Origin: an uncultured Sporosarcina sp.
GTDB lineage: Bacteria; Bacillota; Bacilli; Bacillales_A; Planococcaceae
Assembly: GCA_947644645.1 (NCBI GenBank)
Contig: CANSAF010000002.1
Span: 1-64,000, forward strand
DNA: 64,000 bases
Reading direction: 5' to 3'
Below the pieces are notes generated by a model, which saw nothing but the letters and a program-made list of their open reading frames with translations, was not told the origin of the DNA and did no database searches. The translations under genes were made by a program, and so were the position numbers. Below, piece after piece: positions 1 to 64,000 of the stretch (positions are counted from its first letter, which is position 1; every line of letters begins with the position of its first letter).

Positions 1-99
1 GGAGATTAATGGCTTCTAGGATTTATTTTATCCCCCACAAACATTTTACTCATACGAGATGCGGGAGTTCCTGCATAGCTTTTTAAAAGTTGCGAGGGA

Positions 100-145
100 A
101 ATAAAAAAACTGTACAAAAAGTTTTGCAAGATACTTTTTGTACAG
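100..145 (-). terminator. Rho-independent terminator of brnQ
   Basis: A 12-bp perfect stem (CTGTACAAAAAG at 110-121 against 134-145) is followed on the minus strand by a run of seven T residues. It lies 16 bases beyond the brnQ stop codon. Positions 1-99 hold no gene I can support. Confidence 0.85.
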
Positions 146-160
146 TGATGGATTATTCAG

Positions 161-1489
161 TTAGGCATGTCTATTTTTAGGGGATAAGGATACAATAATC
201 ATTCCTAAAATCATGCCAATAATAGCTGGAATTAGCCAACCAATTTGTTGTTCATATAAAGGTAAATATTTTAACACATTAACGACTGGATCAATATTGA
301 GTGTTGTTAATTTTAGTCCATCGAAAATACTAATAATTGCAGTAAGTGAAAGGGCTAAAATATAAACAATTGGTTGACGATGAAATAAATGATCGAAAAA
401 TGACATGATCATAAGTACAATTGCCAAAGGATAAATCATCATCAGTACTGGCAGTGAAATATTGATTAGCTGTGTTAAACCGAAATTTCCGATAGCAGTA
501 CTGAATCCTGCGAAAATAAAGACGTATGTTTTATAAGACAGCTTTGGAAATGTTTCTTCAAAGTATTGAGCACATGCCGAAACGAGTCCAATCGATGTCG
601 TTAAACAAGCGAAGATAATTGTTAACGCTAAAATCGTTTTACCAGCGCTACCGTATAACGCATTGGAAGCTAATGCTAAAATTGCCCCACCATTCTCTTG
701 AAGACCAATTGCTTCAACGCTTGTCGCACCGATAAATCCGAGCGATACATAAACGAAAGTAAGTCCAATTGCAGCGATAAATCCAGCGATTAACGTCGCT
801 TTAAATGCATCCTTTTTCTTCGTAACGCCTTCCGCTTTCAAGGCATTTATTATAATTATTCCGAAAACAAGTGCCGCGATTACATCCATCGTTAAGTAGC
901 CTTCTACAAAACTACGGAAAAAAGGTTGTGTAATATAGTCACCTTGCGCATCTTGAATGGTTCCCATAGGCGTAAAAATACTTTTCATCACAAGGGCACC
1001 GATAATGATAAATAAAGCAGGTGTTAAAATTTTACCAATTCGATCGACTAATTTTGCAGGATTTAAAGCAAATGCGATTGTAATGGCAAAAAAGAATATT
1101 GTGAATAAGAATAACGGCCAACTGGACTGCCCAATATCTGTCGGTAAAAATGGTACAATTCCGATTTCATATGACACAGTCGCTGTTCTTGGGATTCCAA
1201 AGAAAGGCCCAATCGCCATATAGACTACCATTGTAAAAACGACACCAAAAATAGGGTGGACACGATTTGCGATAGATTGTAAGCCACCAGTTTCTCCTGT
1301 ATTTGAATTTGCAATAGCCAAAATAGCAACGAGTGGTAAACCAACGCCAGTAATTAAAAATCCAATCATGGCTACTACTAAATTCTCACCTGCCAATTGT
1401 CCAAGGGCAGGGGGGAAAATAATATTGCCGGCACCTAAAAACAAGGCAAAAAGCATAAGCCCTATTACAAAATTCTTCTGAAAAGTCAC
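161..1489 (-). CDS. brnQ: Branched-chain amino acid transport system II carrier protein
   Basis: Sodium- or proton-coupled uptake carrier for leucine, isoleucine and valine in the cytoplasmic membrane. The 442-residue product has about 12 hydrophobic segments and begins with the family hallmark FVIGLMLFALFLGAGNIIFP. The reading frame stays open upstream to 1582, but I place the start at GTG 1489: an AAGGAGAT ribosome binding site (minus strand, about 1500-1507) sits 8 bases before it and the family N-terminus begins there. The gene stands alone, convergent with nothing on its left in view and divergent from the malic enzyme gene on its right. Family assignment is secure; the exact amino acid preference is not visible. 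Confidence 0.92.
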   Translation of the reverse strand: MTFQKNFVIGLMLFALFLGAGNIIFPPALGQLAGENLVVAMIGFLITGVGLPLVAILAIANSNTGETGGLQSIANRVHPIFGVVFTMVVYMAIGPFFGIPRTATVSYEIGIVPFLPTDIGQSSWPLFLFTIFFFAITIAFALNPAKLVDRIGKILTPALFIIIGALVMKSIFTPMGTIQDAQGDYITQPFFRSFVEGYLTMDVIAALVFGIIIINALKAEGVTKKKDAFKATLIAGFIAAIGLTFVYVSLGFIGATSVEAIGLQENGGAILALASNALYGSAGKTILALTIIFACLTTSIGLVSACAQYFEETFPKLSYKTYVFIFAGFSTAIGNFGLTQLINISLPVLMMIYPLAIVLMIMSFFDHLFHRQPIVYILALSLTAIISIFDGLKLTTLNIDPVVNVLKYLPLYEQQIGWLIPAIIGMILGMIIVSLSPKNRHA

Positions 1490-1703
1490 TAAATTTACAT
1501 CTCCTTGAAATAATGAATCTTTTAAACCATAGACTATTATAGCAGACTTTTTAGAAAATGCGAAAGATAAAAGAAAAAACATTATATTGTCGAAAATAAT
1601 TCACTTTAAAAATTAGAAGATTCAGAAGTACGATTTAATTTACGACTAACGGAATAAAGTGTAAACTATAGATGATAGCGTTTTTATAGGAGGGAATTTT
1701 AGA

Positions 1704-3029
1704 GTGGATTCAACAGAATTTATGCGTAATCTTATTATTGAAACTCCATCATCACCAGGGAACTTTGCGAAAGTGGCTTTAGTGATTGGGTCACTTGAAG
1801 GGGATATGGGGGATATTCAAACGATTAAAATAGGTACATTGTCAACGATTCGTGATGTCGCAATTCATTGTCGAGATGAAGCGCATTTACAAACGATTGT
1901 CGATGCTATTAATGATATAGAAGAAGGCATTGCGGTTCACGCAGTGACTGATGATGTTCTCCAAGCACATGAAGGCGGAAAAATCCATATGAAGAGTCGG
2001 ATGGAAATCCGTTCACTAGGTGATTTACGTCGTGTATATACGCCAGGTGTCGCTAACGTTTGTGAGATTATCAAAAAAGATCCAGAACAAGCACATTATT
2101 TTACTGGGATTTCAAATACAGTTGCAATCGTTACAGATGGTACAGCAATTTTAGGTCTTGGGAATATTGGACCTGTTGCAGGAATGCCTGTAATGGAAGG
2201 GAAATCGGTTTTATTTGACCAGTTTGCTGGCATTAGTGGTGTGCCAATTTTATTAAATACATCTGATCCAGATGAAATTGTCAATACAGTGAAGAATATC
2301 TCACCTGGCTTCGGCGGAATTTTATTAGAAGACATCGGTTCTCCGCATTGTTTTGAAGTAGAAGAACGTTTGAAAAAAGAATTACCGATTCCGGTTATGC
2401 ATGACGATCAACATGGAACAGCAGTTGTTACATTAGCATCGGTTCTTTCAGCATGTCGTCAAGCAGGCGTGAAACTTTCTGACTCAGTTGTCGGACAAAT
2501 CGGTTTAGGAGCCGCTGGACTAGCAATTAGCCGTATGCTAATGGCTTATGGTGTGAAAGAAGTACGCGGAATTGACCGTGACGTGGAAGCTTGTAATCGT
2601 TTAACAAGTCATGGGGGAACAATTGCAGAATCATTAGAACAACTGATGGAAACATGTGATATCGTTGTGGCAACAACGGGTGTTGCAGGGTTAATTAAGC
2701 CGGAAATGGTGCGCAAAGGACAAGTTATTTTAGCGCTTTCAAATCCAAATGCTGAAATCGATCCAGAAGTTGCTTTAAAAGCAGGCGCGGCATTCGCAGC
2801 GGACGGACGTCTTGTGAATAATATTTTAGGATTCCCGGGAATTTTCCGTGGTGCGCTAAACGCAAAAGCACCAGCAATTACATACCCAATGTTGATTGCG
2901 GCGGCACTTGCAATTGTAGACAGCACAAAATCTGGAGATCTCGTTCCTCATCCACTAGACCCAACAGTGCATGAAAACGTTGCAGCAGCAGTTGAACGAG
3001 TAGCGACAGAAGCAGCACTTCAAGAATAA
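1704..3029 (+). CDS. NAD(P)-dependent malic enzyme with N-terminal ACT domain
   Basis: Oxidative decarboxylation of malate to pyruvate and CO2 in the cytosol. The 441-residue protein has an N-terminal ACT-like regulatory domain (about residues 1-80), then the malic domain with VYTPGVA and the metal/substrate region LEDIGSPHCFEVEERL and PVMHDDQHGTA, then a Rossmann NAD-binding domain (QIGLGAAGLAISR). It resembles the B. subtilis YtsJ-type enzyme with an added ACT domain, which suggests allosteric control by a small metabolite. Start is GTG with AGGAGGG 9 bases upstream. Cofactor preference cannot be read from sequence alone. Confidence 0.93.
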   Translation: MDSTEFMRNLIIETPSSPGNFAKVALVIGSLEGDMGDIQTIKIGTLSTIRDVAIHCRDEAHLQTIVDAINDIEEGIAVHAVTDDVLQAHEGGKIHMKSRMEIRSLGDLRRVYTPGVANVCEIIKKDPEQAHYFTGISNTVAIVTDGTAILGLGNIGPVAGMPVMEGKSVLFDQFAGISGVPILLNTSDPDEIVNTVKNISPGFGGILLEDIGSPHCFEVEERLKKELPIPVMHDDQHGTAVVTLASVLSACRQAGVKLSDSVVGQIGLGAAGLAISRMLMAYGVKEVRGIDRDVEACNRLTSHGGTIAESLEQLMETCDIVVATTGVAGLIKPEMVRKGQVILALSNPNAEIDPEVALKAGAAFAADGRLVNNILGFPGIFRGALNAKAPAITYPMLIAAALAIVDSTKSGDLVPHPLDPTVHENVAAAVERVATEAALQE

Positions 3030-3037
3030 AATAATTT

Positions 3038-3090
3038 AAAAAGGTCATCTAAGAGAAGCTGTTGCTTTCTTGGAGGACCTTTTTATTTTT
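3038..3090 (+). terminator. Terminator of malic enzyme gene
   Basis: Imperfect hairpin opening with AAAAGGTC and closing with GGACCTTTT, inner arm AAGAGAAGC/GCTTTCTT, followed by a T-rich tail (TTTTTATTTTT). It begins 8 bases after the stop codon. Confidence 0.75.
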
Positions 3091-3153
3091 GAGTTAAATC
3101 AAAAAAAGGAGATTTTGTAAGGAACCCCATCAACTCCACGAAAATAAAAACAG

Positions 3154-3200
3154 GAGGCTATCCGAAAAAATCATGAACTGCCGATTTTTTGGATAGCCTC
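3154..3200 (-). terminator. Terminator of secA2 (bidirectional stem)
   Basis: Near-perfect 18-bp stem: GAGGCTATCCGAAAAAATC at 3154-3172 against its complement at 3183-3200. It lies 14 bases after the secA2-like stop codon on the minus strand. Confidence 0.8.
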
Positions 3201-3214
3201 ACTGTTAGGAAATT

Positions 3215-5581
3215 TTACTCAAGAGTCGCTTTAATTTGCTCGTTGTATTGCTTCATAAAGTGAATGATTTCTTGCGCGATATTGCGGCGAAGTTTTTGGT
3301 AATGTGTACCGAAAATTTCCAGTCCTTCACGCTGATAAATACGCATTGGGTCTTCTTGAGAATATGAACGAAGACCAATTCCTTCCTTCAGTCGTGTCAT
3401 TGCTTCAAGATGCTTCACCCATGTTGAGTCGATATGTGCGAGCATGACTTGTGGAATAATTTGCAGTAAACGTTCGTCTTCTTCAAAGTCATCCATAAAC
3501 GCGACCAATTCACCGAGTGGTTCGTCGATTAATTGGAAGATTTCTTTCGTTGTCGTTACCGAATTCGGAATTTCGATGGGTGTTAATAATAAAGCATTCA
3601 TCGTTCTTTCGATTTGTTTTAAATCCCATTCTTCATGATTTACATTATCCGGGCAACTTTCATAAACGACAAAATCAACTAATTCTCTTACCATTATTTG
3701 TACATTTTCAAATAAATTTACACGTTCAATGACGTTATTTCTTAATGTGTAGATGACATTTCTTTGTTCATTAATGACATCATCAAGTTTTAAGTTATAT
3801 TCACGCATTGAGAAGTGAACACCTTCGACGATTCTTTGTGTTCTTTCTGTTAATTCGTGAACAAATGCATTTGTCACGAGACCTGTTTCATCTGTCTTAA
3901 CTTTTGGTTTGAGTTTCTCAACTTCTTCTTTTGCGAATCTCGTGTACATTTCATCTTCCAGAGAAAGGAAAAATCGGCTTTCACCAACATCGCCTTGTCT
4001 ACCTGAACGACCACGAAGTTGGTTATCAATTCTACGGCTTTCATGTTTTTCAGTCCCTAATACGAAAAGACCACCTAAATTTTCAACATTTTCACCTAAT
4101 TGAATATCTGTACCACGACCGGCCATATTTGTCGCGACAGTAATTTGTCCATGTTGGCCTGCTTGAGAAATTAAATAAATTTCTTGTTCAACACTTTTCG
4201 CGTTTAAAAGATTGTACTTTAAATTTAGCTCATCCAAATATTGACAAACCTTTTCTGATTGTAAAATAGATGTTGTTCCAACAAGTACAGGTTGTCCCGT
4301 TTCATTGCGCTTTGCGACTTCTTTTGCAACAGCTTTATATTTTTGATCGACTGTTTCATAGACGAAATCAGGTTGGTCAATTCGAGCAATCGGTCTGTTT
4401 GTCGGGATTTGAACGACATCCATGCCATAAACTTCACGGAATTCTTTTTCTTGTGTTTTCGCAGTTCCTGTCATTCCACAAAGAACGGGATACATACGGA
4501 AATAGTTTTGAATCGTAATTTGCGCTTGGGCTTTATTTTCTTCAGTGATTGTTACATGTTCTTTTGCTTCAATCGCTTGATGAAGCCCGTCTGATAAAGT
4601 ACGACCTTCCATAATACGCCCTGTAAATAAATCGACTAACTCGATTTTATCTTCTTTAACGATGTAATCGACATCTTTTTGGAAAATAACACGCGCACGC
4701 ACAGATTGAATGACGTAATGATATAGTGTTTGATGTTCTAAATCATAAAGATTATCAATACCAAAAGCACTTTCAACTTGTTCTATTCCTACATCTGTTA
4801 AAGAAGTTGCTTTTGTTTCATCGTCGAATTCGAAATCGACGCCTTTTTTAAAACGTTTCGCTAGGCGCGCAGCAATTTGATGTAAGTCGGCATCAGCTTG
4901 CATTTTCCCCGCGATAATTAAAGGTGTTTTCGCTTCATCGACAAGGACACTGTCTACTTCATCGATAATGGCAAAATGGTATGGACGTTGAACTCTTTCG
5001 GCTGGTGTTTGTACCATATTATCTCGTAAATAGTCAAAACCAAATTCAGTCCCAACTCCGTACGTAATATCTGCTAAATAAGCTTCTTTTTTCTCATCAG
5101 GCTGCATCATTGGAATATTTAAGCCGACAGTTAAACCGAGAAAACGGTGAATTTGTCCGATTTGTTCAAAGTCACGCTTAGCTAAATAATCGTTTACAGT
5201 TATGACATGTACACCTTTTCCTTCAAGTGCGCGGACGTAGGAAGGCATAGCTGCTACAAGTGTTTTACCTTCACCAGTGGGCATTTCAGCAATATTCCCT
5301 TCAGTGAGCACAAGGCCACCGATGAGTTGAACATCATACGGACGCATTGATAAAACTCTTCGAGATGCTTCTCGCACAACGGCAAATGCTTCAGGTGTAA
5401 TGTCAGCAATGGTTTCATTGTTTTGCAGGCGTTCTTTAAAATCTACTGTCATCGCTTGCAGTTCTTCATCAGAAAAAGCTTCATATTTACTTTCTAATTT
5501 ATTTATTTGATTAACAATTTTGCGGTATTTTTTTAATTGACGTTCGCTTGTTTTGCTCGAACGTTTGAAAAATGATAACAT
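3215..5581 (-). CDS. secA2: SecA2-like accessory preprotein translocase ATPase
   Basis: ATP-driven motor that feeds proteins to the SecYEG channel. All SecA helicase motifs are present: Walker A (PTGEGKT), DEVD, MTGTAKT, NMAGRGTDIQLG and QLRGRSGRQGD, with the preprotein cross-linking and helical-wing regions between. At 788 residues it is shorter than housekeeping SecA (about 840), and it ends at QYNEQIKATLE without the cysteine-rich zinc-binding tail that recruits SecB. Both features point to a SecA2-type paralogue with a restricted set of clients, as in Listeria and mycobacteria. The flagellar-cluster neighbours of housekeeping secA (prfB, yvyD) are also absent. Neighbouring TagO and LCP genes hint at cell-envelope clients, which is inference. 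Confidence 0.88.
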   Translation of the reverse strand: MLSFFKRSSKTSERQLKKYRKIVNQINKLESKYEAFSDEELQAMTVDFKERLQNNETIADITPEAFAVVREASRRVLSMRPYDVQLIGGLVLTEGNIAEMPTGEGKTLVAAMPSYVRALEGKGVHVITVNDYLAKRDFEQIGQIHRFLGLTVGLNIPMMQPDEKKEAYLADITYGVGTEFGFDYLRDNMVQTPAERVQRPYHFAIIDEVDSVLVDEAKTPLIIAGKMQADADLHQIAARLAKRFKKGVDFEFDDETKATSLTDVGIEQVESAFGIDNLYDLEHQTLYHYVIQSVRARVIFQKDVDYIVKEDKIELVDLFTGRIMEGRTLSDGLHQAIEAKEHVTITEENKAQAQITIQNYFRMYPVLCGMTGTAKTQEKEFREVYGMDVVQIPTNRPIARIDQPDFVYETVDQKYKAVAKEVAKRNETGQPVLVGTTSILQSEKVCQYLDELNLKYNLLNAKSVEQEIYLISQAGQHGQITVATNMAGRGTDIQLGENVENLGGLFVLGTEKHESRRIDNQLRGRSGRQGDVGESRFFLSLEDEMYTRFAKEEVEKLKPKVKTDETGLVTNAFVHELTERTQRIVEGVHFSMREYNLKLDDVINEQRNVIYTLRNNVIERVNLFENVQIMVRELVDFVVYESCPDNVNHEEWDLKQIERTMNALLLTPIEIPNSVTTTKEIFQLIDEPLGELVAFMDDFEEDERLLQIIPQVMLAHIDSTWVKHLEAMTRLKEGIGLRSYSQEDPMRIYQREGLEIFGTHYQKLRRNIAQEIIHFMKQYNEQIKATLE

Positions 5582-5803
5582 ACTAAACGCTCCTTTATTT
5601 ACCTCGTCTAAAGAGGTTACTTTTCTATTTTAGCAAAAAGGTTGAAGAATAACTACTATTGACTTGTGATATATATGATATTGTCTGTTTTAAAAAAACT
5701 TACGAGTGAATTTATAGATCTTTTTGCGAGAAAGATGTTTTATTTTGGGTGGCATGTTATAATACTGTTGGTTTACTAAAAAAAGATTTTAGGGAGGCAG
5801 GGC

Positions 5804-6847
5804 ATGTTAATTTTAGCAATTGTTGCTGCATTTGTGGCATCGCTCATACTCACTCCGCTTGTCCGAAAGTTTGCTTTCCGTATAGGGGCAGTTGATCAAC
5901 CGAATTATAGAAAAGTACATACTGCAGCGATGCCACGTATTGGTGGGCTTGCGATATTTGGTGCTTTCTTAGTAGGTTATTTTATTCTTCGTCCTGAAGA
6001 CAGTCATGCAGCAGGAATTTTAGTTGGTGCATTCCTCATTATTTTGACAGGATTTCTAGATGATATGCTTGAAATTACTGCGAAAGCGAAAGTTTTGGGG
6101 CAATTAGCTGCATCGATTGCCGTAATTACTTTAGGCGGCTTACAAATTGAGTTTATAAACTTGCCTTTTATTGGGCAATTAGAATTTGGGTTTTTAAGTA
6201 TCCCGATTACGATCCTTTGGATTATTGGAATTACAAATGCCATTAACTTAATCGATGGCCTTGACGGACTTGCTGCTGGCGTTTCTACAATTGCGTTGAT
6301 ATCACTTGCGATTATGGCAGGTTTAATGGATAATCCATTTGTTATTGCAACAGCTGCAATTTTAGCGGCGAGCTCATTTGGTTTTTTATTCTTCAACTTT
6401 AATCCTGCAAAGATTTTTATGGGAGATACAGGTTCACTATTTTTAGGGTATATGATTTCAGCGCTTGCGTTATTAGGCTTTAAAAACGTAGCAGTCGTTT
6501 CGTTAATCATTCCAATTATTATTTTAGGTGTTCCAATTTCAGATACATTCTTTGCGATCGTTCGTCGAATTCGAATGAAACAAAAAATCTCAGCACCAGA
6601 TAAATCCCATTTACATCATTGTTTATTGAGAAGTGGTTTTTCACATAGACAAACAGTGTTAATTATTTATGGGATTGCAGCATTATTCGGTATGGCGGCA
6701 ATTTTATTGTCACAAGCAACGGTTTGGGGATCAGTAATTTTAATTATTGTCATCTTATTAGCCATTGAAGTACTTGTAGAATTAATTGGATTAGCCGGCG
6801 CTAACTACCGACCACTACTCAATCTTGTTCGAATGATTGGTAGGTAA
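5804..6847 (+). CDS. tagO: Undecaprenyl-phosphate N-acetylglucosaminyl-1-phosphate transferase (TagO/MraY family)
   Basis: First membrane step of wall teichoic acid (or other linkage-unit) synthesis: moves GlcNAc-1-phosphate from UDP-GlcNAc to undecaprenyl phosphate. The 347-residue protein has about ten membrane helices and the family motifs RIGGLAIF, the aspartate pair in GFLDDMLE, GLDGLAAG, FMGDTGSLFLGY and the histidine-rich loop HLHHCLLRSG. Start ATG has AGGGAGG 6 bases upstream. In B. subtilis tagO also sits near lytR/LCP, yvyE and degSU, which is the order here. Confidence 0.92.
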   Translation: MLILAIVAAFVASLILTPLVRKFAFRIGAVDQPNYRKVHTAAMPRIGGLAIFGAFLVGYFILRPEDSHAAGILVGAFLIILTGFLDDMLEITAKAKVLGQLAASIAVITLGGLQIEFINLPFIGQLEFGFLSIPITILWIIGITNAINLIDGLDGLAAGVSTIALISLAIMAGLMDNPFVIATAAILAASSFGFLFFNFNPAKIFMGDTGSLFLGYMISALALLGFKNVAVVSLIIPIIILGVPISDTFFAIVRRIRMKQKISAPDKSHLHHCLLRSGFSHRQTVLIIYGIAALFGMAAILLSQATVWGSVILIIVILLAIEVLVELIGLAGANYRPLLNLVRMIGR

Positions 6848-6862
6848 TTTAATAAAGAATGA

Positions 6863-6911
6863 GGCGTCCCACAAGTCGAAAATAAACGACTTGTGGGACG
6901 CCTTTTATTTT
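6863..6911 (+). terminator. Terminator of tagO
   Basis: Perfect 16-bp stem (GGCGTCCCACAAGTCG and its complement) with an 8-base loop, then TTTTATTTTT. Confidence 0.9.
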
Positions 6912-7012
6912 TACATACGCGGAAATGATGAATTATTTTGCTTGTTGGGTTTCGTGCCGGTAAGGAAAGCGCAGACAGCAGCACAATAAACAAATTAAAC
7001 GCACGCACAAAA

Positions 7013-7050
7013 GGGAGGCGTCCAATAGCCAAGCTATTGGACTGCCTCCC
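7013..7050 (-). terminator. Terminator of LCP gene
   Basis: Stem GGGAGGC..TCCAATAGC pairing with GCTATTGGA..GCCTCCC around a 3-base loop, directly after the LCP stop codon. Its core is shared with the hairpin at 12596-12625. Confidence 0.7.
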
Positions 7051-7051
7051 C

Positions 7052-8110
7052 TTATTCTTCTGTCGTAAGCTCCCCACGGTTTGTTGTTTCAAAACTTCCC
7101 TCGGAACGTGTTTTATCCGTTAAAGTTGTTGTATATGGTGAAATCCCAAGATGTGTTTTCAATTCATATTTTAATTCTTCTAAAGCATCTTCATCGACAA
7201 TCCAATAATAAGGTCCTTTGGATTGATCATCTTTTCCTTCGAGTGTAAGTGTCGAAATTTCAGGTAATCCACCTTTTACATACTCTAAAAAGGATTTCAT
7301 TTCATTATATTTCATATCTGTTTTCATATTGTCACCAATCGCGTCAATGACATCACCATATTTGGTAATGGCTTTTACAGAAAAGGCTTCTTTCGCAATG
7401 GCTTCTAAAATCATTTGTTGACGTTTACCACGTTCGACATCACTGTCAAGTTTACGCGTTCTTGCAAGAGCCAATGCATGACGTCCATCTAAATGCTGTT
7501 GTCCTTTTTTAAGTTGAACTGTTCTTTGATCATTTTCATCTAGTTCTACATGATCATAAGGGACTTCGACATCAATTCCGCCAACTGCATCAACGACATC
7601 AATGAAAGCATTGAAGTTCATTTTAACGTAATAATCAATTGGAATTTCTAAAAGGTTTTCTACAGTATCAATCGTTCCTTTTGTGCCACCAAATGCATGC
7701 GCATGATTAATTTTGTCTTTACGTTCGCGATTCGGATCATACACATAAGAGTCACGTGGAATACTTAATAGTTTTACTGTTTTCTTCTTATTGTTTAATG
7801 TTGCGACAAGCAAAGCATCAGAGCGAGAATTTCCATTTTCTTTTCTTAAATCACTTTCGTCAACACCGATAAATAAAATAGACACATTGTCTTGTAGCGG
7901 TTCGACAGCAGTATCACGTAAGTCGGATTTTGTTCTATCATGCAATTCTTCATAAGCTCGATCAGCCGCATCATTTGTCTTTTTTTGCAAATAAACGCCG
8001 TAACCTACGACGCTCAAAAATAGCGCAAGTGCAGTGAGAAGCATGAATTTCAACACTGTCCGCTTTCCAGAACGTTTTTTGGTCATACGTTTATATTCTG
8101 TTCTTTTCAT
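7052..8110 (-). CDS. LytR-CpsA-Psr (LCP) family glycopolymer transferase
   Basis: Extracytoplasmic phosphotransferase that attaches wall teichoic acid or similar glycopolymers to peptidoglycan. The 352-residue protein has a basic cytoplasmic N-terminus, one membrane anchor (about residues 20-42) and an LCP catalytic domain with the phosphate-binding residues in SRSDALLVATL, LLSIPRDSYV, KINHAHAFGG and the arginines of ALARTRKLDSDVERGKRQQ. The C-terminal tail is acidic and low in complexity. Start ATG has GGAGGAAG upstream. It pairs functionally with tagO next door. Which TagTUV paralogue it matches cannot be decided here. Confidence 0.9.
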   Translation of the reverse strand: MKRTEYKRMTKKRSGKRTVLKFMLLTALALFLSVVGYGVYLQKKTNDAADRAYEELHDRTKSDLRDTAVEPLQDNVSILFIGVDESDLRKENGNSRSDALLVATLNNKKKTVKLLSIPRDSYVYDPNRERKDKINHAHAFGGTKGTIDTVENLLEIPIDYYVKMNFNAFIDVVDAVGGIDVEVPYDHVELDENDQRTVQLKKGQQHLDGRHALALARTRKLDSDVERGKRQQMILEAIAKEAFSVKAITKYGDVIDAIGDNMKTDMKYNEMKSFLEYVKGGLPEISTLTLEGKDDQSKGPYYWIVDEDALEELKYELKTHLGISPYTTTLTDKTRSEGSFETTNRGELTTEE

Positions 8111-8281
8111 TTTTAACTTCCTCCGAATTTAGTATACAAAGCAAAATCATCGTTAGAGTAGGAAAAAAGAAAAACTCTAATGTAAAAAAATGACTTTTTA
8201 TTAAATAAAAAGCGATTTGAATTTGTAAAGATAAGATAACTTGACTAAGTATACTACTTTCTTAATAAGTTGTAAAATGAA

Positions 8282-8914
8282 TTAAATCTCAAATTCAAGG
8301 AATTCCTTGCCAGAAGAACTAATTTTACTTTGCCCATTCGTGATTTCTGTTACCCAATTTGTGAAGTTTTCGACTTCAGAAACAGGCACATGAATGTAAA
8401 TTTCGACATCTTCTGCATAAACAATTTCTTTTAAAGGATAAGGAGATTGGCGAATTTCATTTTCAACTTTGCCGAGCCATGTATAGTCAATTGCAATTTT
8501 CATCAAATCATGCAGTCTACGCTCTACAACGCCAGTAGCTGTGATTCCTTCAGAAGTCGCCCGCCCATATGCACGGATTAATCCACCACTTCCAAGTTTA
8601 ATCCCGCCAAAATAACGAGTCACAACAACCGTTGTATCTTTAAGATTTTGCTTTTTAAGTACTTCAAGCATAGGAACGCCCGCAGTTCCGGAAGGTTCCC
8701 CGTCATCATTTGCTTTTTGGATTTCATCATGCGCTCCAATCATATAGGCAGAACAATTATGTGTCGCATTATGATGAATCTTTTTGATTTCATTAATAAA
8801 ATCAATTGCTTCTTCCTCTGTCTCAGTTCTTTTGACATAGGTTAAAAACCTAGACTTTTGAATAATATATTCACTCTCACCATAAGAGCGAACTGTTTGA
8901 TAATCTCCACGCAT
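8282..8914 (-). CDS. yvyE: YigZ/IMPACT family protein YvyE
   Basis: 210 residues. N-terminal IMPACT/UPF0029 domain with the signature NDDGEPSGTAGVPMLEVL and VVTRYFGGIKLGSGGLIRAYG, then a C-terminal DUF1949 domain. Members bind nucleic acid or ribosomes; their role in bacteria is unsettled. In B. subtilis the gene (yvyE) lies upstream of and divergent from degS, exactly as here, so orthology is well supported by position. Confidence 0.9.
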   Translation of the reverse strand: MRGDYQTVRSYGESEYIIQKSRFLTYVKRTETEEEAIDFINEIKKIHHNATHNCSAYMIGAHDEIQKANDDGEPSGTAGVPMLEVLKKQNLKDTTVVVTRYFGGIKLGSGGLIRAYGRATSEGITATGVVERRLHDLMKIAIDYTWLGKVENEIRQSPYPLKEIVYAEDVEIYIHVPVSEVENFTNWVTEITNGQSKISSSGKEFLEFEI

Positions 8915-9021
8915 TCATAACGCCTCCACGACTTGTAATACAATTTTAATATCCATTTCCTTATCTAATGATATAATATAAAGGGTAGCTGTTAAACTCA
9001 TAAAGCCTGCAACTTTAAAGT

Positions 9022-9123
9022 TTATCTGAATTCAGGAGTAATCTCTTATGTCTTTGCACATTGGAGTTTGTACAAGCAATTCTAAGTTCATTGGTAGTCA
9101 AAGTACCTGTTGAACTCAGATAA
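9022..9123 (+). promoter_or_regulatory. Structured degS leader with a possible 21-residue leader peptide
   Basis: A 14-base inverted repeat (TTATCTGAATTCAG at 9022-9035 against TTGAACTCAGATAA at 9110-9123, 12 of 14 pairing with one wobble) encloses a short open frame, ATG 9048 to TGA 9113. That frame has AGGAG 9 bases upstream and would encode 21 residues starting MSLHIGVC. The arm carries the ribosome binding site of the short frame and the closing arm covers its stop codon. A leader-peptide or attenuation role is inference. Confidence 0.35.
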
Positions 9124-9191
9124 GACATCAAATGAAAAAAGATATTGAAGCGTAATTGATAGTAATATCTTTATGCAGTGGAGTGAATAAG

Positions 9192-10340
9192 TTGAGAAAT
9201 GAACAAATAGATTTAAAAACTTTGGATACGATTTTTAATAATATGGTTCGTGCGATGGGCCAGTCAAAAGATGATATATATATTATTAGCGAACAGAGCA
9301 GAGTGAATTATGAACAAATGAAGGCAGAATTAGAACAAGTAAAACGTGAAATTGCAATCTTAATTAAGAATAACGATTTACTTGAAGAGCAGAGTCGAAA
9401 GTCACGTTCTCATCTTGCTACTGTTTCGCGGGACTTTAAGAGGTATACTGAGATAGAGGTAAGAGAGGCCTATGAAGGTGCGAATGATTTACGACTCGAA
9501 TTATCAATGAATGAAATGAAAGAAAAACAATTGCGAGCGAGAAGAGATGATTTAGAACGTCGACTCGCTGGCTTATTGGATACAATCGAGCGTGCGGATC
9601 AATTAGTAGGCCAAGTATCTTCCGTCATTAATTACTTAACATCGGATTTGAAAAATGTCGGTGAAGCATTGGAAGATGCCAAACATAAGCAAAATTTTGC
9701 GATTCGAATTATTGAAGCACAGGAAGAAGAAAGAAAAAGATTATCTCGTGACATTCATGACGGACCCGCTCAAATGTTAGCCAATGTATTATTGCGTGCA
9801 GGATTAATCGAAAAGATTTTCAATCAAGAAGGAAAAGATTTCGCAATAAAAGAATTGCAACATTTAAGAGAGAGTGTTCGTTCTACATTAATAGAAGTGA
9901 GACGCGTCATTTTTGATCTTCGTCCAATGGACCTCGATGATTTAGGCGTCGTTCCTGCTTTAAAGAAATATTTATCGATTGTGAATGAGTATGAAGAAGA
10001 TGTTACTGTTGAATTTCATAGTTTTGGAAAAGAAGAACGATTTCAACAAAACATTGAAGTTGCGGTCTTTAGACTTGTTCAAGAAGCGGTGATGAATGCT
10101 TTAAAGCATGGAAAACCAAATAGTATTTCAGTGAAAATTGAATGGCTTCGTGATACATTAAATGTAATCGTAAAAGACGATGGCATTGGATTCGATGTGA
10201 ATGAAGTAAAAGAAAAATCTTTTGGTTTAATCGGTATGCGAGAACGTATTGATTTACTGAAAGGAAATATGAAAATAAATTCGATAAAAGGTAAAGGGAC
10301 AATGATTTTATTTCAATTACCATTGAAAATAGAAGCATAA
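9192..10340 (+). CDS. degS: Two-component sensor histidine kinase DegS
   Basis: Cytoplasmic kinase that phosphorylates DegU and controls degradative enzymes, competence and motility. It has an N-terminal sensory region rich in coiled coil (about residues 20-180), a HisKA_3 segment with the phospho-acceptor histidine in RLSRDIHDGPAQML, and a HATPase_c domain (LVQEAVMNALKHG, DDGIGFD, GLIGMRERI). No membrane segment is present, as in the family. The frame is open from 9156, but I prefer TTG 9192 with GGAGTG just upstream, giving 382 residues, close to the usual 385. degU follows after 21 bases. Confidence 0.93.
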   Translation: MRNEQIDLKTLDTIFNNMVRAMGQSKDDIYIISEQSRVNYEQMKAELEQVKREIAILIKNNDLLEEQSRKSRSHLATVSRDFKRYTEIEVREAYEGANDLRLELSMNEMKEKQLRARRDDLERRLAGLLDTIERADQLVGQVSSVINYLTSDLKNVGEALEDAKHKQNFAIRIIEAQEEERKRLSRDIHDGPAQMLANVLLRAGLIEKIFNQEGKDFAIKELQHLRESVRSTLIEVRRVIFDLRPMDLDDLGVVPALKKYLSIVNEYEEDVTVEFHSFGKEERFQQNIEVAVFRLVQEAVMNALKHGKPNSISVKIEWLRDTLNVIVKDDGIGFDVNEVKEKSFGLIGMRERIDLLKGNMKINSIKGKGTMILFQLPLKIEA

Positions 10341-10361
10341 GTCCAGTAGGAGGAAAAGAAT

Positions 10362-11042
10362 ATGCCAACAACAAAAATTGTCATTATTGATGACCATCAA
10401 TTATTTAGAGAAGGTGTCAAACGTATATTAGATTTCGAAGATTCATTTGAAGTAATTGCAGAAGGAGATGACGGTGCAGAAGTTATTGAACTTTATGAGA
10501 AGCATCGTCCAGATGTTGTTTTAATGGATATTAATATGCCAAGAATGAATGGCGTAGAAGCAACAGATGCATTGCTGAAAAAATACCCAGAAGCAAAAGT
10601 CATTATTTTGTCCATTCATGATGATGGTTCTTACGTGACACATGCTTTAAAGACAGGCGCGCTTGGCTATATGCTGAAAGAAATGGATGCGGATGAAATT
10701 GTAGAAGCGATCAAAGTTGTTTCTGTAGGCGGATCTTATTTACACCCAAAAGTAACGCATAATCTTGTCGAAGAATTTAGACGTTTAAGCGAACGCGAAC
10801 ATAAAGGCGCATTCCAACAAAGTGATATTCGCCGTCCATATCATTTATTAACAAAACGTGAAAGTGAAGTTTTACAATTGTTAACGGATGGACAAAGTAA
10901 CAGAACGATTGGCGAAACATTATTTATTTCTGAGAAAACAGTTAAAAACCATGTATCTAGTATTTTGCAAAAAATGGCTGTTAATGACCGTACACAAGCA
11001 GTTGTAACAGCGATTAAAAATGGCTGGGTAGAAGTTAAATAA
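10362..11042 (+). CDS. degU: Response regulator DegU
   Basis: NarL/LuxR-type transcription regulator, 226 residues. The receiver domain has the acidic pair ([11 protein letters not shown]), the phospho-acceptor aspartate in [13 protein letters not shown] and the conserved lysine in [10 protein letters not shown]. The C-terminal LuxR helix-turn-helix includes [12 protein letters not shown] and [16 protein letters not shown]. Start ATG has AGGAGG upstream. It forms an operon with degS, and with yvyE, degV, comF and the flagellar genes reproduces the B. subtilis regulatory neighbourhood, although here degV lies 16.6 kb away. Confidence 0.96.
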
Positions 11043-11043
11043 G

Positions 11044-11089
11044 TGAAGCTGCCCCAAAAAGTCGAAGTGCAGACTTTTTGGGGCGCTTC
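11044..11089 (+). terminator. Terminator of degSU
   Basis: Perfect 13-bp stem GCCCCAAAAAGTC/GACTTTTTGGGGC extended by GAAGC/GCTTC. The T-tail is poor. The following 130 bases to 11220 are unusually rich in G and T on this strand and hold no gene. Confidence 0.7.
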
Positions 11090-11249
11090 CTGTTTGTGGG
11101 TTTCGTTGAGGTTGTTTTGTTGTGCTCTTTTTGGGAGTTTTTGGCGGTTTTTTTGCATGATTATGCTGTTTTGGGCGATGATGTTGTTTGTGTCATGGAA
11201 TAATGTTCGGTTAGGTTTAGATATTTAGGTTTTAGGAGGAATTATTGAA

Positions 11250-11774
11250 GTGAAGAGATTACGATGGTTGTTATTGTTAGTAGTTGTGTTAGTGTTAGCT
11301 GCTTGTAGTGATAAAGTGGAAGAGCAAGATACGCCTGAACAAGGGGAAGAAGTAGGTTTCAGTTTAACTGGAGATTCTATTGAGGAAGCTGAAAACATTC
11401 CTGAAGATGAAAAGAAAGCAATTTTAGAAGCATTTAATGTATATATTACCTCTTTTAATGAGAAAAATTTGGATGCGTATATGGACATGATTTCAGATCA
11501 TAGCGAGAGTTTTGATAAAGAAGAAGAACTTGAGTATATTGAAACATTTTTTGCAGATTATGATTTAGTACGCGATCCGACTGATATAACAATCGTAAAA
11601 TATCAAGAAGATGAAGCACAAGTATTTTCCACTTTAGGTCATAAATTAAAACAACTTTCTAGCGGACTAGAGAAAGAAGAAAGCGCAAGACAAGTCACGG
11701 TCTTTACGAAAGAAGAAGGCAATTGGAAAGTGAAGTCAGTCCACTCAATTGGCGAAAATCCGACTGCACAATGA
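11250..11774 (+). CDS. Predicted lipoprotein with NTF2-like domain
   Basis: 174 residues starting with GTG, AGGAGGA 9 bases upstream. The first 20 residues form a lipoprotein signal peptide ending in the lipobox LAAC, so the mature protein should be anchored on the outer face of the membrane. After an acidic linker the rest (about residues 55-170) has the pattern of an NTF2-like/SnoaL fold (FNVYITSFNEKNLDAYMDMIS ... AQVFSTLGHK ... GNWKVKSVHSI, quoted in parts). No catalytic residues can be named and no specific function is claimed. It stands alone between the degU and comK terminators. Confidence 0.7.
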   Translation: MKRLRWLLLLVVVLVLAACSDKVEEQDTPEQGEEVGFSLTGDSIEEAENIPEDEKKAILEAFNVYITSFNEKNLDAYMDMISDHSESFDKEEELEYIETFFADYDLVRDPTDITIVKYQEDEAQVFSTLGHKLKQLSSGLEKEESARQVTVFTKEEGNWKVKSVHSIGENPTAQ

Positions 11775-11808
11775 GTGTTTGATGGTTCATTTATATTGAA
11801 ATGAAAAA

Positions 11809-11859
11809 GGGAGATGTTTAGAAAGTCCGAGCTTGGACATTCTAAACACCTCTCTTTTT
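11809..11859 (+). terminator. Bidirectional terminator between lipoprotein gene and comK
   Basis: A 20-base arm (11809-11828) pairs almost fully with 11835-11854 around a 6-base loop, then TTTTT. It serves two convergent genes. Confidence 0.85.
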
Positions 11860-11860
11860 A

Positions 11861-12382
11861 CTATTTAAAATTATGCAAGGAATGAGGCCAAAGATTATTA
11901 AACTGATTATATTTTTCTTGATAATCCCGCTGCAATAAATAAGCCAAAGCAATTTGCCTTTGAACGGTCATTTCAGAAGACTCGAGTTTAACTTTATATT
12001 GGTTTGTTAAGTGAATGATTGTATTTCCTTGTTTATCAGTGCTGAAATTTGTAATCGCGTGTAAAGCAATCCAAATATTTTGGTCGGATGAAGAAGCTAA
12101 GGTAGGAATCATAATGATTGGAAATGAATGATCATAAGCAACAACAATCGGGATCTTTTGTCGATTATTTAAGATTTTTTTCGCATTTTTGGTGGCTACT
12201 TCAAATGATGAGCCATAATATCGACAAGATGCGCGAATGAGATGCATCACTTTTCTAGGATGAACAAATTGTTTATCCCGCTCAATAATGAGTGTTTGTA
12301 GAAAGTTTTCTTTACGAACAGTTTGTAAAATAAGTGTGTTTGTAGAAATTACATAAGATGCTTCAGGTTGATCGATCTTCAT
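11861..12382 (-). CDS. comK: Competence transcription factor ComK
   Basis: Master activator of DNA-uptake genes. The 173-residue protein shows the family core: RASCRYYGSSFE followed by a basic stretch, KIPIVVAYDHSFPI, then PTLASSSDQNIWIALHAI, which corresponds to FPTLSSTRPQCGWISHVHV in B. subtilis ComK. The C-terminus is shorter than in B. subtilis (192 residues). Start ATG has AAGGGGTGAG upstream. It is convergent with the lipoprotein gene. Together with comFA, comFB and comFC elsewhere in the window it suggests, but does not prove, a working competence pathway. Confidence 0.85.
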   Translation of the reverse strand: MKIDQPEASYVISTNTLILQTVRKENFLQTLIIERDKQFVHPRKVMHLIRASCRYYGSSFEVATKNAKKILNNRQKIPIVVAYDHSFPIIMIPTLASSSDQNIWIALHAITNFSTDKQGNTIIHLTNQYKVKLESSEMTVQRQIALAYLLQRDYQEKYNQFNNLWPHSLHNFK

Positions 12383-12595
12383 GAAATACTCACCCCTTAT
12401 TTTATTGTTAATATATTTATTATAGTAGATAAAAGTAATAATGCAATACGAAAGATTGATTAATCGGAATTAAAAGTAATTTTACTTCAGATAAAAATAT
12501 GAAGGTATCTTAGGAAAGACGTATTACTATAAAATGGGATATGGGTGGAGCATGTTTAGCGGTATAGAAAATGAAAAAAGCACATAAAAATAGAA

Positions 12596-12625
12596 GGCGT
12601 CCAATAGCAAAGCTATTGGACAGCC
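12596..12625 (-). terminator. Terminator of M20 amidohydrolase gene
   Basis: Stem GGCGTCCAATAGC with GCTATTGGACAGCC around AAA, then TTCTATTTTTATG on the minus strand. Confidence 0.75.
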
Positions 12626-12638
12626 TCCTACTAACTAA

Positions 12639-13799
12639 TTAGTTAAATTGAATCGCAGCTGCACCTAATGCTTTTGCAGCAGTGAGCATCGCGTTTTCAT
12701 CGATGTCGAATTTCGGATGGTGATGCGGGAAATCATTTTCTGGTTTTGCACCTGTAAAGAAGAATGTGCCAGGGATTTGCTCTAAATAATAAGAGAAATC
12801 TTCTCCGCCCATATGTGGTGCTGTTTCAAGTACATTTTCCTCGCCTAAAATATCTTCTGCAATCTCTTTTAAATAAAGCGTTTCTTTTTCATGATTGACG
12901 ACAGCTGGATAACCGCGTTTGTATTCAATATGGATTGTACAATTATTTGCGAGTGCTGTTCCTTCAACAACACGGCGAATTTCATCTTCCATTAAATCAC
13001 GAATATCAGGTGTGAATGTTCGCACCGTTCCACGAAGTTGAGCTGTGTCAGCAATGACGTTAAATGCGTTTTCTGCGACAAATGAACCAACAGAAAGCAC
13101 AGCAGATTGTACAGGATCTACTCGGCGTGCGACGATTTGCTGTAAATTTGTCACAAGTTGTGAACCGATCACAATCGCATCTTTCGTCTGATGTGGATTG
13201 GCACCATGTCCGCCCGCTCCTTGTACAGTAATTTCAAACATATCTGCCGCGGCCATTGTAGGACCAACTAAATATTCAATCGTTCCTGCTGCTGTTTGCG
13301 ACCAAAGATGTGTCCCGAAAATCACGTCAACACCGTCAAGACAACCATCTTCAATCATTGAAATTGCACCACCTGGCGCGAGTTCTTCCGCATGCTGATG
13401 GATGAAAACAAATTCTCCAGAAAGATCTTCGTGTAATTCATGGATAGCCTTAGCAAGTTGAAGCAAAGTAGCCGTATGTGCATCATGTCCACAAGCATGC
13501 ATAACACCAGGAACAGTCGATTTATAAGGTACATCTTTTTCATCTTGAATTGGCAGTGCATCGAAATCCGCGCGTAGTGCAATGGTTTTTCCTGGTTTAC
13601 CACCTTTGACACGCGCAACGACACCGTTACCGCCAACATTCGCTTGTACGTCAATCCCTAAATCATTATAAAAATCAACGATATACTGCGCTGTTTTCTC
13701 TTCTTTGAAAGAGAGTTCAGGATTCATATGAAGATGTCTTCGAATAATGACCATATCTTCATAGGCGTTTTCTAGTTTTTCAAATAATTGATCTTTCAT
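12639..13799 (-). CDS. M20D family metallopeptidase/amidohydrolase
   Basis: 386 residues of the M20D family (YxeP/HipO/N-acetyl-L-amino acid hydrolases): two-metal hydrolases that remove acyl groups from amino acids or short peptides. Metal-ligand motifs visible are MHACGHDAHTA, HQHAEELAPGG, GTHLW, the lid-domain stretch GAGGHGANPHQTKDAI and MGGEDFSYYL, with a final HHHPKFDIDE. Complete length and intact catalytic residues. A monocistronic unit between its own terminator and hmoB. Substrate is not predictable; N-acetyldiaminopimelate deacetylase is possible but the genetic context does not support it. Confidence 0.88.
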   Translation of the reverse strand: MKDQLFEKLENAYEDMVIIRRHLHMNPELSFKEEKTAQYIVDFYNDLGIDVQANVGGNGVVARVKGGKPGKTIALRADFDALPIQDEKDVPYKSTVPGVMHACGHDAHTATLLQLAKAIHELHEDLSGEFVFIHQHAEELAPGGAISMIEDGCLDGVDVIFGTHLWSQTAAGTIEYLVGPTMAAADMFEITVQGAGGHGANPHQTKDAIVIGSQLVTNLQQIVARRVDPVQSAVLSVGSFVAENAFNVIADTAQLRGTVRTFTPDIRDLMEDEIRRVVEGTALANNCTIHIEYKRGYPAVVNHEKETLYLKEIAEDILGEENVLETAPHMGGEDFSYYLEQIPGTFFFTGAKPENDFPHHHPKFDIDENAMLTAAKALGAAAIQFN

Positions 13800-13887
13800 A
13801 AATAGACTCCTCCTTGAAAATGAATAGCAAAGTTTAGTTATTCTTTATTCTAGCAATCAAAAAATAGACATTCAAGGTAAGAAAAAA

Positions 13888-13920
13888 GAAGTCGCCTCAA
13901 AAATGCATTTGAGACGCTTC
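13888..13920 (-). terminator. Terminator of hmoB
   Basis: Imperfect stem GAAGTCGCCTCAAA / TTTGAGACGCTTC, followed on the minus strand by CTTTTTTC. It follows the hmoB stop by about 12 bases. Confidence 0.65.
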
Positions 13921-13932
13921 TCTAATTTGTCA

Positions 13933-14442
13933 TTAATCATCTTTTTTTGCTTTATAAGTCGTCACATAAGGTGCACTTGAAAACATATGTGGCTTTCTTT
14001 CAAGACCTGTACCTGTTTCATTTGTGGAGAGGAGTTGCTGGTAAGAAAGGGATTCTTGCCATAGGTCAAAGAATATTTTTTTCGACCATTGGGTTAAAAT
14101 AATATACGTATTGGAACCGAGTGGACGAAGTAATCGATAAGCAAGAAAACCAGATTCTTTTTCGATTGGATCGATATGGCTTAATAACCAATGTTCAAAA
14201 ATTGGACGCCCTTCGTCTGTCACTGACACATTATTTAAAGCAAAGAATCCTTCTTCTTCAAAATGACCAGCTGAGCCAATCACATCGTATTTCATGGGTG
14301 TTTGAAAAAGTGAAGGTTCAGTTGTTTCATGAATTAAAAGTGAATTTCCTTTGCCATGCATTGCAATCATTTGTTCATTTTTATATTTCTTACGTAATGA
14401 ATCCATAAAATCCATCGTGCCAGAGGTAATATAAATATGCAA
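13933..14442 (-). CDS. hmoB: Heme-degrading monooxygenase HmoB
   Basis: 169 residues with the same plan as B. subtilis HmoB (YhgC): a short N-terminal segment (MHIYITSGTMDF, LLIHETTEPSLFQ) and a C-terminal ABM ferredoxin-like domain (FFALNNVSVTDEGRPIFEHW, YIILTQWSKKIFFDLWQES, quoted in parts) ending with SAPYVTTYKAK. The family opens the heme ring and releases iron. The conserved asparagine in ALNNVSV and the tryptophan in LTQW match ABM monooxygenases. Its neighbours yhfH and lplJ come from the same part of the B. subtilis genome as yhgC. Confidence 0.85.
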   Translation of the reverse strand: MHIYITSGTMDFMDSLRKKYKNEQMIAMHGKGNSLLIHETTEPSLFQTPMKYDVIGSAGHFEEEGFFALNNVSVTDEGRPIFEHWLLSHIDPIEKESGFLAYRLLRPLGSNTYIILTQWSKKIFFDLWQESLSYQQLLSTNETGTGLERKPHMFSSAPYVTTYKAKKDD

Positions 14443-14640
14443 TTGAATGACCCCCTTATCATTTTTAGTACAGCATGCATCTAATCTCGATTGTATCGGA
14501 AGAGAAGCGATTATAATTAATATAACAGTCCTCTCTAATATTTTCCCTTAATTCGAAATTTAAAACTAAACTGGATCATTTTATGAAAAAAAGTGGGCGG
14601 ATGACTTTTTGGAAGTTTTTTAACGAGGTAAATAAAAAAG

Positions 14641-14676
14641 GCAGCTACAGGACAAGTTGTTCTTTTCCGTAGCTGC
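14641..14676 (-). terminator. Terminator of the yhfH pair
   Basis: Stem GCAGCTAC/GTAGCTGC with further inner pairing, then TTTTTTATTT on the minus strand, 10 bases after the yhfH stop. Confidence 0.85.
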
Positions 14677-14685
14677 TAATTAAGA

Positions 14686-14811
14686 TTATAAAATATTACA
14701 TGCATCGCATTTATTTCCATAACATTCATGTTGTTCAACAATTTCCTCTCCACAAGTCACACATTTTTTTGCCGGCAATTTTTTGAAAAACTCAATGATG
14801 TTTTCAAGCAT
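14686..14811 (-). CDS. yhfH: Small zinc-ribbon protein YhfH (copy 1)
   Basis: 41 residues (MLENIIEFFK at the N-terminus). Two pairs of cysteines, CVTC and CDAC, with further Cys/His in QHECYGNKC, predict one compact zinc site. The sequence closely matches the YhfH family, tiny Bacillales proteins of unknown function next to lplJ. AGGAGG lies 8 bases before the ATG. It is the second gene of a tandem pair and shares about 60% of its residues with the copy at 14848-14973. Confidence 0.85.
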   Translation of the reverse strand: MLENIIEFFKKLPAKKCVTCGEEIVEQHECYGNKCDACNIL

Positions 14812-14847
14812 TATACATTCCTCCTCGCTTTTCATTATGATTAAAAC

Positions 14848-14973
14848 TTAATGGCGGTTGCATTCATCGCAAGTATTCGTATAGCAGTCATGTTGCTCAA
14901 TCATTTCATTTCCGCAAGATTTGCACATTTTAGCAGGTAAGTTTTTGAAAAACTCAATCACGTTCACTAACAT
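14848..14973 (-). CDS. yhfH: Small zinc-ribbon protein YhfH (copy 2)
   Basis: 41 residues (MLVNVIEFFK). It has the same layout as its neighbour: amphipathic start, LPAK linker, CKSC pair and QHDCYTNTCDEC. Its ribosome binding site AAAGGAG precedes the ATG. It is the first gene of the pair, 36 bases upstream of the other. Upstream on the minus strand a TATAAT (15032-15037) and a 10-base palindrome GTACTAGTAC at 14998-15007 may form its promoter and operator; the regulator is unknown. Confidence 0.85.
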   Translation of the reverse strand: MLVNVIEFFKNLPAKMCKSCGNEMIEQHDCYTNTCDECNRH

Positions 14974-15114
14974 ATTTCTCATCTCCTTTGGTCTTCTGTA
15001 CTAGTACTGTTTGGTATATCCACATTGTATTATAATACACAATCAAATGTCAACACTTTTTTAAAGTTTTCAGATAAAATAAGAATGAATTCATTTTGAA
15101 AGGAAGTCATACAT

Positions 15115-16107
15115 ATGTATTTTATTGATAACAAAGGGATTACAGACCCGCAAATTAACCTTGCGATTGAGGAATATGTGTTAAGAAATATGGATGTTGA
15201 AGAGGATTCATTTTTACTGTTTTATATTAACGAACCGTCGATTATTATCGGTAAAAATCAAAACACAATTGAAGAGATTGATACGGATTTTGTAGAGAAA
15301 AATGGCATTAAAGTCGTGCGTCGTTTATCGGGTGGTGGCGCTGTTTATCATGATTTAGGGAATTTGAATTATAGTTTTATTACGAAAGATGACGGGGAAT
15401 CATTCCGTAACTTTAAGAAGTTTACACAGCCTGTTGTGGAAGCACTTGGGAAACTAGGTGTCAAAGCAGAATTAATCGGCCGCAATGATTTACTTGTAGA
15501 TGGACGAAAAATTTCTGGTAACGCACAGTTTGCAACAGGAGGACGTATGTTTAGTCACGGAACATTAATGTTTGATACAGAAATTGATACAGTTGTATCT
15601 GCGTTAAAAGTTCGTAAAGATAAAATTGAATCGAAAGGCATTAAGTCAATCCGCAGTCGTGTCGCAAATATTTCGGAGTTTTTAGAAGAACCAATGTCGA
15701 TCGAAACATTGCGCCTTGAAATTTTAAAATCAATTTTTGATGGGGAAGAAAATATTAAATATAAAGAGTTAACAGAAGAGGATTGGAAAAACATTCATGA
15801 ATTATCAGCAGAACGTTACGCGAACTGGAACTGGAATTACGGAAAATCACCAAAATTCAATATGCAACATTCCCACCGTTTCCCAGTAGGCAGTATCGAT
15901 GTAAGATTGCAAGTGAATAAAGGTGTTATTGAAGACGTCGCGATTTTTGGTGATTTCTTCGGAATCGGCGAAATTGAAAAAGTTCAAGCAGCACTACGCG
16001 GTGTTTCTTATAGTAAGCAAGCAATCGAAGAAGCACTGGCAGGCATTGATGTTCCAAGGTTTTTAGGTGGGATTACAACAGAAGAGTTTGTTCGGTTGAT
16101 TTATTAA
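15115..16107 (+). CDS. lplJ: Lipoate-protein ligase LplJ
   Basis: Activates free lipoate with ATP and attaches it to E2 subunits and GcvH. The 330-residue protein has the BPL/LplA catalytic fold: FYINEPSIIIGKNQNT, the nucleotide-binding RRLSGGGAVYHDLGNLNYSF region and GRNDLLVDGRKISGNAQ with the catalytic lysine, plus the C-terminal accessory domain (FPVGSIDVRL to FLGGITTEEF). Length matches B. subtilis LplJ (331). Start ATG follows AAAGGAAGTC. It is divergent from the yhfH pair, as in B. subtilis. Confidence 0.94.
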   Translation: MYFIDNKGITDPQINLAIEEYVLRNMDVEEDSFLLFYINEPSIIIGKNQNTIEEIDTDFVEKNGIKVVRRLSGGGAVYHDLGNLNYSFITKDDGESFRNFKKFTQPVVEALGKLGVKAELIGRNDLLVDGRKISGNAQFATGGRMFSHGTLMFDTEIDTVVSALKVRKDKIESKGIKSIRSRVANISEFLEEPMSIETLRLEILKSIFDGEENIKYKELTEEDWKNIHELSAERYANWNWNYGKSPKFNMQHSHRFPVGSIDVRLQVNKGVIEDVAIFGDFFGIGEIEKVQAALRGVSYSKQAIEEALAGIDVPRFLGGITTEEFVRLIY

Positions 16108-16113
16108 AAGGGA

Positions 16114-16164
16114 GGCTGGGTAGAAAAGTCGGGAGTGCATGACTTTTCTACTCGGCTTTTTTTT
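16114..16164 (+). terminator. Terminator of lplJ
   Basis: Stem GCTGGGTAGAAAAGTC with GACTTTTCTACTCGGC, then eight T residues. Confidence 0.92.
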
Positions 16165-16207
16165 GTGTGTTGATTTTATGTGTTTGTAGAGGGGTACTTC
16201 GGGGAGT

Positions 16208-16435
16208 TCGGTATGAACTTTGGTGAGTTTATTGTGCTTTAGGTAATTCCGCTTGAACTTTAGACAATTCATTATGAACCTTGGTGAATTCGGGCTTAAC
16301 CTTAGGTAATTAATTGAACTTTAGGTAATTAAGCTCGAACTTTAGGCAATTGGTTATGAACCTTGGTGAATTAAAACATAACTTAAGTTAAATCTTTGAA
16401 CTTCATGCTTAAACTTAGGTGAATTAGTCATCTCG
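16208..16435. repeat. Degenerate tandem repeat of about 20-22 bp
   Basis: About eleven imperfect head-to-tail units built on GAACTTTAGGTAATT and GAACCTTGGTGAATT. Clear units begin near 16213, 16252, 16275, 16298, 16314, 16339 and 16357. No open frame runs across it. It fills the gap between the lplJ terminator and the palindromic repeat at 16436. Confidence 0.7.
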
Positions 16436-16639
16436 CAGTGCCTGTCACTACCACAATTCGCGGAGGGACGCGAATGGATGTCAGTGACAGGTACTGGTGC
16501 GGCTTTCTCCCTTTTTTCTACGCGTTGCGTCAAAGTGAACCTGCCCAGTAACGCGCAAAAAGCTAAAAATCGCATCTCTTCCACGCACCCAACACCGCGA
16601 AACGTACCTAAAAGCCCGCACTTGGCTTTTAGATACAGT
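16436..16639 (+). repeat. Palindromic intergenic repeat element, copy 1 (shortened)
   Basis: It contains the left module (CAGTGCCTGTCACT ... TTCGCGGAGGGACGCGAA ... AGTGACAGGTACTG) and the right end hairpin (CTAAAAGCCCGCACTTGGCTTTTAG), but lacks most of the middle GGTGACAGG module seen in the full copies at 35088, 36106 and 46136. It ends about 40 bases before the response regulator gene. Confidence 0.75.
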
Positions 16640-16681
16640 TTTCCGTTATACTAGACGTATCGTTGAAACAGGAGGTACCTC

Positions 16682-17386
16682 ATGGAGAAGCATCGGATTT
16701 TTATTGTGGAAGATGATCGGAAGATTGCGGAATTGCTTGCAGATACGCTTCGGAAATATCAGTATGACGTTGCGATTGTTGATGATTTTGATCGTGTGAC
16801 GGAAGAAGTATTACAATTCCAGCCACATTTAATTTTACTAGATATTAACTTACCAGCTTATGATGGGTATTACTGGTGTCGCCAGTTAAGAATGCATACG
16901 ACTTGTCCAATTATCTTTATTTCAGCGCGTTCAGGAGATATGGATCAAGTATTTGCTTTGGAAAATGGTGGGGATGATTTTATTACGAAGCCATTCCATT
17001 ATGAAATTGTATTAGCGAAAATTAGAAGTCATTTACGTCGTTCATTTGGTGAATATGCAGCGGTTCAAGCGGAACGAACGATAAAAGTGGGTGTGCTTCA
17101 TTTATATATTGAGCGAATGGAACTGCATCTGCGTGATGAAATCATTCCGCTTCAAAAAAAGGAAGCTGTTATTTTAGAATTATTGATGGAAGCATCACCT
17201 AAAGTTGTGTCCAGAAATCAGTTATTAGAACAATTATGGGATGATGAATCATTTGTAGATGAAAACACATTGAATGTAAATATGACAAGAGTTCGGAAAA
17301 AGCTTGCAGATTATGATGTTTTATCGTCAATTGAAACGGTGCGTGGGGCTGGGTATCGGTTTATTTTGGATGCGAAAGAATCATGA
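16682..17386 (+). CDS. OmpR-family response regulator (BceR type)
   Basis: 234 residues. Receiver domain with FIVEDDRKIAELL, the phospho-acceptor aspartate in ILLDINLPAYDGY, and the lysine in FITKPFHYEI; C-terminal winged helix ending NVNMTRVRKKLADY and IETVRGAGYRF. The first gene of a four-gene unit with a small intramembrane-sensing kinase and a two-part ABC transporter, which is the Bce layout for sensing and resisting cell-wall peptides such as bacitracin. AGGAGG lies 6 bases before the ATG. Confidence 0.92.
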   Translation: MEKHRIFIVEDDRKIAELLADTLRKYQYDVAIVDDFDRVTEEVLQFQPHLILLDINLPAYDGYYWCRQLRMHTTCPIIFISARSGDMDQVFALENGGDDFITKPFHYEIVLAKIRSHLRRSFGEYAAVQAERTIKVGVLHLYIERMELHLRDEIIPLQKKEAVILELLMEASPKVVSRNQLLEQLWDDESFVDENTLNVNMTRVRKKLADYDVLSSIETVRGAGYRFILDAKES

Positions 17387-18423
17387 AAATCCTAAAACTC
17401 TATTTTAGAGACCATTTATCTTTATTGATTTTTCAAGCTTTTTTGATCTTATTTTTATTTTTACTTTTTTGGTTGGATGGATTTAGGATATATACGACCT
17501 TTATTTATGCACTTTTCATGACAGTCCTTTTTACATTTATTTTTTTAATTGGCAAATTAATTATGCGTCGTGCTTATTATATGGCGATTGTTAAAACGCC
17601 AACGCGAATGGAAGATGCGCTTATTCGCCATGTGCATGGGACGGAGCATACTTATGCGACACGTTATATGAGAGGATTATATAAAGTTTATCAAGACGAG
17701 GCGCAGACGCTTTATTCTTCTCAAAGTCGTCAAATTGAGTTTATGAATCATTGGGTACATCAGATGAAAACACCGATTTCTGTCATTAATTTATTGCTTC
17801 AAGAAGAAAAATATGATCGTGAAAGTATTACGGAAGAACTTGAGCGTTTACAAGCGGGACTCGATACTGTCCTTTTGAATGCCAGTTTGGAAACATTCGA
17901 ACGCGATATGACGATTGAAAAATTGAATTTGAAACAACTTGTCAAAGAGACGATTACCGCACATAAACGTTTATTAATTTCCAATCAAATCTTTCCAGTA
18001 TTGGAAGTCGATGAAGATATTATTGTTGCGAGTGATCGGAAATGGTTGAAAATTGTGATTGGACAATTTATTACAAATGCGGTGAAATATACGTTTGAAG
18101 AAGGAAAGCGTATTTATGTGACGGGGAAATTGACGAAGGAAGGCGTTACGTTAGCGATTCGTGATGAAGGAATTGGAATTCCAGCATCTGATTTAAATCG
18201 GATTCGGAATGCTTTTTTCACAGGAGAAAACGGTCGTTTAACGGGAGAGTCGACAGGAATGGGGCTTTATATTGCCTCTGATGTTTGCGAAAAATTAGGT
18301 CATGAATTAATCATTGAATCAACACCGGCTGTAGGGACAACGGTGACACTTTTATTTGGGAATAAAGGAGGCGAAACTGTTGAAACAGATCGTCAAGCTG
18401 ACGGAAATTACGAAGATTTATGA
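17383..18423 (+). CDS. Intramembrane-sensing histidine kinase (BceS type)
   Basis: 346 residues. Two closely spaced N-terminal membrane helices (about residues 12-31 and 38-60) leave almost no extracellular loop, typical of kinases that sense through their ABC transporter. Phospho-acceptor histidine is H126 in NHWVHQMKTPISV; the ATPase domain shows QFITNAVKYT, DEGIGIP and GLYIASDVCEKLG. It overlaps the regulator gene by 4 bases and the ATPase gene by 44 bases, so the four genes are translationally coupled. Confidence 0.92.
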   Translation: MKILKLYFRDHLSLLIFQAFLILFLFLLFWLDGFRIYTTFIYALFMTVLFTFIFLIGKLIMRRAYYMAIVKTPTRMEDALIRHVHGTEHTYATRYMRGLYKVYQDEAQTLYSSQSRQIEFMNHWVHQMKTPISVINLLLQEEKYDRESITEELERLQAGLDTVLLNASLETFERDMTIEKLNLKQLVKETITAHKRLLISNQIFPVLEVDEDIIVASDRKWLKIVIGQFITNAVKYTFEEGKRIYVTGKLTKEGVTLAIRDEGIGIPASDLNRIRNAFFTGENGRLTGESTGMGLYIASDVCEKLGHELIIESTPAVGTTVTLLFGNKGGETVETDRQADGNYEDL

Positions 18424-19153
18424 AAGTAAAGTGATGAAACGTGCATTGAATCGACTCAGTTTTAATGCCGAAGAAGGTGAGTTTATCGCCATTATGGGAC
18501 CATCTGGTAGTGGGAAGACGACTTTATTGAATATGATTTCAACAGTAGATATGCCGACTTATGGTGAAATTTTAATAGATGGCATTGAACCGGCGAAGTT
18601 ATCGAAAAATGAGTTGGCTTTATTTCGCCGACGTCATTTAGGTTTTGTGTTTCAGGAAATCAATTTGCTGAATATGTTAACAGTCGAAGAAAATATTGTT
18701 TTGCCACTCACTTTAGATGGGATGAGTGTTGAAGAAATGGAAAAGCGTGTTGCAGAGTTAATTTGTAAATTGGAATTAAAAGAGCTTTTAAATAAACTTC
18801 CAGACGAATTATCAGGGGGGCAAGCACAAAGAACAGCAATTGGTCGGGCGCTTATTCATCGACCAAAACTCATTTTAGCGGATGAACCAACTGGAAACTT
18901 AGACTCTAAATCGGCAAAAGATGTGCTGGAATTATTGACAGAAGTCAATGAGAACGAAAAAACGACGATTGTTATGGTAACACATGATCCGATTGCGGCG
19001 AGTTATTGTGATCGGGTGTTATTTATTAAAGATGGTGAGTTTTTCAATGAAATTTATAAAGATGAACGAAGACAGACGTTTTATCAACGAATTTTAAATG
19101 TCTTGTCATTATTAGGAGGGCATCATGACGTTTCGACAGTTCGCTTATCGTAA
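18380..19153 (+). CDS. ABC transporter ATP-binding protein (BceA type)
   Basis: 257 residues. Walker A GPSGSGKTT, Q-loop FVFQEINLL, signature LSGGQAQR, Walker B LILADEPTGNL and the switch histidine in MVTHDP are intact. The frame is open from 18356; I prefer TTG 18380 because AAAGGAGG lies 8 bases before it and the family N-terminus (IVKLTEITKIY) starts there. It overlaps both neighbours. Works with the permease as antimicrobial-peptide sensor and exporter. Confidence 0.93.
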   Translation: MKQIVKLTEITKIYESKVMKRALNRLSFNAEEGEFIAIMGPSGSGKTTLLNMISTVDMPTYGEILIDGIEPAKLSKNELALFRRRHLGFVFQEINLLNMLTVEENIVLPLTLDGMSVEEMEKRVAELICKLELKELLNKLPDELSGGQAQRTAIGRALIHRPKLILADEPTGNLDSKSAKDVLELLTEVNENEKTTIVMVTHDPIAASYCDRVLFIKDGEFFNEIYKDERRQTFYQRILNVLSLLGGHHDVSTVRLS

Positions 19154-21068
19154 TGTCGTCCGCAATCGACGAATATACGCGGCTTTTTTCATGGCAAGCG
19201 TTTTTTCAGTGATGGTGTTTTTCTTATATTCTATGCTGTTATTTCACCCCGCAATTGAAGATCGTTTTGTTCAAGAATTTGCGGTTTTGGGTATGGGAAT
19301 TGCTGAACTGATTTTATATGTTTTTACCGTCTTTTTTCTATTTTATTCGATGCGGGCATTTCTTCAAGCACGTTCGAAAGAATTCGGAGTTTTACTTCAT
19401 CTTGGCATGGAAAAACGCCAGTTAAATCGTTTAATCTTTATGGAAACGATGTTGATTGGTGTTGGATCCATTGGGATGGGAACAGGGCTTGGCTTTGTCT
19501 TTTCGAAATTCTTTTTTATGATTGTCCGTGAAATTGTGATGTTGCCTACTTTACCTCTCTATTTGTCATGGCAACCATTTGCGTTGACGATTGGGGCATT
19601 TTTAAGTTTATTTATTTTAATTTCTTTTATTGCACCAGTATTTATTAAAACGGGCAAAGTGATCGATTTAATTCGTGGGGAAAATGAAGAAACATATGAG
19701 TACCCAGTGTCTAGAGTACGTGGGTATTTAGGTGTTTTACTGCTCGTGATTTCTTATGCACTTGCAACATTAACATCAAATGAGCTGGTCATTCGTTTAT
19801 TTATTTTATTGCCGCCACTTGCTACGCTAGGCACTTATTATTTTTTCACAGATACTGTACCTTTATTTATGCAAAAATTAAAGTTGAGTCGGAAAGTTTA
19901 TTGGAAAAATTATCGCTTATTATCCATTTCGTTTGGGATGATTCGATTAAGAGAAAATGCGCGTATGTTTTTTATCGTGACCATTGTGTCAACGATTGCG
20001 TTTATGTCGGTCGGGACGCTCGCTTCTTTAACTTCTTTCGCGTCACAATACCGGGAGATGAATCCACTCGGGCTTGTGTATATTAGTACGTTACAAAACG
20101 AACAAGAAGACAAACATATTGCACAGCTTGAAGAGGAATTGAAAGAAGAAGGTTTAGCGTATTCTTTAACGAAACTTCAAATTATTACGCAGCATTCGTC
20201 CTTTTCAGAAAGTGCAGTTTCCATTTTAAATCATAAAGATGTCAATCAATTGGCAGGTGAATTAGGGTATCCGCCCATTCATTTAGAAAAAGGGGAGGCG
20301 TTATTTTTACCGCCAACAAATTCTTCTTATCAAAATTTAAATGAACGAATCGTCATTACTAAATTGAAGGAAAGTGATGTCGATCTTAAAATAGACGGTG
20401 CCTATCCTTATCATCTTTTCCCGTCTTATTCTGTCGGACGAAATGTTATCATATTAAATTCACTCGATTATCGACAAGTACAATTAAATTTAATGGGGAA
20501 AGAAACGTCAGCATTGAATTATTATGCGTTTCATGTACCCCAGTGGCAAAAGACGAAAGAGATTGGTTTATCGATTCACGATACTGTAGCGGAAACTTTT
20601 CTAATCGAATCATCGGGAAATTTAGAGTATGCTTTTGATAATCCAGGCTTGAGCTATTCGATTATTCGTATGACATTTTCTTTATTATTATTTATTGGTT
20701 TATTGCTTGCGGGCGTCTTTTTCTTAGCAACGGGTAGTTTTATTTATTTCCAATTATATACAACACTCGAGCAAGACCGAAAAAGATTCGAAACGCTTCG
20801 TAGACTTGGGCTGACAGAGTTAGAATTAAAAAAGATTATCAATCGTCAATTAATTCCACAATTTTTCTTCCCGTGGGGTGTTGCGTTATTACATAGTTCT
20901 TTTGCGTTTTTATCGCTACAAGTCATTTGGGACGCACTGGCGGAAATCTCCATCGTGAAAGAATTATCTATTGTTTTAATCGGGTTTACAATTTTACAAT
21001 TAATGTATTTTCATTTAATTCGTTGGCGTTATTTAGTGCATATAAGAGGGACTGTCCAAAAAGTTTAA
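19125..21068 (+). CDS. ABC transporter permease (BceB type, FtsX-like)
   Basis: 647 residues with the Bce permease plan: one N-terminal helix, FtsX-type helix groups, a large extracellular domain between helices VII and VIII (about residues 305-500) that is thought to bind the peptide, and a final helix group. The start overlaps the ATPase gene by 29 bases and has AGGAGGG upstream. The last codons (GTVQKV) lie inside the stem of the terminator at 21050. Confidence 0.92.
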   Translation: MTFRQFAYRNVVRNRRIYAAFFMASVFSVMVFFLYSMLLFHPAIEDRFVQEFAVLGMGIAELILYVFTVFFLFYSMRAFLQARSKEFGVLLHLGMEKRQLNRLIFMETMLIGVGSIGMGTGLGFVFSKFFFMIVREIVMLPTLPLYLSWQPFALTIGAFLSLFILISFIAPVFIKTGKVIDLIRGENEETYEYPVSRVRGYLGVLLLVISYALATLTSNELVIRLFILLPPLATLGTYYFFTDTVPLFMQKLKLSRKVYWKNYRLLSISFGMIRLRENARMFFIVTIVSTIAFMSVGTLASLTSFASQYREMNPLGLVYISTLQNEQEDKHIAQLEEELKEEGLAYSLTKLQIITQHSSFSESAVSILNHKDVNQLAGELGYPPIHLEKGEALFLPPTNSSYQNLNERIVITKLKESDVDLKIDGAYPYHLFPSYSVGRNVIILNSLDYRQVQLNLMGKETSALNYYAFHVPQWQKTKEIGLSIHDTVAETFLIESSGNLEYAFDNPGLSYSIIRMTFSLLLFIGLLLAGVFFLATGSFIYFQLYTTLEQDRKRFETLRRLGLTELELKKIINRQLIPQFFFPWGVALLHSSFAFLSLQVIWDALAEISIVKELSIVLIGFTILQLMYFHLIRWRYLVHIRGTVQKV

Positions 21069-21095
21069 GATGTACTTTTTGGATGGTCTTTTTTT
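21050..21095 (+). terminator. Terminator embedded in the end of the permease gene
   Basis: Stem GACTGTCCAAAAAGT with ACTTTTTGGATGGTC, then seven T. The left arm starts before the stop codon at 21066-21068, so coding sequence and terminator share bases. Confidence 0.9.
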
Positions 21096-21211
21096 ACGCA
21101 ATGAAGAGATATTAAAAAAGTTTTTCTTTATATTATTTTAATATACATATAAATGCTCACATTGGAAGGAAGTCTATGGATAAAAGATTGTAAAAAAACA
21201 ATTGTTATAGG

Positions 21212-21268
21212 TTGTATATTCAGAACATTTCTTATATAATGTTTAAGGGAGAGAATGAACAGTCATTC
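21212..21268 (+). promoter_or_regulatory. lcfB promoter with FadR-like operator
   Basis: SigA promoter TTGTAT (21212-21217), 17-base spacer, TATAAT (21235-21240). Eleven or so bases downstream, at 21253-21268, lies the palindrome GAATGA-ACAG-TCATTC, matching the half sites of the Bacillus FadR (TetR-family) operator. Its position at the transcript start would block transcription until acyl-CoA releases FadR. The regulator gene is not in the window. Confidence 0.75.
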
Positions 21269-21291
21269 ATTCTAAAAGGGAAGGGGAGGTC

Positions 21292-22860
21292 ATGATGAAT
21301 TTAGTTTCAACAGTACGTGAAACAGCATTAAAACAACCTGAAAAAATAGCCTATCATTTTATGGGGAAAGATACGTCTTATGCAGAATTCGATGCAACGG
21401 TTTCGAGACTCGCTTCAGCTTTAGAAGATTTAGGTGTCGAAAAAGGGGATCATGTCGCGTTTTTACTCGGCAATACACCACATTTCCTATTATCGCTTTA
21501 TGCGACAATGAGACTTGGGGCAACAGCCATTCCAATTAATCCGATTTATACGCCAGATGAAATTTCGTACATTATACATAATAGTGATGCGAAAGCGGTT
21601 ATTGCGATTGGACAATTATTGCCGCTTGTTGAAAAAGCTGCTTCTGCATTTACATCGGTTGAACATTATATTGTTTGTGAAACAGAACAAGATACGGCTG
21701 AGAAAGTACTGGAATTACCAGAGCAATTAAAAAGTAAAGTGCGTTTATTTAGCGAATTGGTCATGGGAAGTACGGGCGCATTAACGCCTGTTGAAGTCGA
21801 AGAAGATGATACAGCGATTATTTTATATACGTCTGGGACGACAGGAAGTCCAAAAGGCGCGATGTTAACACATAAAAATTTATATTCGAACGCAAAAGAT
21901 GTTGCGGATTATTTAGGTTTCCAAGCAGGAGATCGTGTCGTTGCGACATTACCTGTTTTTCACGTATTTGCGTTAACAGTTGTCGTGAACGCACCGCTTG
22001 TTAGAGGCGCTGAGATTTTACTCGTTCCACGTTTTAGTCCGGGGGATGTATTCAATTTGATTCGCGAGAAAAAAGCAACTGTTTTTGCGGGTGTTCCAAC
22101 GATGTATAATTTCTTATACCAATATCCAGAAGGAAAAAAGGAAGATTTTGCGTCAGTACGTCTTGCGATTTCAGGCGGTTCATCATTGCCAGTTGCGCTG
22201 CTTCATAATTTTGAAGAGAAATTTGATGTGCGCGTTTCAGAAGGCTACGGCTTATCAGAAGCTTCGCCGGTAACTTGTTTTAATCCGATTGAGCGCGACC
22301 GAATTCCGGGATCGATTGGTACGAGCATTGTCAATGTGGAAAATAAAGTTGTCAATGAATTAGGAGAAGAAGTTCCTGACGGAGAAGTCGGTGAATTAAT
22401 CGTTCGTGGTCCGAATGTAATGAAGGGTTATTATAAAATGCCTGAAGAAACAGCTGTTGCTTTGCGTGATGGTTGGTTATATACAGGAGATTTAGCACGA
22501 CGAGATGAAAGCGGTTACTTTTATATTGTAGACCGGAAAAAAGATTTGGTTATTGTTGGAGGCTATAATGTTTATCCGCGAGAAGTAGAAGAAGTATTAT
22601 TTGAACATAAAGATATTGTAGAAGCCGCAGTTATCGGTGTGCCAGATCTTGATTTCGGGGAAGCTGTTCATGCGTTCGTCGTTTTAAAAGATGGCGTGGA
22701 AGAAGATCGAGAGGCATTGATTGACTATTGCGCTAGAAAACTAGCAAAATATAAAGTTCCGAAACAAATTGAGTTTTTGGAAGAGTTACCGAAAAATACG
22801 ACAGGAAAAATTTTACGTCGTTCGTTGAGCAATCACGTAACAGCTGTATCTAAAAGCTAA
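21292..22860 (+). CDS. lcfB: Long-chain fatty-acid-CoA ligase LcfB
   Basis: Activates fatty acids to acyl-CoA for beta-oxidation. The 522-residue ANL-superfamily enzyme has the P-loop YTSGTTGSPKG, GYGLSEASPV, the adenylate-binding YTGDLARRDESGY, the hinge VDRKKDLVIVGGYNVYP and the catalytic lysine in PKNTTGKILRR. It resembles B. subtilis LcfB (YhfL), whose gene is also near yhfH and lplJ. GGGGAGG precedes tandem ATGs at 21292/21295. The FadR-like operator upstream supports a catabolic role. Confidence 0.92.
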   Translation: MMNLVSTVRETALKQPEKIAYHFMGKDTSYAEFDATVSRLASALEDLGVEKGDHVAFLLGNTPHFLLSLYATMRLGATAIPINPIYTPDEISYIIHNSDAKAVIAIGQLLPLVEKAASAFTSVEHYIVCETEQDTAEKVLELPEQLKSKVRLFSELVMGSTGALTPVEVEEDDTAIILYTSGTTGSPKGAMLTHKNLYSNAKDVADYLGFQAGDRVVATLPVFHVFALTVVVNAPLVRGAEILLVPRFSPGDVFNLIREKKATVFAGVPTMYNFLYQYPEGKKEDFASVRLAISGGSSLPVALLHNFEEKFDVRVSEGYGLSEASPVTCFNPIERDRIPGSIGTSIVNVENKVVNELGEEVPDGEVGELIVRGPNVMKGYYKMPEETAVALRDGWLYTGDLARRDESGYFYIVDRKKDLVIVGGYNVYPREVEEVLFEHKDIVEAAVIGVPDLDFGEAVHAFVVLKDGVEEDREALIDYCARKLAKYKVPKQIEFLEELPKNTTGKILRRSLSNHVTAVSKS

Positions 22861-22981
22861 GTTTGTGCTTGTAGGTACGCTTTTCTGTGTTGGGTGTGGA
22901 GTGGAAGTGATTCTTGCTTTTTGAGAATTACTTGGCGGATGCGCTTTCTGTTTGTAAAATCATAGATTCGATGCATTCTTA

Positions 22982-23047
22982 GGTGACAGGTACGTGCGCG
23001 GTTCGTTACAAATCCGAACCGCATTTCATACCTGTCACCGTTTTTTT
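22982..23047 (+). repeat. Palindromic intergenic repeat, middle module alone, acting as terminator
   Basis: GGTGACAGGTA pairs with TACCTGTCACC, and GCGGTTCG with CGAACCGC inside it, followed by seven T. It is the middle module of the repeat family at 35088/36106/46136, here in reverse orientation, and it sits where the lcfB terminator should be. Confidence 0.8.
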
Positions 23048-23180
23048 GTGTATACTAATCCAAACTCAACGCACACAAAAAAAGAAGAAAACCCCGAAAC
23101 GAACAAACCAAAATAAAGGGTAATTGTTCCGGACGGCGAAGTAATAGTTAAGTAAAGTATTTTATATAGGAGGAACAATC

Positions 23181-25157
23181 ATGACGAAAAGAACATTGCA
23201 AGTAGAGGATTTATTTAATTTTCATTCGGTAGCGAGTCCGAAGATTTCACCGGATGGAATGGAAGCGATTTTTCTTAAAACGCATTTAGACGAAGAAGAA
23301 AATAAATATATCTCAAATTTATTCCATATTAATTTAGAAACGGAAGAAGTGACGCAGTGGACTTATGGGAAAGATCAAGTATCGATGCCGGCTTGGTCAA
23401 AGGATGGTCAGCAGATTGCTTTTTTATCGAATCGTGAAGAAAAAAATCAAGTCTATCTTTTATCGAGAAAAGGTGGAGAGGCGAGAAAGTTAACGGATTT
23501 TGAGAAAGGAGTTTCTAGTTTTTTATGGTCGCCTTGTGGACAGAAAATTTGGGTGAATGGTTCTGTACAAGAAAATGAAACATTTACATACAAAGAAGAA
23601 AAAGTAGAACAGAAAAAGCCGCAACCTTATCGGGCGACGAAAATGAAATATCAAATGGATGGTGCGGGGTTAATTCCACAAGATATTTTTAAACAAATTG
23701 GGATTGTTGAATTAGAAACTGGTGAAGTGACACAGTTTACAGAAGGCAATCATCAGCATCATTTAATGGCTGTTTCACATGATGGTGGGAAAATTGTGGT
23801 CGGCGTGAATCGTAGTGAAAATCAAGACCGTGAATTTAAATTACCACTTTATTTAATCGATGTGGGATCAAAAGAAGAGACAGTCATTGTTGAAGCTGAA
23901 GGGCATTACGGAGACGTTGCTTTTTCATTGGATGATCAAAAAATTGCGTATATCGGCTCGAATCGTACATATGAAAATGCGACACAACCAGAATTGTATG
24001 TGTACGATAGAGGGAATGATACAACAATTTGCATCACCGAAAATATTGATGCGCCGGTTGGGGATCTTGTTGTGGCGGATGCGCAGCAAGGAACGAGTGC
24101 ACCCGGGGTTATTTGGACGGAAAACGATGAACTTTATTTCCAATTATCGACAATGGGCGATGTACGTCTATATTATGCGACATTGGACGGGGCGGTGTAT
24201 CCAGCATCTCCAGAAAAAGAGCATATTTATGACTATGATTTTGTGAAAGATGGTTCATTTGCGGTCATTGGGGTGAGTCATTCAACACATCCGGGAGAGC
24301 TTTATAAACAAATGATTACAACGGGAGAAAGAAAGCAGCTCACTTCATTCAACCAAACATTTATTGAAGAAGTTACGCTTGTTGAACCGGAAGCGATTGT
24401 GTACAAAAGTGTCAATGATTGGGATGTGCATGGTTGGTTATTAAAGCCGGCGAATTTTAAAGAAGGTGAAAAATATCCTTTCATTGTCGAAGTGCACGGC
24501 GGACCGGCTGCAATGTATGCCAATACGTTTTTCCATGAAATGCAATTGCTTGCGGCGAAAGGATATGGCGTTTTATATGTTAACCCGCGCGGCAGCCATG
24601 GCTATAACCAAGCGTTTGTCGATGCGGTGCGAAATGATTACGGCGGCGGGGATTACGCGGATATTATGAACGGACTTGATCATGTGCTGGCAGAAAATGA
24701 TTGGATTGACACAAATCGACTCGGTGTGACGGGCGGTAGTTATGGTGGCTTTATGACGAATTGGATTGTCGGTCATACAAATCGTTTCAAAGCGGCGGTG
24801 ACGCAACGTTCAATTTCAAACTGGGTTAGTTTTTATGGTGTGTCAGATATCGGGTATTATTTCAGTGAATGGCAACATGGTGCAGATATGACAAATGTAG
24901 AAAGATTATGGGATTTTTCACCATTGAAATATGCCCAAAATATTGAGACGCCGTTGTTAATTCTCCATAGTGAAGATGATTTAAGATGCCCGATGGAACA
25001 AGCGGAGCAATTATTTATTACATTAAAAAGTATGGATAAAGAAACGGAACTTGTTCGTTTCCCGCAAGCGGATCATAATTTATCGCGCACGGGCATCCCA
25101 AATTTACGCGTTGCAAGATTGAATGAAATTACGGATTGGTTCGATAAGTATTTATAA
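23181..25157 (+). CDS. S9 family prolyl oligopeptidase (acylaminoacyl-peptidase type)
   Basis: 658 residues. The N-terminal half is a beta-propeller (repeated PAWSKDGQQIAFLSNRE-type blades); the C-terminal alpha/beta hydrolase domain carries the nucleophile in GGSYGGFMT, the aspartate in LHSEDDLRCP and the histidine in PQADHNLSR. Cytoplasmic, with no signal peptide, it probably trims short peptides, like B. subtilis YuxL. AGGAGGAA precedes the ATG. It stands alone. Confidence 0.9.
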   Translation: MTKRTLQVEDLFNFHSVASPKISPDGMEAIFLKTHLDEEENKYISNLFHINLETEEVTQWTYGKDQVSMPAWSKDGQQIAFLSNREEKNQVYLLSRKGGEARKLTDFEKGVSSFLWSPCGQKIWVNGSVQENETFTYKEEKVEQKKPQPYRATKMKYQMDGAGLIPQDIFKQIGIVELETGEVTQFTEGNHQHHLMAVSHDGGKIVVGVNRSENQDREFKLPLYLIDVGSKEETVIVEAEGHYGDVAFSLDDQKIAYIGSNRTYENATQPELYVYDRGNDTTICITENIDAPVGDLVVADAQQGTSAPGVIWTENDELYFQLSTMGDVRLYYATLDGAVYPASPEKEHIYDYDFVKDGSFAVIGVSHSTHPGELYKQMITTGERKQLTSFNQTFIEEVTLVEPEAIVYKSVNDWDVHGWLLKPANFKEGEKYPFIVEVHGGPAAMYANTFFHEMQLLAAKGYGVLYVNPRGSHGYNQAFVDAVRNDYGGGDYADIMNGLDHVLAENDWIDTNRLGVTGGSYGGFMTNWIVGHTNRFKAAVTQRSISNWVSFYGVSDIGYYFSEWQHGADMTNVERLWDFSPLKYAQNIETPLLILHSEDDLRCPMEQAEQLFITLKSMDKETELVRFPQADHNLSRTGIPNLRVARLNEITDWFDKYL

Positions 25158-25261
25158 AAAGTCTCGACAAAATATCGGAAAATTTGCCTTTCCTCCCATA
25201 TCCTTTGTAAAATAGAGGAAGATATTGGTTATTTTAATTGATGAACATAGGGGATGATGAA

Positions 25262-25546
25262 ATGGCCGTTAAAAATGTAATGGAAATTGTTGTGAGTGAT
25301 GTGCTGAGAGATAGTAAAAAACAGTTGAACCTCGTTTGTGATTGTGAGCGATGCATGGATGATATTTTTGCGGACGCGTTAAATAATTTGCCGCCGAGAT
25401 ATATTGTTAATCCAGATCATCAGCCATATGTTCGTGCAGTGCATGAAACAGATCGTGACGGAGCCATTAATGTTTTACGTGTGGTGACACAAGCGGCGAC
25501 ACTCGTCGGCAAGCAACCGAGATGCAATCATTTCAATAAAAACTAA
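25262..25546 (+). CDS. comFB: ComFB family protein
   Basis: 94 residues with the ComFB pattern: VMEIVVSDVLRD, two clustered cysteines plus a third (CDCERCMDDIFADALN) and NLPPRYIVN. ComFB is a small, poorly understood protein of the competence operon in B. subtilis; some homologues bind cyclic dinucleotides. Here it is away from comFA/comFC by about 3 kb. ATG 25262 has AGGGG 8 bases upstream, better than the ATG at 25238. Confidence 0.82.
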   Translation: MAVKNVMEIVVSDVLRDSKKQLNLVCDCERCMDDIFADALNNLPPRYIVNPDHQPYVRAVHETDRDGAINVLRVVTQAATLVGKQPRCNHFNKN

Positions 25547-25548
25547 AA

Positions 25549-25589
25549 AAAGTGTCCAAAAAGTCAATTTTGACTCGTTTGGGCACTTT
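25549..25589. terminator. Bidirectional terminator between comFB and pseudouridine synthase
   Basis: Stem AAAGTGTCCAAAAAGTC (25549-25565) with GACTCGTTTGGGCACTTT (25572-25589), flanked by A-run and T-rich tail on opposite sides. Confidence 0.8.
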
Positions 25590-25593
25590 GATT

Positions 25594-26481
25594 TTAAAAT
25601 AGTTTCGTGAATGATGTTGGAATTTTTGATTCAAATGTTAAGGTTTCATGCGTTACTGGATGGGTGAATGAAATTTTATAGGCATGTAAACCAAGTCTAC
25701 CAATGGCACGAGATTTTGCGCCGTATTTTTTGTCGCCAACGATTGGATGTCTTAAATCTTGCATATGGACGCGAATTTGGTTTTTACGTCCGGTTTCTAA
25801 ATGGACTTCCAGCAATGAGTATTGGCGCGTTTTCTTGAGTACTTTATAATGTGTTACTGCTTTTTGTCCGTCATTTGGCTTCGGGCTTGAGTAAACGATA
25901 AAAGCACTGTTTTCTTTTAGCCATGATGTAATGGTGCCGTCCTTTTTTACCGTTCCTTCAACGAGCGCGACATATGCACGTTCTGGAACCAGTTCATGCC
26001 AATCATTTTGTAAGGTTTGCTGGACTTCTTTGCTTTTGGCAAAAATCATAATGCCCGACGTATCGCGGTCTAAGCGGTGGACGATAAAGATGCGATTGTT
26101 TGGATTGGCTGTTTTTACGTAATTTGTTAATTCGCGATAAGCAGTTAATTGCTTTTCATTTTTTGTCGCAATCGTGAGTAAACCAGCATCTTTTTCAATG
26201 ACGATGAGTGATTCATCTTCGAATAAAATGCGAATTCCCGATAATTTTACGGCTTCATCCCCAACACGTGAATGTATTTTAATCAAGTCACCTTGCTTGA
26301 GCGCATCGTTAAATTGTGTTGAAACTTTTCCGTTAATCGTTACTTGTCCACGTCCTAAAATTCCTTTGACTGTATTTCGACTTTTATCGGGCATTTGCTC
26401 AAATAAAAATGTCAGTAGTTGGCTTGGTGATTCGACTTGCCATTCGCCGTCTAGTTCGCGTGATCTTGCTTTTCGTTTCAT
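25594..26481 (-). CDS. RluA-family RNA pseudouridine synthase
   Basis: 295 residues from ATG 26481, which has GAGAGGAAG upstream; the frame is open further to 26664 but that stretch overlaps a hairpin and lacks a site. N-terminal S4-like RNA-binding region (LLTFLFEQMPDKSRNTVKG..., partial) and catalytic domain with HRLDRDTSG containing the catalytic aspartate, plus GRKNQIRVHM. Modifies uridines in rRNA or tRNA; the target cannot be assigned. Confidence 0.9.
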   Translation of the reverse strand: MKRKARSRELDGEWQVESPSQLLTFLFEQMPDKSRNTVKGILGRGQVTINGKVSTQFNDALKQGDLIKIHSRVGDEAVKLSGIRILFEDESLIVIEKDAGLLTIATKNEKQLTAYRELTNYVKTANPNNRIFIVHRLDRDTSGIMIFAKSKEVQQTLQNDWHELVPERAYVALVEGTVKKDGTITSWLKENSAFIVYSSPKPNDGQKAVTHYKVLKKTRQYSLLEVHLETGRKNQIRVHMQDLRHPIVGDKKYGAKSRAIGRLGLHAYKISFTHPVTHETLTFESKIPTSFTKLF

Positions 26482-26531
26482 AAAAAACTTCCTCTCATAA
26501 CTTTCAAGTAACCTTATTATGCAGTTTAAAA

Positions 26532-26578
26532 GGGAAGCTGTCCAGAAAGTTGAAGTTTGTAACTTTCTGGACGCTCCC
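26532..26578 (-). terminator. Hairpin of the shared terminator family
   Basis: Stem GGGAAGCTGTCCAGAAAGTT with AACTTTCTGGACGCTCCC. It is upstream of the pseudouridine synthase gene on the same strand, so it may stop read-through from the crotonase gene. A GT-rich spacer without a gene follows to 26650. Confidence 0.6.
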
Positions 26579-26657
26579 CGTTTTCGTGTTCGTTTAGTTT
26601 GGGTGTTTGTTTGCTTTTTTCGTGATTGTGGCGGGTTGGTGGATTGGTATGGGAAAC

Positions 26658-26690
26658 AACCCAAAAGTCTGAATATATGACTTTTGGGTT
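26658..26690 (-). terminator. Terminator of enoyl-CoA hydratase gene
   Basis: Perfect 12-bp stem AACCCAAAAGTC/GACTTTTGGGTT, 5 bases after the stop codon. Confidence 0.75.
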
Positions 26691-26695
26691 ATACT

Positions 26696-27472
26696 TTATT
26701 TCCCTTTGAAATTCGGTGGTCTTTTTTCTGCGAATGCGTTTAATGCTTCGATCCGGTCTTCGGTCGGAATCGTGATTTCATAGGCTTTTCGTTCAATGGA
26801 AAGACCTGTTTGTAAGTCGACATTCATGCCGTGTTTGACAGCAAATTTTGCTTGTTGGAGTGCGACTGGACCGTTTTTCAGCATCGCCTCGGCAAATTGA
26901 GTCGTAGCATCTTCTAATTGATCGGCTTCAACGACTTTAGTTAATAGACCATAATCGAATGCCTCGCTCGCTGTTAAACGTTTTGCCGTTAAAATGAGTT
27001 CGAGCGCTTTTGACTCTCCGATTAACCGGGGAAGACGTTGTGTACCGCCAGCACCTGGAATAATCGCAAGACTTGTTTCCGTTAGGCCCATTTTGGCAGA
27101 AGTTGCCGCAATCCGAAAATCGCATGCAAGTGCTAATTCAATGCCACCGCCAAATGCAAAACCGTTAATCATCGCGATAGTAGGTTGTGGAAGATATTCA
27201 ATAGACGTCAAGACTTCTCCCATTTTATAAAGATTTCGTTTCACTTGTGAATCAGTTAATGTTTTACGTTCTTTTAAATCTGCCCCCACACTAAAAGAAC
27301 GATCACCAGAACCTGTAAAAATAACAACGCGCACATCTGGATTGATGCGAATCGCTTCAATCACTTGTCCAAGTTCAGAAAGCATATCGTAATTAAAAGC
27401 ATTTAATCCTTCAGGACGATGTAAAGTGACAATCGCCAAATTTCCCCTTTGTTCGTATAACAGTGTTTCCAT
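26696..27472 (-). CDS. Enoyl-CoA hydratase/isomerase (crotonase family)
   Basis: 258 residues. Oxyanion-hole regions FSVGADLKE and GFAFGGGIELALACDFRIA, and SLAIIPGAGGTQRLPRL, are intact; the two glutamates that activate water in true hydratases are at the expected places (GGIE and GLTE). Probably the second step of fatty-acid beta-oxidation, hydrating 2-enoyl-CoA. It is not linked to other fad genes, so branched-chain or other acyl-CoA substrates are possible. Start ATG with GGGGGAAATTTC upstream. Confidence 0.9.
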   Translation of the reverse strand: METLLYEQRGNLAIVTLHRPEGLNAFNYDMLSELGQVIEAIRINPDVRVVIFTGSGDRSFSVGADLKERKTLTDSQVKRNLYKMGEVLTSIEYLPQPTIAMINGFAFGGGIELALACDFRIAATSAKMGLTETSLAIIPGAGGTQRLPRLIGESKALELILTAKRLTASEAFDYGLLTKVVEADQLEDATTQFAEAMLKNGPVALQQAKFAVKHGMNVDLQTGLSIERKAYEITIPTEDRIEALNAFAEKRPPNFKGK

Positions 27473-27648
27473 GAAATTTCCCCCATTTCAGTTAAAATTC
27501 TTCTTATTCAACATATCACGAAAGGTAGTGGCGATAAAGTCTAATAAGTTAGATTTTTAGAATGGCATTTTTCAATTTAGAATATAAAAGGTTGTACATT
27601 CCAATTTCCTAAAAAATTATGTAGAATAGAAGGCAGGAGTTGATTTTT

Positions 27649-28488
27649 TTGAAAACGGTTATTGTGACAGATAGTACAGCATATTTACCTATGCAAAAAA
27701 TGAAAGAACTGAATATACAAATGATTCCACTTGCCGTAACGATTGACGGTGTTTCGTATGATGAAGAAATTGAACTTTCCCCAACAGATTTTTACGATAA
27801 AGTAAGGGGAGAAGGACCACTTCCGAAAACGTCACAACCTCCTGTCGGGCGTTTTGTATCTCTTTTTGAATCATTGAAAGAACAATATGATGCGATTATT
27901 TCAATCCATTTATCAAGCGGAATTAGCGGCACTTATGCGGGTGCAATTCAAGCGGGAGAAATGGTTGAGGGGGTGGATGTCTTTGCATTTGACTCAGAAT
28001 TATCTTGTTATATACAAGGTTTCTACGTCTTGCGTGCGGCGAAAATGGCAGAAGCGGGAGCTACGCCAGAAGAAATTTTAGCGGAATTAAATGAAATGAA
28101 AAAAACGATGCGTGCTTATTTCATGGTGGACGACTTATCGCATTTACAGCGCGGGGGTCGCTTATCAGGTGCACAAGCATTTATTGGTAGCTTACTGCAA
28201 GTGAAACCGATTTTACATTTTGAAGACAAAGTTATCGTGCCGTATGAAAAAATTCGTACGAGAAAAAAAGCGATGAAACGCATTGTTGAAATGTTGGCGG
28301 AAGATGCAGCGGAAATGCCATTAGAAGCAGCGATTATCCACGCCAATTGCCCAGAAGATGCAGAGAAATGGTTGGCAGAATTACAAGAACAACTGCCGAA
28401 TGTGGACTTTACCATCAGCCATTTTGGACCTGTAATTGGTACGCATTTAGGCGAAGGATCAATGGGACTTGGTTGGGTGAAAAAATAA
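27649..28488 (+). CDS. degV: DegV family fatty-acid-binding protein
   Basis: 279 residues from TTG 27649 (AGGAG 9 bases upstream). DegV domains: VTDSTAYLP, KTSQPPVGRF, SIHLSSGISGTYAGAIQA, DDLSHLQRGGRLS and FGPVIGTHLGEGSMG. The family binds a fatty acid and serves FakA-type kinases. Nearly collinear with B. subtilis DegV, and it heads the degV-comFA-comFC cluster as there. The 175 bases upstream hold its promoter region, but I see no convincing box. Confidence 0.92.
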   Translation: MKTVIVTDSTAYLPMQKMKELNIQMIPLAVTIDGVSYDEEIELSPTDFYDKVRGEGPLPKTSQPPVGRFVSLFESLKEQYDAIISIHLSSGISGTYAGAIQAGEMVEGVDVFAFDSELSCYIQGFYVLRAAKMAEAGATPEEILAELNEMKKTMRAYFMVDDLSHLQRGGRLSGAQAFIGSLLQVKPILHFEDKVIVPYEKIRTRKKAMKRIVEMLAEDAAEMPLEAAIIHANCPEDAEKWLAELQEQLPNVDFTISHFGPVIGTHLGEGSMGLGWVKK

Positions 28489-28505
28489 GATAAAGGGGTT
28501 GTTCA

Positions 28506-29885
28506 TTGGTGAGAACATTGGATGGAACTGTGCAAAGTTTTTTGGATGGGCGTCTATGGCATCGGGAGCATACCCCTTTTTCCATGCAAGAAATTAAAAG
28601 AGAAATCGATGCAGGTAATATTCGAACGATGCAAGGTGTCGTGACTCAAAGAGGCCGTTTTGGACGCGTGATTTACCGGTGCAATCGTTGTTTAAATGAA
28701 AATGAAGCGAGATATACGCATTTTGATTGTGCAAAATGTGGGGGGAATTGTACGTATTGCCGCAGCTGTTTGAAAATGGGGCGTGTTTCCAGTTGTACTG
28801 AATTATTATATTGGACAGGTCCGCCCGTTCAATTTAGTCAAAAACACGTCAATCATTGGCAAGGAACATTAACCGATTTACAAAAACGAGCATCTGAAGC
28901 ATTAATCGCAAGCAATGAAAAGGGGCGTTCCCATTTAATCTTTGCGGTCTGTGGTGCTGGAAAAACGGAGATTTTATTTGAACCGATTCATCGTTTATTG
29001 CTGGAAGGAAAACGAATTTGTGTGGCGGCTCCGCGTGTAGATGTGATTTTAGAATTAGCCCCGCGTTTTCAACAAGCTTTTCCAAAAACACGGGTAACCG
29101 CTTTATACGGCGGTGTGAAGCCGACTTTGGAACCTGCACAATTAATACTCGCAACGACTCATCAATTGTATCGATTTCACGAAGCTTTTGATGTTGTCTT
29201 TGTCGATGAAGCCGATGCATTTCCTTATACGGCAGATGAAACGCTGCAAAAAGCTGTTCAAAAGGCGGCGAAAAAAGATGCGCCCATTCATTTTGTCACA
29301 GCAACTCCGGCGAAAAAAATGATTCGAGAAGCCATTCAAAATGACGCGCTATCCATGATTCCGCGCCGTTTTCACGGATATCCTTTGCCCGTTCCGACAT
29401 ACGTTGCATTATGGCGTTATGAACAGCAAATCATTCGCGGGAAATTACCTGTTAAATTACATCAGTGGATTGAAAGACAAGTTACAGAAGGAATGCCGTT
29501 TCTGCTCTTTTTTCATAATATTGAATTAATGGAGATGACGTTGCCATTAATTCAAAAAATTGACCCACGAATCAAATCTGTTCATGCACAAGATGAACAA
29601 CGAAAAGACAAAGTGCTCGCTTTAAGAAATAAACAAACTCCCGGTTTATTAACGACAACCATTTTAGAACGCGGCATTACCATTCCCAAAGTACAAGTCG
29701 CTGTGTTAGGGGCGGAACAAGCGATTTTCAATAAAAGTGCGCTCATTCAAATTGGTGGTCGTGTCGGACGATCAAAAGATGCCCCGAATGGCGACTTTAT
29801 TTTATTTCATCACGGAATTACGCATGCAATGGATGATGCGAAAAAAGAAATTCTCTTGTTGAATCAAAAAGGGGGATTTCGATGA
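28506..29885 (+). CDS. comFA: Competence ATP-dependent DNA translocase ComFA
   Basis: 459 residues. An N-terminal four-cysteine zinc-binding region (CNRC ... CAKCGGNCTYCRSC, about residues 58-98) is followed by a DEAD-like helicase core: Walker A CGAGKTEILF, VDEADAF, SAT-type motif TATPAKKM, and GRVGRS. It drives single-stranded DNA through the ComEC pore. Either TTG 28506 or GTG 28509 may be the start (AAGGGG upstream). It overlaps comFC by 4 bases (ATGA). Confidence 0.94.
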   Translation: MVRTLDGTVQSFLDGRLWHREHTPFSMQEIKREIDAGNIRTMQGVVTQRGRFGRVIYRCNRCLNENEARYTHFDCAKCGGNCTYCRSCLKMGRVSSCTELLYWTGPPVQFSQKHVNHWQGTLTDLQKRASEALIASNEKGRSHLIFAVCGAGKTEILFEPIHRLLLEGKRICVAAPRVDVILELAPRFQQAFPKTRVTALYGGVKPTLEPAQLILATTHQLYRFHEAFDVVFVDEADAFPYTADETLQKAVQKAAKKDAPIHFVTATPAKKMIREAIQNDALSMIPRRFHGYPLPVPTYVALWRYEQQIIRGKLPVKLHQWIERQVTEGMPFLLFFHNIELMEMTLPLIQKIDPRIKSVHAQDEQRKDKVLALRNKQTPGLLTTTILERGITIPKVQVAVLGAEQAIFNKSALIQIGGRVGRSKDAPNGDFILFHHGITHAMDDAKKEILLLNQKGGFR

Positions 29886-30484
29886 AAGAATGTCTATTAT
29901 GTGAAGGGGTTTTGTCAAATAAGCCATCTTGGCAAGGTTTTATCGGTTTTGAAAAACAACAGGTAATTTGTGAAAAATGTTCAAATTCCTTTGAACGGAC
30001 CGATATAGAAAGTAAGACTGCAATCATTGTGTCAACGACATCACTTTATGCGTATAATGATGCGATGAAAAATTATTTACAACAATTTAAATTTTTGCAA
30101 GACATTGCACTTGCAGCTGTTTTTCAACAGGAATTATATGATGTGTTAAAAGGTAAATCGAATATCGTGCCCATTCCCGTCCATCCAAATCGGAGAGTGA
30201 CGAGGACTTTTTCACAAGTAGAGGCATTGCTCGATTACGCAAAAATTCCTTATAAGGATTTATTAGAAAAACGGGATGAAGTATCAATGGGCGAAAAAAC
30301 AAGGCAAGAAAGACTTGCGATGAAACCGCTATTCGAATTGAAATCGAGTGTACAAATTCAACCGGAATCTTATTTGCTTGTCGATGATATTTATACGACT
30401 GGAACAACTTTGCATAGCGCTGCGAAAGTTTTATTAGCAGCAGGGGCAAAACGAGTTGAGGCGGTAACATTAATTCGCGCTTAA
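29882..30484 (+). CDS. comFC: ComFC phosphoribosyltransferase-like competence protein
   Basis: 200 residues. N-terminal zinc-type cysteines (CLLCEGV, CEKC) then a phosphoribosyltransferase fold with PIPVHPNRR and the PRPP-loop LLVDDIYTTGTT. It assists DNA uptake in competent cells with ComFA, its coupled partner. Confidence 0.93.
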   Translation: MKECLLCEGVLSNKPSWQGFIGFEKQQVICEKCSNSFERTDIESKTAIIVSTTSLYAYNDAMKNYLQQFKFLQDIALAAVFQQELYDVLKGKSNIVPIPVHPNRRVTRTFSQVEALLDYAKIPYKDLLEKRDEVSMGEKTRQERLAMKPLFELKSSVQIQPESYLLVDDIYTTGTTLHSAAKVLLAAGAKRVEAVTLIRA

Positions 30485-30516
30485 AAACAGCTCAACTGAA
30501 TGAGAGGGGTTAGACA

Positions 30517-30936
30517 ATGAAAAACCAAGCAGAAATTAAAAACTGTCCATCATGTGGAAATTTCTTTAACTATACAGGGATTCGCGAGACATGCGTTCCT
30601 TGTGCCCAAAAAGAAGAGAAGATTTTCGAAGAAGTGTATCGCTTTTTGAGAAAACGAGAAAACCGTGCCGCAACGGTCGAACAAATCGTCAAAGCAACGG
30701 GTGTCGATGAAGATTTACTTTATCGCTGGGTACGTCGTGGACGTTTACAACCAACATTATTCCCAAATCTAGGTTATCCATGTGATAAATGCGGTGGCTT
30801 AACGACAAAAGGAAATATTTGTGAATCATGTGTTGAAGAATTGCAAAATGATTTAAAACAATTTGAAGCAGCCGAAGAATTAAGAGAAGCAGTCACTCGC
30901 CGAGATGAGCATTCCTATTACGCAAAGCGAGATTAA
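30517..30936 (+). CDS. yvyF: Flagellar operon protein YvyF (TIGR03826 type)
   Basis: 139 residues with two cysteine pairs at the N-terminus (CPSC, CVPC), a central helix-turn-helix-like stretch (ATGVDEDLLYRWVRRGRL) and a second zinc-type region (CDKC, CESC). The family sits between comFC and flgM in Bacillales and is presumed to regulate or assist flagellar export; its biochemical role is not known. Position here is the standard one. Confidence 0.9.
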   Translation: MKNQAEIKNCPSCGNFFNYTGIRETCVPCAQKEEKIFEEVYRFLRKRENRAATVEQIVKATGVDEDLLYRWVRRGRLQPTLFPNLGYPCDKCGGLTTKGNICESCVEELQNDLKQFEAAEELREAVTRRDEHSYYAKRD

Positions 30937-30953
30937 TCATACAAAAGACCTCT

Positions 30954-30979
30954 TCAAATTGAAGAATAAAAGCCGAAAT
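30954..30979 (+). promoter_or_regulatory. Probable SigD promoter before flgM
   Basis: TCAA (30954-30957), 14-base spacer, GCCGAAAT (30972-30979), close to the SigD pattern TAAA/TCAA-N15-GCCGATAT. flgM has its own SigD promoter in B. subtilis. Confidence 0.55.
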
Positions 30980-31015
30980 ATAGAATAAGTTAAAAGTGTA
31001 AAGGAGTGATCACCA

Positions 31016-31276
31016 TTGAAAATTAATAAAATGAATATCCCAGCCATTAATCCATACAAGGCCAATGAATTACAAGTTAAGAAGTCTGCACAACATCAAT
31101 TGGCGCAAAAAGATAAATTAGAAATTTCTAGTGAAGCGAAACAATTATCGGAAATCACTTCGTACGCGACAGAAAGAAAAGAACATGTTCAAAAGCTGAA
31201 AGCACAAATTGATGCGGGGACTTATGAAGTGAATGCTGAAAAAATTGCGGATTCTTTACTGAAATATTATCAATAA
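31016..31276 (+). CDS. flgM: Anti-sigma factor FlgM
   Basis: 86 residues from TTG with AAGGAGTGAT upstream. It holds SigD inactive until the hook-basal body is finished. The C-terminal SigD-binding part is recognisable: DKLEISSEAKQLSE, KLKAQIDAGTYEV and KIADSLLKYY. Between yvyF and flgN as in B. subtilis. Confidence 0.93.
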   Translation: MKINKMNIPAINPYKANELQVKKSAQHQLAQKDKLEISSEAKQLSEITSYATERKEHVQKLKAQIDAGTYEVNAEKIADSLLKYYQ

Positions 31277-31302
31277 ACAAATGTAAGAAAGTAGCTGACA
31301 AT

Positions 31303-31803
31303 ATGTCAATTCAATCGATTCTTCAAGCGCTAAACAACTTAGAAAAAATGCATATGAGTTTATTAAGTTTAGCACAAGAAAAAACTGTTTTTATTCGAGA
31401 GGACAATATGGCGGCAATTGATCAATTATTAAAGGACGAACAAGCACATTTAGCCGCCATTAACCAAATCGAAAGACAAAGACAACAGGCTGTTACAGAA
31501 TATTTGAAAGAGCAAGGACGCAATTCATCTGGAGATGCTACGATTTCAGATGTCATTCAAACTGTACAGTCAGAAACTGAAAAACAAGACCTAACGGAGG
31601 CGAAGGACCGTCTCCTGCATGTGATTCATGACTTGAAATGGCAAAATGATTTAAACCAAAAATTAACGTATCAATCACTTCAATTCGTGAATCTGTCGCT
31701 GGACATGGTCAGACCACAACAAAACGCAATGAACTACTCAAGAAACGAAATCGAAGGAGCTAAAGAATCGTCAGCACGACCAACATTCGATTCGGAAGCT
31801 TAA
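31303..31803 (+). CDS. flgN: Flagellar export chaperone FlgN
   Basis: 166 residues, almost wholly helical and rich in glutamine, with a long coiled coil (about 1-130). It delivers FlgK and FlgL, whose genes follow directly, to the flagellar export gate. Confidence 0.9.
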   Translation: MSIQSILQALNNLEKMHMSLLSLAQEKTVFIREDNMAAIDQLLKDEQAHLAAINQIERQRQQAVTEYLKEQGRNSSGDATISDVIQTVQSETEKQDLTEAKDRLLHVIHDLKWQNDLNQKLTYQSLQFVNLSLDMVRPQQNAMNYSRNEIEGAKESSARPTFDSEA

Positions 31804-31815
31804 GGAGGAAACATA

Positions 31816-33420
31816 ATGCGCTCTACATTTATGGGGCTTGAAACGAACAAGCGCGGTCTTTACACGCAACAAACCGCTCTCTATACAACAGGACATAATA
31901 TTAGTAATGCCAATACACTTGGTTACTCACGTCAAAGAGTTAATATGGAGGCGACGAGAGGTTTTCCGGGTGTTGGCATAAACGCAGGTACAATGCCAGG
32001 TCATTTAGGTACGGGTGTCCATACGGGATCTATTCAAAGAATCCGTGACTCATTCGTGGATAAACAATTTAGACAAGAATCTAATAAATTTGGTTTCTGG
32101 GAATCCCAATCGAAAGCGATTAGTCAAATGGAAGACATTTTAACGGAACCATCGACGACGGGCCTACAAAAATCATTTAGTGAGTTTTGGCAGTCACTTC
32201 AAGATGTTGCAACCAATCCAAGCGAAGCGGGTGCACGTGCCGTTGCTATTCGTAAAGGACAAGCTGTGGCGGACTCATTTAACTATATGCATAAATCTTT
32301 AACACAAGTTCAAACAAACTTAGGTACAGAAATTCAGCATTCAACAGAAGGCATCAACTCGATTTTACGACAAATTGCCGAAGTGAATGAACAAATTAAA
32401 AGTGTAGAACCGAATGGTTATATTCCGAATGATTTGTATGACCAACGCGATTTATTATTAGATGAGTTGTCGAACTATGTTCCGATTGAAGTTGAATACC
32501 ACCATTCAGGCGGCCGCGCACAAAAAGGTGTGGCGGAAGGCTGGGCGGTTGTGAAGATGAAGGTTGACGGGCAAGACCCAGTTATTTTGGTGCATGGGAC
32601 GAAATCGGTGGAGTTAGAAGTAACGAACGCTTTAGTCGTTGATGGAAAGAATATTCCAGTTGAGGGGATTACAATTAAAGATGGTCTGGAAGTAGATCCT
32701 GACGATCCGACGAAAGCAGAATTTAAGGGCAAAAAGGCTATTGCTCATGGCGAATTAATTAATACAGGTAAATTAAAATCATTGATGAATTCTTATGGTG
32801 TTAATGACGGAACTGCTGAAGGAAAAGGACTTTATCCGGATATGATTTTTAAGTTGAATGAAATGGTGAAGGAGTTTGCGAAGGCGTTTAATGAGATTCA
32901 TAAAAGTGGAACGGATTTAAAAGGTAATAAAGGTGAGAATTTTTTTGTTACGGAAGATATAAATCAGAATCCAGATCCGGACTTTAATGGGGACACAATC
33001 ACGGCCGAAAATATTACAATTAATAAGGATTTGTTGGGGGATCCAAGTAAATTTGCAGCCTCTGATTCCGAACCGGGTGACACACAAGAAGGAAACGGTA
33101 AAAATGCTTTGGAACTCGCTGGACTGGAGTTTAAGAAGTTAGACGAGCTTGGTGGTGCTTCAATCGAAACGTATTTCCAAGGTGTCATCGGTGACCTTGG
33201 TGTTGAAGGAATGGAAGCGAATAAAACATTGGCGAACACGATTACGTTATTAGGTGCAGTTGAAAGTCGCCGGGCTTCAATTAGTTCCGTATCACTGGAT
33301 GAAGAAATGACCGATATGATTCGTTTCCAGCAAGCGTATAACGCATCTGCACGAATGATTACAGTTGTTGATGAAACTTTAGATAAAATTATTAATGGCA
33401 TGGGTGTCGTTGGAAGATAA
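31816..33420 (+). CDS. flgK: Flagellar hook-associated protein 1, FlgK
   Basis: 534 residues. The N-terminal rod/hook-type motif (LYTTGHNISNANTLGYSRQRV) and the C-terminal end (QQAYNASARMITVVDETLDKIINGMG) are canonical; the middle is the variable D2/D3 region. It joins hook and filament outside the cell. AAGGAGGAA precedes the ATG. Confidence 0.96.
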   Translation: MRSTFMGLETNKRGLYTQQTALYTTGHNISNANTLGYSRQRVNMEATRGFPGVGINAGTMPGHLGTGVHTGSIQRIRDSFVDKQFRQESNKFGFWESQSKAISQMEDILTEPSTTGLQKSFSEFWQSLQDVATNPSEAGARAVAIRKGQAVADSFNYMHKSLTQVQTNLGTEIQHSTEGINSILRQIAEVNEQIKSVEPNGYIPNDLYDQRDLLLDELSNYVPIEVEYHHSGGRAQKGVAEGWAVVKMKVDGQDPVILVHGTKSVELEVTNALVVDGKNIPVEGITIKDGLEVDPDDPTKAEFKGKKAIAHGELINTGKLKSLMNSYGVNDGTAEGKGLYPDMIFKLNEMVKEFAKAFNEIHKSGTDLKGNKGENFFVTEDINQNPDPDFNGDTITAENITINKDLLGDPSKFAASDSEPGDTQEGNGKNALELAGLEFKKLDELGGASIETYFQGVIGDLGVEGMEANKTLANTITLLGAVESRRASISSVSLDEEMTDMIRFQQAYNASARMITVVDETLDKIINGMGVVGR

Positions 33421-33452
33421 ATGATGTTGAATATGTAAAAGGAGGAAATTAA

Positions 33453-34367
33453 ATGCGCGTTACTCAATCAATGCTTTCGAATAATATGCTTCGAAATCTA
33501 TCAAATAGCTATAATAAATTGGGTAAATTACAAGAACAAGTTTATACAGGTAAAAAGGTAAATCGTCCATCCGATGACCCAGTTACAGTAATGAAAGGGA
33601 TGGGTTACCGTATGGAAGTCGATAAAGTAGCTCAATTTCAAAGGAATATGGGAGAAGTGCATAACTGGTTAGACAATACAGATGATGCGCTTGATAAAGT
33701 CGGTTCGGCGTTGAAGCGTGCGAATGAGCTTGTTGTTAGTGGTTCAACAGGTACGATGACGAAAGAGGATCGTGAGAAATTACAAAGTGAATTAAAACAG
33801 CTTCAAGAGCAAGTGAGAGACTTAGCGAATACAAAAGTTGGGAATAAGTATATTTTTAGTGGAACGAAAACGAACAGTCCATTGGTAGATGAAAATGGAA
33901 AATTTGGATTTATGGATGACAGCACATCTCCGTCCATATTAGATCGAGATTCAAGTTACTTAAATGATGTCGAGATTGAAGTGTTTTCAGGCATTACATT
34001 GAAAGTAAATACGTCGGGAGAGGTTTTTAAGGAAATAGATTTAGTTTTTGACAATGTGTTAAAAATGTTGGATGATGACTCTGATAGTCGTGAGCAATTT
34101 GACGTGGCAATCGGTGAGATTGCGGATCAACTTGACAAAGTCTTAGAAGTTCGTGCAGATCTCGGTGCACGCCAAAACCGTGCAGAAATGATGGAAGATC
34201 GTCTGTCAACACTTGAAATATCAGCGAAAAAACAAATGTCTGATAACGAAGACGTTGACATGGAAAAGGCAATTACTGAAATGATTACGGAAGAATCAAT
34301 TCACCGTGCAGCATTATCAGTAGGCGCAAGAATCATCCAACCATCATTAGTAGATTTTTTAAGATAA
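33453..34367 (+). CDS. flgL: Flagellar hook-associated protein 3, FlgL
   Basis: 304 residues, flagellin-like at both ends: RVTQSMLSNNMLRNLSNSY at the start and an AALSVGARIIQPSLVDFLR end. The second junction protein on which the flagellin filament grows. AAAGGAGGAAA precedes the ATG; a terminator follows after about 80 bases. Confidence 0.95.
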   Translation: MRVTQSMLSNNMLRNLSNSYNKLGKLQEQVYTGKKVNRPSDDPVTVMKGMGYRMEVDKVAQFQRNMGEVHNWLDNTDDALDKVGSALKRANELVVSGSTGTMTKEDREKLQSELKQLQEQVRDLANTKVGNKYIFSGTKTNSPLVDENGKFGFMDDSTSPSILDRDSSYLNDVEIEVFSGITLKVNTSGEVFKEIDLVFDNVLKMLDDDSDSREQFDVAIGEIADQLDKVLEVRADLGARQNRAEMMEDRLSTLEISAKKQMSDNEDVDMEKAITEMITEESIHRAALSVGARIIQPSLVDFLR

Positions 34368-34449
34368 TTTGATTATTATATTTATGGTTTGAAATGCTAT
34401 AAATTCTAAAGCAGAGTACAATTATATAATCTGAACGAAAACAAAACAG

Positions 34450-34499
34450 GGGGGCGTTCAGAAAGTCCGCTCTTTGACTTTCTGGACAGCTCCTTTTTT
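34450..34499 (+). terminator. Terminator after flgL
   Basis: Stem GGGGGCGTTCAGAAAGTC with GACTTTCTGGACAGCTCC, then six T. It separates flgN-flgK-flgL from yviE. Confidence 0.9.
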
Positions 34500-34513
34500 A
34501 GAAGGTGATATAA

Positions 34514-35071
34514 ATGGATATTCCACAACTTCAAATTCAAACGACAAAAGGGTTTTTGGAGTTACAAATTACAAAGCCTGTTCAAGAAATTGAACAACCG
34601 CGTGCAACAGTTACGCAAGAACAACCTGCGGCAATTTTAGAAATGTCGACGACAAGACCGCAATTATCGCTTGATACGACGGAAGCAAGAGCTGAAATTG
34701 ATTTGAAAAGTGTGCGCCGACGCATCGAAGAACATGCGCAAAATAGTAAGCAAGTGGCGCTTGAAGGGATCGGTAGAAGAGCAGCTGAGGGGCAGCAAAT
34801 GATGAAAATTGAAAATGGTGGTGGAAATGTTTTCGGAGAACTTTCGAAACAAAATCAACCAAGACAATATGCGTCATTGGGCATGAGATTTGTTGGGAAT
34901 AAATCAGGTGTCCAAATGTCTTTCCAACCAGGTTCGGTAGATATTCAAGCAACACCACAAAAACCAGTTTTTGATGCACAAGTGAATAAACCAGTTCACA
35001 ATTATACACCTGGAAAAGTGTCAGGGCAGATGAATCCTTATCCATCGATTCAGATTGATGTGAAGTGGTAG
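34514..35071 (+). CDS. yviE: Flagellar cluster protein YviE (DUF6470 type)
   Basis: 185 residues. Starts DIPQLQIQTTKGFLEL and ends with a beta-rich tail (SIQIDVKW), rich in Gln and Pro, no membrane segment. YviE lies between flgL and fliW in Bacillales; its function is not known. GAAGGTGA precedes the ATG. A palindromic repeat copy now separates it from fliW. Confidence 0.85.
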   Translation: MDIPQLQIQTTKGFLELQITKPVQEIEQPRATVTQEQPAAILEMSTTRPQLSLDTTEARAEIDLKSVRRRIEEHAQNSKQVALEGIGRRAAEGQQMMKIENGGGNVFGELSKQNQPRQYASLGMRFVGNKSGVQMSFQPGSVDIQATPQKPVFDAQVNKPVHNYTPGKVSGQMNPYPSIQIDVKW

Positions 35072-35087
35072 GGAGCATGCGTGGATT

Positions 35088-35403
35088 CAGTGACAGTCAC
35101 TATCACAATTCGCGGAAGGACGCGAATGGATGTTAGTGAGCTGTCACTGGTGCGTTTTTTTCCGTTTTTGTGCGTGTTGAGTTTGTTTGTATGCACACTA
35201 GCAACGGTGACAGGTATGAAATGCGGTTTGGGTTTTTAACGAACCGCGCACGTACCTGTCACCTAAGAGCGCATCAAATCGACAAACAGCCAAACAGAAA
35301 GCGCACTTGCTACGTAACTCGCTAAAAGTCGAGCAACACATAACCGCTACAAATTCAACACCGCGAAGCGCCTTCAAAAGCTAAAGCTTTTAAAGGCAGC
35401 TTC
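35088..35403 (+). repeat. Palindromic intergenic repeat element, full copy
   Basis: Three modules in order: left hairpin (CAGTGACAGTCACT ... TTCGCGGAAGGACGCGAA ... GAGCTGTCACTG), middle hairpin (GGTGACAGGTATGAAATGCGG ... CCTGTCACC) near 35206-35262, and an end hairpin (CTTCAAAAGCTAAAGCTTTTAAAGG). It ends 20 bases before fliW, so its end hairpin lies just upstream of the fliW ribosome binding site. Confidence 0.85.
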
Positions 35404-35423
35404 CCAAAGAAAGGGAGCTTACA

Positions 35424-35864
35424 ATGAAAATTGAAACAAAATTTCACGGATCCATGACAATTAATGAAGACCAAACTTGGACATTTCCAAAAGGATTACC
35501 AGGGTTTGAAGATGAGAAATCATTCGTTTTATTACCAATCGAAGGTAATGAATTATTTCAAGTGCTTCAATCGACTGAAACGCCAATGATTGCGTTTATT
35601 GTTACAAATCCATTCTCATTAATGTCTGAATATACATTTAAAATTGATGATCCAACGATTGAATTATTACATATTCAAGATGAGTCAGAAGTATTTGTGT
35701 TAAATGTATTATCATTAAAAGACCCATTCGAATCCTCAACGATCAATTTACAAGCGCCACTTATTTTCCAATCTACGTCTAAAAAAGCAAAACAAATGAT
35801 TTTAAATGATGGAAAATATTCAATGCGCCATCCAATCGATTCGAATACGAAAGGGGAGGCGTAA
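35424..35864 (+). CDS. fliW: Flagellar assembly factor FliW
   Basis: 146 residues. Motifs TWTFPKGLPGFEDEKSFVLLP, PMIAFIVTNPF and NLQAPLIFQS fit the family. FliW binds CsrA when flagellin is low and releases it to bind flagellin instead, closing a feedback loop on hag translation. csrA begins 3 bases downstream. Confidence 0.95.
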   Translation: MKIETKFHGSMTINEDQTWTFPKGLPGFEDEKSFVLLPIEGNELFQVLQSTETPMIAFIVTNPFSLMSEYTFKIDDPTIELLHIQDESEVFVLNVLSLKDPFESSTINLQAPLIFQSTSKKAKQMILNDGKYSMRHPIDSNTKGEA

Positions 35865-35867
35865 AAT

Positions 35868-36089
35868 ATGCTTGTACTTTCTAGAAAAGAAAATGAAACG
35901 ATCAAAATTGGTGATGATATTGAAATTCGTATTCTGGAAGTGAAAGGTGATACAGTACGAGTTGGGATTGAAGCACCAAAAAAAGTAGATATTTTAAGAG
36001 GGGAACTTGTCCAATCGATTTCAGAAACGAATACGGAAGCGTTGACGCTAGATATGGATGTGTTTTCGAAGTTGACGAAGAAGGAGTAG
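35868..36089 (+). CDS. csrA: Translational regulator CsrA
   Basis: 73 residues, MLVLSRKENETIKIG start and VRVGIEAPKKVDILRGEL, the RNA-binding and FliW-binding surface. It represses hag by covering its ribosome binding site; a matching hairpin target is present at 46611-46646. Confidence 0.97.
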   Translation: MLVLSRKENETIKIGDDIEIRILEVKGDTVRVGIEAPKKVDILRGELVQSISETNTEALTLDMDVFSKLTKKE

Positions 36090-36105
36090 GAGGATTTTCA
36101 TGGCA

Positions 36106-36420
36106 CAGTGACAGTCACTGCCTCAATTCGCGGATGGACGCGAATGGTGTCAGTGAGCTGTCACTGGTGCGTTCTTCTTCCGTTTTTGTGTGCGTTGAGT
36201 TACATAAACAACGGTGACAGGCATGAAATGTGGTTCGAATCTTTAACGAACGACGCACGTGCCTGTTCACCTAAGAGTGCACTAAATCCGCGAACACACA
36301 AACAGAAAGCGAATCGCATCTGGTACGTAACTCGCAAAAAGCCGAGCGGCATATAACTGCCGTAAATTCAACACCGCGAAGCGCACCTAAAAGCACGAAC
36401 TTGGCTTTTAGGTGCAGCTT
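36106..36420 (+). repeat. Palindromic intergenic repeat element, full copy
   Basis: Same three modules as the copy at 35088; the middle module is partly eroded (ACAGGCATG ... GCACGTGCCTG) and the end hairpin is CACCTAAAAGC ... GCTTTTAGGTG. A short open frame across it is a by-product. Confidence 0.85.
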
Positions 36421-36631
36421 TCCATTCGTGGAAGGACGCGAATGGTGTCAGTGAGCTGTCACTGGTGCGTTTTTCCTCCATTTTTGTATATGTTGAGTTT
36501 ATTTGTATATACACAAACAACGGTGACAGGCATGAAATGTGGTTCGAGTCTTTAACGAACCACGCACGTGCCTGCTCACCTAAGAGCACATCAAATCCAC
36601 GCATATACAAATAGAAAGCGAATCGCATCAC
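36421..36631 (+). repeat. Palindromic intergenic repeat element, partial tandem copy
   Basis: Starts inside the left module (GGAAGGACGCGAATGG) and runs through the middle module to GCGAATCGCATC, directly behind the previous copy. It lacks the end hairpin. Confidence 0.8.
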
Positions 36632-36633
36632 TA

Positions 36634-36677
36634 AAAACCCCGAACTTAGAAGCCTAAACTTCCAAGTGCGGGGTTTT
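36634..36677 (-). terminator. Terminator of MFS transporter gene
   Basis: AAACCCCG and CGGGGTTTT close a long stem with partly paired arms (AACTTAGAAG / CTTCCAAGTG), 5 bases from the stop codon. Confidence 0.75.
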
Positions 36678-36681
36678 AAAA

Positions 36682-37917
36682 TTATAATGATTCCTTCAAC
36701 GATACATGACCCGGTTGAAGTCGGCTTACTGGTTTCTTTTCAATAACTTTCTGATAACGATAGTAGACATACGCAGCCGCAGTAAAGCCGATTACTGCTA
36801 AAAAAGCATCAAAAATAAAGATGATTGAAATATTCCCACTTTTTGAAAGAAGTCCTGTTAACAGCGGCATGACGACAGAAGCTAGTCCTGCTGCTGTGGC
36901 AATTAAGCCTGTGACACGACCTTTCTTTTGCCAAAATAACTCTGTCATAATTGCGATAGATAATTGGAAAATTCCTGCTGTGGATAAGCCGATAAAAAAT
37001 GCAGCAATCGTAGCAACCAATGGAAGTTTAACCGTTAAAATCGTAATAATTGCAGAAAATGTAATCAATGGATAAATAACGATAATTGTGACAGGACGTA
37101 CCCATTTCTTTAAAATAATTGCTAAAGTCAAGACGGATAATAATGAACCGAGACTATATGTACTTAATAATTTGATGGCATTTGCAGTTGATAAACCGAG
37201 CACTTCTTCACCGTATGAAGGAAGCCAAATTTGTGCAACTGTAAATAATCCAGTAGAAGTGAAGCCGATAAGAATAAGTGTGAATCCTTCTTTTGAAAAT
37301 TTAGGTTCAGATTTGAAGATTGGTTGATTTTCATCAGTTTGCTTATTTGTAGATTGTTGTGGTTTTAAATGATTTGGAAATTTAGCAGGCAATAAAACAA
37401 GCATCGCTAACAAGTAAATTGCTGCCGGTACGAAAAATGCATAGCCGAAAAATAATTCTCGTTCCGCAAAAAATAAAATCATAAATGGAAGTAAAGCAGT
37501 ACCTGCTGCGATAAATGCTTTCACCATCACACTTGCCGATCCTGCCGATTTCGGGAAAACTTCAATTAACGCAGGATAAGAACCTGCATCCATTGCCGAA
37601 TTTCCGACACCTGCTAAAAAAGCGAGCACGAGCGCAACTTGGTAACTAGGCGCCATTGGAACTGCAAAAAGAAAAATCCCCATCATCAGGCTAGAGAAAA
37701 GTATTAAAGGCTTTCGACCGATTCGATCAGACAACCTTCCAGCACCTGCATAAGTGAGCAGCTTCCCTATACCAGTGATTGCAATCAAATAACTAATGCC
37801 CGCGCTATCTGTTTGCCATTGCTTTGTTAATGAATCCATATTCGAAACCAATATGATGTTCACCATACCAAGCAAAAAATAATTCAGATACACCCCAACC
37901 GCTGCTTTACTATACAT
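36682..37917 (-). CDS. MFS transporter
   Basis: 411 residues, twelve hydrophobic segments in two groups of six with a charged central loop (about 190-215). The loop motif between helices 2 and 3 (GRLSDRIGRKPL) is the MFS signature. I start at ATG 37917, behind AAGGAGGCGGAGG; an upstream ATG at 37944 is less well placed. Substrate unknown. It lies between the csrA repeats and the SecB-like cassette and is not part of the usual flagellar cluster. Confidence 0.88.
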   Translation of the reverse strand: MYSKAAVGVYLNYFLLGMVNIILVSNMDSLTKQWQTDSAGISYLIAITGIGKLLTYAGAGRLSDRIGRKPLILFSSLMMGIFLFAVPMAPSYQVALVLAFLAGVGNSAMDAGSYPALIEVFPKSAGSASVMVKAFIAAGTALLPFMILFFAERELFFGYAFFVPAAIYLLAMLVLLPAKFPNHLKPQQSTNKQTDENQPIFKSEPKFSKEGFTLILIGFTSTGLFTVAQIWLPSYGEEVLGLSTANAIKLLSTYSLGSLLSVLTLAIILKKWVRPVTIIVIYPLITFSAIITILTVKLPLVATIAAFFIGLSTAGIFQLSIAIMTELFWQKKGRVTGLIATAAGLASVVMPLLTGLLSKSGNISIIFIFDAFLAVIGFTAAAYVYYRYQKVIEKKPVSRLQPGHVSLKESL

Positions 37918-38169
37918 TTCCTCCGCCTCCTTATTGATTTTCATTAGAAAGAATTTTCCTAATCTTACAGGATTTGGTTGAAGATGTCTATAGGGATTTT
38001 TGTTTACGTAGAGTAGTGAGAGTATTTAAGATGGTTCTAGTTATTTTCCGACCTAATTCAAGGCATTTTGAGCTTTTAGGAATATTACGCCAGGCAATGG
38101 CGATACTATTATTAGGAGAGGTTTATTGTGTATGTTTTAATTTATGGTAATATTAAAGGAGGAATCTAT

Positions 38170-38760
38170 TTGTTCGATAAGGGGGAGATTATTTTGACTA
38201 ATTATCATATTAATATGTCTATCTCCATTACGTATACTAACATGGTTATCAATCAATCATCGGTCGAGTACTTTGAGGATTATGTTGTTTTATTACAGGA
38301 TGAATTTGTAGGATTTATAGATTTTATTGACGAGTCAATGATGTTAATTGGACAGTTTTTAAAGGATAAGCAAAATGGAGAAAATGAACGCAAGTATATC
38401 GATGGATTATGCGAAACTTTTGATTTAACTCAAAAAAAGTTTCAGGAAAAAGGTATGCTGTTAAAAGAAGAGGTTATTCATACATTGGCAATAAAAAAAG
38501 TGAATTCTATTAGTTATAAGAAATTTAAATATATTCTTGATATACATTTGGAAATGGCTGAGGAAATGATTATGAAGGAATTAAATTTTAATCGGGTTGA
38601 GATGATTTTAAATTACATTAGGGAAGTAATCGGATATATAAAAAGAGATTTTGCTGTTGCCGACTTGCCAAATGCGCAAATACTGTTATCAAAAACAGAT
38701 TTTGAGCCGCAACGTGTGTCTGTGTCTTATGATCTTTCAGATAATCGAATGGGTGCTTAG
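38170..38760 (+). CDS. Unknown helical protein, first gene of SecB-like cassette
   Basis: I do not recognise this protein. From TTG 38170 (AAAGGAGG about 7 bases upstream) it has 196 residues; TTG 38194, behind AAGGGGGAG, is an equal alternative giving 188. Residues about 30-175 look helical and acidic, then a short C-terminal tail (LPNAQILLSKTDFEP onward). No membrane segment or catalytic motif is visible. It ends 10 bases before the SecB-like gene and clearly shares its transcript. Base composition is more AT-rich than the flagellar genes around it, suggesting acquisition. A role as the chaperone's client or antitoxin is inference. Confidence 0.6.
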   Translation: MFDKGEIILTNYHINMSISITYTNMVINQSSVEYFEDYVVLLQDEFVGFIDFIDESMMLIGQFLKDKQNGENERKYIDGLCETFDLTQKKFQEKGMLLKEEVIHTLAIKKVNSISYKKFKYILDIHLEMAEEMIMKELNFNRVEMILNYIREVIGYIKRDFAVADLPNAQILLSKTDFEPQRVSVSYDLSDNRMGA

Positions 38761-38770
38761 GAGGGGTTAT

Positions 38771-39235
38771 ATGCCGAGTGAAAAATATAACAAGCTAATT
38801 AAGATGGTTAACTTGAATAATATTGAGATGTATTCGTTGGAGTGTGCGCAAAATAATGAATTGAGAAAAACGGGAAAACAAAATATTGATGTTCAATTGA
38901 GTCATGATGTAAAGAAAGTTGTTGTAGAAGGTTTAAATTTACTTGTGCGAATCGAGTTTGCTGTTAAGGCAATCAACAAAAAGGGAAGCATTGAAGAGGC
39001 GGATTTGGATGAACTATTTAATATAAATTTGCATATAGATTTAAGATATTTGCTAGATATTGAGGATGAGCAACAATTTGTAGATGATTTCCAGACAGAA
39101 ATAAATGAATTTGTAAAAAGAAACGCATTAATAAACGCTTGGCCATATGCAAGGGAAGCAATAAGTTCCCTCACTGTTAGAATGGGGTTTCCTTCACTTA
39201 CAATACCAACTTATAAGTATACGCCTATATACTAA
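38771..39235 (+). CDS. SecB-like chaperone
   Basis: 154 residues. The C-terminal half matches the SecB fold's best-conserved part: NALINAWPYAREAISSLT then VRMGFPSLTIPTYKY, corresponding to [24 protein letters not shown] in E. coli SecB; the earlier part is beta-rich with an acidic stretch as expected. SecB holds unfolded proteins. Gram-positives generally lack housekeeping SecB; SecB-like proteins there are mostly solitary or attached to toxin-antitoxin modules (such as Rv1957). AGGAGGGG precedes the ATG by 5 bases. It lies between an unknown protein and a nuclease-like protein. Confidence 0.72.
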   Translation: MPSEKYNKLIKMVNLNNIEMYSLECAQNNELRKTGKQNIDVQLSHDVKKVVVEGLNLLVRIEFAVKAINKKGSIEEADLDELFNINLHIDLRYLLDIEDEQQFVDDFQTEINEFVKRNALINAWPYAREAISSLTVRMGFPSLTIPTYKYTPIY

Positions 39236-39246
39236 GGGAATATAAA

Positions 39247-39948
39247 ATGACAATAAAATTTATTGGAGAAAAAGGTATTAGTGAGAGGCCCCTCGTAAAA
39301 GAGCTAGTTGATATTATTAAAGAAAGACCCGAAGATTTCCTTTGTATTGCTAGAATTTTCTCTATGTATCCTAATAATCAAATAATAGATGATACAGAAA
39401 TAAAGAATCAAATTCGTCGTAATTTTAAATTGGCGTTTCTGTCATATGATCGTGCGGAAATATTAACTGTTGTGATGTTAGAAATATATAAATCAAGGAA
39501 ATTTCATGATATAAGAGCGGAGATTTTGGAAAACATAGCTTATGCTTTTGGTCCGGTAACAAAGGGTCTTCAATACACTAAATGTTATATTGAACCTAAA
39601 ATAGAAGTAAAGGGTTACACTGTCGGAGAATCAGATAAGAAATGTGATTTGGTATTTTATCAAGAAGATTTAAGTCCTATGGAGTTTATTGAGTGTAAAA
39701 CGAACATTAGTAACGTAATACCTTGGAATAAACCGTTTGAAGAAATGAGCAAAACACATAGGGATAAAATAAGTTATCTGAATAACGCTTACATTTACTT
39801 GAAAGAGAATTATTGTAAACCTAAAATTTACTTTGCTTGCTATAATGAAGACTTTGAAAATGAAATTAAAAATCTTCATGATAATTTGGGATATACATTT
39901 ATTGGCCTACTTAGTCCAACAGAAATAATAGATGGAAAACATTCTTAG
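39247..39948 (+). CDS. PD-(D/E)XK-type nuclease-like protein
   Basis: 233 residues. A helical N-terminal part (1-105) leads into a restriction-endonuclease-like core: D134 in KKCDLVFY, then E149-x-K151 in FIECKTNI, with strand-helix surroundings that fit the PD-(D/E)XK fold. I do not recognise a named family. AAGGGA precedes the ATG, 11 bases after the SecB-like stop. Cleavage of nucleic acid is inferred from the motif only. As the last gene of the cassette it could be the effector. Confidence 0.6.
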   Translation: MTIKFIGEKGISERPLVKELVDIIKERPEDFLCIARIFSMYPNNQIIDDTEIKNQIRRNFKLAFLSYDRAEILTVVMLEIYKSRKFHDIRAEILENIAYAFGPVTKGLQYTKCYIEPKIEVKGYTVGESDKKCDLVFYQEDLSPMEFIECKTNISNVIPWNKPFEEMSKTHRDKISYLNNAYIYLKENYCKPKIYFACYNEDFENEIKNLHDNLGYTFIGLLSPTEIIDGKHS

Positions 39949-40018
39949 CCCTGCAACAATACAAATGACAAATTACTGTTTCACTATGAGGATTTGTGAT
40001 AAAGATGGGGGAGCATTA

Positions 40019-40190
40019 TGTTTTCCATCTATTTTTGTATATGTAGAATATGTAAGGTCATGCCTATCGCCTAAGAAAACAAAAAATCCACGCACCCGCC
40101 AAGCAACTCGCAAAAAGTCGAGAATCACATCCACTCTACACACCCAATAACGCAAAGCACCCCGAAAAGCTTAAGCTTTTCGGGGCTGCT
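40019..40190. repeat. Palindromic intergenic repeat element, eroded copy with end hairpin
   Basis: Retains the segment after the middle module (GCCTAAGAAAAC ... ACTCGCAAAAAGTCGAG) and the end hairpin CCCCGAAAAGCTT/AAGCTTTTCGGGG (40160-40185), which also acts as terminator for the chemoreceptor gene on the minus strand. Confidence 0.7.
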
Positions 40191-40191
40191 G

Positions 40192-41889
40192 TCAAATCTT
40201 AAATCGCTTCACTAAGTCATTCATTTGTTCCGCCAATTGTGCTAAATCATTCGAGCTTGTTGTAATATCGTTCATTGAACTGCTCATTTGAATCGACGAA
40301 GCGGATGTTTCTTCAATACCTGCTGCGGACTCTTCTGAAATCGCAGCAATTTCTTGAACAGATTGACTCATCCGGGCAGTTTCAGTTGACATATCATTGA
40401 GATGGTTTGCCATTTCGCCAATATGTTGGACAACTTCTTTTACAGCGACTGTAATTTCACCAAATGTTTCTCCTGTCTCAACGACGCGGTTTGTCCCTTG
40501 TGAAACTTCTTCATAGCCGTTCTCCAAAGAGGCTGTTACATCATTGGATTGGTTTTGAATACTGGAAACGATACCTGTAATATCTGTGACAGAAACAGAA
40601 ACACCTTCCGCCAATTTTCGCACTTCATCCGCAACAACTGCGAATCCTTGACCTTGCTCACCTGCACGTGCTGCTTCAATCGCGGCGTTTAAGGCGAGTA
40701 AATTGGTCTGTTCTGCAATTCCTTGAATCACTTCTACCAACTCTGAAATTTTTTCTGACTCTGTATTTAAGGCATGCACTTTTTCCACTGATTCGCGAAT
40801 AATACTGTAAATGACATTCATCTGCTCCGTTGATTGTGCCATTAATTGTTGACCTTCAATTGTCATATTCAAAACATTATTTGAAGCTGTCTGAATCGCC
40901 ATGCCGCCTTCACTCGTTTCACTTGAACGCGTTGTAAAGAGTTCCATGTTTTCCGCTAACTGTGTTGCGTGACCAGCTTCTGTTTCAGCACCTGCAGCTA
41001 ATTCTTCCATTGTTGCTGCAATCTGTTCTGTACCGAACGTCACTTCATTGGATGCATGTGTTAATTCAGCACTTTGATTGCCGACTAAGCTAGATACATT
41101 TTGAATTTCTTCTAAAACAGTTTTCATATTGTCATTCATTTCATTCGTAGCAGTAAATAATTGTGCTGTTTCATCTTTTGAATTTGTTGTCAGTGGCTCA
41201 TGCGTTAAATCTCCACTTGCAATGACATTCATTTTGTCCATGACCATGCGGATTGGTTTCGCCACTGAATTTGCCGTTAGGAATGCCGTGGCAACACCTA
41301 GTAAAATCACAATTACCGTAATGACCAAATCTACTAAAATCGCAGAATCATTACTTTGTAAAATATCTCCAGCGGTACTATTGAAAATATTTTCACGCTC
41401 TACAGCAAGCTCGTTAAATCCATTCATCACATCACGAATTAAATGATTGGATGTCTGTAGGTTAGAAGCTGCTAGTTCAGCATCTCCGTTTTGATAAACA
41501 GCAATGACATTTTCTGTAACATAATCACGCCATTCAATACTTTTAGCAACCAATTCTCTGGCATCATCTGAATCGGTTAAAGCTAAAATCTGTTCCTGAA
41601 ATTGTTCACTATCTCTCGTAAAATCATCAAATAAAGTTAAAAATTCCGTGTCATCAAATAAAATAAACCCACGCGTTGCAGCCATTAATTGCGCCGCATT
41701 AAATGCCAGTTTATGATTGGCAACTAAAAGTGGCACTTGCTCATCCGTTAAGTATTTTGTGTCCTTACTCGTTTGGGTAGTGGAAATATAAGTAAAGATA
41801 CTTAAAGCAACGACCAATCCCAAAATCAAAGCAAATCCAAACAACATTTTCGATCGGATACTCCGAAATTGATAAAGACCCTTCATCAT
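40192..41889 (-). CDS. Methyl-accepting chemotaxis protein
   Basis: 565 residues. Membrane helix 1 (about 14-34), extracellular four-helix-bundle sensor (35-185), helix 2 (about 186-206), HAMP domain, then the methylation helices and the signalling hairpin tip [20 protein letters not shown] followed by [20 protein letters not shown]. It controls CheA activity; the ligand is unknown. GGAGAG precedes the ATG. It belongs with the motility genes on either side. Confidence 0.95.
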
Positions 41890-42465
41890 CCATTCTCTCC
41901 TGTCTATGTAGTTGGTATTTTTGAATATAGAAAAATACGTAGGTGGTTCTTGTTTGAAACTTTACGTATGGATTCTCATAAAAGTATGTAGGTATATAGT
42001 TACATGTTAATCAATTAAAACTAAACAAATCATGAACATTATATAAACATACAATAAAAAACTTTGTAAATGCTGGTATATAGCAGTTTGTATGGCTATT
42101 CATACTAAAAAACTATGTAGAAAAAATATATTTATATAGCATTAAATACCTACCCTGTATTTATAGTTTAATGGATAGGTGGGGATTATACAAGTTGTTG
42201 GGTTTATATGATTAGTGTTCATTAGAGAAGCCGAAAGAAGGGAGCAATTAATAAAACTTGAATAGAAGAATTTAAAAAGAAAGTGGTTAACATAAAGCAA
42301 AATATATATTAATTCAAAAGACCTTTATAGTTTTAATGATGTTACTTTAGATTTCTTGTGATTTGGGTGAAAAGACTTGTTTTTGAGTACTTAAGATTTA
42401 AAAAGTGGTATAATTGATACAAAAAGTCAGTTTTATTTACGTGGAGATTGGATGTGGGAGTTTGT
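41890..42465 (+). promoter_or_regulatory. AT-rich divergent promoter region with extended -10 promoter for the giant flagellin
   Basis: No gene fits in these 576 bases. Near the right end an extended -10 (TGG then TATAAT at 42409-42414) would start a transcript about 45 bases before the giant flagellin ATG. No SigD box (TAAA-N15-CCGATAT) was found for it. Confidence 0.5.
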
Positions 42466-45400
42466 ATGAAAATTAATACAAATGTTCAAGGGTTAAGAAC
42501 GACTAATCATATGAATCGATTACAAAATGCAAATGGTAAAATAACAGAGAAATCAAGCTCGGGATTATCGATTAACAGGGCAGCTGACAATGCATCTGGT
42601 CTCGCGATATCTGAGAAAATGCGCGCACAAATTCGAGGGCTTGCACAAGCAGACCGAAATATTCAAGATGCTAAATCATTAATGAATACAGCGGAAAGTG
42701 GACTAGGGAATATTACAGATATGATGCAGCGTATGAGGGAATTAGCAATTAGCGCTTTAAATGATACACATACTGAATTAGATCGCCAATTAATCAATGA
42801 AGAATTCAATCAGTTGAAACATGCGATAGACAGCGCTACTAAACATAGTGAATGGAGTGGTAAGCCAGTTATTGATAATCACAGTCCAGCGTATAATGAA
42901 ATCCAAGGCAATCACGTATTTCCCAAAAGTACAGCAGTTCGAATTATTAGTGGTTTAAACGATGATTTGACAATTACCATCGATGGTATACCGCGTACTG
43001 TGAAATTACCTGAGGGTGAATATGAACCTGTTGATATTTTAATCGATATTTTGGATGATTTATTAATAGAAATCGACCCAAATTTGATTGCGCATGTAAC
43101 CGAGGACCGTACAATTTCAATTCAAGCAGAAAATAGTCAATCGATTGATCATATAAAAGGCGGCGCATCTTTCCTATTCTATGAATACACTTTTGGAAAT
43201 CCACCTGGGATGATTATAGGTTCGACCGAGTACAAGGCAAACGGTAAAATTGAAATTATTGAAGGAAAAAGTGATGAATTGACTTTTTATATAGGAGATC
43301 GTCAATTTCAATATACATTTCCAAAAGGTGAATATACCAAAGATGAGATATTACAGTTAATTAACGATGAACTCATTCGCATGGGGGAGACCGAGGTAGA
43401 GGCGAAAGCTTATGGAGATGAAAAAGTTGCAATCACTTCTAATAAATATGTAATCACAGGCGTTGGCGGTAATATGATAGAAATCGATGGCCATACATCT
43501 ATTTTATATGATAATCGACAATCGGGTTATATTTCCAAATCTCAAGCAACGGTTTCAGGCTATAAAGATATACGAAATGATGTGAAATTCACTTCCGCAA
43601 ACGATAAATTATATGTTTACGTTGAAAATAAAAAAGTGGAAATTGATTTCTTAACACCGCCAGAAACAGAAATCACATTATCAGCAGACCAAATTATAAA
43701 ACGAATTAATGTAGCGTTTCAAAATGAAGGTATACAAGCAAAAGCAACGATTAGCACTTCAGGTCGACTGGTAATTGCGAGCGATTATTACGGCGCTAAA
43801 AGTTCCGTAGTAATTGATGATGAAAATTCAACAGCATTTGATGATTTGTTTGTAAGCTATCAAGAAGGATATAGAAATGTTTTTCCAAATAAAGGTCAAA
43901 ACGCTGTGTTACAAGGTTATTACACAATTGGACAATCTGTTGAAATTACCGATCAGAATAATGTTTTAATAGGTCAAATTGACGGGCAAGATTTTACAAT
44001 TGAACTTGATCCGAAAACGTATACTCGAGACGAACTATTAGCGGCATTGAATGAAAAAGTAGTGGATTTACCAATCGAATTCCAAATAAGCTCAACTGAA
44101 ATTAATGGGAAATCAGCCGTCACGATTAAAAGTACAGATTCATTCGGTCAAATTTCTTTAGATAAGGATATGGCACTTTTTGACACACTGATGTCTGGAG
44201 TACGTGTAAATATTTATTCACCTACACTTGAAATAGGAAAGACTACGAGAATACCTACTCCTGAAGGAATTGTGGCGGCGCCTGAGTATGAGTACACGCC
44301 TGCAACTGCGGTAAGTCGTTCAAATTTGAATAATTTAGAGATTTCAACTCATAACAATAAATTTACATATGAACTTAACGGAGTTACAGAAGAAATATTA
44401 TTGGAATTCGGAACCTACGCAACAGCAAAAGATTTTATAGAAGCGCATAAAACAAAGTTTGAAAATCAAGGTCTCCTTATTTCAAGTAATTTATCGGGGC
44501 AATTAATCGTAAAAACAAAAGAACTGGGTGAAGGGCAAGTATTAAGAAATTTCGGCGGGAATTCTTATGAATTTATTATGGGCAAAAGAGTTGAAACTGA
44601 AGAAGTGCCACCTAATATTGCAAATTCGTCTAAGACAACGCTTACGGGAATATATGAAGTTCCTAAAGACTATAAGATAGATGATAAAAATAATACGATG
44701 AAATTTAGTTATAGTCATGAAGGTAGTGCATATATAATTGAAGTGGAGCTAGATGCTGGAACTTATGCAACACCTGAGCAGTTAGCCAAACATTTGCAAG
44801 AGAAAATTTCGGAAAAGCTCCGTTTGGAAAATTTAGATGAGAATGATGTGCGGGTAAGTGTGAATTCCTCGGGGAGATTCATGCTTGAAACTAACCATGC
44901 AGGTTCAGATTATACAATTGAAAGTTTCGAAGAAAAACTCTTCGATGAATTATTTAGAAAATATGAAACTGTATCGAAACCGAGGCCATCTGATAAAGGG
45001 ACTTCGATAGAAAAAGAAACCTATATCGTTGGACGTGATTTGATTAAAAATAAGGAATTTATAATCCATCCTGAAATAAATGATTTACTTCAATTTGATT
45101 TAAAAGTGAATGGTGCTGTTACAAAGCTTCAAATCAAGCTTGAAGCAGGTAAATATAATCATACAGAATTGATTGTCCATATAAATAAAGCGTTAGGAAT
45201 CGAGCTTAAGAATAAGGGATTTGAGCGGGATTTATTGCGAGCGCAAATGGGTGGCGTGGATAGTGGTACTGCACAAAATGATGCGGATAAAATGGTTTTT
45301 ACAATCAATAGAAATGAGGATGGGCGTAACGATTCTGGTAGTTATGTCATCGACAGTATTCGCGGAACGGCTGCTTATACATTTTTCTATCCGTCAGAAG

Positions 45401-46116
45401 GAGATCCAGAACCTTCGCATACAATTGGTATCAAAGACCTTTCAGGTGGAGCTACTATTATAGAAGGGGAAAATGATACATTTATAGTAGATGTTGACAA
45501 TAAAGAAAAGAAAATCATTTTACCGCCAGGTGATTACAACAAAGATGATTTATTGGAAAAAATAAACGAACAATTATCTGCTGAGAATGCCGGAATCATT
45601 GCGTCTTATTTTGAAGGGAAATTGAAATTAAGCACAACTGAAACAGGCCAAGTCCCAATCGATGGCATTCGTGGTAATGCAAGAGGCACATTATTTTACG
45701 AAACTGAAACGAGAAAAGAAGATCAAGAGTGGACATTCCAAACAGGCCCGAATAGTGGAAGCAACGTCACGATGGACAAAGCAAGAACATCCGCTAAGCT
45801 ACTGCGGATTAACACATTATTGATTGATGATCCAATAAGAGCAGGAAAAGCATTACAACGTCTTGACGAGGCTATCAAAACAATTAGTCGCGAACGTTCG
45901 AAAATTGGTGCTTACACAAATCGACTAGAACACGCGATGAACAGCGTACGTATGACCAATGAAAACCTAGCAAGAAGCGAATCATTAATCAGAGACACCG
46001 ATATCGCAAAGCAAATGATGGAAAAAGTGAAAAATGATTTATTATTGGCTGCTAATCAAACAGTGATTACCCATGTGAACAATCAGCCGGGGAAGGTTTT
46101 GGAGTTGTTGCGGTGA
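42466..46116 (+). CDS. Giant flagellin with repeated beta-domains
   Basis: 1216 residues from ATG 42466 (GGGAG 5 bases upstream). The ends are true flagellin: N-terminal D0/D1 (MKINTNVQGLRTTNHM ... GLAISEKMRAQIRGL, about 1-140) and C-terminal D1/D0 (SKIGAYTNRLEHA ... SESLIRDTDIAKQMM ... GKVLELLR, about 1125-1216). Between them are about 970 residues of seven or eight related units near 100 residues each. Each has a strand, a G-x-Y turn, a helix with L..IN, and a G-x-L strand (FPKGEYTKDEILQLIN, LPPGDYNKDDLLEKIN, LDAGTYATPEQLAKHL). They resemble flagellin hook/IN-type domains and would project from the filament surface. A filament of this protein should be thicker than normal. It may co-assemble with hag. 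Confidence 0.9.
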   Translation: MKINTNVQGLRTTNHMNRLQNANGKITEKSSSGLSINRAADNASGLAISEKMRAQIRGLAQADRNIQDAKSLMNTAESGLGNITDMMQRMRELAISALNDTHTELDRQLINEEFNQLKHAIDSATKHSEWSGKPVIDNHSPAYNEIQGNHVFPKSTAVRIISGLNDDLTITIDGIPRTVKLPEGEYEPVDILIDILDDLLIEIDPNLIAHVTEDRTISIQAENSQSIDHIKGGASFLFYEYTFGNPPGMIIGSTEYKANGKIEIIEGKSDELTFYIGDRQFQYTFPKGEYTKDEILQLINDELIRMGETEVEAKAYGDEKVAITSNKYVITGVGGNMIEIDGHTSILYDNRQSGYISKSQATVSGYKDIRNDVKFTSANDKLYVYVENKKVEIDFLTPPETEITLSADQIIKRINVAFQNEGIQAKATISTSGRLVIASDYYGAKSSVVIDDENSTAFDDLFVSYQEGYRNVFPNKGQNAVLQGYYTIGQSVEITDQNNVLIGQIDGQDFTIELDPKTYTRDELLAALNEKVVDLPIEFQISSTEINGKSAVTIKSTDSFGQISLDKDMALFDTLMSGVRVNIYSPTLEIGKTTRIPTPEGIVAAPEYEYTPATAVSRSNLNNLEISTHNNKFTYELNGVTEEILLEFGTYATAKDFIEAHKTKFENQGLLISSNLSGQLIVKTKELGEGQVLRNFGGNSYEFIMGKRVETEEVPPNIANSSKTTLTGIYEVPKDYKIDDKNNTMKFSYSHEGSAYIIEVELDAGTYATPEQLAKHLQEKISEKLRLENLDENDVRVSVNSSGRFMLETNHAGSDYTIESFEEKLFDELFRKYETVSKPRPSDKGTSIEKETYIVGRDLIKNKEFIIHPEINDLLQFDLKVNGAVTKLQIKLEAGKYNHTELIVHINKALGIELKNKGFERDLLRAQMGGVDSGTAQNDADKMVFTINRNEDGRNDSGSYVIDSIRGTAAYTFFYPSEGDPEPSHTIGIKDLSGGATIIEGENDTFIVDVDNKEKKIILPPGDYNKDDLLEKINEQLSAENAGIIASYFEGKLKLSTTETGQVPIDGIRGNARGTLFYETETRKEDQEWTFQTGPNSGSNVTMDKARTSAKLLRINTLLIDDPIRAGKALQRLDEAIKTISRERSKIGAYTNRLEHAMNSVRMTNENLARSESLIRDTDIAKQMMEKVKNDLLLAANQTVITHVNNQPGKVLELLR

Positions 46117-46135
46117 ATTGGCGTGTTCGTTCTTG

Positions 46136-46457
46136 CAGTGCGCAGTCACTATCACGATTCGCGGAAGGACGCGAATGGATGTTAGTGACTGGCACTGGTG
46201 CGTTTTTCTTTTCGTTTTTGTATGTGTTAAGTTTATTTAGATGTAGACAAACAACGGTGACAGGTATGAAATGCGGTTCGGGTTTTGAAGAACCGCGCAC
46301 GTACCTGCTCACCTAAAAGTGCATAAACTATACGAACATACAAACAGAAAGCGCCCCCAGTCAAGCAACTCTCAAAAAGCCGAGGAATGCATCCCTTTCA
46401 TGCATACACACCGAGAAGTGTGCCCAAAAGCACGAACTTAGTTTTTAGATGCAGCTT
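46136..46457 (+). repeat. Palindromic intergenic repeat element, full copy
   Basis: Left module with TTCGCGGAAGGACGCGAA near 46158, middle module GGTGACAGGTATGAAATGCGG ... ACCTGCTCACC, and an end hairpin (CCCAAAAGCACG ... TTTTTAG). It separates giant flagellin and hag and ends about 60 bases before the hag SigD promoter. Confidence 0.85.
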
Positions 46458-46519
46458 TATCTCAGACACAATTTCTTCACAATTTCAAACAAAAATCTAA
46501 AAAACTTTATAAAAAACAC

Positions 46520-46546
46520 TAAACTCTTCACCACCCTGTCCGATAT
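46520..46546 (+). promoter_or_regulatory. SigD promoter of hag
   Basis: TAAA (46520-46523), exactly 15 bases, then TCCGATAT (46539-46546): a near-perfect SigD flagellar promoter, leaving a leader of roughly 100 bases. Confidence 0.88.
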
Positions 46547-46610
46547 TAGTATTAGTAAGGCGGAAGAGAGCGTTCGGCCGGCGCTTCTACCGACTTCAAA
46601 ATATAACGAA

Positions 46611-46646
46611 GGTTCACAAGGACGTGAACCTGTAAAATCAGGGAGG
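46611..46646 (+). promoter_or_regulatory. CsrA-binding sites in hag leader
   Basis: Hairpin GGTTCAC-AAGGAC-GTGAACC (46611-46630) shows the CsrA consensus ACAAGGACGT with GGA in the loop; a second GGA lies in the ribosome binding site GGGAGGA (46641-46647). This is the two-site arrangement of B. subtilis hag, and fliW-csrA are in the same window. Confidence 0.88.
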
Positions 46647-46655
46647 AAAATCATA

Positions 46656-48736
46656 ATGATTATTAACAACAACATTGCGGCGTTAAACACACATCGCCAA
46701 TTATCATTCAACAACACGAACGTAGGTAAAAACCTAGAGAAACTTTCTTCAGGTTTCAAAATCAACCGTGCAGGAGACGACGCGGCAGGTCTTGCAATAT
46801 CTGAGAAAATGCGCGCGCAAATCAAAGGTCTTGACATGGCATCTAAAAACGCACAAGACGGTATTTCATTAATTCAAACTGCTGAAGGTGCACTCGCTGA
46901 AACACACTCCATCCTTCAACGTATGCGTGAATTAGCAGTTCAATCTTCTAACGATACAAACATGAACGAAGTTGACCGTGAAGCAATGCAAGCTGAAGTA
47001 AATGCATTATTAGAAGAAATTGATTCAATTGCAGATCGCACAGAGTTCAACACACAAAAATTAATTGATGGGAAATTTAGCGATAAAAAATTCCATATTG
47101 GTGCAAATGAAGGACAAAGCATTAATGTCTCAATTCGTGCGATGGATACGAAAAATATTGGTCTTGTAAGCCAAGAGAAAGTAACAGCTGAAACAGTAGA
47201 CGCTAGTACATTGACAGCGGAGGAATTAGAGGCGATTGGATTAAAAGATTTTAATCTCACTAACACTGCTGGTACTAATATTGATGTGTTAAAAGATAGT
47301 GATGATAAGATTATTGCTATTAAAGTAAATGATGGTGGAGCGTTAGATGGAAAATACGTAGGAATTACTGACGTAAAAGTTGGAAGTTCAGATGATACAG
47401 ATGCAGATACTACAAATGACCAAATTGTGGCTAGTGACAATGCAAAAGAATTCAAAAACTTCACAGTATCAGCTGAAAATATTGCACTAACAGTTGATGG
47501 AAAATCATTTGCTAATACAAATGTTTTAACAGATGGAAATGATGAAGTTTTAGCTGTTGAAGTTGATGGTAAAATGTATGAATTAGCCGATATTAAACAA
47601 GACGCAGATGGAAATCTAGCAGTTAAAGATGGAGCTAAAGAATATCAATTTGCTGCAGGTGATAATGTGGCAGATGGCGGAAAAGTATCAATTACAAATC
47701 AAAAAGATGCTGATAAAGCTATCAAAACAATCAACGATGCACTTAACGTTGTATCAACTCAACGTGCAGATCTTGGAGCTATCCAAAACCGCCTAGAGCA
47801 CACAATTAACAACCTTGGTGCATCTTCAGAAAACTTAAGTGCAGCAGAATCACGTATCCGTGACACTGATCACATGCAAGTAGCGGCATAAGCTGTGAAA
47901 TAAGCGTGTAGTCGTCCAGACTGGTAACGGTCTGTGAGCATCATTGGGTGAATTGCTGGAACACCTTGTTAGAGCTTTTCTCACCACAGCGTAGTTGGAA
48001 ACGACAAGCGCGACGGTTTAAAAAGAGAAAAGAGGAGGCAATCAGCAGCGAAGCCCCTGTCGGGAAACCGTGGGGAACGTTCAACGACTAGGACATACCA
48101 TCTACAGCGAAAGCCATGATGATGAAGTCCGTAGGGAACTAATCCTTGAGTAAGGTTATGACCCGAAGCGCCCAACCCCTAATCAATAAACACAAGCTAT
48201 TGGAAGGGTGAAGAGATAGTCTAGTCATGTATGAGAATACATGTCGCACGATGGCGAAAGAAATGATGGAGTTCACAAAGAACAATATCTTAACTCAAGC
48301 AGCACAAGCAATGTTAGCTCAATCGCAGCAATTACCTCAAGGCGTACTACAACTATTAAGGTAATTCGATTGCACGGGCGTCCATCGTAGTAATATGATG
48401 GATAATTACTGGGTGAATTGCTGGAATATCCTGAGAGCTCTTCTACCACAGCAGAATCGGAAACGATAAATGTGATGGTTTGAAAAACGGAGAGATTGGA
48501 CAATCAGCAGCGAAGCCCCTGTCGAGAAATCGTGGGGAACGTTCAACGACTAGGATATACCGTCTAAGGTGAAAACTACGACGATGAAATCCGTAGGGTG
48601 TTATATGACTATAACATTCGAAGCGCCCAGCATCCTAGGAAGTAGGATGAAGATATAGTCTGACCTTTATAGAAATATATCGGATGCATCGCAAGCAAAC
48701 CAACAACCTCAAGGAGTTCTACAACTATTACGTTAA
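46656..48736 (+). CDS. hag: Flagellin Hag, interrupted by two group I introns (join 46656-47870, 48251-48319, 48692-48736)
   Basis: The filament subunit. Exon 1 encodes 405 residues (MIINNNIAALNT ... ENLSAAESRIRDTD) including D0/D1 and a variable domain of about 180 residues. Exon 2 encodes 23 (MAKEMMEFTKNNILTQ...), exon 3 encodes 14 (QANQQPQGVLQLLR). The joined protein, 442 residues, has an exactly canonical Bacillus flagellin C-terminus. Both joins fall between codons. Each upstream exon ends in U and each intron in G, as group I splicing needs. Without splicing, exon 1 runs to a stop at 47889 after six foreign residues. GGGAGG lies 9 bases before the ATG. Splicing itself is inferred from sequence, not shown. 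Confidence 0.9.
47871..48250 (+). ncRNA. Group I intron 1 in hag (380 nt)
   Basis: Conserved core elements in order: P (AATTGCTGGA, 47951-47960), Q (AATCAGCAGCGAAGCC, 48040-48055), R (GTTCAACGACTAGG, 48079-48092), S (AAGAGATAGTCT, 48211-48222). P1 can form: exon GAT pairs with GTC at 47911-47913 giving the U-G pair at the cut, extended by ACATGC with GCGTGT (47904-47909). The final G (48250) is the omega-G. No endonuclease gene lies inside. Confidence 0.9.
48320..48691 (+). ncRNA. Group I intron 2 in hag (372 nt)
   Basis: P (AATTGCTGGA, 48416-48425), Q (AATCAGCAGCGAAGCC, 48502-48517), R (GTTCAACGACTAGG, 48541-48554), S (AAGATATAGTCT, 48650-48661). P1: exon GCT with GGC at 48377-48379, U-G at the cut, extended by CAATCG with CGATTG (48367-48372). 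The core from Q to R is nearly identical to intron 1, so one arose from the other or both from one source. Its first 45 bases encode, in frame with exon 2, QSQQLPQGVLQLLR and a stop. Confidence 0.88.
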
Positions 48737-48756
48737 TAGAACTTTGGTTAAACAAA

Positions 48757-48786
48757 AGAGACTTCCATTCGGAGGTCTCTTTTTTT
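48757..48786 (+). terminator. Terminator of hag
   Basis: Perfect 10-bp stem AGAGACTTCC/GGAGGTCTCT with loop ATTC and six or more T. Confidence 0.95.
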
Positions 48787-48815
48787 AAATGTTTTTATTA
48801 TTTTTATATAACATA

Positions 48816-49862
48816 TTACAATTGATGGTTACTTCGTAGTTCTCGCACTTTATAGACGATTGACCAATACGTCCGACCTAATTCATCAGCAATTTCTTGG
48901 TCACTCACCTGTTTGTTTTTTGCTTGAATGATAAATTGTATTTCTTCTTGGGAATATCTTCTATTCCTTATAGGTGAGCTAATTTTAATGGTTACATCAT
49001 GACCGTATTTATGTTGTATACTCTCTGTTTTCAGCTTAATGTTTTCTTCTAAACTCATTTTATATTTCATCGATGGAATTTCTTCAGTGTATAAAGAAAT
49101 TACTTTCAATAAGTGCTGAACCTCCTCTACTTTATTTAATTTTAATAATGCTTGATGCCCATCAGGATGACCAGATACGACAAAATTGGTACCAAAAACG
49201 TTATTGAGATGGTTGGCTAATAATTCATTTTCACTTCGAGTAAAATTTAAAGTATATAAAATAATACTTGGATGACAATAGATGGTATTTTGCTTGCGGT
49301 TGTACTTATAAGAAATCGTTAAACTACCATCGTCAAGATAAAGTGTTGTTAAAAAGATAGGATGGGTGCATTTCGAAAGAAACTCCTTATCTAAAGTTTT
49401 AATCCCATTTGGATAGAGAGAAGAACGTAACTCCTTGAAATAAGGCAAGCTAGTTGAACGCAGAAAGTTTCCGTTAATTGAAAAAGATAAATCTTTTAAA
49501 TGAGCTAATTTCCATTTGCGATATGCCCTTTGACTTTCTCCGAAATGCTCTTGATAATAGCAATTGACGCTTCGTTGTGCACCGGTACTAATATAAGCAT
49601 CACCGAGTAGACTGCCAAAAATGATTTGCTCTTGAAAATGTGAAGGATTGAAGTCTGGTATATTGTTCTCATGCCACTTTTTACGGTTTACAACTAACTG
49701 ATCTTTTAATTGTTGTTTATAAGTAGGACATTTTAAAATATTATTTTTCCTTGCTATTGTTCGCACTTGATGAATGCTAAGGTGTAAATGCTTTGCAACA
49801 TCTTTCGTTGGTGTAACAGGAAAAAACTTTTTAACATAATCTATTAACATTTCCGTTTCCAT
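48816..49862 (-). CDS. LAGLIDADG homing endonuclease with flanking helix-turn-helix domains
   Basis: 348 residues. N-terminal helix-turn-helix (TPTKDVAKHLHLSIHQVRTI, about 17-36), first LAGLIDADG-type helix IIFGSLLGDAYIS (about 79-91), second TTLYLDDGSLTI (about 174-185) and a C-terminal Myb/helix-turn-helix-like motif (SQEEIQFIIQ ... QEIADELGRTYWSIVYKV). Acidic residues of both LAGLIDADG helices are kept, so it is probably active. GGGGAGG precedes the ATG. It lies just behind hag on the opposite strand, not inside an intron, and may cut intronless hag alleles; that target is inference. Confidence 0.85.
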   Translation of the reverse strand: METEMLIDYVKKFFPVTPTKDVAKHLHLSIHQVRTIARKNNILKCPTYKQQLKDQLVVNRKKWHENNIPDFNPSHFQEQIIFGSLLGDAYISTGAQRSVNCYYQEHFGESQRAYRKWKLAHLKDLSFSINGNFLRSTSLPYFKELRSSLYPNGIKTLDKEFLSKCTHPIFLTTLYLDDGSLTISYKYNRKQNTIYCHPSIILYTLNFTRSENELLANHLNNVFGTNFVVSGHPDGHQALLKLNKVEEVQHLLKVISLYTEEIPSMKYKMSLEENIKLKTESIQHKYGHDVTIKISSPIRNRRYSQEEIQFIIQAKNKQVSDQEIADELGRTYWSIVYKVRELRSNHQL

Positions 49863-50044
49863 TTGAATACCTCCCCATGTAAGAAAAACTTTTTAAATTT
49901 ATGTCTGAACGTGTGTTTGCATTGTATACCCTTAATTGCCAAAGATAAACTTGAAGAAATCTTCATTTGAACTTTATATTTCATGACCGATATAGTGAGT
50001 AGTACAGTTATTTACATAAATTATAATTATGGAGGAATGGCTAA

Positions 50045-50635
50045 ATGAAACTCCTTTTTCAAAGTGAAGCAATTGAACAAGTGAAAGAAGTCGATGCGAT
50101 GATTGAAAAGATTAATGAACTCTTAGGAAATGATTATTACTTCAGTCATTTAATCGTAGATGGGACAGTTGTAAATGAAGACCCAGAATTGTTTTTAACG
50201 GAACGACTAAGTGAAATTGAACAAATCGAGGTCATCGCAATTCCAGCGAAAGAGTTCGTCAATGATTTATTAGTATCAGCGGAAGACTATGTGAGCCGCG
50301 CATTACCGCATATTGCGGACGTTGCGGATTCGTTCGCACAAAATGAAGAGCGATGGGCGGATTTGGCGGACTTATTAGAAGGCATTCAATGGATGACATC
50401 GATGTCCACAGCAATAGAAGAATCCATCGCACGTCCAACGACATGGGCAGAGGTAACGGAGCAAATGACGATTTTAGAGAGCAGCCTTCCACAATTAGAA
50501 CAGGCTTTAACGAACCAAAACCAAGCTGAGGTTTCAAATATCCTTTCCACAACGATTCAAGGGGTGTTTGAACAGTTGGAAAAACATATTAAAGAAATTA
50601 TCGATCGTGAAGGTCAGAGAGATTTATTGAATTAA
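50045..50635 (+). CDS. Unknown acidic protein next to hag
   Basis: I do not recognise it. 196 residues, acidic, soluble, no signal peptide. The N-terminal part (1-75) looks mixed alpha/beta (FSHLIVDGTVVNEDPELFL, EVIAIPAKEFVND); from 85 to 190 it is helical with likely coiled coil (LEQALTNQNQAEVSNIL). GGAGGAATGG precedes the ATG and a terminator follows. Its codon use resembles the flagellar genes. It could be a flagellar or chemotaxis accessory gene left at its original place while endonuclease genes inserted on both sides. Confidence 0.7.
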   Translation: MKLLFQSEAIEQVKEVDAMIEKINELLGNDYYFSHLIVDGTVVNEDPELFLTERLSEIEQIEVIAIPAKEFVNDLLVSAEDYVSRALPHIADVADSFAQNEERWADLADLLEGIQWMTSMSTAIEESIARPTTWAEVTEQMTILESSLPQLEQALTNQNQAEVSNILSTTIQGVFEQLEKHIKEIIDREGQRDLLN

Positions 50636-50643
50636 TGCTTTTT

Positions 50644-50684
50644 AATCCTCGACGGATAGTGATAGGCTATCCATCGAGGATTTT
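50644..50684 (+). terminator. Terminator of the unknown gene
   Basis: Stem AATCCTCGACGGATAG with CTATCCATCGAGGATT, then TTTT. Confidence 0.85.
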
Positions 50685-50812
50685 CGAACTAAAACACCAC
50701 GCAACCAACTCACTAGCGGTCGCGCCAGTCTGTTGCCGAAAATAGGCCAGATTATTTTTAAAAGGTTCTTGAATGCTAATTTGATAACTTTTTGTTGGCA
50801 TGGTATCTTCTG

Positions 50813-51586
50813 TTATTGGTCGCAATGTTTGAAATAAAGTTTTAGGACAGATGGATTTAGTTGTTCGTTTTTAAATAATAAACGCAAGTGTTTTAATGCT
50901 TGATGAATATCTTGTGTTGGCGATGTCAGTTGAATTGTTTCAGGTAAGTAGATGGTTGTTCTATTTGCAATGGGACGTAAAGGTAAAGGGACTAGCGCTT
51001 TTCTGTTCATGCAAGGTTGCAACCATGGCTCGACTAAGTATAAGAAGTAAATGATTTGAAACTGATCATACAAGATGAGGCGATTTTGCTGGTCTAGTTT
51101 GAAAGAGAATTGCCATTTTTTATAAAGTAAATGTTGCAAAAAGAGATTTTCCTTTGTAGTGAAACAATCTGTAGATAAGATGATTTTTTGCATTTTTCCA
51201 TTGGTAATTTTCAAATGGCCATCATCTTGATACCACCAGCTTAATGCTTCTTCGTTTAAATAGCGTTCTAGAAATTCGTGAGGGAGTATTTTTATGCCAC
51301 CGGGATACCATAATTCATATAACTCAGTAACGATTGGGGCTGTTTTGGACTGTACGTAATAAAGTTCAGAATAGCCCTTTTTTAATCGTGGGTCGGAATT
51401 TTTCCTGTAAGTTGGTTGGTTTAGTGGGATACTGTCTTTTAATTGCTTGAAGCAGTAATTTGTCCACTCGTAATCTTCTGTTCTGTGTTGAAACTTGAAA
51501 CGTGGTTTTCTATCTTTCTCTTTGACGATGCTGCCGTCACCGAGTAGTTTTCCGCAGATACGGTGGTGGAAGTTGGGTGTTGTCAT
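50813..51586 (-). CDS. LAGLIDADG homing endonuclease, second gene
   Basis: 257 residues. First LAGLIDADG helix ICGKLLGDGSIV (about 9-20) and second ALSWWYQDDGHLKI (about 112-125), both with the catalytic aspartate. It lacks the extra N- and C-terminal helix-turn-helix regions of the gene at 48816 and is only distantly related to it. ATG preceded by AAAGGAGC on the minus strand. It is not inside any recognisable intron. Confidence 0.85.
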   Translation of the reverse strand: MTTPNFHHRICGKLLGDGSIVKEKDRKPRFKFQHRTEDYEWTNYCFKQLKDSIPLNQPTYRKNSDPRLKKGYSELYYVQSKTAPIVTELYELWYPGGIKILPHEFLERYLNEEALSWWYQDDGHLKITNGKMQKIILSTDCFTTKENLFLQHLLYKKWQFSFKLDQQNRLILYDQFQIIYFLYLVEPWLQPCMNRKALVPLPLRPIANRTTIYLPETIQLTSPTQDIHQALKHLRLLFKNEQLNPSVLKLYFKHCDQ

Positions 51587-51727
51587 GTGGATGCTCCTTT
51601 CGTGAGAGATTATTAATTGTATTATAGCAAATGTTTTTCAGCAATCCCTAATTCTGTTCAAATAGTTGTAATGATTACCCCCGCCAATTGCCAAAATGTC
51701 ATACCACTACTATATATCTTCACGCTT

Positions 51728-52125
51728 TTCCAAAAATGAACCATTCTTTTATAAATCTTTCACTTAAAGGCCTATATAGAACGTTGTAGAGAAAGATGAA
51801 CCTTTGCCAACAACTTATTTCGAGCGGATTAAAGCATTCTTAGCATCAACATTTGGTGAGCCGAAAACAGCAAGAAACTTTTTGACGTTTATCCCGAAAT
51901 CACAATTCCAATATTAAAATTTAGTGTTCATGTGGATCAAGGAGAACAATTTGAAGGACTCGACATCCGCGCATTGTATATTGCCGTTCAAGCAACTAAA
52001 CGTAAGAAAATTCATAATCCTCCAGGCTATCTTTCAGGCATTCTGTGCAAATTAATGGACGAATTTTTATTTAACGATTTGTAGATGAAGGTTTCCTTGA
52101 AAGGATAAGGATAAGAAGGGATGGT
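51728..52125 (+). pseudogene. Decayed copy of the HTH gene at 60974-61678
   Basis: Positions 51786-52084 match the second half of the intact gene (TYFERIKAFLAST, then after a frameshift near 51885, LDIRALYIAVQATK and KLMDEFLFNDL). Positions 51728-51785 match the region upstream of the intact gene (60812-60871), so about 470 bases, including the start and first 120 codons, are deleted. Similarity runs on past the stop to about 52125. It marks the left edge of the defence island. Confidence 0.85.
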
Positions 52126-52334
52126 ACGAGAATTTTCATCTAGAATGTAGCTAATTTAGGCTTGAATGTAGATACCTAAGTGTTCCTAATTCCTCATAAT
52201 TTAGATTAGCTTCCTATGGGCTTAAAGTCATTTCTGATGCAACTTTTATCACTTGTTTATGTTATAGTAAAAAGAAAGAATCTACTTTTTCTTCATAGAT
52301 TTTTGCAGTAGTTTTTCGAGAAGGGGCGTTGGAA

Positions 52335-54161
52335 ATGAGTGTGACAATTAGTCAACAACAGTTTATTGAATTTGGGAGGAATCGCCAAGCGGCGTTGGCA
52401 TATGTGCAATCACGTATGCACTTAAAGGATAATTATTTGATTGGGCGAATTAGCTCTCGACCGATTCATAATGATTATTTTTTTATTAAAGATTTAGTGA
52501 ATCCTTATACTGGACTAGACGTAAAAAATGATTTATTTACGGATGGATCCTTTAAGGCATCTGTCTTTTGTTTAGGAGGAAAAGATGATTTCCATTTTGA
52601 AATTGGGGATCTTGTATTATTTTCGTTTGAAGTAAACACAACTCGGGATAAAGTTGAGAAAGGTGATATCTTTAAATCATCTATCAATGAGTTAACCCCA
52701 ATTATTGATGCTGCAGATGTATTTAGAGAACTGGAAATGTCAGCAGATGATTTGGAAGTTGTTGGTTTAGTTAAAGGTGATTTTTATGAGGAGCATGGTG
52801 ATTTATTTATCGATTTTGTGAAAAAAAATGTCCAGAAGAAAATTGATGAATCGATGAATACATTAAAAACTCAGGAAAAAATGCAGCACGAGCGCAGTGA
52901 GGCCTTAAAAGAAGAATATAGAAGAATTAACCGACAACGAGAACAATTAACACAATCACAAGAAATGTTAAAGGAATTAGGTTTTACTTTTGATACGCGG
53001 GAGCCGACAGAAGAATCTATTGCAGAAGATTTACCGATAGAAGATCCTGTGCAAATGCTTGATGAAATTCAAAAACAGTTAGCTGCACGTGGTCTATATT
53101 ATGAGAAAGATTTATTAAGACAAGTTTTAACTGTGTTGAAAACAGGCCAAATGTTAACATTAATCGGTCCATCTGGAACAGGGAAGACGACAATTGTTAG
53201 TGAACTCGCGAAAATCATTGGCGCAAAATATGAGATTATACCGATTCAACCAAGTTGGACGGATAAGCAAGATTTGCTTGGTTATTATAATCCAATTCGA
53301 CAACTATATGTTCCAACAGCGTTTTTGGATTGCTTAGTTGAGGCGAAACAAAATGAAAATCAATTATATTTTATTTGTTTAGATGAAATGAACTTGGCCC
53401 AAATAGAATATTATTTAGCTGATGTATTAAGTGTTAGGGAAATTGAAGGCGAAAAATTACGCTTATACAGTGACTATGAATATAAACAAAATATGGATGA
53501 AGTGAAATGGTTTACGCAAAAAGCATTGAAGTTAGCTGAATGTGATTCAATCGAAGAGTTAATTGAAGATGAGTTGAAGATTTCATCATTAGAACAGTAC
53601 CAATTGATACAACGTTACCAAAATATGCAGCGTTATAAACCGCAAATCGAAATTCCGCGTAATGTGCGTATTATCGGCACGATGAATATAGACGGAACAG
53701 TGCAACCATTAAGTCCTAAAGTAATTGATCGTAGTTTTATATTGCCGGTAAATCGCCAGGAAAAGGTGGAAATTGAAGAGGTAGAACCGCGTACATACAA
53801 TCTACCAGCATCTTATTTTGAGTTAGATGCTATGCAGGAGACGAAGATTGAAGAAGATTTAAGGCCATTACAAGAGCAATTAGCTACGTTAGATGCCGAG
53901 TATAATGATCGTGTCGAAAAACATATCAATCAATATGTTCAAGCATCAAATTTATTTCAAATGGAGGAACATCATTTAATTGATGAGGTTGTATTGATGA
54001 AGATTTTACCACGAATTCATCATTTTTCTGAGCAATTTAAAAATGAAAACGAATTACTTGAATTAAGTGCAGTTACAGGCGAAGCGAGAAGAAGTGCTGT
54101 AGTTGTTCAGAAAATGTTAGAGAAATATCGAGAAAACCGTATATTTTCATATTGGAGTTGA
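52335..54161 (+). CDS. McrB-like AAA+ NTPase of a two-gene restriction system
   Basis: 608 residues from ATG 52335 (AAGGGG 8 bases upstream). The N-terminal part (1-165) is a beta-rich domain I cannot name, followed by a coiled coil (about 165-215). The AAA+ core has Walker A GPSGTGKTT (about 279), Walker B YFICLDEMNLAQIEYYLADV and the McrB-type signature GTMNIDGTVQPLSPKVIDRSF (in parts), where MNxD replaces the usual sensor. McrB proteins hydrolyse GTP and drive a nuclease partner, encoded 6 bases downstream. The N-terminus does not look like the methyl-cytosine-binding domain of E. coli McrB, so target recognition may differ. Confidence 0.85.
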   Translation: MSVTISQQQFIEFGRNRQAALAYVQSRMHLKDNYLIGRISSRPIHNDYFFIKDLVNPYTGLDVKNDLFTDGSFKASVFCLGGKDDFHFEIGDLVLFSFEVNTTRDKVEKGDIFKSSINELTPIIDAADVFRELEMSADDLEVVGLVKGDFYEEHGDLFIDFVKKNVQKKIDESMNTLKTQEKMQHERSEALKEEYRRINRQREQLTQSQEMLKELGFTFDTREPTEESIAEDLPIEDPVQMLDEIQKQLAARGLYYEKDLLRQVLTVLKTGQMLTLIGPSGTGKTTIVSELAKIIGAKYEIIPIQPSWTDKQDLLGYYNPIRQLYVPTAFLDCLVEAKQNENQLYFICLDEMNLAQIEYYLADVLSVREIEGEKLRLYSDYEYKQNMDEVKWFTQKALKLAECDSIEELIEDELKISSLEQYQLIQRYQNMQRYKPQIEIPRNVRIIGTMNIDGTVQPLSPKVIDRSFILPVNRQEKVEIEEVEPRTYNLPASYFELDAMQETKIEEDLRPLQEQLATLDAEYNDRVEKHINQYVQASNLFQMEEHHLIDEVVLMKILPRIHHFSEQFKNENELLELSAVTGEARRSAVVVQKMLEKYRENRIFSYWS

Positions 54162-54167
54162 TGATAC

Positions 54168-56948
54168 ATGGTGCTTGAACTGTATATGATTAGTGTAGCT
54201 TATGACCATAATCAGCAACCTAAGATGGGGAAATTACCGATACGAAAAATCCAAGTTGAAAATGTCGTGGAACAAAAGAATGAGGATAAATGGAGCATTT
54301 CAACGCATTATCGGAGTCAGTCGAATAATCGAATGATGCAAGTGGGGATTCGGATAACCGATTCAAAAATTAAGTCTCTGAGTTTAAGAGGTCAACAAGA
54401 TGGCATTGAAGTTTTCTTCGAAAAAGATCAGCACGAAAATATTTGGTTTGAGCCTACAAGATTTCAAAACTATAAACAGGGACGTTATTATCGATTTGAA
54501 GAAAATGGTGGCGTGACAGGCATTGCTAATGCAGGGAGTGTCCGAATTATTGGAAGGACGGATGACGGGGAAAAGGAACTTGGTCATATTCAATTTGTAC
54601 CGTCTTCGTTGTCGATTCGGGACTATGAAAGGATGGTGGCCGATTTATATCGTATTCGCGAAGAGTTAGTCCGCGGGCAACGTGCGGAGTCAATGACGAT
54701 TAAGCGTGAAACGGTTCCAAAACAGTTAAAAGAACAGTTGAAAATATTAAAGCAGGCGATGGACAATATTAATCGAATGCCGGTTAAACGTTTTCATTAC
54801 AAATGGAAAAAAGAAAAAGAGCATGAATATCGTCGTTTTAATATGCGGAAAGAAATTTTTAAAATGTTAAACCCTGGTAAAAGTGCTTATTATATTTATG
54901 CACCCGAGCCATCAGTAGAAATAAAGGAACATCAATTGATTAAGCAAGAGCTGAAGTTATTAAAAAAGTATGCAGAATTTTACAGTGGGCGTGGTGTAAT
55001 TTTGGAAGTTGACCGCGCGCAATTAATCAATGAACGGGAAATGATTTTTGAAAAAAGTAATATAGAGCTTCAGCAACAACTAAAAACGGCTACGGGTATG
55101 GAAAATCCATCGGTCTATAAAACATTGAAACATCATTATGAGAAGGAAATTGAAAGAGTTAATCAGCTGATTGATGCTGAAAAAGAACTGTATAAAAATT
55201 TTCTAGTATACAAACATGAAGAAGGGCGTCCCGAAAATTCATTACCTGTAATCGTTTCTTTGAATATTAAGGGAGATGCGAGCAATTATAAAATTGAATT
55301 CGAAAATAATCGTTTTAAAACGACTGTTCAGTCAAATTATCGGCAAGAACAATGGGAAAGTGCTATCCACTTTTTAGGATATCAATACTGGGAAGATAAA
55401 GAGTTTAAAAGTGGAGAATGTAAAAGTCATTTTTGTTCAATTGAATTAAATACAGAAGTAATTTCACAGCATCTATTATTGAAAGAAGCTGTGCAAAATA
55501 ATCGATTTAAGGATGTTCAAGCAAGTATGAAAATAAAAGGATATGTTGAATATCCTACATTTCCTTTATTTGAGAACGATCCAATTGGAAGAAGAATCAA
55601 TAATCCAAGATTCCGTGGGTATACGTTTAAATTTAAAAAGATTCAATCCATTACTATTGAACGCGAAGAAGTGGTGATACAGGAAGAAAAAACGTCGTTG
55701 CAGCAATTTTTACAACAAGCACCTATCCAAACTTCGCAAACACTTTCCTTACATGATGAGTTGGAAAGAATGGAGATTAGTTTAAATCAGCTTGAGCAGA
55801 TGTATCAATTGACGAAAAGATTAAAGGGATTAAGCGATGAAACGCTAGTATATGATTCGATCATTCAAACGGTAGATGATTTAATTCAACTGCCGATGCT
55901 TCAAAATGTTCGTCTCAAAGAACGGCAGCCGTTTTTACCGACACAACTCTTTTTGCATGATCCACAATATCATCTTGTATGGAAAGCTTTAACGGGAATT
56001 CATCGTAATCTTGAAGCTTCGTTTGTAGCGAAGAAAGATGAACTTCAAATTGGCGTAGTAAAAGTCGAACAGATTTATGAAATTTGGTCTTTGTATAAAG
56101 TGATTCATCTAATGACAGAGACACTTGGATGGCAGTTAGAAGGGAATATGGATGTTGTGAAGTATTTAGATCAATATATTCGTTCAAATTCATCTTATGT
56201 ACTACATAATTTCATCGTCTCTTTAACTTTTCAAAATTGGAAAGTAGAAATCACTTATGAGCCTAAAATTTATCTCGCAAATGTGAAAAATTACCGCACA
56301 CCCGATTTAGCAATGAGATTTATAAAAAATGAGGAAGTGCTTGGGATAGCTTATTTAGATGCCAAGTATCGGAATTATAAAACCCAGGGAAATGAGCAGT
56401 GGATAAAAGATATTCAGTCTGTCGCAATTGATAAATATGGTGCAATGGAGCCTGCTGACAACCGATGGAGATATAATGTTCTTGCATCTTTTATTCTTCA
56501 TCCAGATGTTGAATTTGGTCAGTCGACCGAGCAATTTGGCAAAAATTATTCGGTTACTTACAGTGCGGAGGATTTTGTAGGAACAGAAGAGGCACATAAA
56601 TATGGTTCGATTTATATGACACCTTCCGTTTCATATATGTTTAAAAATTGGCTGCGTATGATTATGGAGTATCAATTAGGTCAATATCATATATGTTGGA
56701 ATTGTGGTTGTGCAGATGATGTTAAGCGAGTTAAACGATTTACGTTTAGAGGAAAAGAGAAGTATCATTTTACATGTCAACAATGTAAGGAGTTTTGGGT
56801 AAAGGTGCATTGTCGCAATTGGCATTCACATTTACTCGTGAAGCATGTAAATAATTACCATCATCAACTTAAAAGAAATTATAAATGGTATGTCATTTGT
56901 CCCGTCTGTGGGGATGGAGATGAAGATAGAGAAAATCCTGGATTCTAA
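54168..56948 (+). CDS. Large DUF2357/McrC-like PD-(D/E)XK nuclease with zinc-ribbon tail
   Basis: 926 residues. The N-terminal half is a long DUF2357-like scaffold with coiled-coil segments; the nuclease core shows TPDLAMRFIKN (Asp near 712) and YLDAKYR (Asp-x-Lys near 731), the PD-(D/E)XK arrangement of McrC-type partners. The last 80 residues hold cysteine and histidine pairs (CWNCGC, CQQC, CRNWHSHLLVKH, CPVCGDGDED), predicting two or more zinc sites not found in classical McrC. It is coupled to the McrB-like gene (6-base gap) and ends inside its own terminator stem. DUF2357 naming is from memory of the family and needs a profile search. Confidence 0.78.
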   Translation: MVLELYMISVAYDHNQQPKMGKLPIRKIQVENVVEQKNEDKWSISTHYRSQSNNRMMQVGIRITDSKIKSLSLRGQQDGIEVFFEKDQHENIWFEPTRFQNYKQGRYYRFEENGGVTGIANAGSVRIIGRTDDGEKELGHIQFVPSSLSIRDYERMVADLYRIREELVRGQRAESMTIKRETVPKQLKEQLKILKQAMDNINRMPVKRFHYKWKKEKEHEYRRFNMRKEIFKMLNPGKSAYYIYAPEPSVEIKEHQLIKQELKLLKKYAEFYSGRGVILEVDRAQLINEREMIFEKSNIELQQQLKTATGMENPSVYKTLKHHYEKEIERVNQLIDAEKELYKNFLVYKHEEGRPENSLPVIVSLNIKGDASNYKIEFENNRFKTTVQSNYRQEQWESAIHFLGYQYWEDKEFKSGECKSHFCSIELNTEVISQHLLLKEAVQNNRFKDVQASMKIKGYVEYPTFPLFENDPIGRRINNPRFRGYTFKFKKIQSITIEREEVVIQEEKTSLQQFLQQAPIQTSQTLSLHDELERMEISLNQLEQMYQLTKRLKGLSDETLVYDSIIQTVDDLIQLPMLQNVRLKERQPFLPTQLFLHDPQYHLVWKALTGIHRNLEASFVAKKDELQIGVVKVEQIYEIWSLYKVIHLMTETLGWQLEGNMDVVKYLDQYIRSNSSYVLHNFIVSLTFQNWKVEITYEPKIYLANVKNYRTPDLAMRFIKNEEVLGIAYLDAKYRNYKTQGNEQWIKDIQSVAIDKYGAMEPADNRWRYNVLASFILHPDVEFGQSTEQFGKNYSVTYSAEDFVGTEEAHKYGSIYMTPSVSYMFKNWLRMIMEYQLGQYHICWNCGCADDVKRVKRFTFRGKEKYHFTCQQCKEFWVKVHCRNWHSHLLVKHVNNYHHQLKRNYKWYVICPVCGDGDEDRENPGF

Positions 56949-56971
56949 GTGTTTTAGAATCTAGGATTTTC
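56931..56971 (+). terminator. Terminator overlapping the end of the nuclease gene
   Basis: Long stem GAAAATCC-GGATTCTAA with TTAGAATC-GGATTTTC, followed by TTATTTG. The stop codon lies in the stem/loop. Confidence 0.8.
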
Positions 56972-57001
56972 TTATTTGTGCCTTGTAAGGGGATAGTCGG
57001 T

Positions 57002-57064
57002 GGTGAGAGTCTACTACCGGTTCGCGCTATCACCGAATAACTATGGTCGAATTTTAATTCTTAA
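57002..57064 (-). other. CRISPR-leader-like remnant
   Basis: GGTGAGAGTCTACTA, GGTTCGCGCTA and ATAACTATGGTCGAATTTTAA occur in the same order as GGTGCGAGTCTCCTA, GGTTCGCACTA and ATAACTATAGACAATTTTAA in the true leader at 60544-60612. No repeats lie next to it. Confidence 0.5.
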
Positions 57065-57116
57065 AAATAGAATAAGTCTTTTAAAGGATTCCACTAGGAC
57101 AATTTTGCGATAGGGG

Positions 57117-57419
57117 TCACCCGAGATGATACAAAACTTCATGGCATTGGTCGATTTGAATACGTAATGCTTCTGGAGATTCATCATATAAAACAATATC
57201 GATTTTGAGGAGCGTGTCTAGTTCATTTTCAATTTGATCGGTTAGTAAAAGCCACTTCATATTTGAAAGCCCAGGTGCCTTGACAGCTAAATCAATGTCA
57301 GATACATCAGTATAGTCGCCATATGCTCTTGAACCAAATAATAGAATAGATTGAATTTCTGGATAGTGTTGTGCGATGTTATGAAGTTGATTGATTAGAT
57401 GACTATTCATCTGCATCAT
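57117..57419 (-). CDS. mntA: MntA-type minimal nucleotidyltransferase antitoxin
   Basis: 100 residues (or 97 from 57410). The active site is the exact GS-X10-DxD pattern: FGSRAYGDYTDVSDIDLAV. In HepT/MntA modules MntA adds AMP residues to the HepT toxin and so silences it. The start overlaps the end of the HepT-like gene by 17 bases, which couples their translation. All catalytic acidic residues visible. Confidence 0.9.
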   Translation of the reverse strand: MMQMNSHLINQLHNIAQHYPEIQSILLFGSRAYGDYTDVSDIDLAVKAPGLSNMKWLLLTDQIENELDTLLKIDIVLYDESPEALRIQIDQCHEVLYHLG

Positions 57420-57822
57420 GCCCAGTGATATATTGTTCTTCTAATTTCGTGAAAGTTTTTTTCATTTCGGGAAAGTAATTACTAATATTCTGGACGATTT
57501 TACGCGCCATGTCTTCGCTATATACATGTGAAGTTGAATTTCGATCTTTAAGCATTTGTAGCCATGCTTGTTCATTGGTCAGCCATCCAACTTGGTAGGA
57601 TTCTTTTAATGTTTCCCGGGGAGTTCTAGCGTCGATGCCTTCCCTAGATAAGAGTCTTTTAAGGGTTTTCCAATATAGTTCAATCGTAAATTCAAAGCGT
57701 TGAATTGTACCATCTACAATCAGGCTATTTTCCAAATCTTCTTGAAGAGCTTCTTCTAAGCGTTTTAGCGCCCTTTTAAGGTTAGCGAAACTTTGTATTA
57801 GCTTGCGATCCATATCTCTCAT
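57403..57822 (-). CDS. hepT: HepT-like HEPN-fold protein (HI0074 family)
   Basis: 139 residues, all helical. It has the HEPN RNase motif R-X4-H in KDRNSTSHVY, followed by the tyrosine that MntA modifies in this family. It matches the HI0074-type nucleotidyltransferase substrate-binding proteins. First gene of the pair; GAGGTGG precedes the ATG. Whether it acts as an RNase toxin is inferred from the motif and the partner. Confidence 0.87.
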   Translation of the reverse strand: MRDMDRKLIQSFANLKRALKRLEEALQEDLENSLIVDGTIQRFEFTIELYWKTLKRLLSREGIDARTPRETLKESYQVGWLTNEQAWLQMLKDRNSTSHVYSEDMARKIVQNISNYFPEMKKTFTKLEEQYITGHDADE

Positions 57823-58066
57823 TAATATTCCACCTCTGTCGGAGTTATAGTGTTTTTATTTTATCATTTTAACTTTCTATATTGTATGGAGTGGTTTTAG
57901 TTTCCCATGATGACTTGCTATGGGTTTACATCGTTAATTGATAATTTTATTTCAATGAAAAATGATTTTTTGGGGGAGCCCTTTGGTTGAATCTTAAATA
58001 TGATTTTGTTTAGAAGGTTTTACTTTTCGAACAGTAGTATCGATATCTAAAAGCTGTACAGATGCT

Positions 58067-60430
58067 AATTTAATCCACGCACCGATAAAGAGTGAGACTG
58101 TGCCTCCAAGTCCAAATCTTCGAAATCCCATTCATTTCAATCCACGCACCCATAAAGAGTGCGACGTGGCTAGATTGGACATTTACGATGAAAGCAAAAA
58201 AATTTCAATCCACGCACCCATAAAGAGTGCGACAATAAAACCGCAGTACAAATCTTGTATTTGGATAATTTCAATCCACGCACCCATAAAGAGTGCGACC
58301 CACGCAATCGTGATATACAACCCAGAAACAAGAATTTCAATCCACGCACCCATAAAGAGTGCGACCAAGCATACTCTCAATTAGAAAATTTATATGGTAT
58401 TTCAATCCACGCACCCATAAAGAGTGCGACCTCAATATCTTACAAACTAGCTCGTTTATCATTCATTTCAATCCACGCACCCATAAAGAGTGCGACACAG
58501 TTGGGTATATGATGAAGAACAAAACATAATGATTTCAATCCACGCACCCATAAAGAGTGCGACCCTGGCTAAATCTAATAATGATTTTGGCACTTTGAAT
58601 TTCAATCCACGCACCCATAAAGAGTGCGACAAAACTCACGTGGATTCGGCTTTTTACCAAGCCCAATTTCAATCCACGCACCCATAAAGAGTGCGACGTG
58701 GATGGAGGCACCTCTGTTACTCCAACTCACATATTTCAATCCACGCACCCATAAAGAGTGCGACTGGGTTGTTACGTCACATGGTTCTGATTGGAGTTCG
58801 GATTTCAATCCACGCACCCATAAAGAGTGCGACGTAAATCTTATCACGTTGCCTTGAAAATCATACTATTTCAATCCACGCACCCATAAAGAGTGCGACG
58901 GCGATGACGGTCCAATCGAAATCATGATTACTCATTTCAATCCACGCACCCATAAAGAGTGCGACGAATACCATTCAGAATCGCTAAATATGCATCGCTA
59001 ATTTCAATCCACGCACCCATAAAGAGTGCGACGAGTATCAATTTTTATGATAAGAAACTGGAACGCATTTCAATCCACGCACCCATAAAGAGTGCGACTC
59101 TACATCGTGCTTCACATCAAAAGGTAGAATCGTATTTCAATCCACGCACCCATAAAGAGTGCGACGATTGGATTCGGCCAACGTATCCTACGCGCCGGTA
59201 TTTCAATCCACGCACCCATAAAGAGTGCGACGGAGAGATTGTTGGTGCATCATTAATAATTGAATATTTCAATCCACGCACCCATAAAGAGTGCGACTGA
59301 AGACGTTCATAGCTACTGCGCAATTGACAGGCATTTCAATCCACGCACCCATAAAGAGTGCGACTAAAAGTAGATCCATCTGTTGTAATTGCAACCAGAT
59401 TTCAATCCACGCACCCATAAAGAGTGCGACCTCTTGCCATCTATTTTCACCCCCTTTCAAAAACTTCATTTCAATCCACGCACCCATAAAGAGTGCGACT
59501 TTAGCGCCGTTATGTTTGTTGTAAACGGGATCTGATTTCAATCCACGCACCCATAAAGAGTGCGACTACTGTACGGATCAACGGCGCTGCAACCACAAAT
59601 ATTTCAATCCACGCACCCATAAAGAGTGCGACATCAAATTTTTCGCATGTTACAATTTACCGCGATATTTCAATCCACGCACCCATAAAGAGTGCGACTT
59701 ACTTCATTCCCCCATGATCTTGACGGGGTATTCATTTCAATCCACGCACCCATAAAGAGTGCGACAGACCCTCCGCAACATATGTTTCCGGTTTATCATA
59801 TTTCAATCCACGCACCCATAAAGAGTGCGACAGCATTTGCTTATTATCCCAACCGGCTAAAGCCATATTTCAATCCACGCACCCATAAAGAGTGCGACTA
59901 AAAAAGTCGTTCGATTCTCTATATTACCGCGAATTTCAATCCACGCACCCATAAAGAGTGCGACGGATAGTCGCTTACGTTCAAGATTAAATTTTTTAAT
60001 TTCAATCCACGCACCCATAAAGAGTGCGACGGCGTATGCTTCAACCATTTTTGCAATTCCTTCACTAATTTCAATCCACGCACCCATAAAGAGTGCGACA
60101 AAGACGGTTTGATGAAGCTTGGGACAAGATTTTTATTTCAATCCACGCACCCATAAAGAGTGCGACAATTTGGAATAATGACTTGTTTATTCCGAATCGA
60201 TTTCAATCCACGCACCCATAAAGAGTGCGACATCCCTACCAGAAGAAGAGATTAAAGCCGCTAAAATTTCAATCCACGCACCCATAAAGAGTGCGACATT
60301 CCTTTATTTGATCATAACCCCATACCAACGCTATTTCAATCCACGCACCCATAAAGAGTGCGACGAGATTGATGGCTATCTTGGACCAGATACACAGAAT
60401 TTCAATCCACGCACCCATAAAGAGTGCGAC
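58067..60430 (-). CRISPR. Type I-C CRISPR array: 36 repeats (one degenerate), 35 spacers
   Basis: I counted 35 identical 32-base repeats, first at 58134-58165 and last at 60399-60430, plus a degenerate one at 58067-58098 with four changes. The repeat read on the minus strand begins GTCGCACTC and ends GGATTGAAAT, with a 7-bp stem CGCACTC/GGGTGCG: the type I-C pattern. Spacers are 33-37 bases. The worn repeat at the left marks the old end, so transcription runs from right to left and new spacers enter at 60430. No cas gene is present anywhere in the window. Confidence 0.98.
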
Positions 60431-60620
60431 TGCGAAAAAGTGATGCTAATCGATTTAAACATCGATTATTTAACATCTTCAACGTCTATTGTACTTCATT
60501 TTCCTTTTAAATTCATGGAAAACCTGAAAAAGTATACTTTTATGGTGCGAGTCTCCTAGGGATTTCATGTTCACTTCTGGTTCGCACTAATATGAGATAA
60601 CTATAGACAATTTTAATAGT
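60431..60620 (-). promoter_or_regulatory. CRISPR leader
   Basis: AT-rich stretch next to the newest repeat. On the minus strand it contains TAGTGCGAACC, GAAATCCCTAGGAG and TCGCACC, a set that recurs in type I-C leaders, and a TATACT promoter-like box (about 60532-60537). 60621-60973 holds no gene. Confidence 0.75.
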
Positions 60621-60973
60621 ATGTTTTTTATTGGCGTCATTTGGCATGATGTGAAAAATCGATTTGATTTGTTAGTAAAACTATTTTATTTGTGACAACT
60701 AGAATAAGATACAAGTCGTATACTCTTGGGCCAGATAAATAGAATTTGACCATTCCAAAATGATCACCCCATCAACCTCGAGAAAACCAAACCACTGCTG
60801 TTTCTATTTACGTTTTTCAAAAACGAACCATTCTTTTATAAATCTTTCTCTTAAAGATCTATAAAGAACGTCTCCTTCGGAAAAGTTCTCCCTAAAAATA
60901 TCATGAAAAACTTTCTCTCTCTGTCCACCTTTTGCGAATTTTTTACTATGTATTAGGCAAAGGGGGAATTTGC

Positions 60974-61678
60974 ATGACACACTACTTAACAAAATACGCA
61001 TATTTCACAAATAAATTCGATTTAGATAAAGCAGCATCCATGCACAGAGCCGAACATTGGCAGGCGATGAATCAAACTGACCGCGTTGTACTCGATGTCA
61101 TTCGCCAATACTCTGTAAAATTCGGTGCGGCACATTTAAAGCATGACACGATTGCGGGGAGGATTGGCAAATCAAATGTGACGGTGCGCCGCGCGATTCG
61201 TAAACTTGTCGGGCTCAACATCATTGAAAAAATCCATTACGTCCGCCCAGTTATGAACGGACTTGGCGCAAATATTTATGCGATTAAGCCTTTTGAAGAA
61301 CCGGAAAAATTAGTCGAGCCAGCGAAGCCTGAAGTAGTTGAAGTCGTGGAGGAAGAATTTGCTCCAATAACTTATTTCGGAAGAATCAAAGCATTTTTAG
61401 CTTCAACAATCGGTGAGAGTAAAGCGGCAAGGAATTTCTTCGGCGTCTACCGCCAGAGCACGATGCCAATATTAAAATTCCGCGTTCATGCGGATAAAGG
61501 AAATTGCTTTGAAGAACTCGACATCCGCGCGCTACATATCGCCGTTCAAGCAACAAAAAGTAGAGAAATTAATAATCTACACGGCTATTTTTCAGGCGTT
61601 TTGCGGAAACTAATGGATGAATTTTTATTTAACGATTTGTGCATGGCTTATGATGAGTTGCCTGAAGAAAACGAATGA
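60974..61678 (+). CDS. Helix-turn-helix protein, intact copy of a duplicated gene
   Basis: 234 residues from ATG 60974 (AAAGGGGGAA 6-7 bases upstream). Residues about 30-100 form a winged helix (TDRVVLDVIRQYS, HDTIAGRIGKSNVTVRRAIRKL, NIIEKIHYVRP), like N-terminal domains of replication or plasmid-control proteins. An acidic linker (EPAKPEVVEVVEEE) leads to a C-terminal domain (YFGRIKAFLASTIGE ... LDIRALHIAVQATK ... KLMDEFLFNDL) that I cannot name. A ruined copy lies 9 kb to the left at 51728. Function unknown; DNA binding is likely. Confidence 0.75.
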   Translation: MTHYLTKYAYFTNKFDLDKAASMHRAEHWQAMNQTDRVVLDVIRQYSVKFGAAHLKHDTIAGRIGKSNVTVRRAIRKLVGLNIIEKIHYVRPVMNGLGANIYAIKPFEEPEKLVEPAKPEVVEVVEEEFAPITYFGRIKAFLASTIGESKAARNFFGVYRQSTMPILKFRVHADKGNCFEELDIRALHIAVQATKSREINNLHGYFSGVLRKLMDEFLFNDLCMAYDELPEENE

Positions 61679-61908
61679 ATTTTGGATGATGATTTCTTTG
61701 AAAAGGTGAGGAAGAGGATGGATCGCGCTAGAAATTCTATTAGCGTGCACATTATTGAAGATTGCGTGCAGATTCTCTCCGATTGTGTGGAGATTTTAGC
61801 GAAAAGCGTGCAGCATCCCAATCGCGTGCATGATTTCTTCAAAACATTAAATGTCGATGGGAGTGCGATTCTTACTGTTTGGATATACGCAGATTTTATG
61901 CGCTAGTA

Positions 61909-61969
61909 GGTGAGCAGGTACGTGCGCAGTTCGTTAAAGCCCCGAACTGCATTTCGTACCAGTCATCGT
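61909..61969 (-). repeat. Palindromic intergenic repeat, middle module alone
   Basis: GGTGAGCAGGTACGTGCGCAGTT ... GAACTGCATTTCGTACC..., the same module and orientation as 22982-23039, with some loss of pairing at the ends. It follows the HTH gene. Confidence 0.7.
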
Positions 61970-62011
61970 GGGGATGAATACTATACTTATCTGAATTCAA
62001 TGGATTGACGA

Positions 62012-63013
62012 TTAAGAAACAAACTCCTTATTTAAAGCTTCCAAATCTACTTCAAATCCTAAGTCTTCCAGCATTTGGTGATCCCGATTACTTTCTTGCC
62101 CTTCTGTAGTTAAGTAATCACCGATGAAAATTGAATTTGCTGGATAAAGTCCAAATGGTTGAAGACTGCGTAAATTTACTTCTCGTCCTCCAGAAATACG
62201 GATTTCTTTGGTCGGATTAATAAATCTGAATAAGCATAACACTTTTAGACAATAAATCGGCGTCAATTCGTTTGTTCCTTCAAGTGGTGTACCGTCAACA
62301 GCATGTAAAAAGTTTACTGGAATCGAATCGGCATCCATCGCATGTAAACTGCGCGCCATGGAAATCACATCTTCTTTCGTTTCACGCATGCCGATAATTA
62401 CACCTGAACAAGGAGAGATTCCTGACTGTTTTGCTAATTCAATCGTATTTACACGATCGTCAAAAGTATGAGAGGTTGTAATCTGATCATGATGTGCTGC
62501 GGAAGTATTAATATTATGATTATACCTATCGACACCCGCTTCTTTTAGTCGGCGCGCCTGTTCTGGTTTCAAGATTCCGAGACAAGCACATACTGTCATA
62601 TGTTCAAACTTTTCTTTTATTTCTTTTACGGAATCCACAACGATATCAAGCTCCCGGTCTGCTGGTCCACGTCCACTTGCGACAATGCAATAGGTTCCAG
62701 CATTTAAATCTGAAGCACGGTTTGCGCCTGCAATAATTTCTTCACGTTTCATCATGGAATACTTTTCAATCGGTGCTTTTGATACAATCGATTGTGCGCA
62801 ATAACCGCAATTTTCTGGGCATAATCCAGATTTCGTATTCATAATCATATTCAATTTCACTTTATTCCCGAAATACTTTTTTCGAATTTTATAGGCAGCA
62901 TGTAAAAGAGGCAGTAAATCTTCGTCATTGCTTAATAAAATGGATGATGCCTCTTCATCTGTTAAAATATGTCCACTGATTACTTGGTCTGCTAATGTTT
63001 CAAATTTTGTCAT
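62012..63013 (-). CDS. bioB: Biotin synthase BioB
   Basis: Radical SAM enzyme that inserts sulfur into dethiobiotin. 333 residues with the cluster motif C-x3-C-x2-C in LCPENCGYCAQS, the GxIxGxxE-type segment SGVIIGMRETKEDV and the second-cluster arginine/cysteine regions (YNHNINTSAAHHDQI, RISGGREVNLRSLQP). It follows bioY by 2 bases and shares its promoter. Confidence 0.96.
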   Translation of the reverse strand: MTKFETLADQVISGHILTDEEASSILLSNDEDLLPLLHAAYKIRKKYFGNKVKLNMIMNTKSGLCPENCGYCAQSIVSKAPIEKYSMMKREEIIAGANRASDLNAGTYCIVASGRGPADRELDIVVDSVKEIKEKFEHMTVCACLGILKPEQARRLKEAGVDRYNHNINTSAAHHDQITTSHTFDDRVNTIELAKQSGISPCSGVIIGMRETKEDVISMARSLHAMDADSIPVNFLHAVDGTPLEGTNELTPIYCLKVLCLFRFINPTKEIRISGGREVNLRSLQPFGLYPANSIFIGDYLTTEGQESNRDHQMLEDLGFEVDLEALNKEFVS

Positions 63014-63015
63014 AA

Positions 63016-63603
63016 TTAACGCCTCACTTTTAATGTTTTAGACATTCGATGTCCGAAAATACCTGCTAGAACCGCAAGAAGAATGTCTTTTGGTAATGGC
63101 GGTAACATCCATAACCACGCAATTTTATAGGTAAATGCATCGGGTGCAGAAGCCCAAAGTTTATAGGCAGCATACAACCAATTTGTACCAAATAAATAAT
63201 TCACCGACATCGCAACGAGTGCTGCTGTAATATACCCCTTTAAATTTCCGTTTTTTTCAATAATTTTTCCGGCAATATAGGCTACGAAAATAAAAGATAA
63301 AATAAATCCAAATGTAGGGCTAAGAATGGCACTAAAACCGCCACTAAATCTTGAAAATACTGGCGCTCCTGCAAGTCCAATAAACATGTAAACGGTCATT
63401 GATATAGCCCCTAATCGACTACCAAGAATCACTCCTGCCAAAATGGCAAAAAAAGTTTGTAATGTAATCGGTACACCACCAACGACTAAAAATGGAACGA
63501 ATGATGTGATGTTTGCACCAATCATCATCAGTGCGGCGAACATACCGCAATAAGTGATGTCCGTTGCTCGTATTCGACTCTTTCTTTCTACTATTGTTGT
63601 CAT
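63016..63603 (-). CDS. bioY: Biotin transporter BioY
   Basis: 195 residues, six membrane helices, the substrate-binding S component of an ECF transporter, with GGVPITLQTFFAILAGVILG and GGFSAILSPTFGFI typical of the family. It may use a shared EcfAA'T module encoded elsewhere. AGGTGAC precedes the ATG. Both biotin synthesis (bioB) and uptake are in one operon. Confidence 0.94.
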   Translation of the reverse strand: MTTIVERKSRIRATDITYCGMFAALMMIGANITSFVPFLVVGGVPITLQTFFAILAGVILGSRLGAISMTVYMFIGLAGAPVFSRFSGGFSAILSPTFGFILSFIFVAYIAGKIIEKNGNLKGYITAALVAMSVNYLFGTNWLYAAYKLWASAPDAFTYKIAWLWMLPPLPKDILLAVLAGIFGHRMSKTLKVRR

Positions 63604-63634
63604 AAGTCACCTCTCAATATATGTAATTATTTTA

Positions 63635-63689
63635 ATAGTAAAATAAAAAGCTGAATGAGTCAACCTGTAAAATTTTAAAGTTAACTCAT
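63635..63689 (-). promoter_or_regulatory. bioY-bioB promoter with BirA operator
   Basis: Operator ATGAGTTAAC-N15-GTTGACTCAT on the minus strand (63655-63689), one mismatch between halves, as in Firmicute BirA sites. The -35 box TTGACT (63658-63663) lies within its second half; a 17-base spacer leads to TACTAT (63635-63640). Biotinyl-AMP-bound BirA would block the -35. Confidence 0.85.
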
Positions 63690-63845
63690 TTGTGTTGTAA
63701 TTTATTTACTTAAAAGTCACAAAAATTATTCGAGAAATGAATCAAATTGATTTTAAATGTTGGGTATACTATAACGAATTGAGGTTATGATCACCGAAAA
63801 GTAAAGGTATATAAAAATATTTATAAAGACCTAGAGGCGATTGCG

Positions 63846-63947
63846 ATGGATGTTCAAAACTTATGGAATGCATTCGAAAGCTGGGAAGTAGTAAGTGGTG
63901 TTAAAGAAGAAGTCTTGGCTTATAAAACAAGGATGAAGAAGTTTTAG
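63846..63947 (+). CDS. Possible small or remnant gene
   Basis: 33 residues (MDVQNLWNAF at the start), charged. No clear ribosome binding site beyond CTAGAGG about 10 bases upstream. The frame is open only a short way further up. It could be the end of a broken gene. I do not recognise it. Confidence 0.25.
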   Translation: MDVQNLWNAFESWEVVSGVKEEVLAYKTRMKKF

Positions 63948-64000
63948 GATGAGCCATCGTTGTGTGTGCAGTAGTGTCTTGTTTGTATATGCACAGATGA

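Follow-up and report, generated by a model that had tools for sequence, protein, structure and literature searches.

Group I introns have been described in the flagellin genes of thermophilic Bacillus, and their splicing was reported to be temperature-dependent (PMC3984707, PMC4853749). According to PMC3984707, bacterial protein genes are considered unfavourable hosts for such introns, whose folding is disturbed by coupled translation. Intron 2 of the hag gene analysed here likewise belongs to group I and interrupts a flagellin gene of the Bacilli, but it holds a spare version of that gene's end, a feature that the passages describing the thermophilic introns in PMC3984707 and PMC4853749 do not mention. 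The hag arrangement would represent a widespread answer to the problem of folding under translation, in that with a working gene end inside the intron a failure of splicing would cost nothing.

Mobile ORF elements in fungal mitochondria supply a replacement C-terminus to the genes that they enter, namely atp6 in Allomyces and atp6, atp9, cox2 and nad3 in Glomus (PMC3630166). Hag intron 2 similarly contains an in-frame copy of its host gene's C-terminus, and as far as that source describes them the fungal elements share with it an insertion near the gene end, a foreign copy of the C-terminus whose protein matches and whose DNA differs, and LAGLIDADG genes. The fungal element is an endonuclease frame and not a ribozyme, whereas intron 2 is a ribozyme; in addition, the displaced native ends of atp6 and cox2 are described as not expressed, in contrast to the displaced end of hag (exon 3), which is under selection, a sign that it is probably in use, and would be reachable by splicing. 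In the collaborative homing outlined in PMC3984707, phage group I introns are associated with free-standing endonucleases. Hag intron 2 resembles those introns in being without an ORF and in having a separate endonuclease gene nearby, and differs from them, as they are outlined there, in its chromosomal flagellin host gene and its spare exon. A further self-splicing bacterial intron able to yield more than one message is the group II intron of a surface-layer gene in Clostridium tetani, for which four alternative splicing reactions are described (PMC3919590); the C. tetani intron relies on several splicing reactions, whereas in hag the alternatives would be a spliced and an unspliced message with a near-identical protein end. 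Among the titles and abstract openings listed from the open full-text literature, which most subscription papers fall outside, none described a group I intron that carries a duplicated host-gene end under selection.

In the window (the whole 64,000-nucleotide stretch of DNA that was analysed), hag is interrupted by two group I introns, at 47871-48250 and 48320-48691. The features of the locus are as follows.

46656-47870, + strand: hag exon 1, encoding the flagellin N-terminal domain, the variable middle and the start of the C-terminal domain (Pfam Flagellin_N and the first 52 Flagellin_C positions in 46656-47891)
47871-48250, + strand: group I intron 1, 380 nt (Rfam RF00028 at 47906-48243, 71.4 bits)
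48251-48319, + strand: hag exon 2, MAKEMMEFTKNNILTQAAQAMLA
48320-48691, + strand: group I intron 2, 372 nt (Rfam RF00028 at 48353-48682, 99.0 bits), its ends placed by comparison
48320-48364, + strand: spare terminal exon within intron 2, QSQQLPQGVLQLLR followed by TAA, its first codons forming one strand of the P1 extension
48365-48380, + strand: second strand of the P1 extension (CGATTG region) and internal guide sequence GGGC (pairing test, exon-guide co-variation and single-sequence fold)
48692-48736, + strand: hag exon 3, QANQQPQGVLQLLR followed by TAA
48754-48786, + strand: terminator-like hairpin with a T run 3' of exon 3, spotted by eye and absent from the pattern-scan output
48816-49862, - strand: free-standing LAGLIDADG endonuclease gene, 348 aa, antisense and directly downstream of hag (Pfam LAGLIDADG_2, E 2.8e-19)
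50813-51586, - strand: second LAGLIDADG endonuclease gene, 257 aa, antisense (Pfam LAGLIDADG_2, E 5e-30)

Both introns exceeded the Rfam group I intron cut-off of 50 bits on the + strand. The ends of intron 1 were placed from the U before the 5' site, the G at the 3' end and related genes that have no intron 1; the last codon of exon 1 is GAT, ending at 47870, and the probable 5' junction lies between GAT and CAC. The probable splice sites of intron 2 fit the group I rule, with U48319 preceding the 5' site and G48691 as the last intron base, and the intron also has the conserved catalytic core and the exon-guide pairing in P1 that are expected of this class. Adjoining hag, at 42448-46116 on the + strand, lies a gene whose flagellin-like product of 1222 residues has Flagellin_N and Flagellin_C at its ends, separated by a very long middle region.

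The 3' end of exon 2, ATGTTAGCT (48311-48319), continues in frame into CAATCGCAGCAATTACCTCAAGGCGTACTACAACTATTAAGGTAA (48320-48364), which encodes QSQQLPQGVLQLLR and a stop, and the exon 3 DNA, CAAGCAAACCAACAACCTCAAGGAGTTCTACAACTATTACGTTAA (48692-48736), encodes QANQQPQGVLQLLR and a stop. This confirmed the preliminary description, in which exon 2 was said to run without interruption into intron 2 and the two tails to agree at 11 of 14 residues despite differences in their DNA; in the window, 3 of 14 residues and 10 of 42 bases differ between them. The predicted tryptic C-terminal peptides of the two tails are NNILTQAAQAMLAQSQQLPQGVLQLLR and NNILTQAAQAMLAQANQQPQGVLQLLR. The further claim that a complete flagellin is encoded whether or not intron 2 is removed is upheld by the sequence evidence, and the claim that the intron holds a copy of its host gene's end was extended well beyond the window, as an intact in-frame 14-codon tail with its stop was present in 145 of the 149 distinct intron-2 hag genes among the matches listed. 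The spare in-frame flagellin end in intron 2 is real, and not a product of chance.

The set of 149 genes comprised the pooled, non-redundant matches listed, for which the exon 2 end and two ribozyme motifs, but not the tail, were required; it demands the P7 motif, and leaves out locus L141 and genes truncated at contig ends. Most of the VLxLL motif is already part of the criterion for an intact tail, which only 4 of the 149 genes failed. An earlier pass had identified an intact spare tail in 130 of 134 genes. A search of 201 genomes (the window genome included) with the intron minus its tail matched 65 of them, and 68 of 398 genomes matched in a sample of the class; the loci taken from these 68 placed an intron 2 in hag in 42 genomes (40 with the tail and 2 without) and none in 26. 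The exact 19-base core pattern was found in at least 116 stretches of named genomes.

The arrangement is widespread and is not restricted to the window genome. The 86 named genes with an intact tail carry 34 genus-level labels, and 66 of them belong to Bacillaceae. The remainder are from Caryophanaceae (Planococcus and Planomicrobium), Fictibacillaceae, Paenibacillaceae (Paenibacillus and Brevibacillus) and Exiguobacterium, together with one Bacillales MAG, one Caloranaerobacter (Tissierellia) and one record labelled Pseudomonas. The last of these (L137, titled Pseudomonas sp. ISL-84) has hag introns of the Bacillus type and is probably mislabelled or contaminated. Among the plasmid and phage matches listed (7 plasmid records and 20 of 58 phage records) there was no flagellin intron like intron 2.

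Judged by their substitution patterns, both tails are under purifying selection as protein. Across 61 independent pairs (122 genes), exon 3 had a dN/dS of 0.050, the spare tail one of 0.125 and the final 20 codons of exon 2 one of 0.127. The other two reading frames of the spare tail gave 1.51 and 4.84. Codons 7-14 of the spare tail had a dN/dS of 0.062, with 88 DNA sequences for 11 peptides in the 122 genes. By group, the Exiguobacterium group (9 pairs) had a pN/pS of 0.034 for the spare tail and 0 for exon 3; the corresponding values were 0.217 and 0.044 for the 20 pairs of the window's family, 0.352 and 0.143 for the 4 pairs of the Oceanobacillus group, where the spare tail is less constrained, and 0.153 and 0.107 for the 36 pairs of remaining genes. 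Exon 3 is the more constrained of the tails, which suggests that splicing is the usual outcome and the spliced form the main form.

When tail was compared with tail in 141 genes, an average of 13.2 of 42 bases and 2.3 of 14 residues differed. Residues 9-13 (VLQLL) were identical in both tails in all 141 genes, a motif that is mostly imposed by the filter for the spare tail but not for exon 3. Residue 14 follows clade in both tails and matched between them in 136 of the 141 readable genes (R/R 120, Q/Q 10, G/G 6), the mismatches being K/R in three genes, Q/N in one and Q/R in one; four genes were unreadable. The consistent differences lie near the start of the tails: exon 3 has A2 in 140 of the 141 genes, N3 and Q4 in 141 each and Q5 in 130, whereas S2 occurs in 105 of the spare tails and Q5 in just 6. 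We also considered a recent conversion of one tail by the other, which is unsupported, as the share of identical codons was 0.408 within genes versus a permuted mean of 0.395 (sd 0.010); own pairs sharing no more codons than swapped pairs, the two copies are old.

The opening codons of the spare tail form a helix with the stretch that separates the spare stop from the guide sequence. In 115 distinct sequences this P1 extension gave -6.00 kcal/mol for cognate strands versus -4.07 kcal/mol for swapped strands, with 0 of 5000 permutations as good, and with one sequence per peptide (43 sequences) the values were -6.64 and -4.24, again with 0 of 5000 as good. The corresponding controls had 1606 of 5000 permutations as good for codons 7-14, 3818 of 5000 for P2 and 130 of 5000 for the reversed segment, the last of these being below what chance would usually give. 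The test leaves out loci L027-L030 (4 of 130), which were missed by the guide pattern. The single-sequence fold of the P1 region in the window was unexceptional (z -1.32, 22 of 200 shuffles as good).

Exon 2 ended in GCT or TCT in 141 of 141 genes, and the combinations of exon end and guide were GCT/GGGC in 134, TCT/GGGA in 4 and GCT/GGGA in 3. The four TCT genes are close relatives, so the change to TCT/GGGA counts as one event, and with GCU^C pairing with GGGC the P1 proper is short and the three GCT/GGGA genes count against it. This exon-guide co-variation nevertheless places the probable 5' splice site at GCU^C, ahead of the spare tail, and the tail itself within the P1 stem-loop. At the other end of the intron, the last base was G in 145 of the 146 genes in which exon 3 was located.

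Natural losses were found in both directions. In four genes (L016, L026, L052 and L089) the spare tail was lost or absent and the ribozyme and exon 3 were retained, with introns above the Rfam cut-off. The spare tail of L016 has a frameshift and that of L089 has two CAA codons that are now TAA; L026 and L052 have an intron with a short P1 loop and no spare tail. Conversely, L169 has retained the spare tail in a gene whose last intron base is A and whose exon 3 stop is lost, although its intron still scores 77.9 bits in Rfam, and in L141 the spare tail is retained, the ribozyme breaks off with no Rfam match, and no exon 3 tail was found within the next 1.8 kb. No hag end with both endings lost was observed among the hag ends examined. 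The genomes of L016, L089, L141 and L169 each have another hag copy, so these natural losses are hints and not proofs.

The four genes that lack an intact tail do not group together in the core tree (4 changes), a placement that favours loss of the spare tail. In L026 and L052 the short P1 loop includes TTGCATAA, which resembles GCATAA in intron 1 of the window; this would also fit an older tail-less state or an exchange with intron 1. On the reverse strands of L057 (around 3150-3490) and L059 (around 7740-7830) there are orphan 3' intron ends with a flagellin-like tail, apparently debris; the orphan ends of L022/L057 and L059, which have no preceding hag frame, were excluded from the counts.

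LAGLIDADG relatives were located within 1.2 kb of 39 of the 106 intron-2 genes with enough flank, all antisense and downstream, versus 2 of 16 genes without intron 2 (p 0.086), and the endonuclease type nearest hag in the window was found beside 28 of 106 versus 0 of 16 (p 0.022), counts that leave out 42 intron-2 and 9 intron-less genes with short flanks, treat L141 as intron-less, and compare with intron-less genes that were found through intron 1 or neighbouring matches and are therefore not a random sample. These downstream antisense genes suggest mobility. The window shows the arrangement of collaborative homing, with endonuclease genes (48816-49862 and 50813-51586) beside the intron-bearing gene, and it is plausible that intron 2 and an endonuclease gene form a homing cassette. 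By the list of open reading frames, intron 2 of the window has no endonuclease frame, and elsewhere, among the introns scanned, one was found in L255 only. There a 242-residue frame (from about base 1700) within intron 2 is related to the second endonuclease of the window (27% over 100 residues, E 4e-7), and it coexists with a spare tail and an exon 3 that both end in SVLQLLG.

With the anatomy of the locus, its splice-site logic, the selection on both tails, the co-variation of the P1 extension and the losses in both directions established by sequence comparison, we consider it probable that intron 2 is a built-in fail-safe, a ribozyme whose P1 holds a functional duplicate of the final 14 flagellin codons with a stop, such that spliced and unspliced messages would both give a working flagellin. 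A ribosome that reached the 5' splice site before splicing would read through the P1 loop, add QSQQLPQGVLQLLR and stop just before the guide, and if P1 formed first (GCU^C with GGGC, plus the extension helix) the RNA would be cut after U48319 and exon 3 joined, adding QANQQPQGVLQLLR; the product would be a full-length flagellin by either route. We infer that splicing takes place in the window strain. Translation of the tail and formation of P1 would be mutually exclusive and hence in competition, and the benefit would presumably be insurance against failed or slow splicing, not regulation.

The preliminary description had proposed that a complete flagellin is obtained in two ways, which stands, and that splicing would be a switch between the two tails. 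A regulated switch, in which temperature, growth or translation rate would set the ratio of tails and the tails would alter filament properties, is unlikely in our estimation. Exon 3 and the spare tail do differ consistently at residues 2-5, and the flagellin introns of thermophilic Bacillus were reported to be temperature-dependent and proposed as regulators in the parts of PMC4853749 that treat them. The codons for residues 2-5 form the P1-extension helix, however, so a constraint on RNA pairing can explain the difference there, and residues 9-13 are identical and residue 14 follows clade in both tails. The opposite emphasis, that the spare tail was retained purely as an RNA element of P1 and not for protein, is scarcely credible: its first codons do pair, and L026 and L052 have a P1 extension without a tail, but codons 7-14, which have no cognate pairing, nevertheless have a dN/dS of 0.062 and contradict it.

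A further rival has the spare tail as the only end in use, intron 2 as part of the 3' untranslated region and exon 3 as a defunct duplicate; a dead exon 3 following a finished gene had been named in the preliminary description as an outcome that would undo its reading. The gene is indeed complete to the spare stop, and L141 persists without the rest of the intron and exon 3. The purifying selection on exon 3 (dN/dS 0.050), the G that ends the intron in nearly all genes, the four genes that retained ribozyme and exon 3 without an intact spare tail, and the exon-guide co-variation that sets the 5' splice site before the spare tail all contradict it, and with selection and splice-site conservation ruling against it we regard the possibility as very remote. 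Slightly less improbable, and still highly doubtful, is the proposal that exon 3 is conserved by repeated homing into fresh hag genes, the spare tail being an insertion tool and later splicing hardly mattering. The antisense LAGLIDADG genes downstream of 39 of the 106 intron-2 genes with enough flank, the endonuclease-like frame inside the L255 intron and the persistence of L169 and L141 without intron 2 splicing would agree with this, and the conservation of exon 3 could owe something to introns moving into fresh genes. Against it, the introns mostly cluster by taxon in the core tree and a genus has many carriers, the 19 genes (9 pairs) of the Exiguobacterium group show 7 synonymous but no nonsynonymous changes in exon 3, and the ribozyme and its last base G are preserved in nearly all genes.

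The fail-safe could, on a more tentative reading that we hold to be possible but rather improbable, be part of a self-neutralising mobile element with a P1 stem-loop that also serves as a coding terminal exon. The race between ribosome and ribozyme would set the mix of two tails in the filament, and the intron and its endonuclease gene would spread without impairing motility. As translation of the tail requires ribosomes to melt P1, the ratio of spliced to unspliced message would then read out translation load or temperature. Hag intron 2 is a natural system for measuring the race between ribosome and ribozyme, and allows one to ask how mobile introns turn harmless; if the two ends differ in function, it would be a bacterial example of alternative terminal exons. 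As the gene looks complete to the spare stop, annotation may also overlook the intron and take it for untranslated sequence.

Intron 1 has no such protection, as had been claimed. In the window its frame reads HMQVAA and then a stop, with no spare tail, and in 114 of the 115 rows listed (a redundant set) the frame stopped after 5-6 codons, the other row being a gene without intron 1; removal of intron 1 would therefore be needed for a whole flagellin. The short in-frame opening peptide with its stop (47871-47900 in the window) recurs in relatives (YALAA, YVLSAA and HMQVAA, each followed by a stop), and perhaps serves to halt ribosomes before they reach the ribozyme core. The window's genome has a third group I intron (50.6 bits), located at 100-323 on the - strand of L003 (contig C99), within a frame ending in HLLTVAPTGK. 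The interrupted frame is presumably that of a ribonucleotide reductase, a known intron host.
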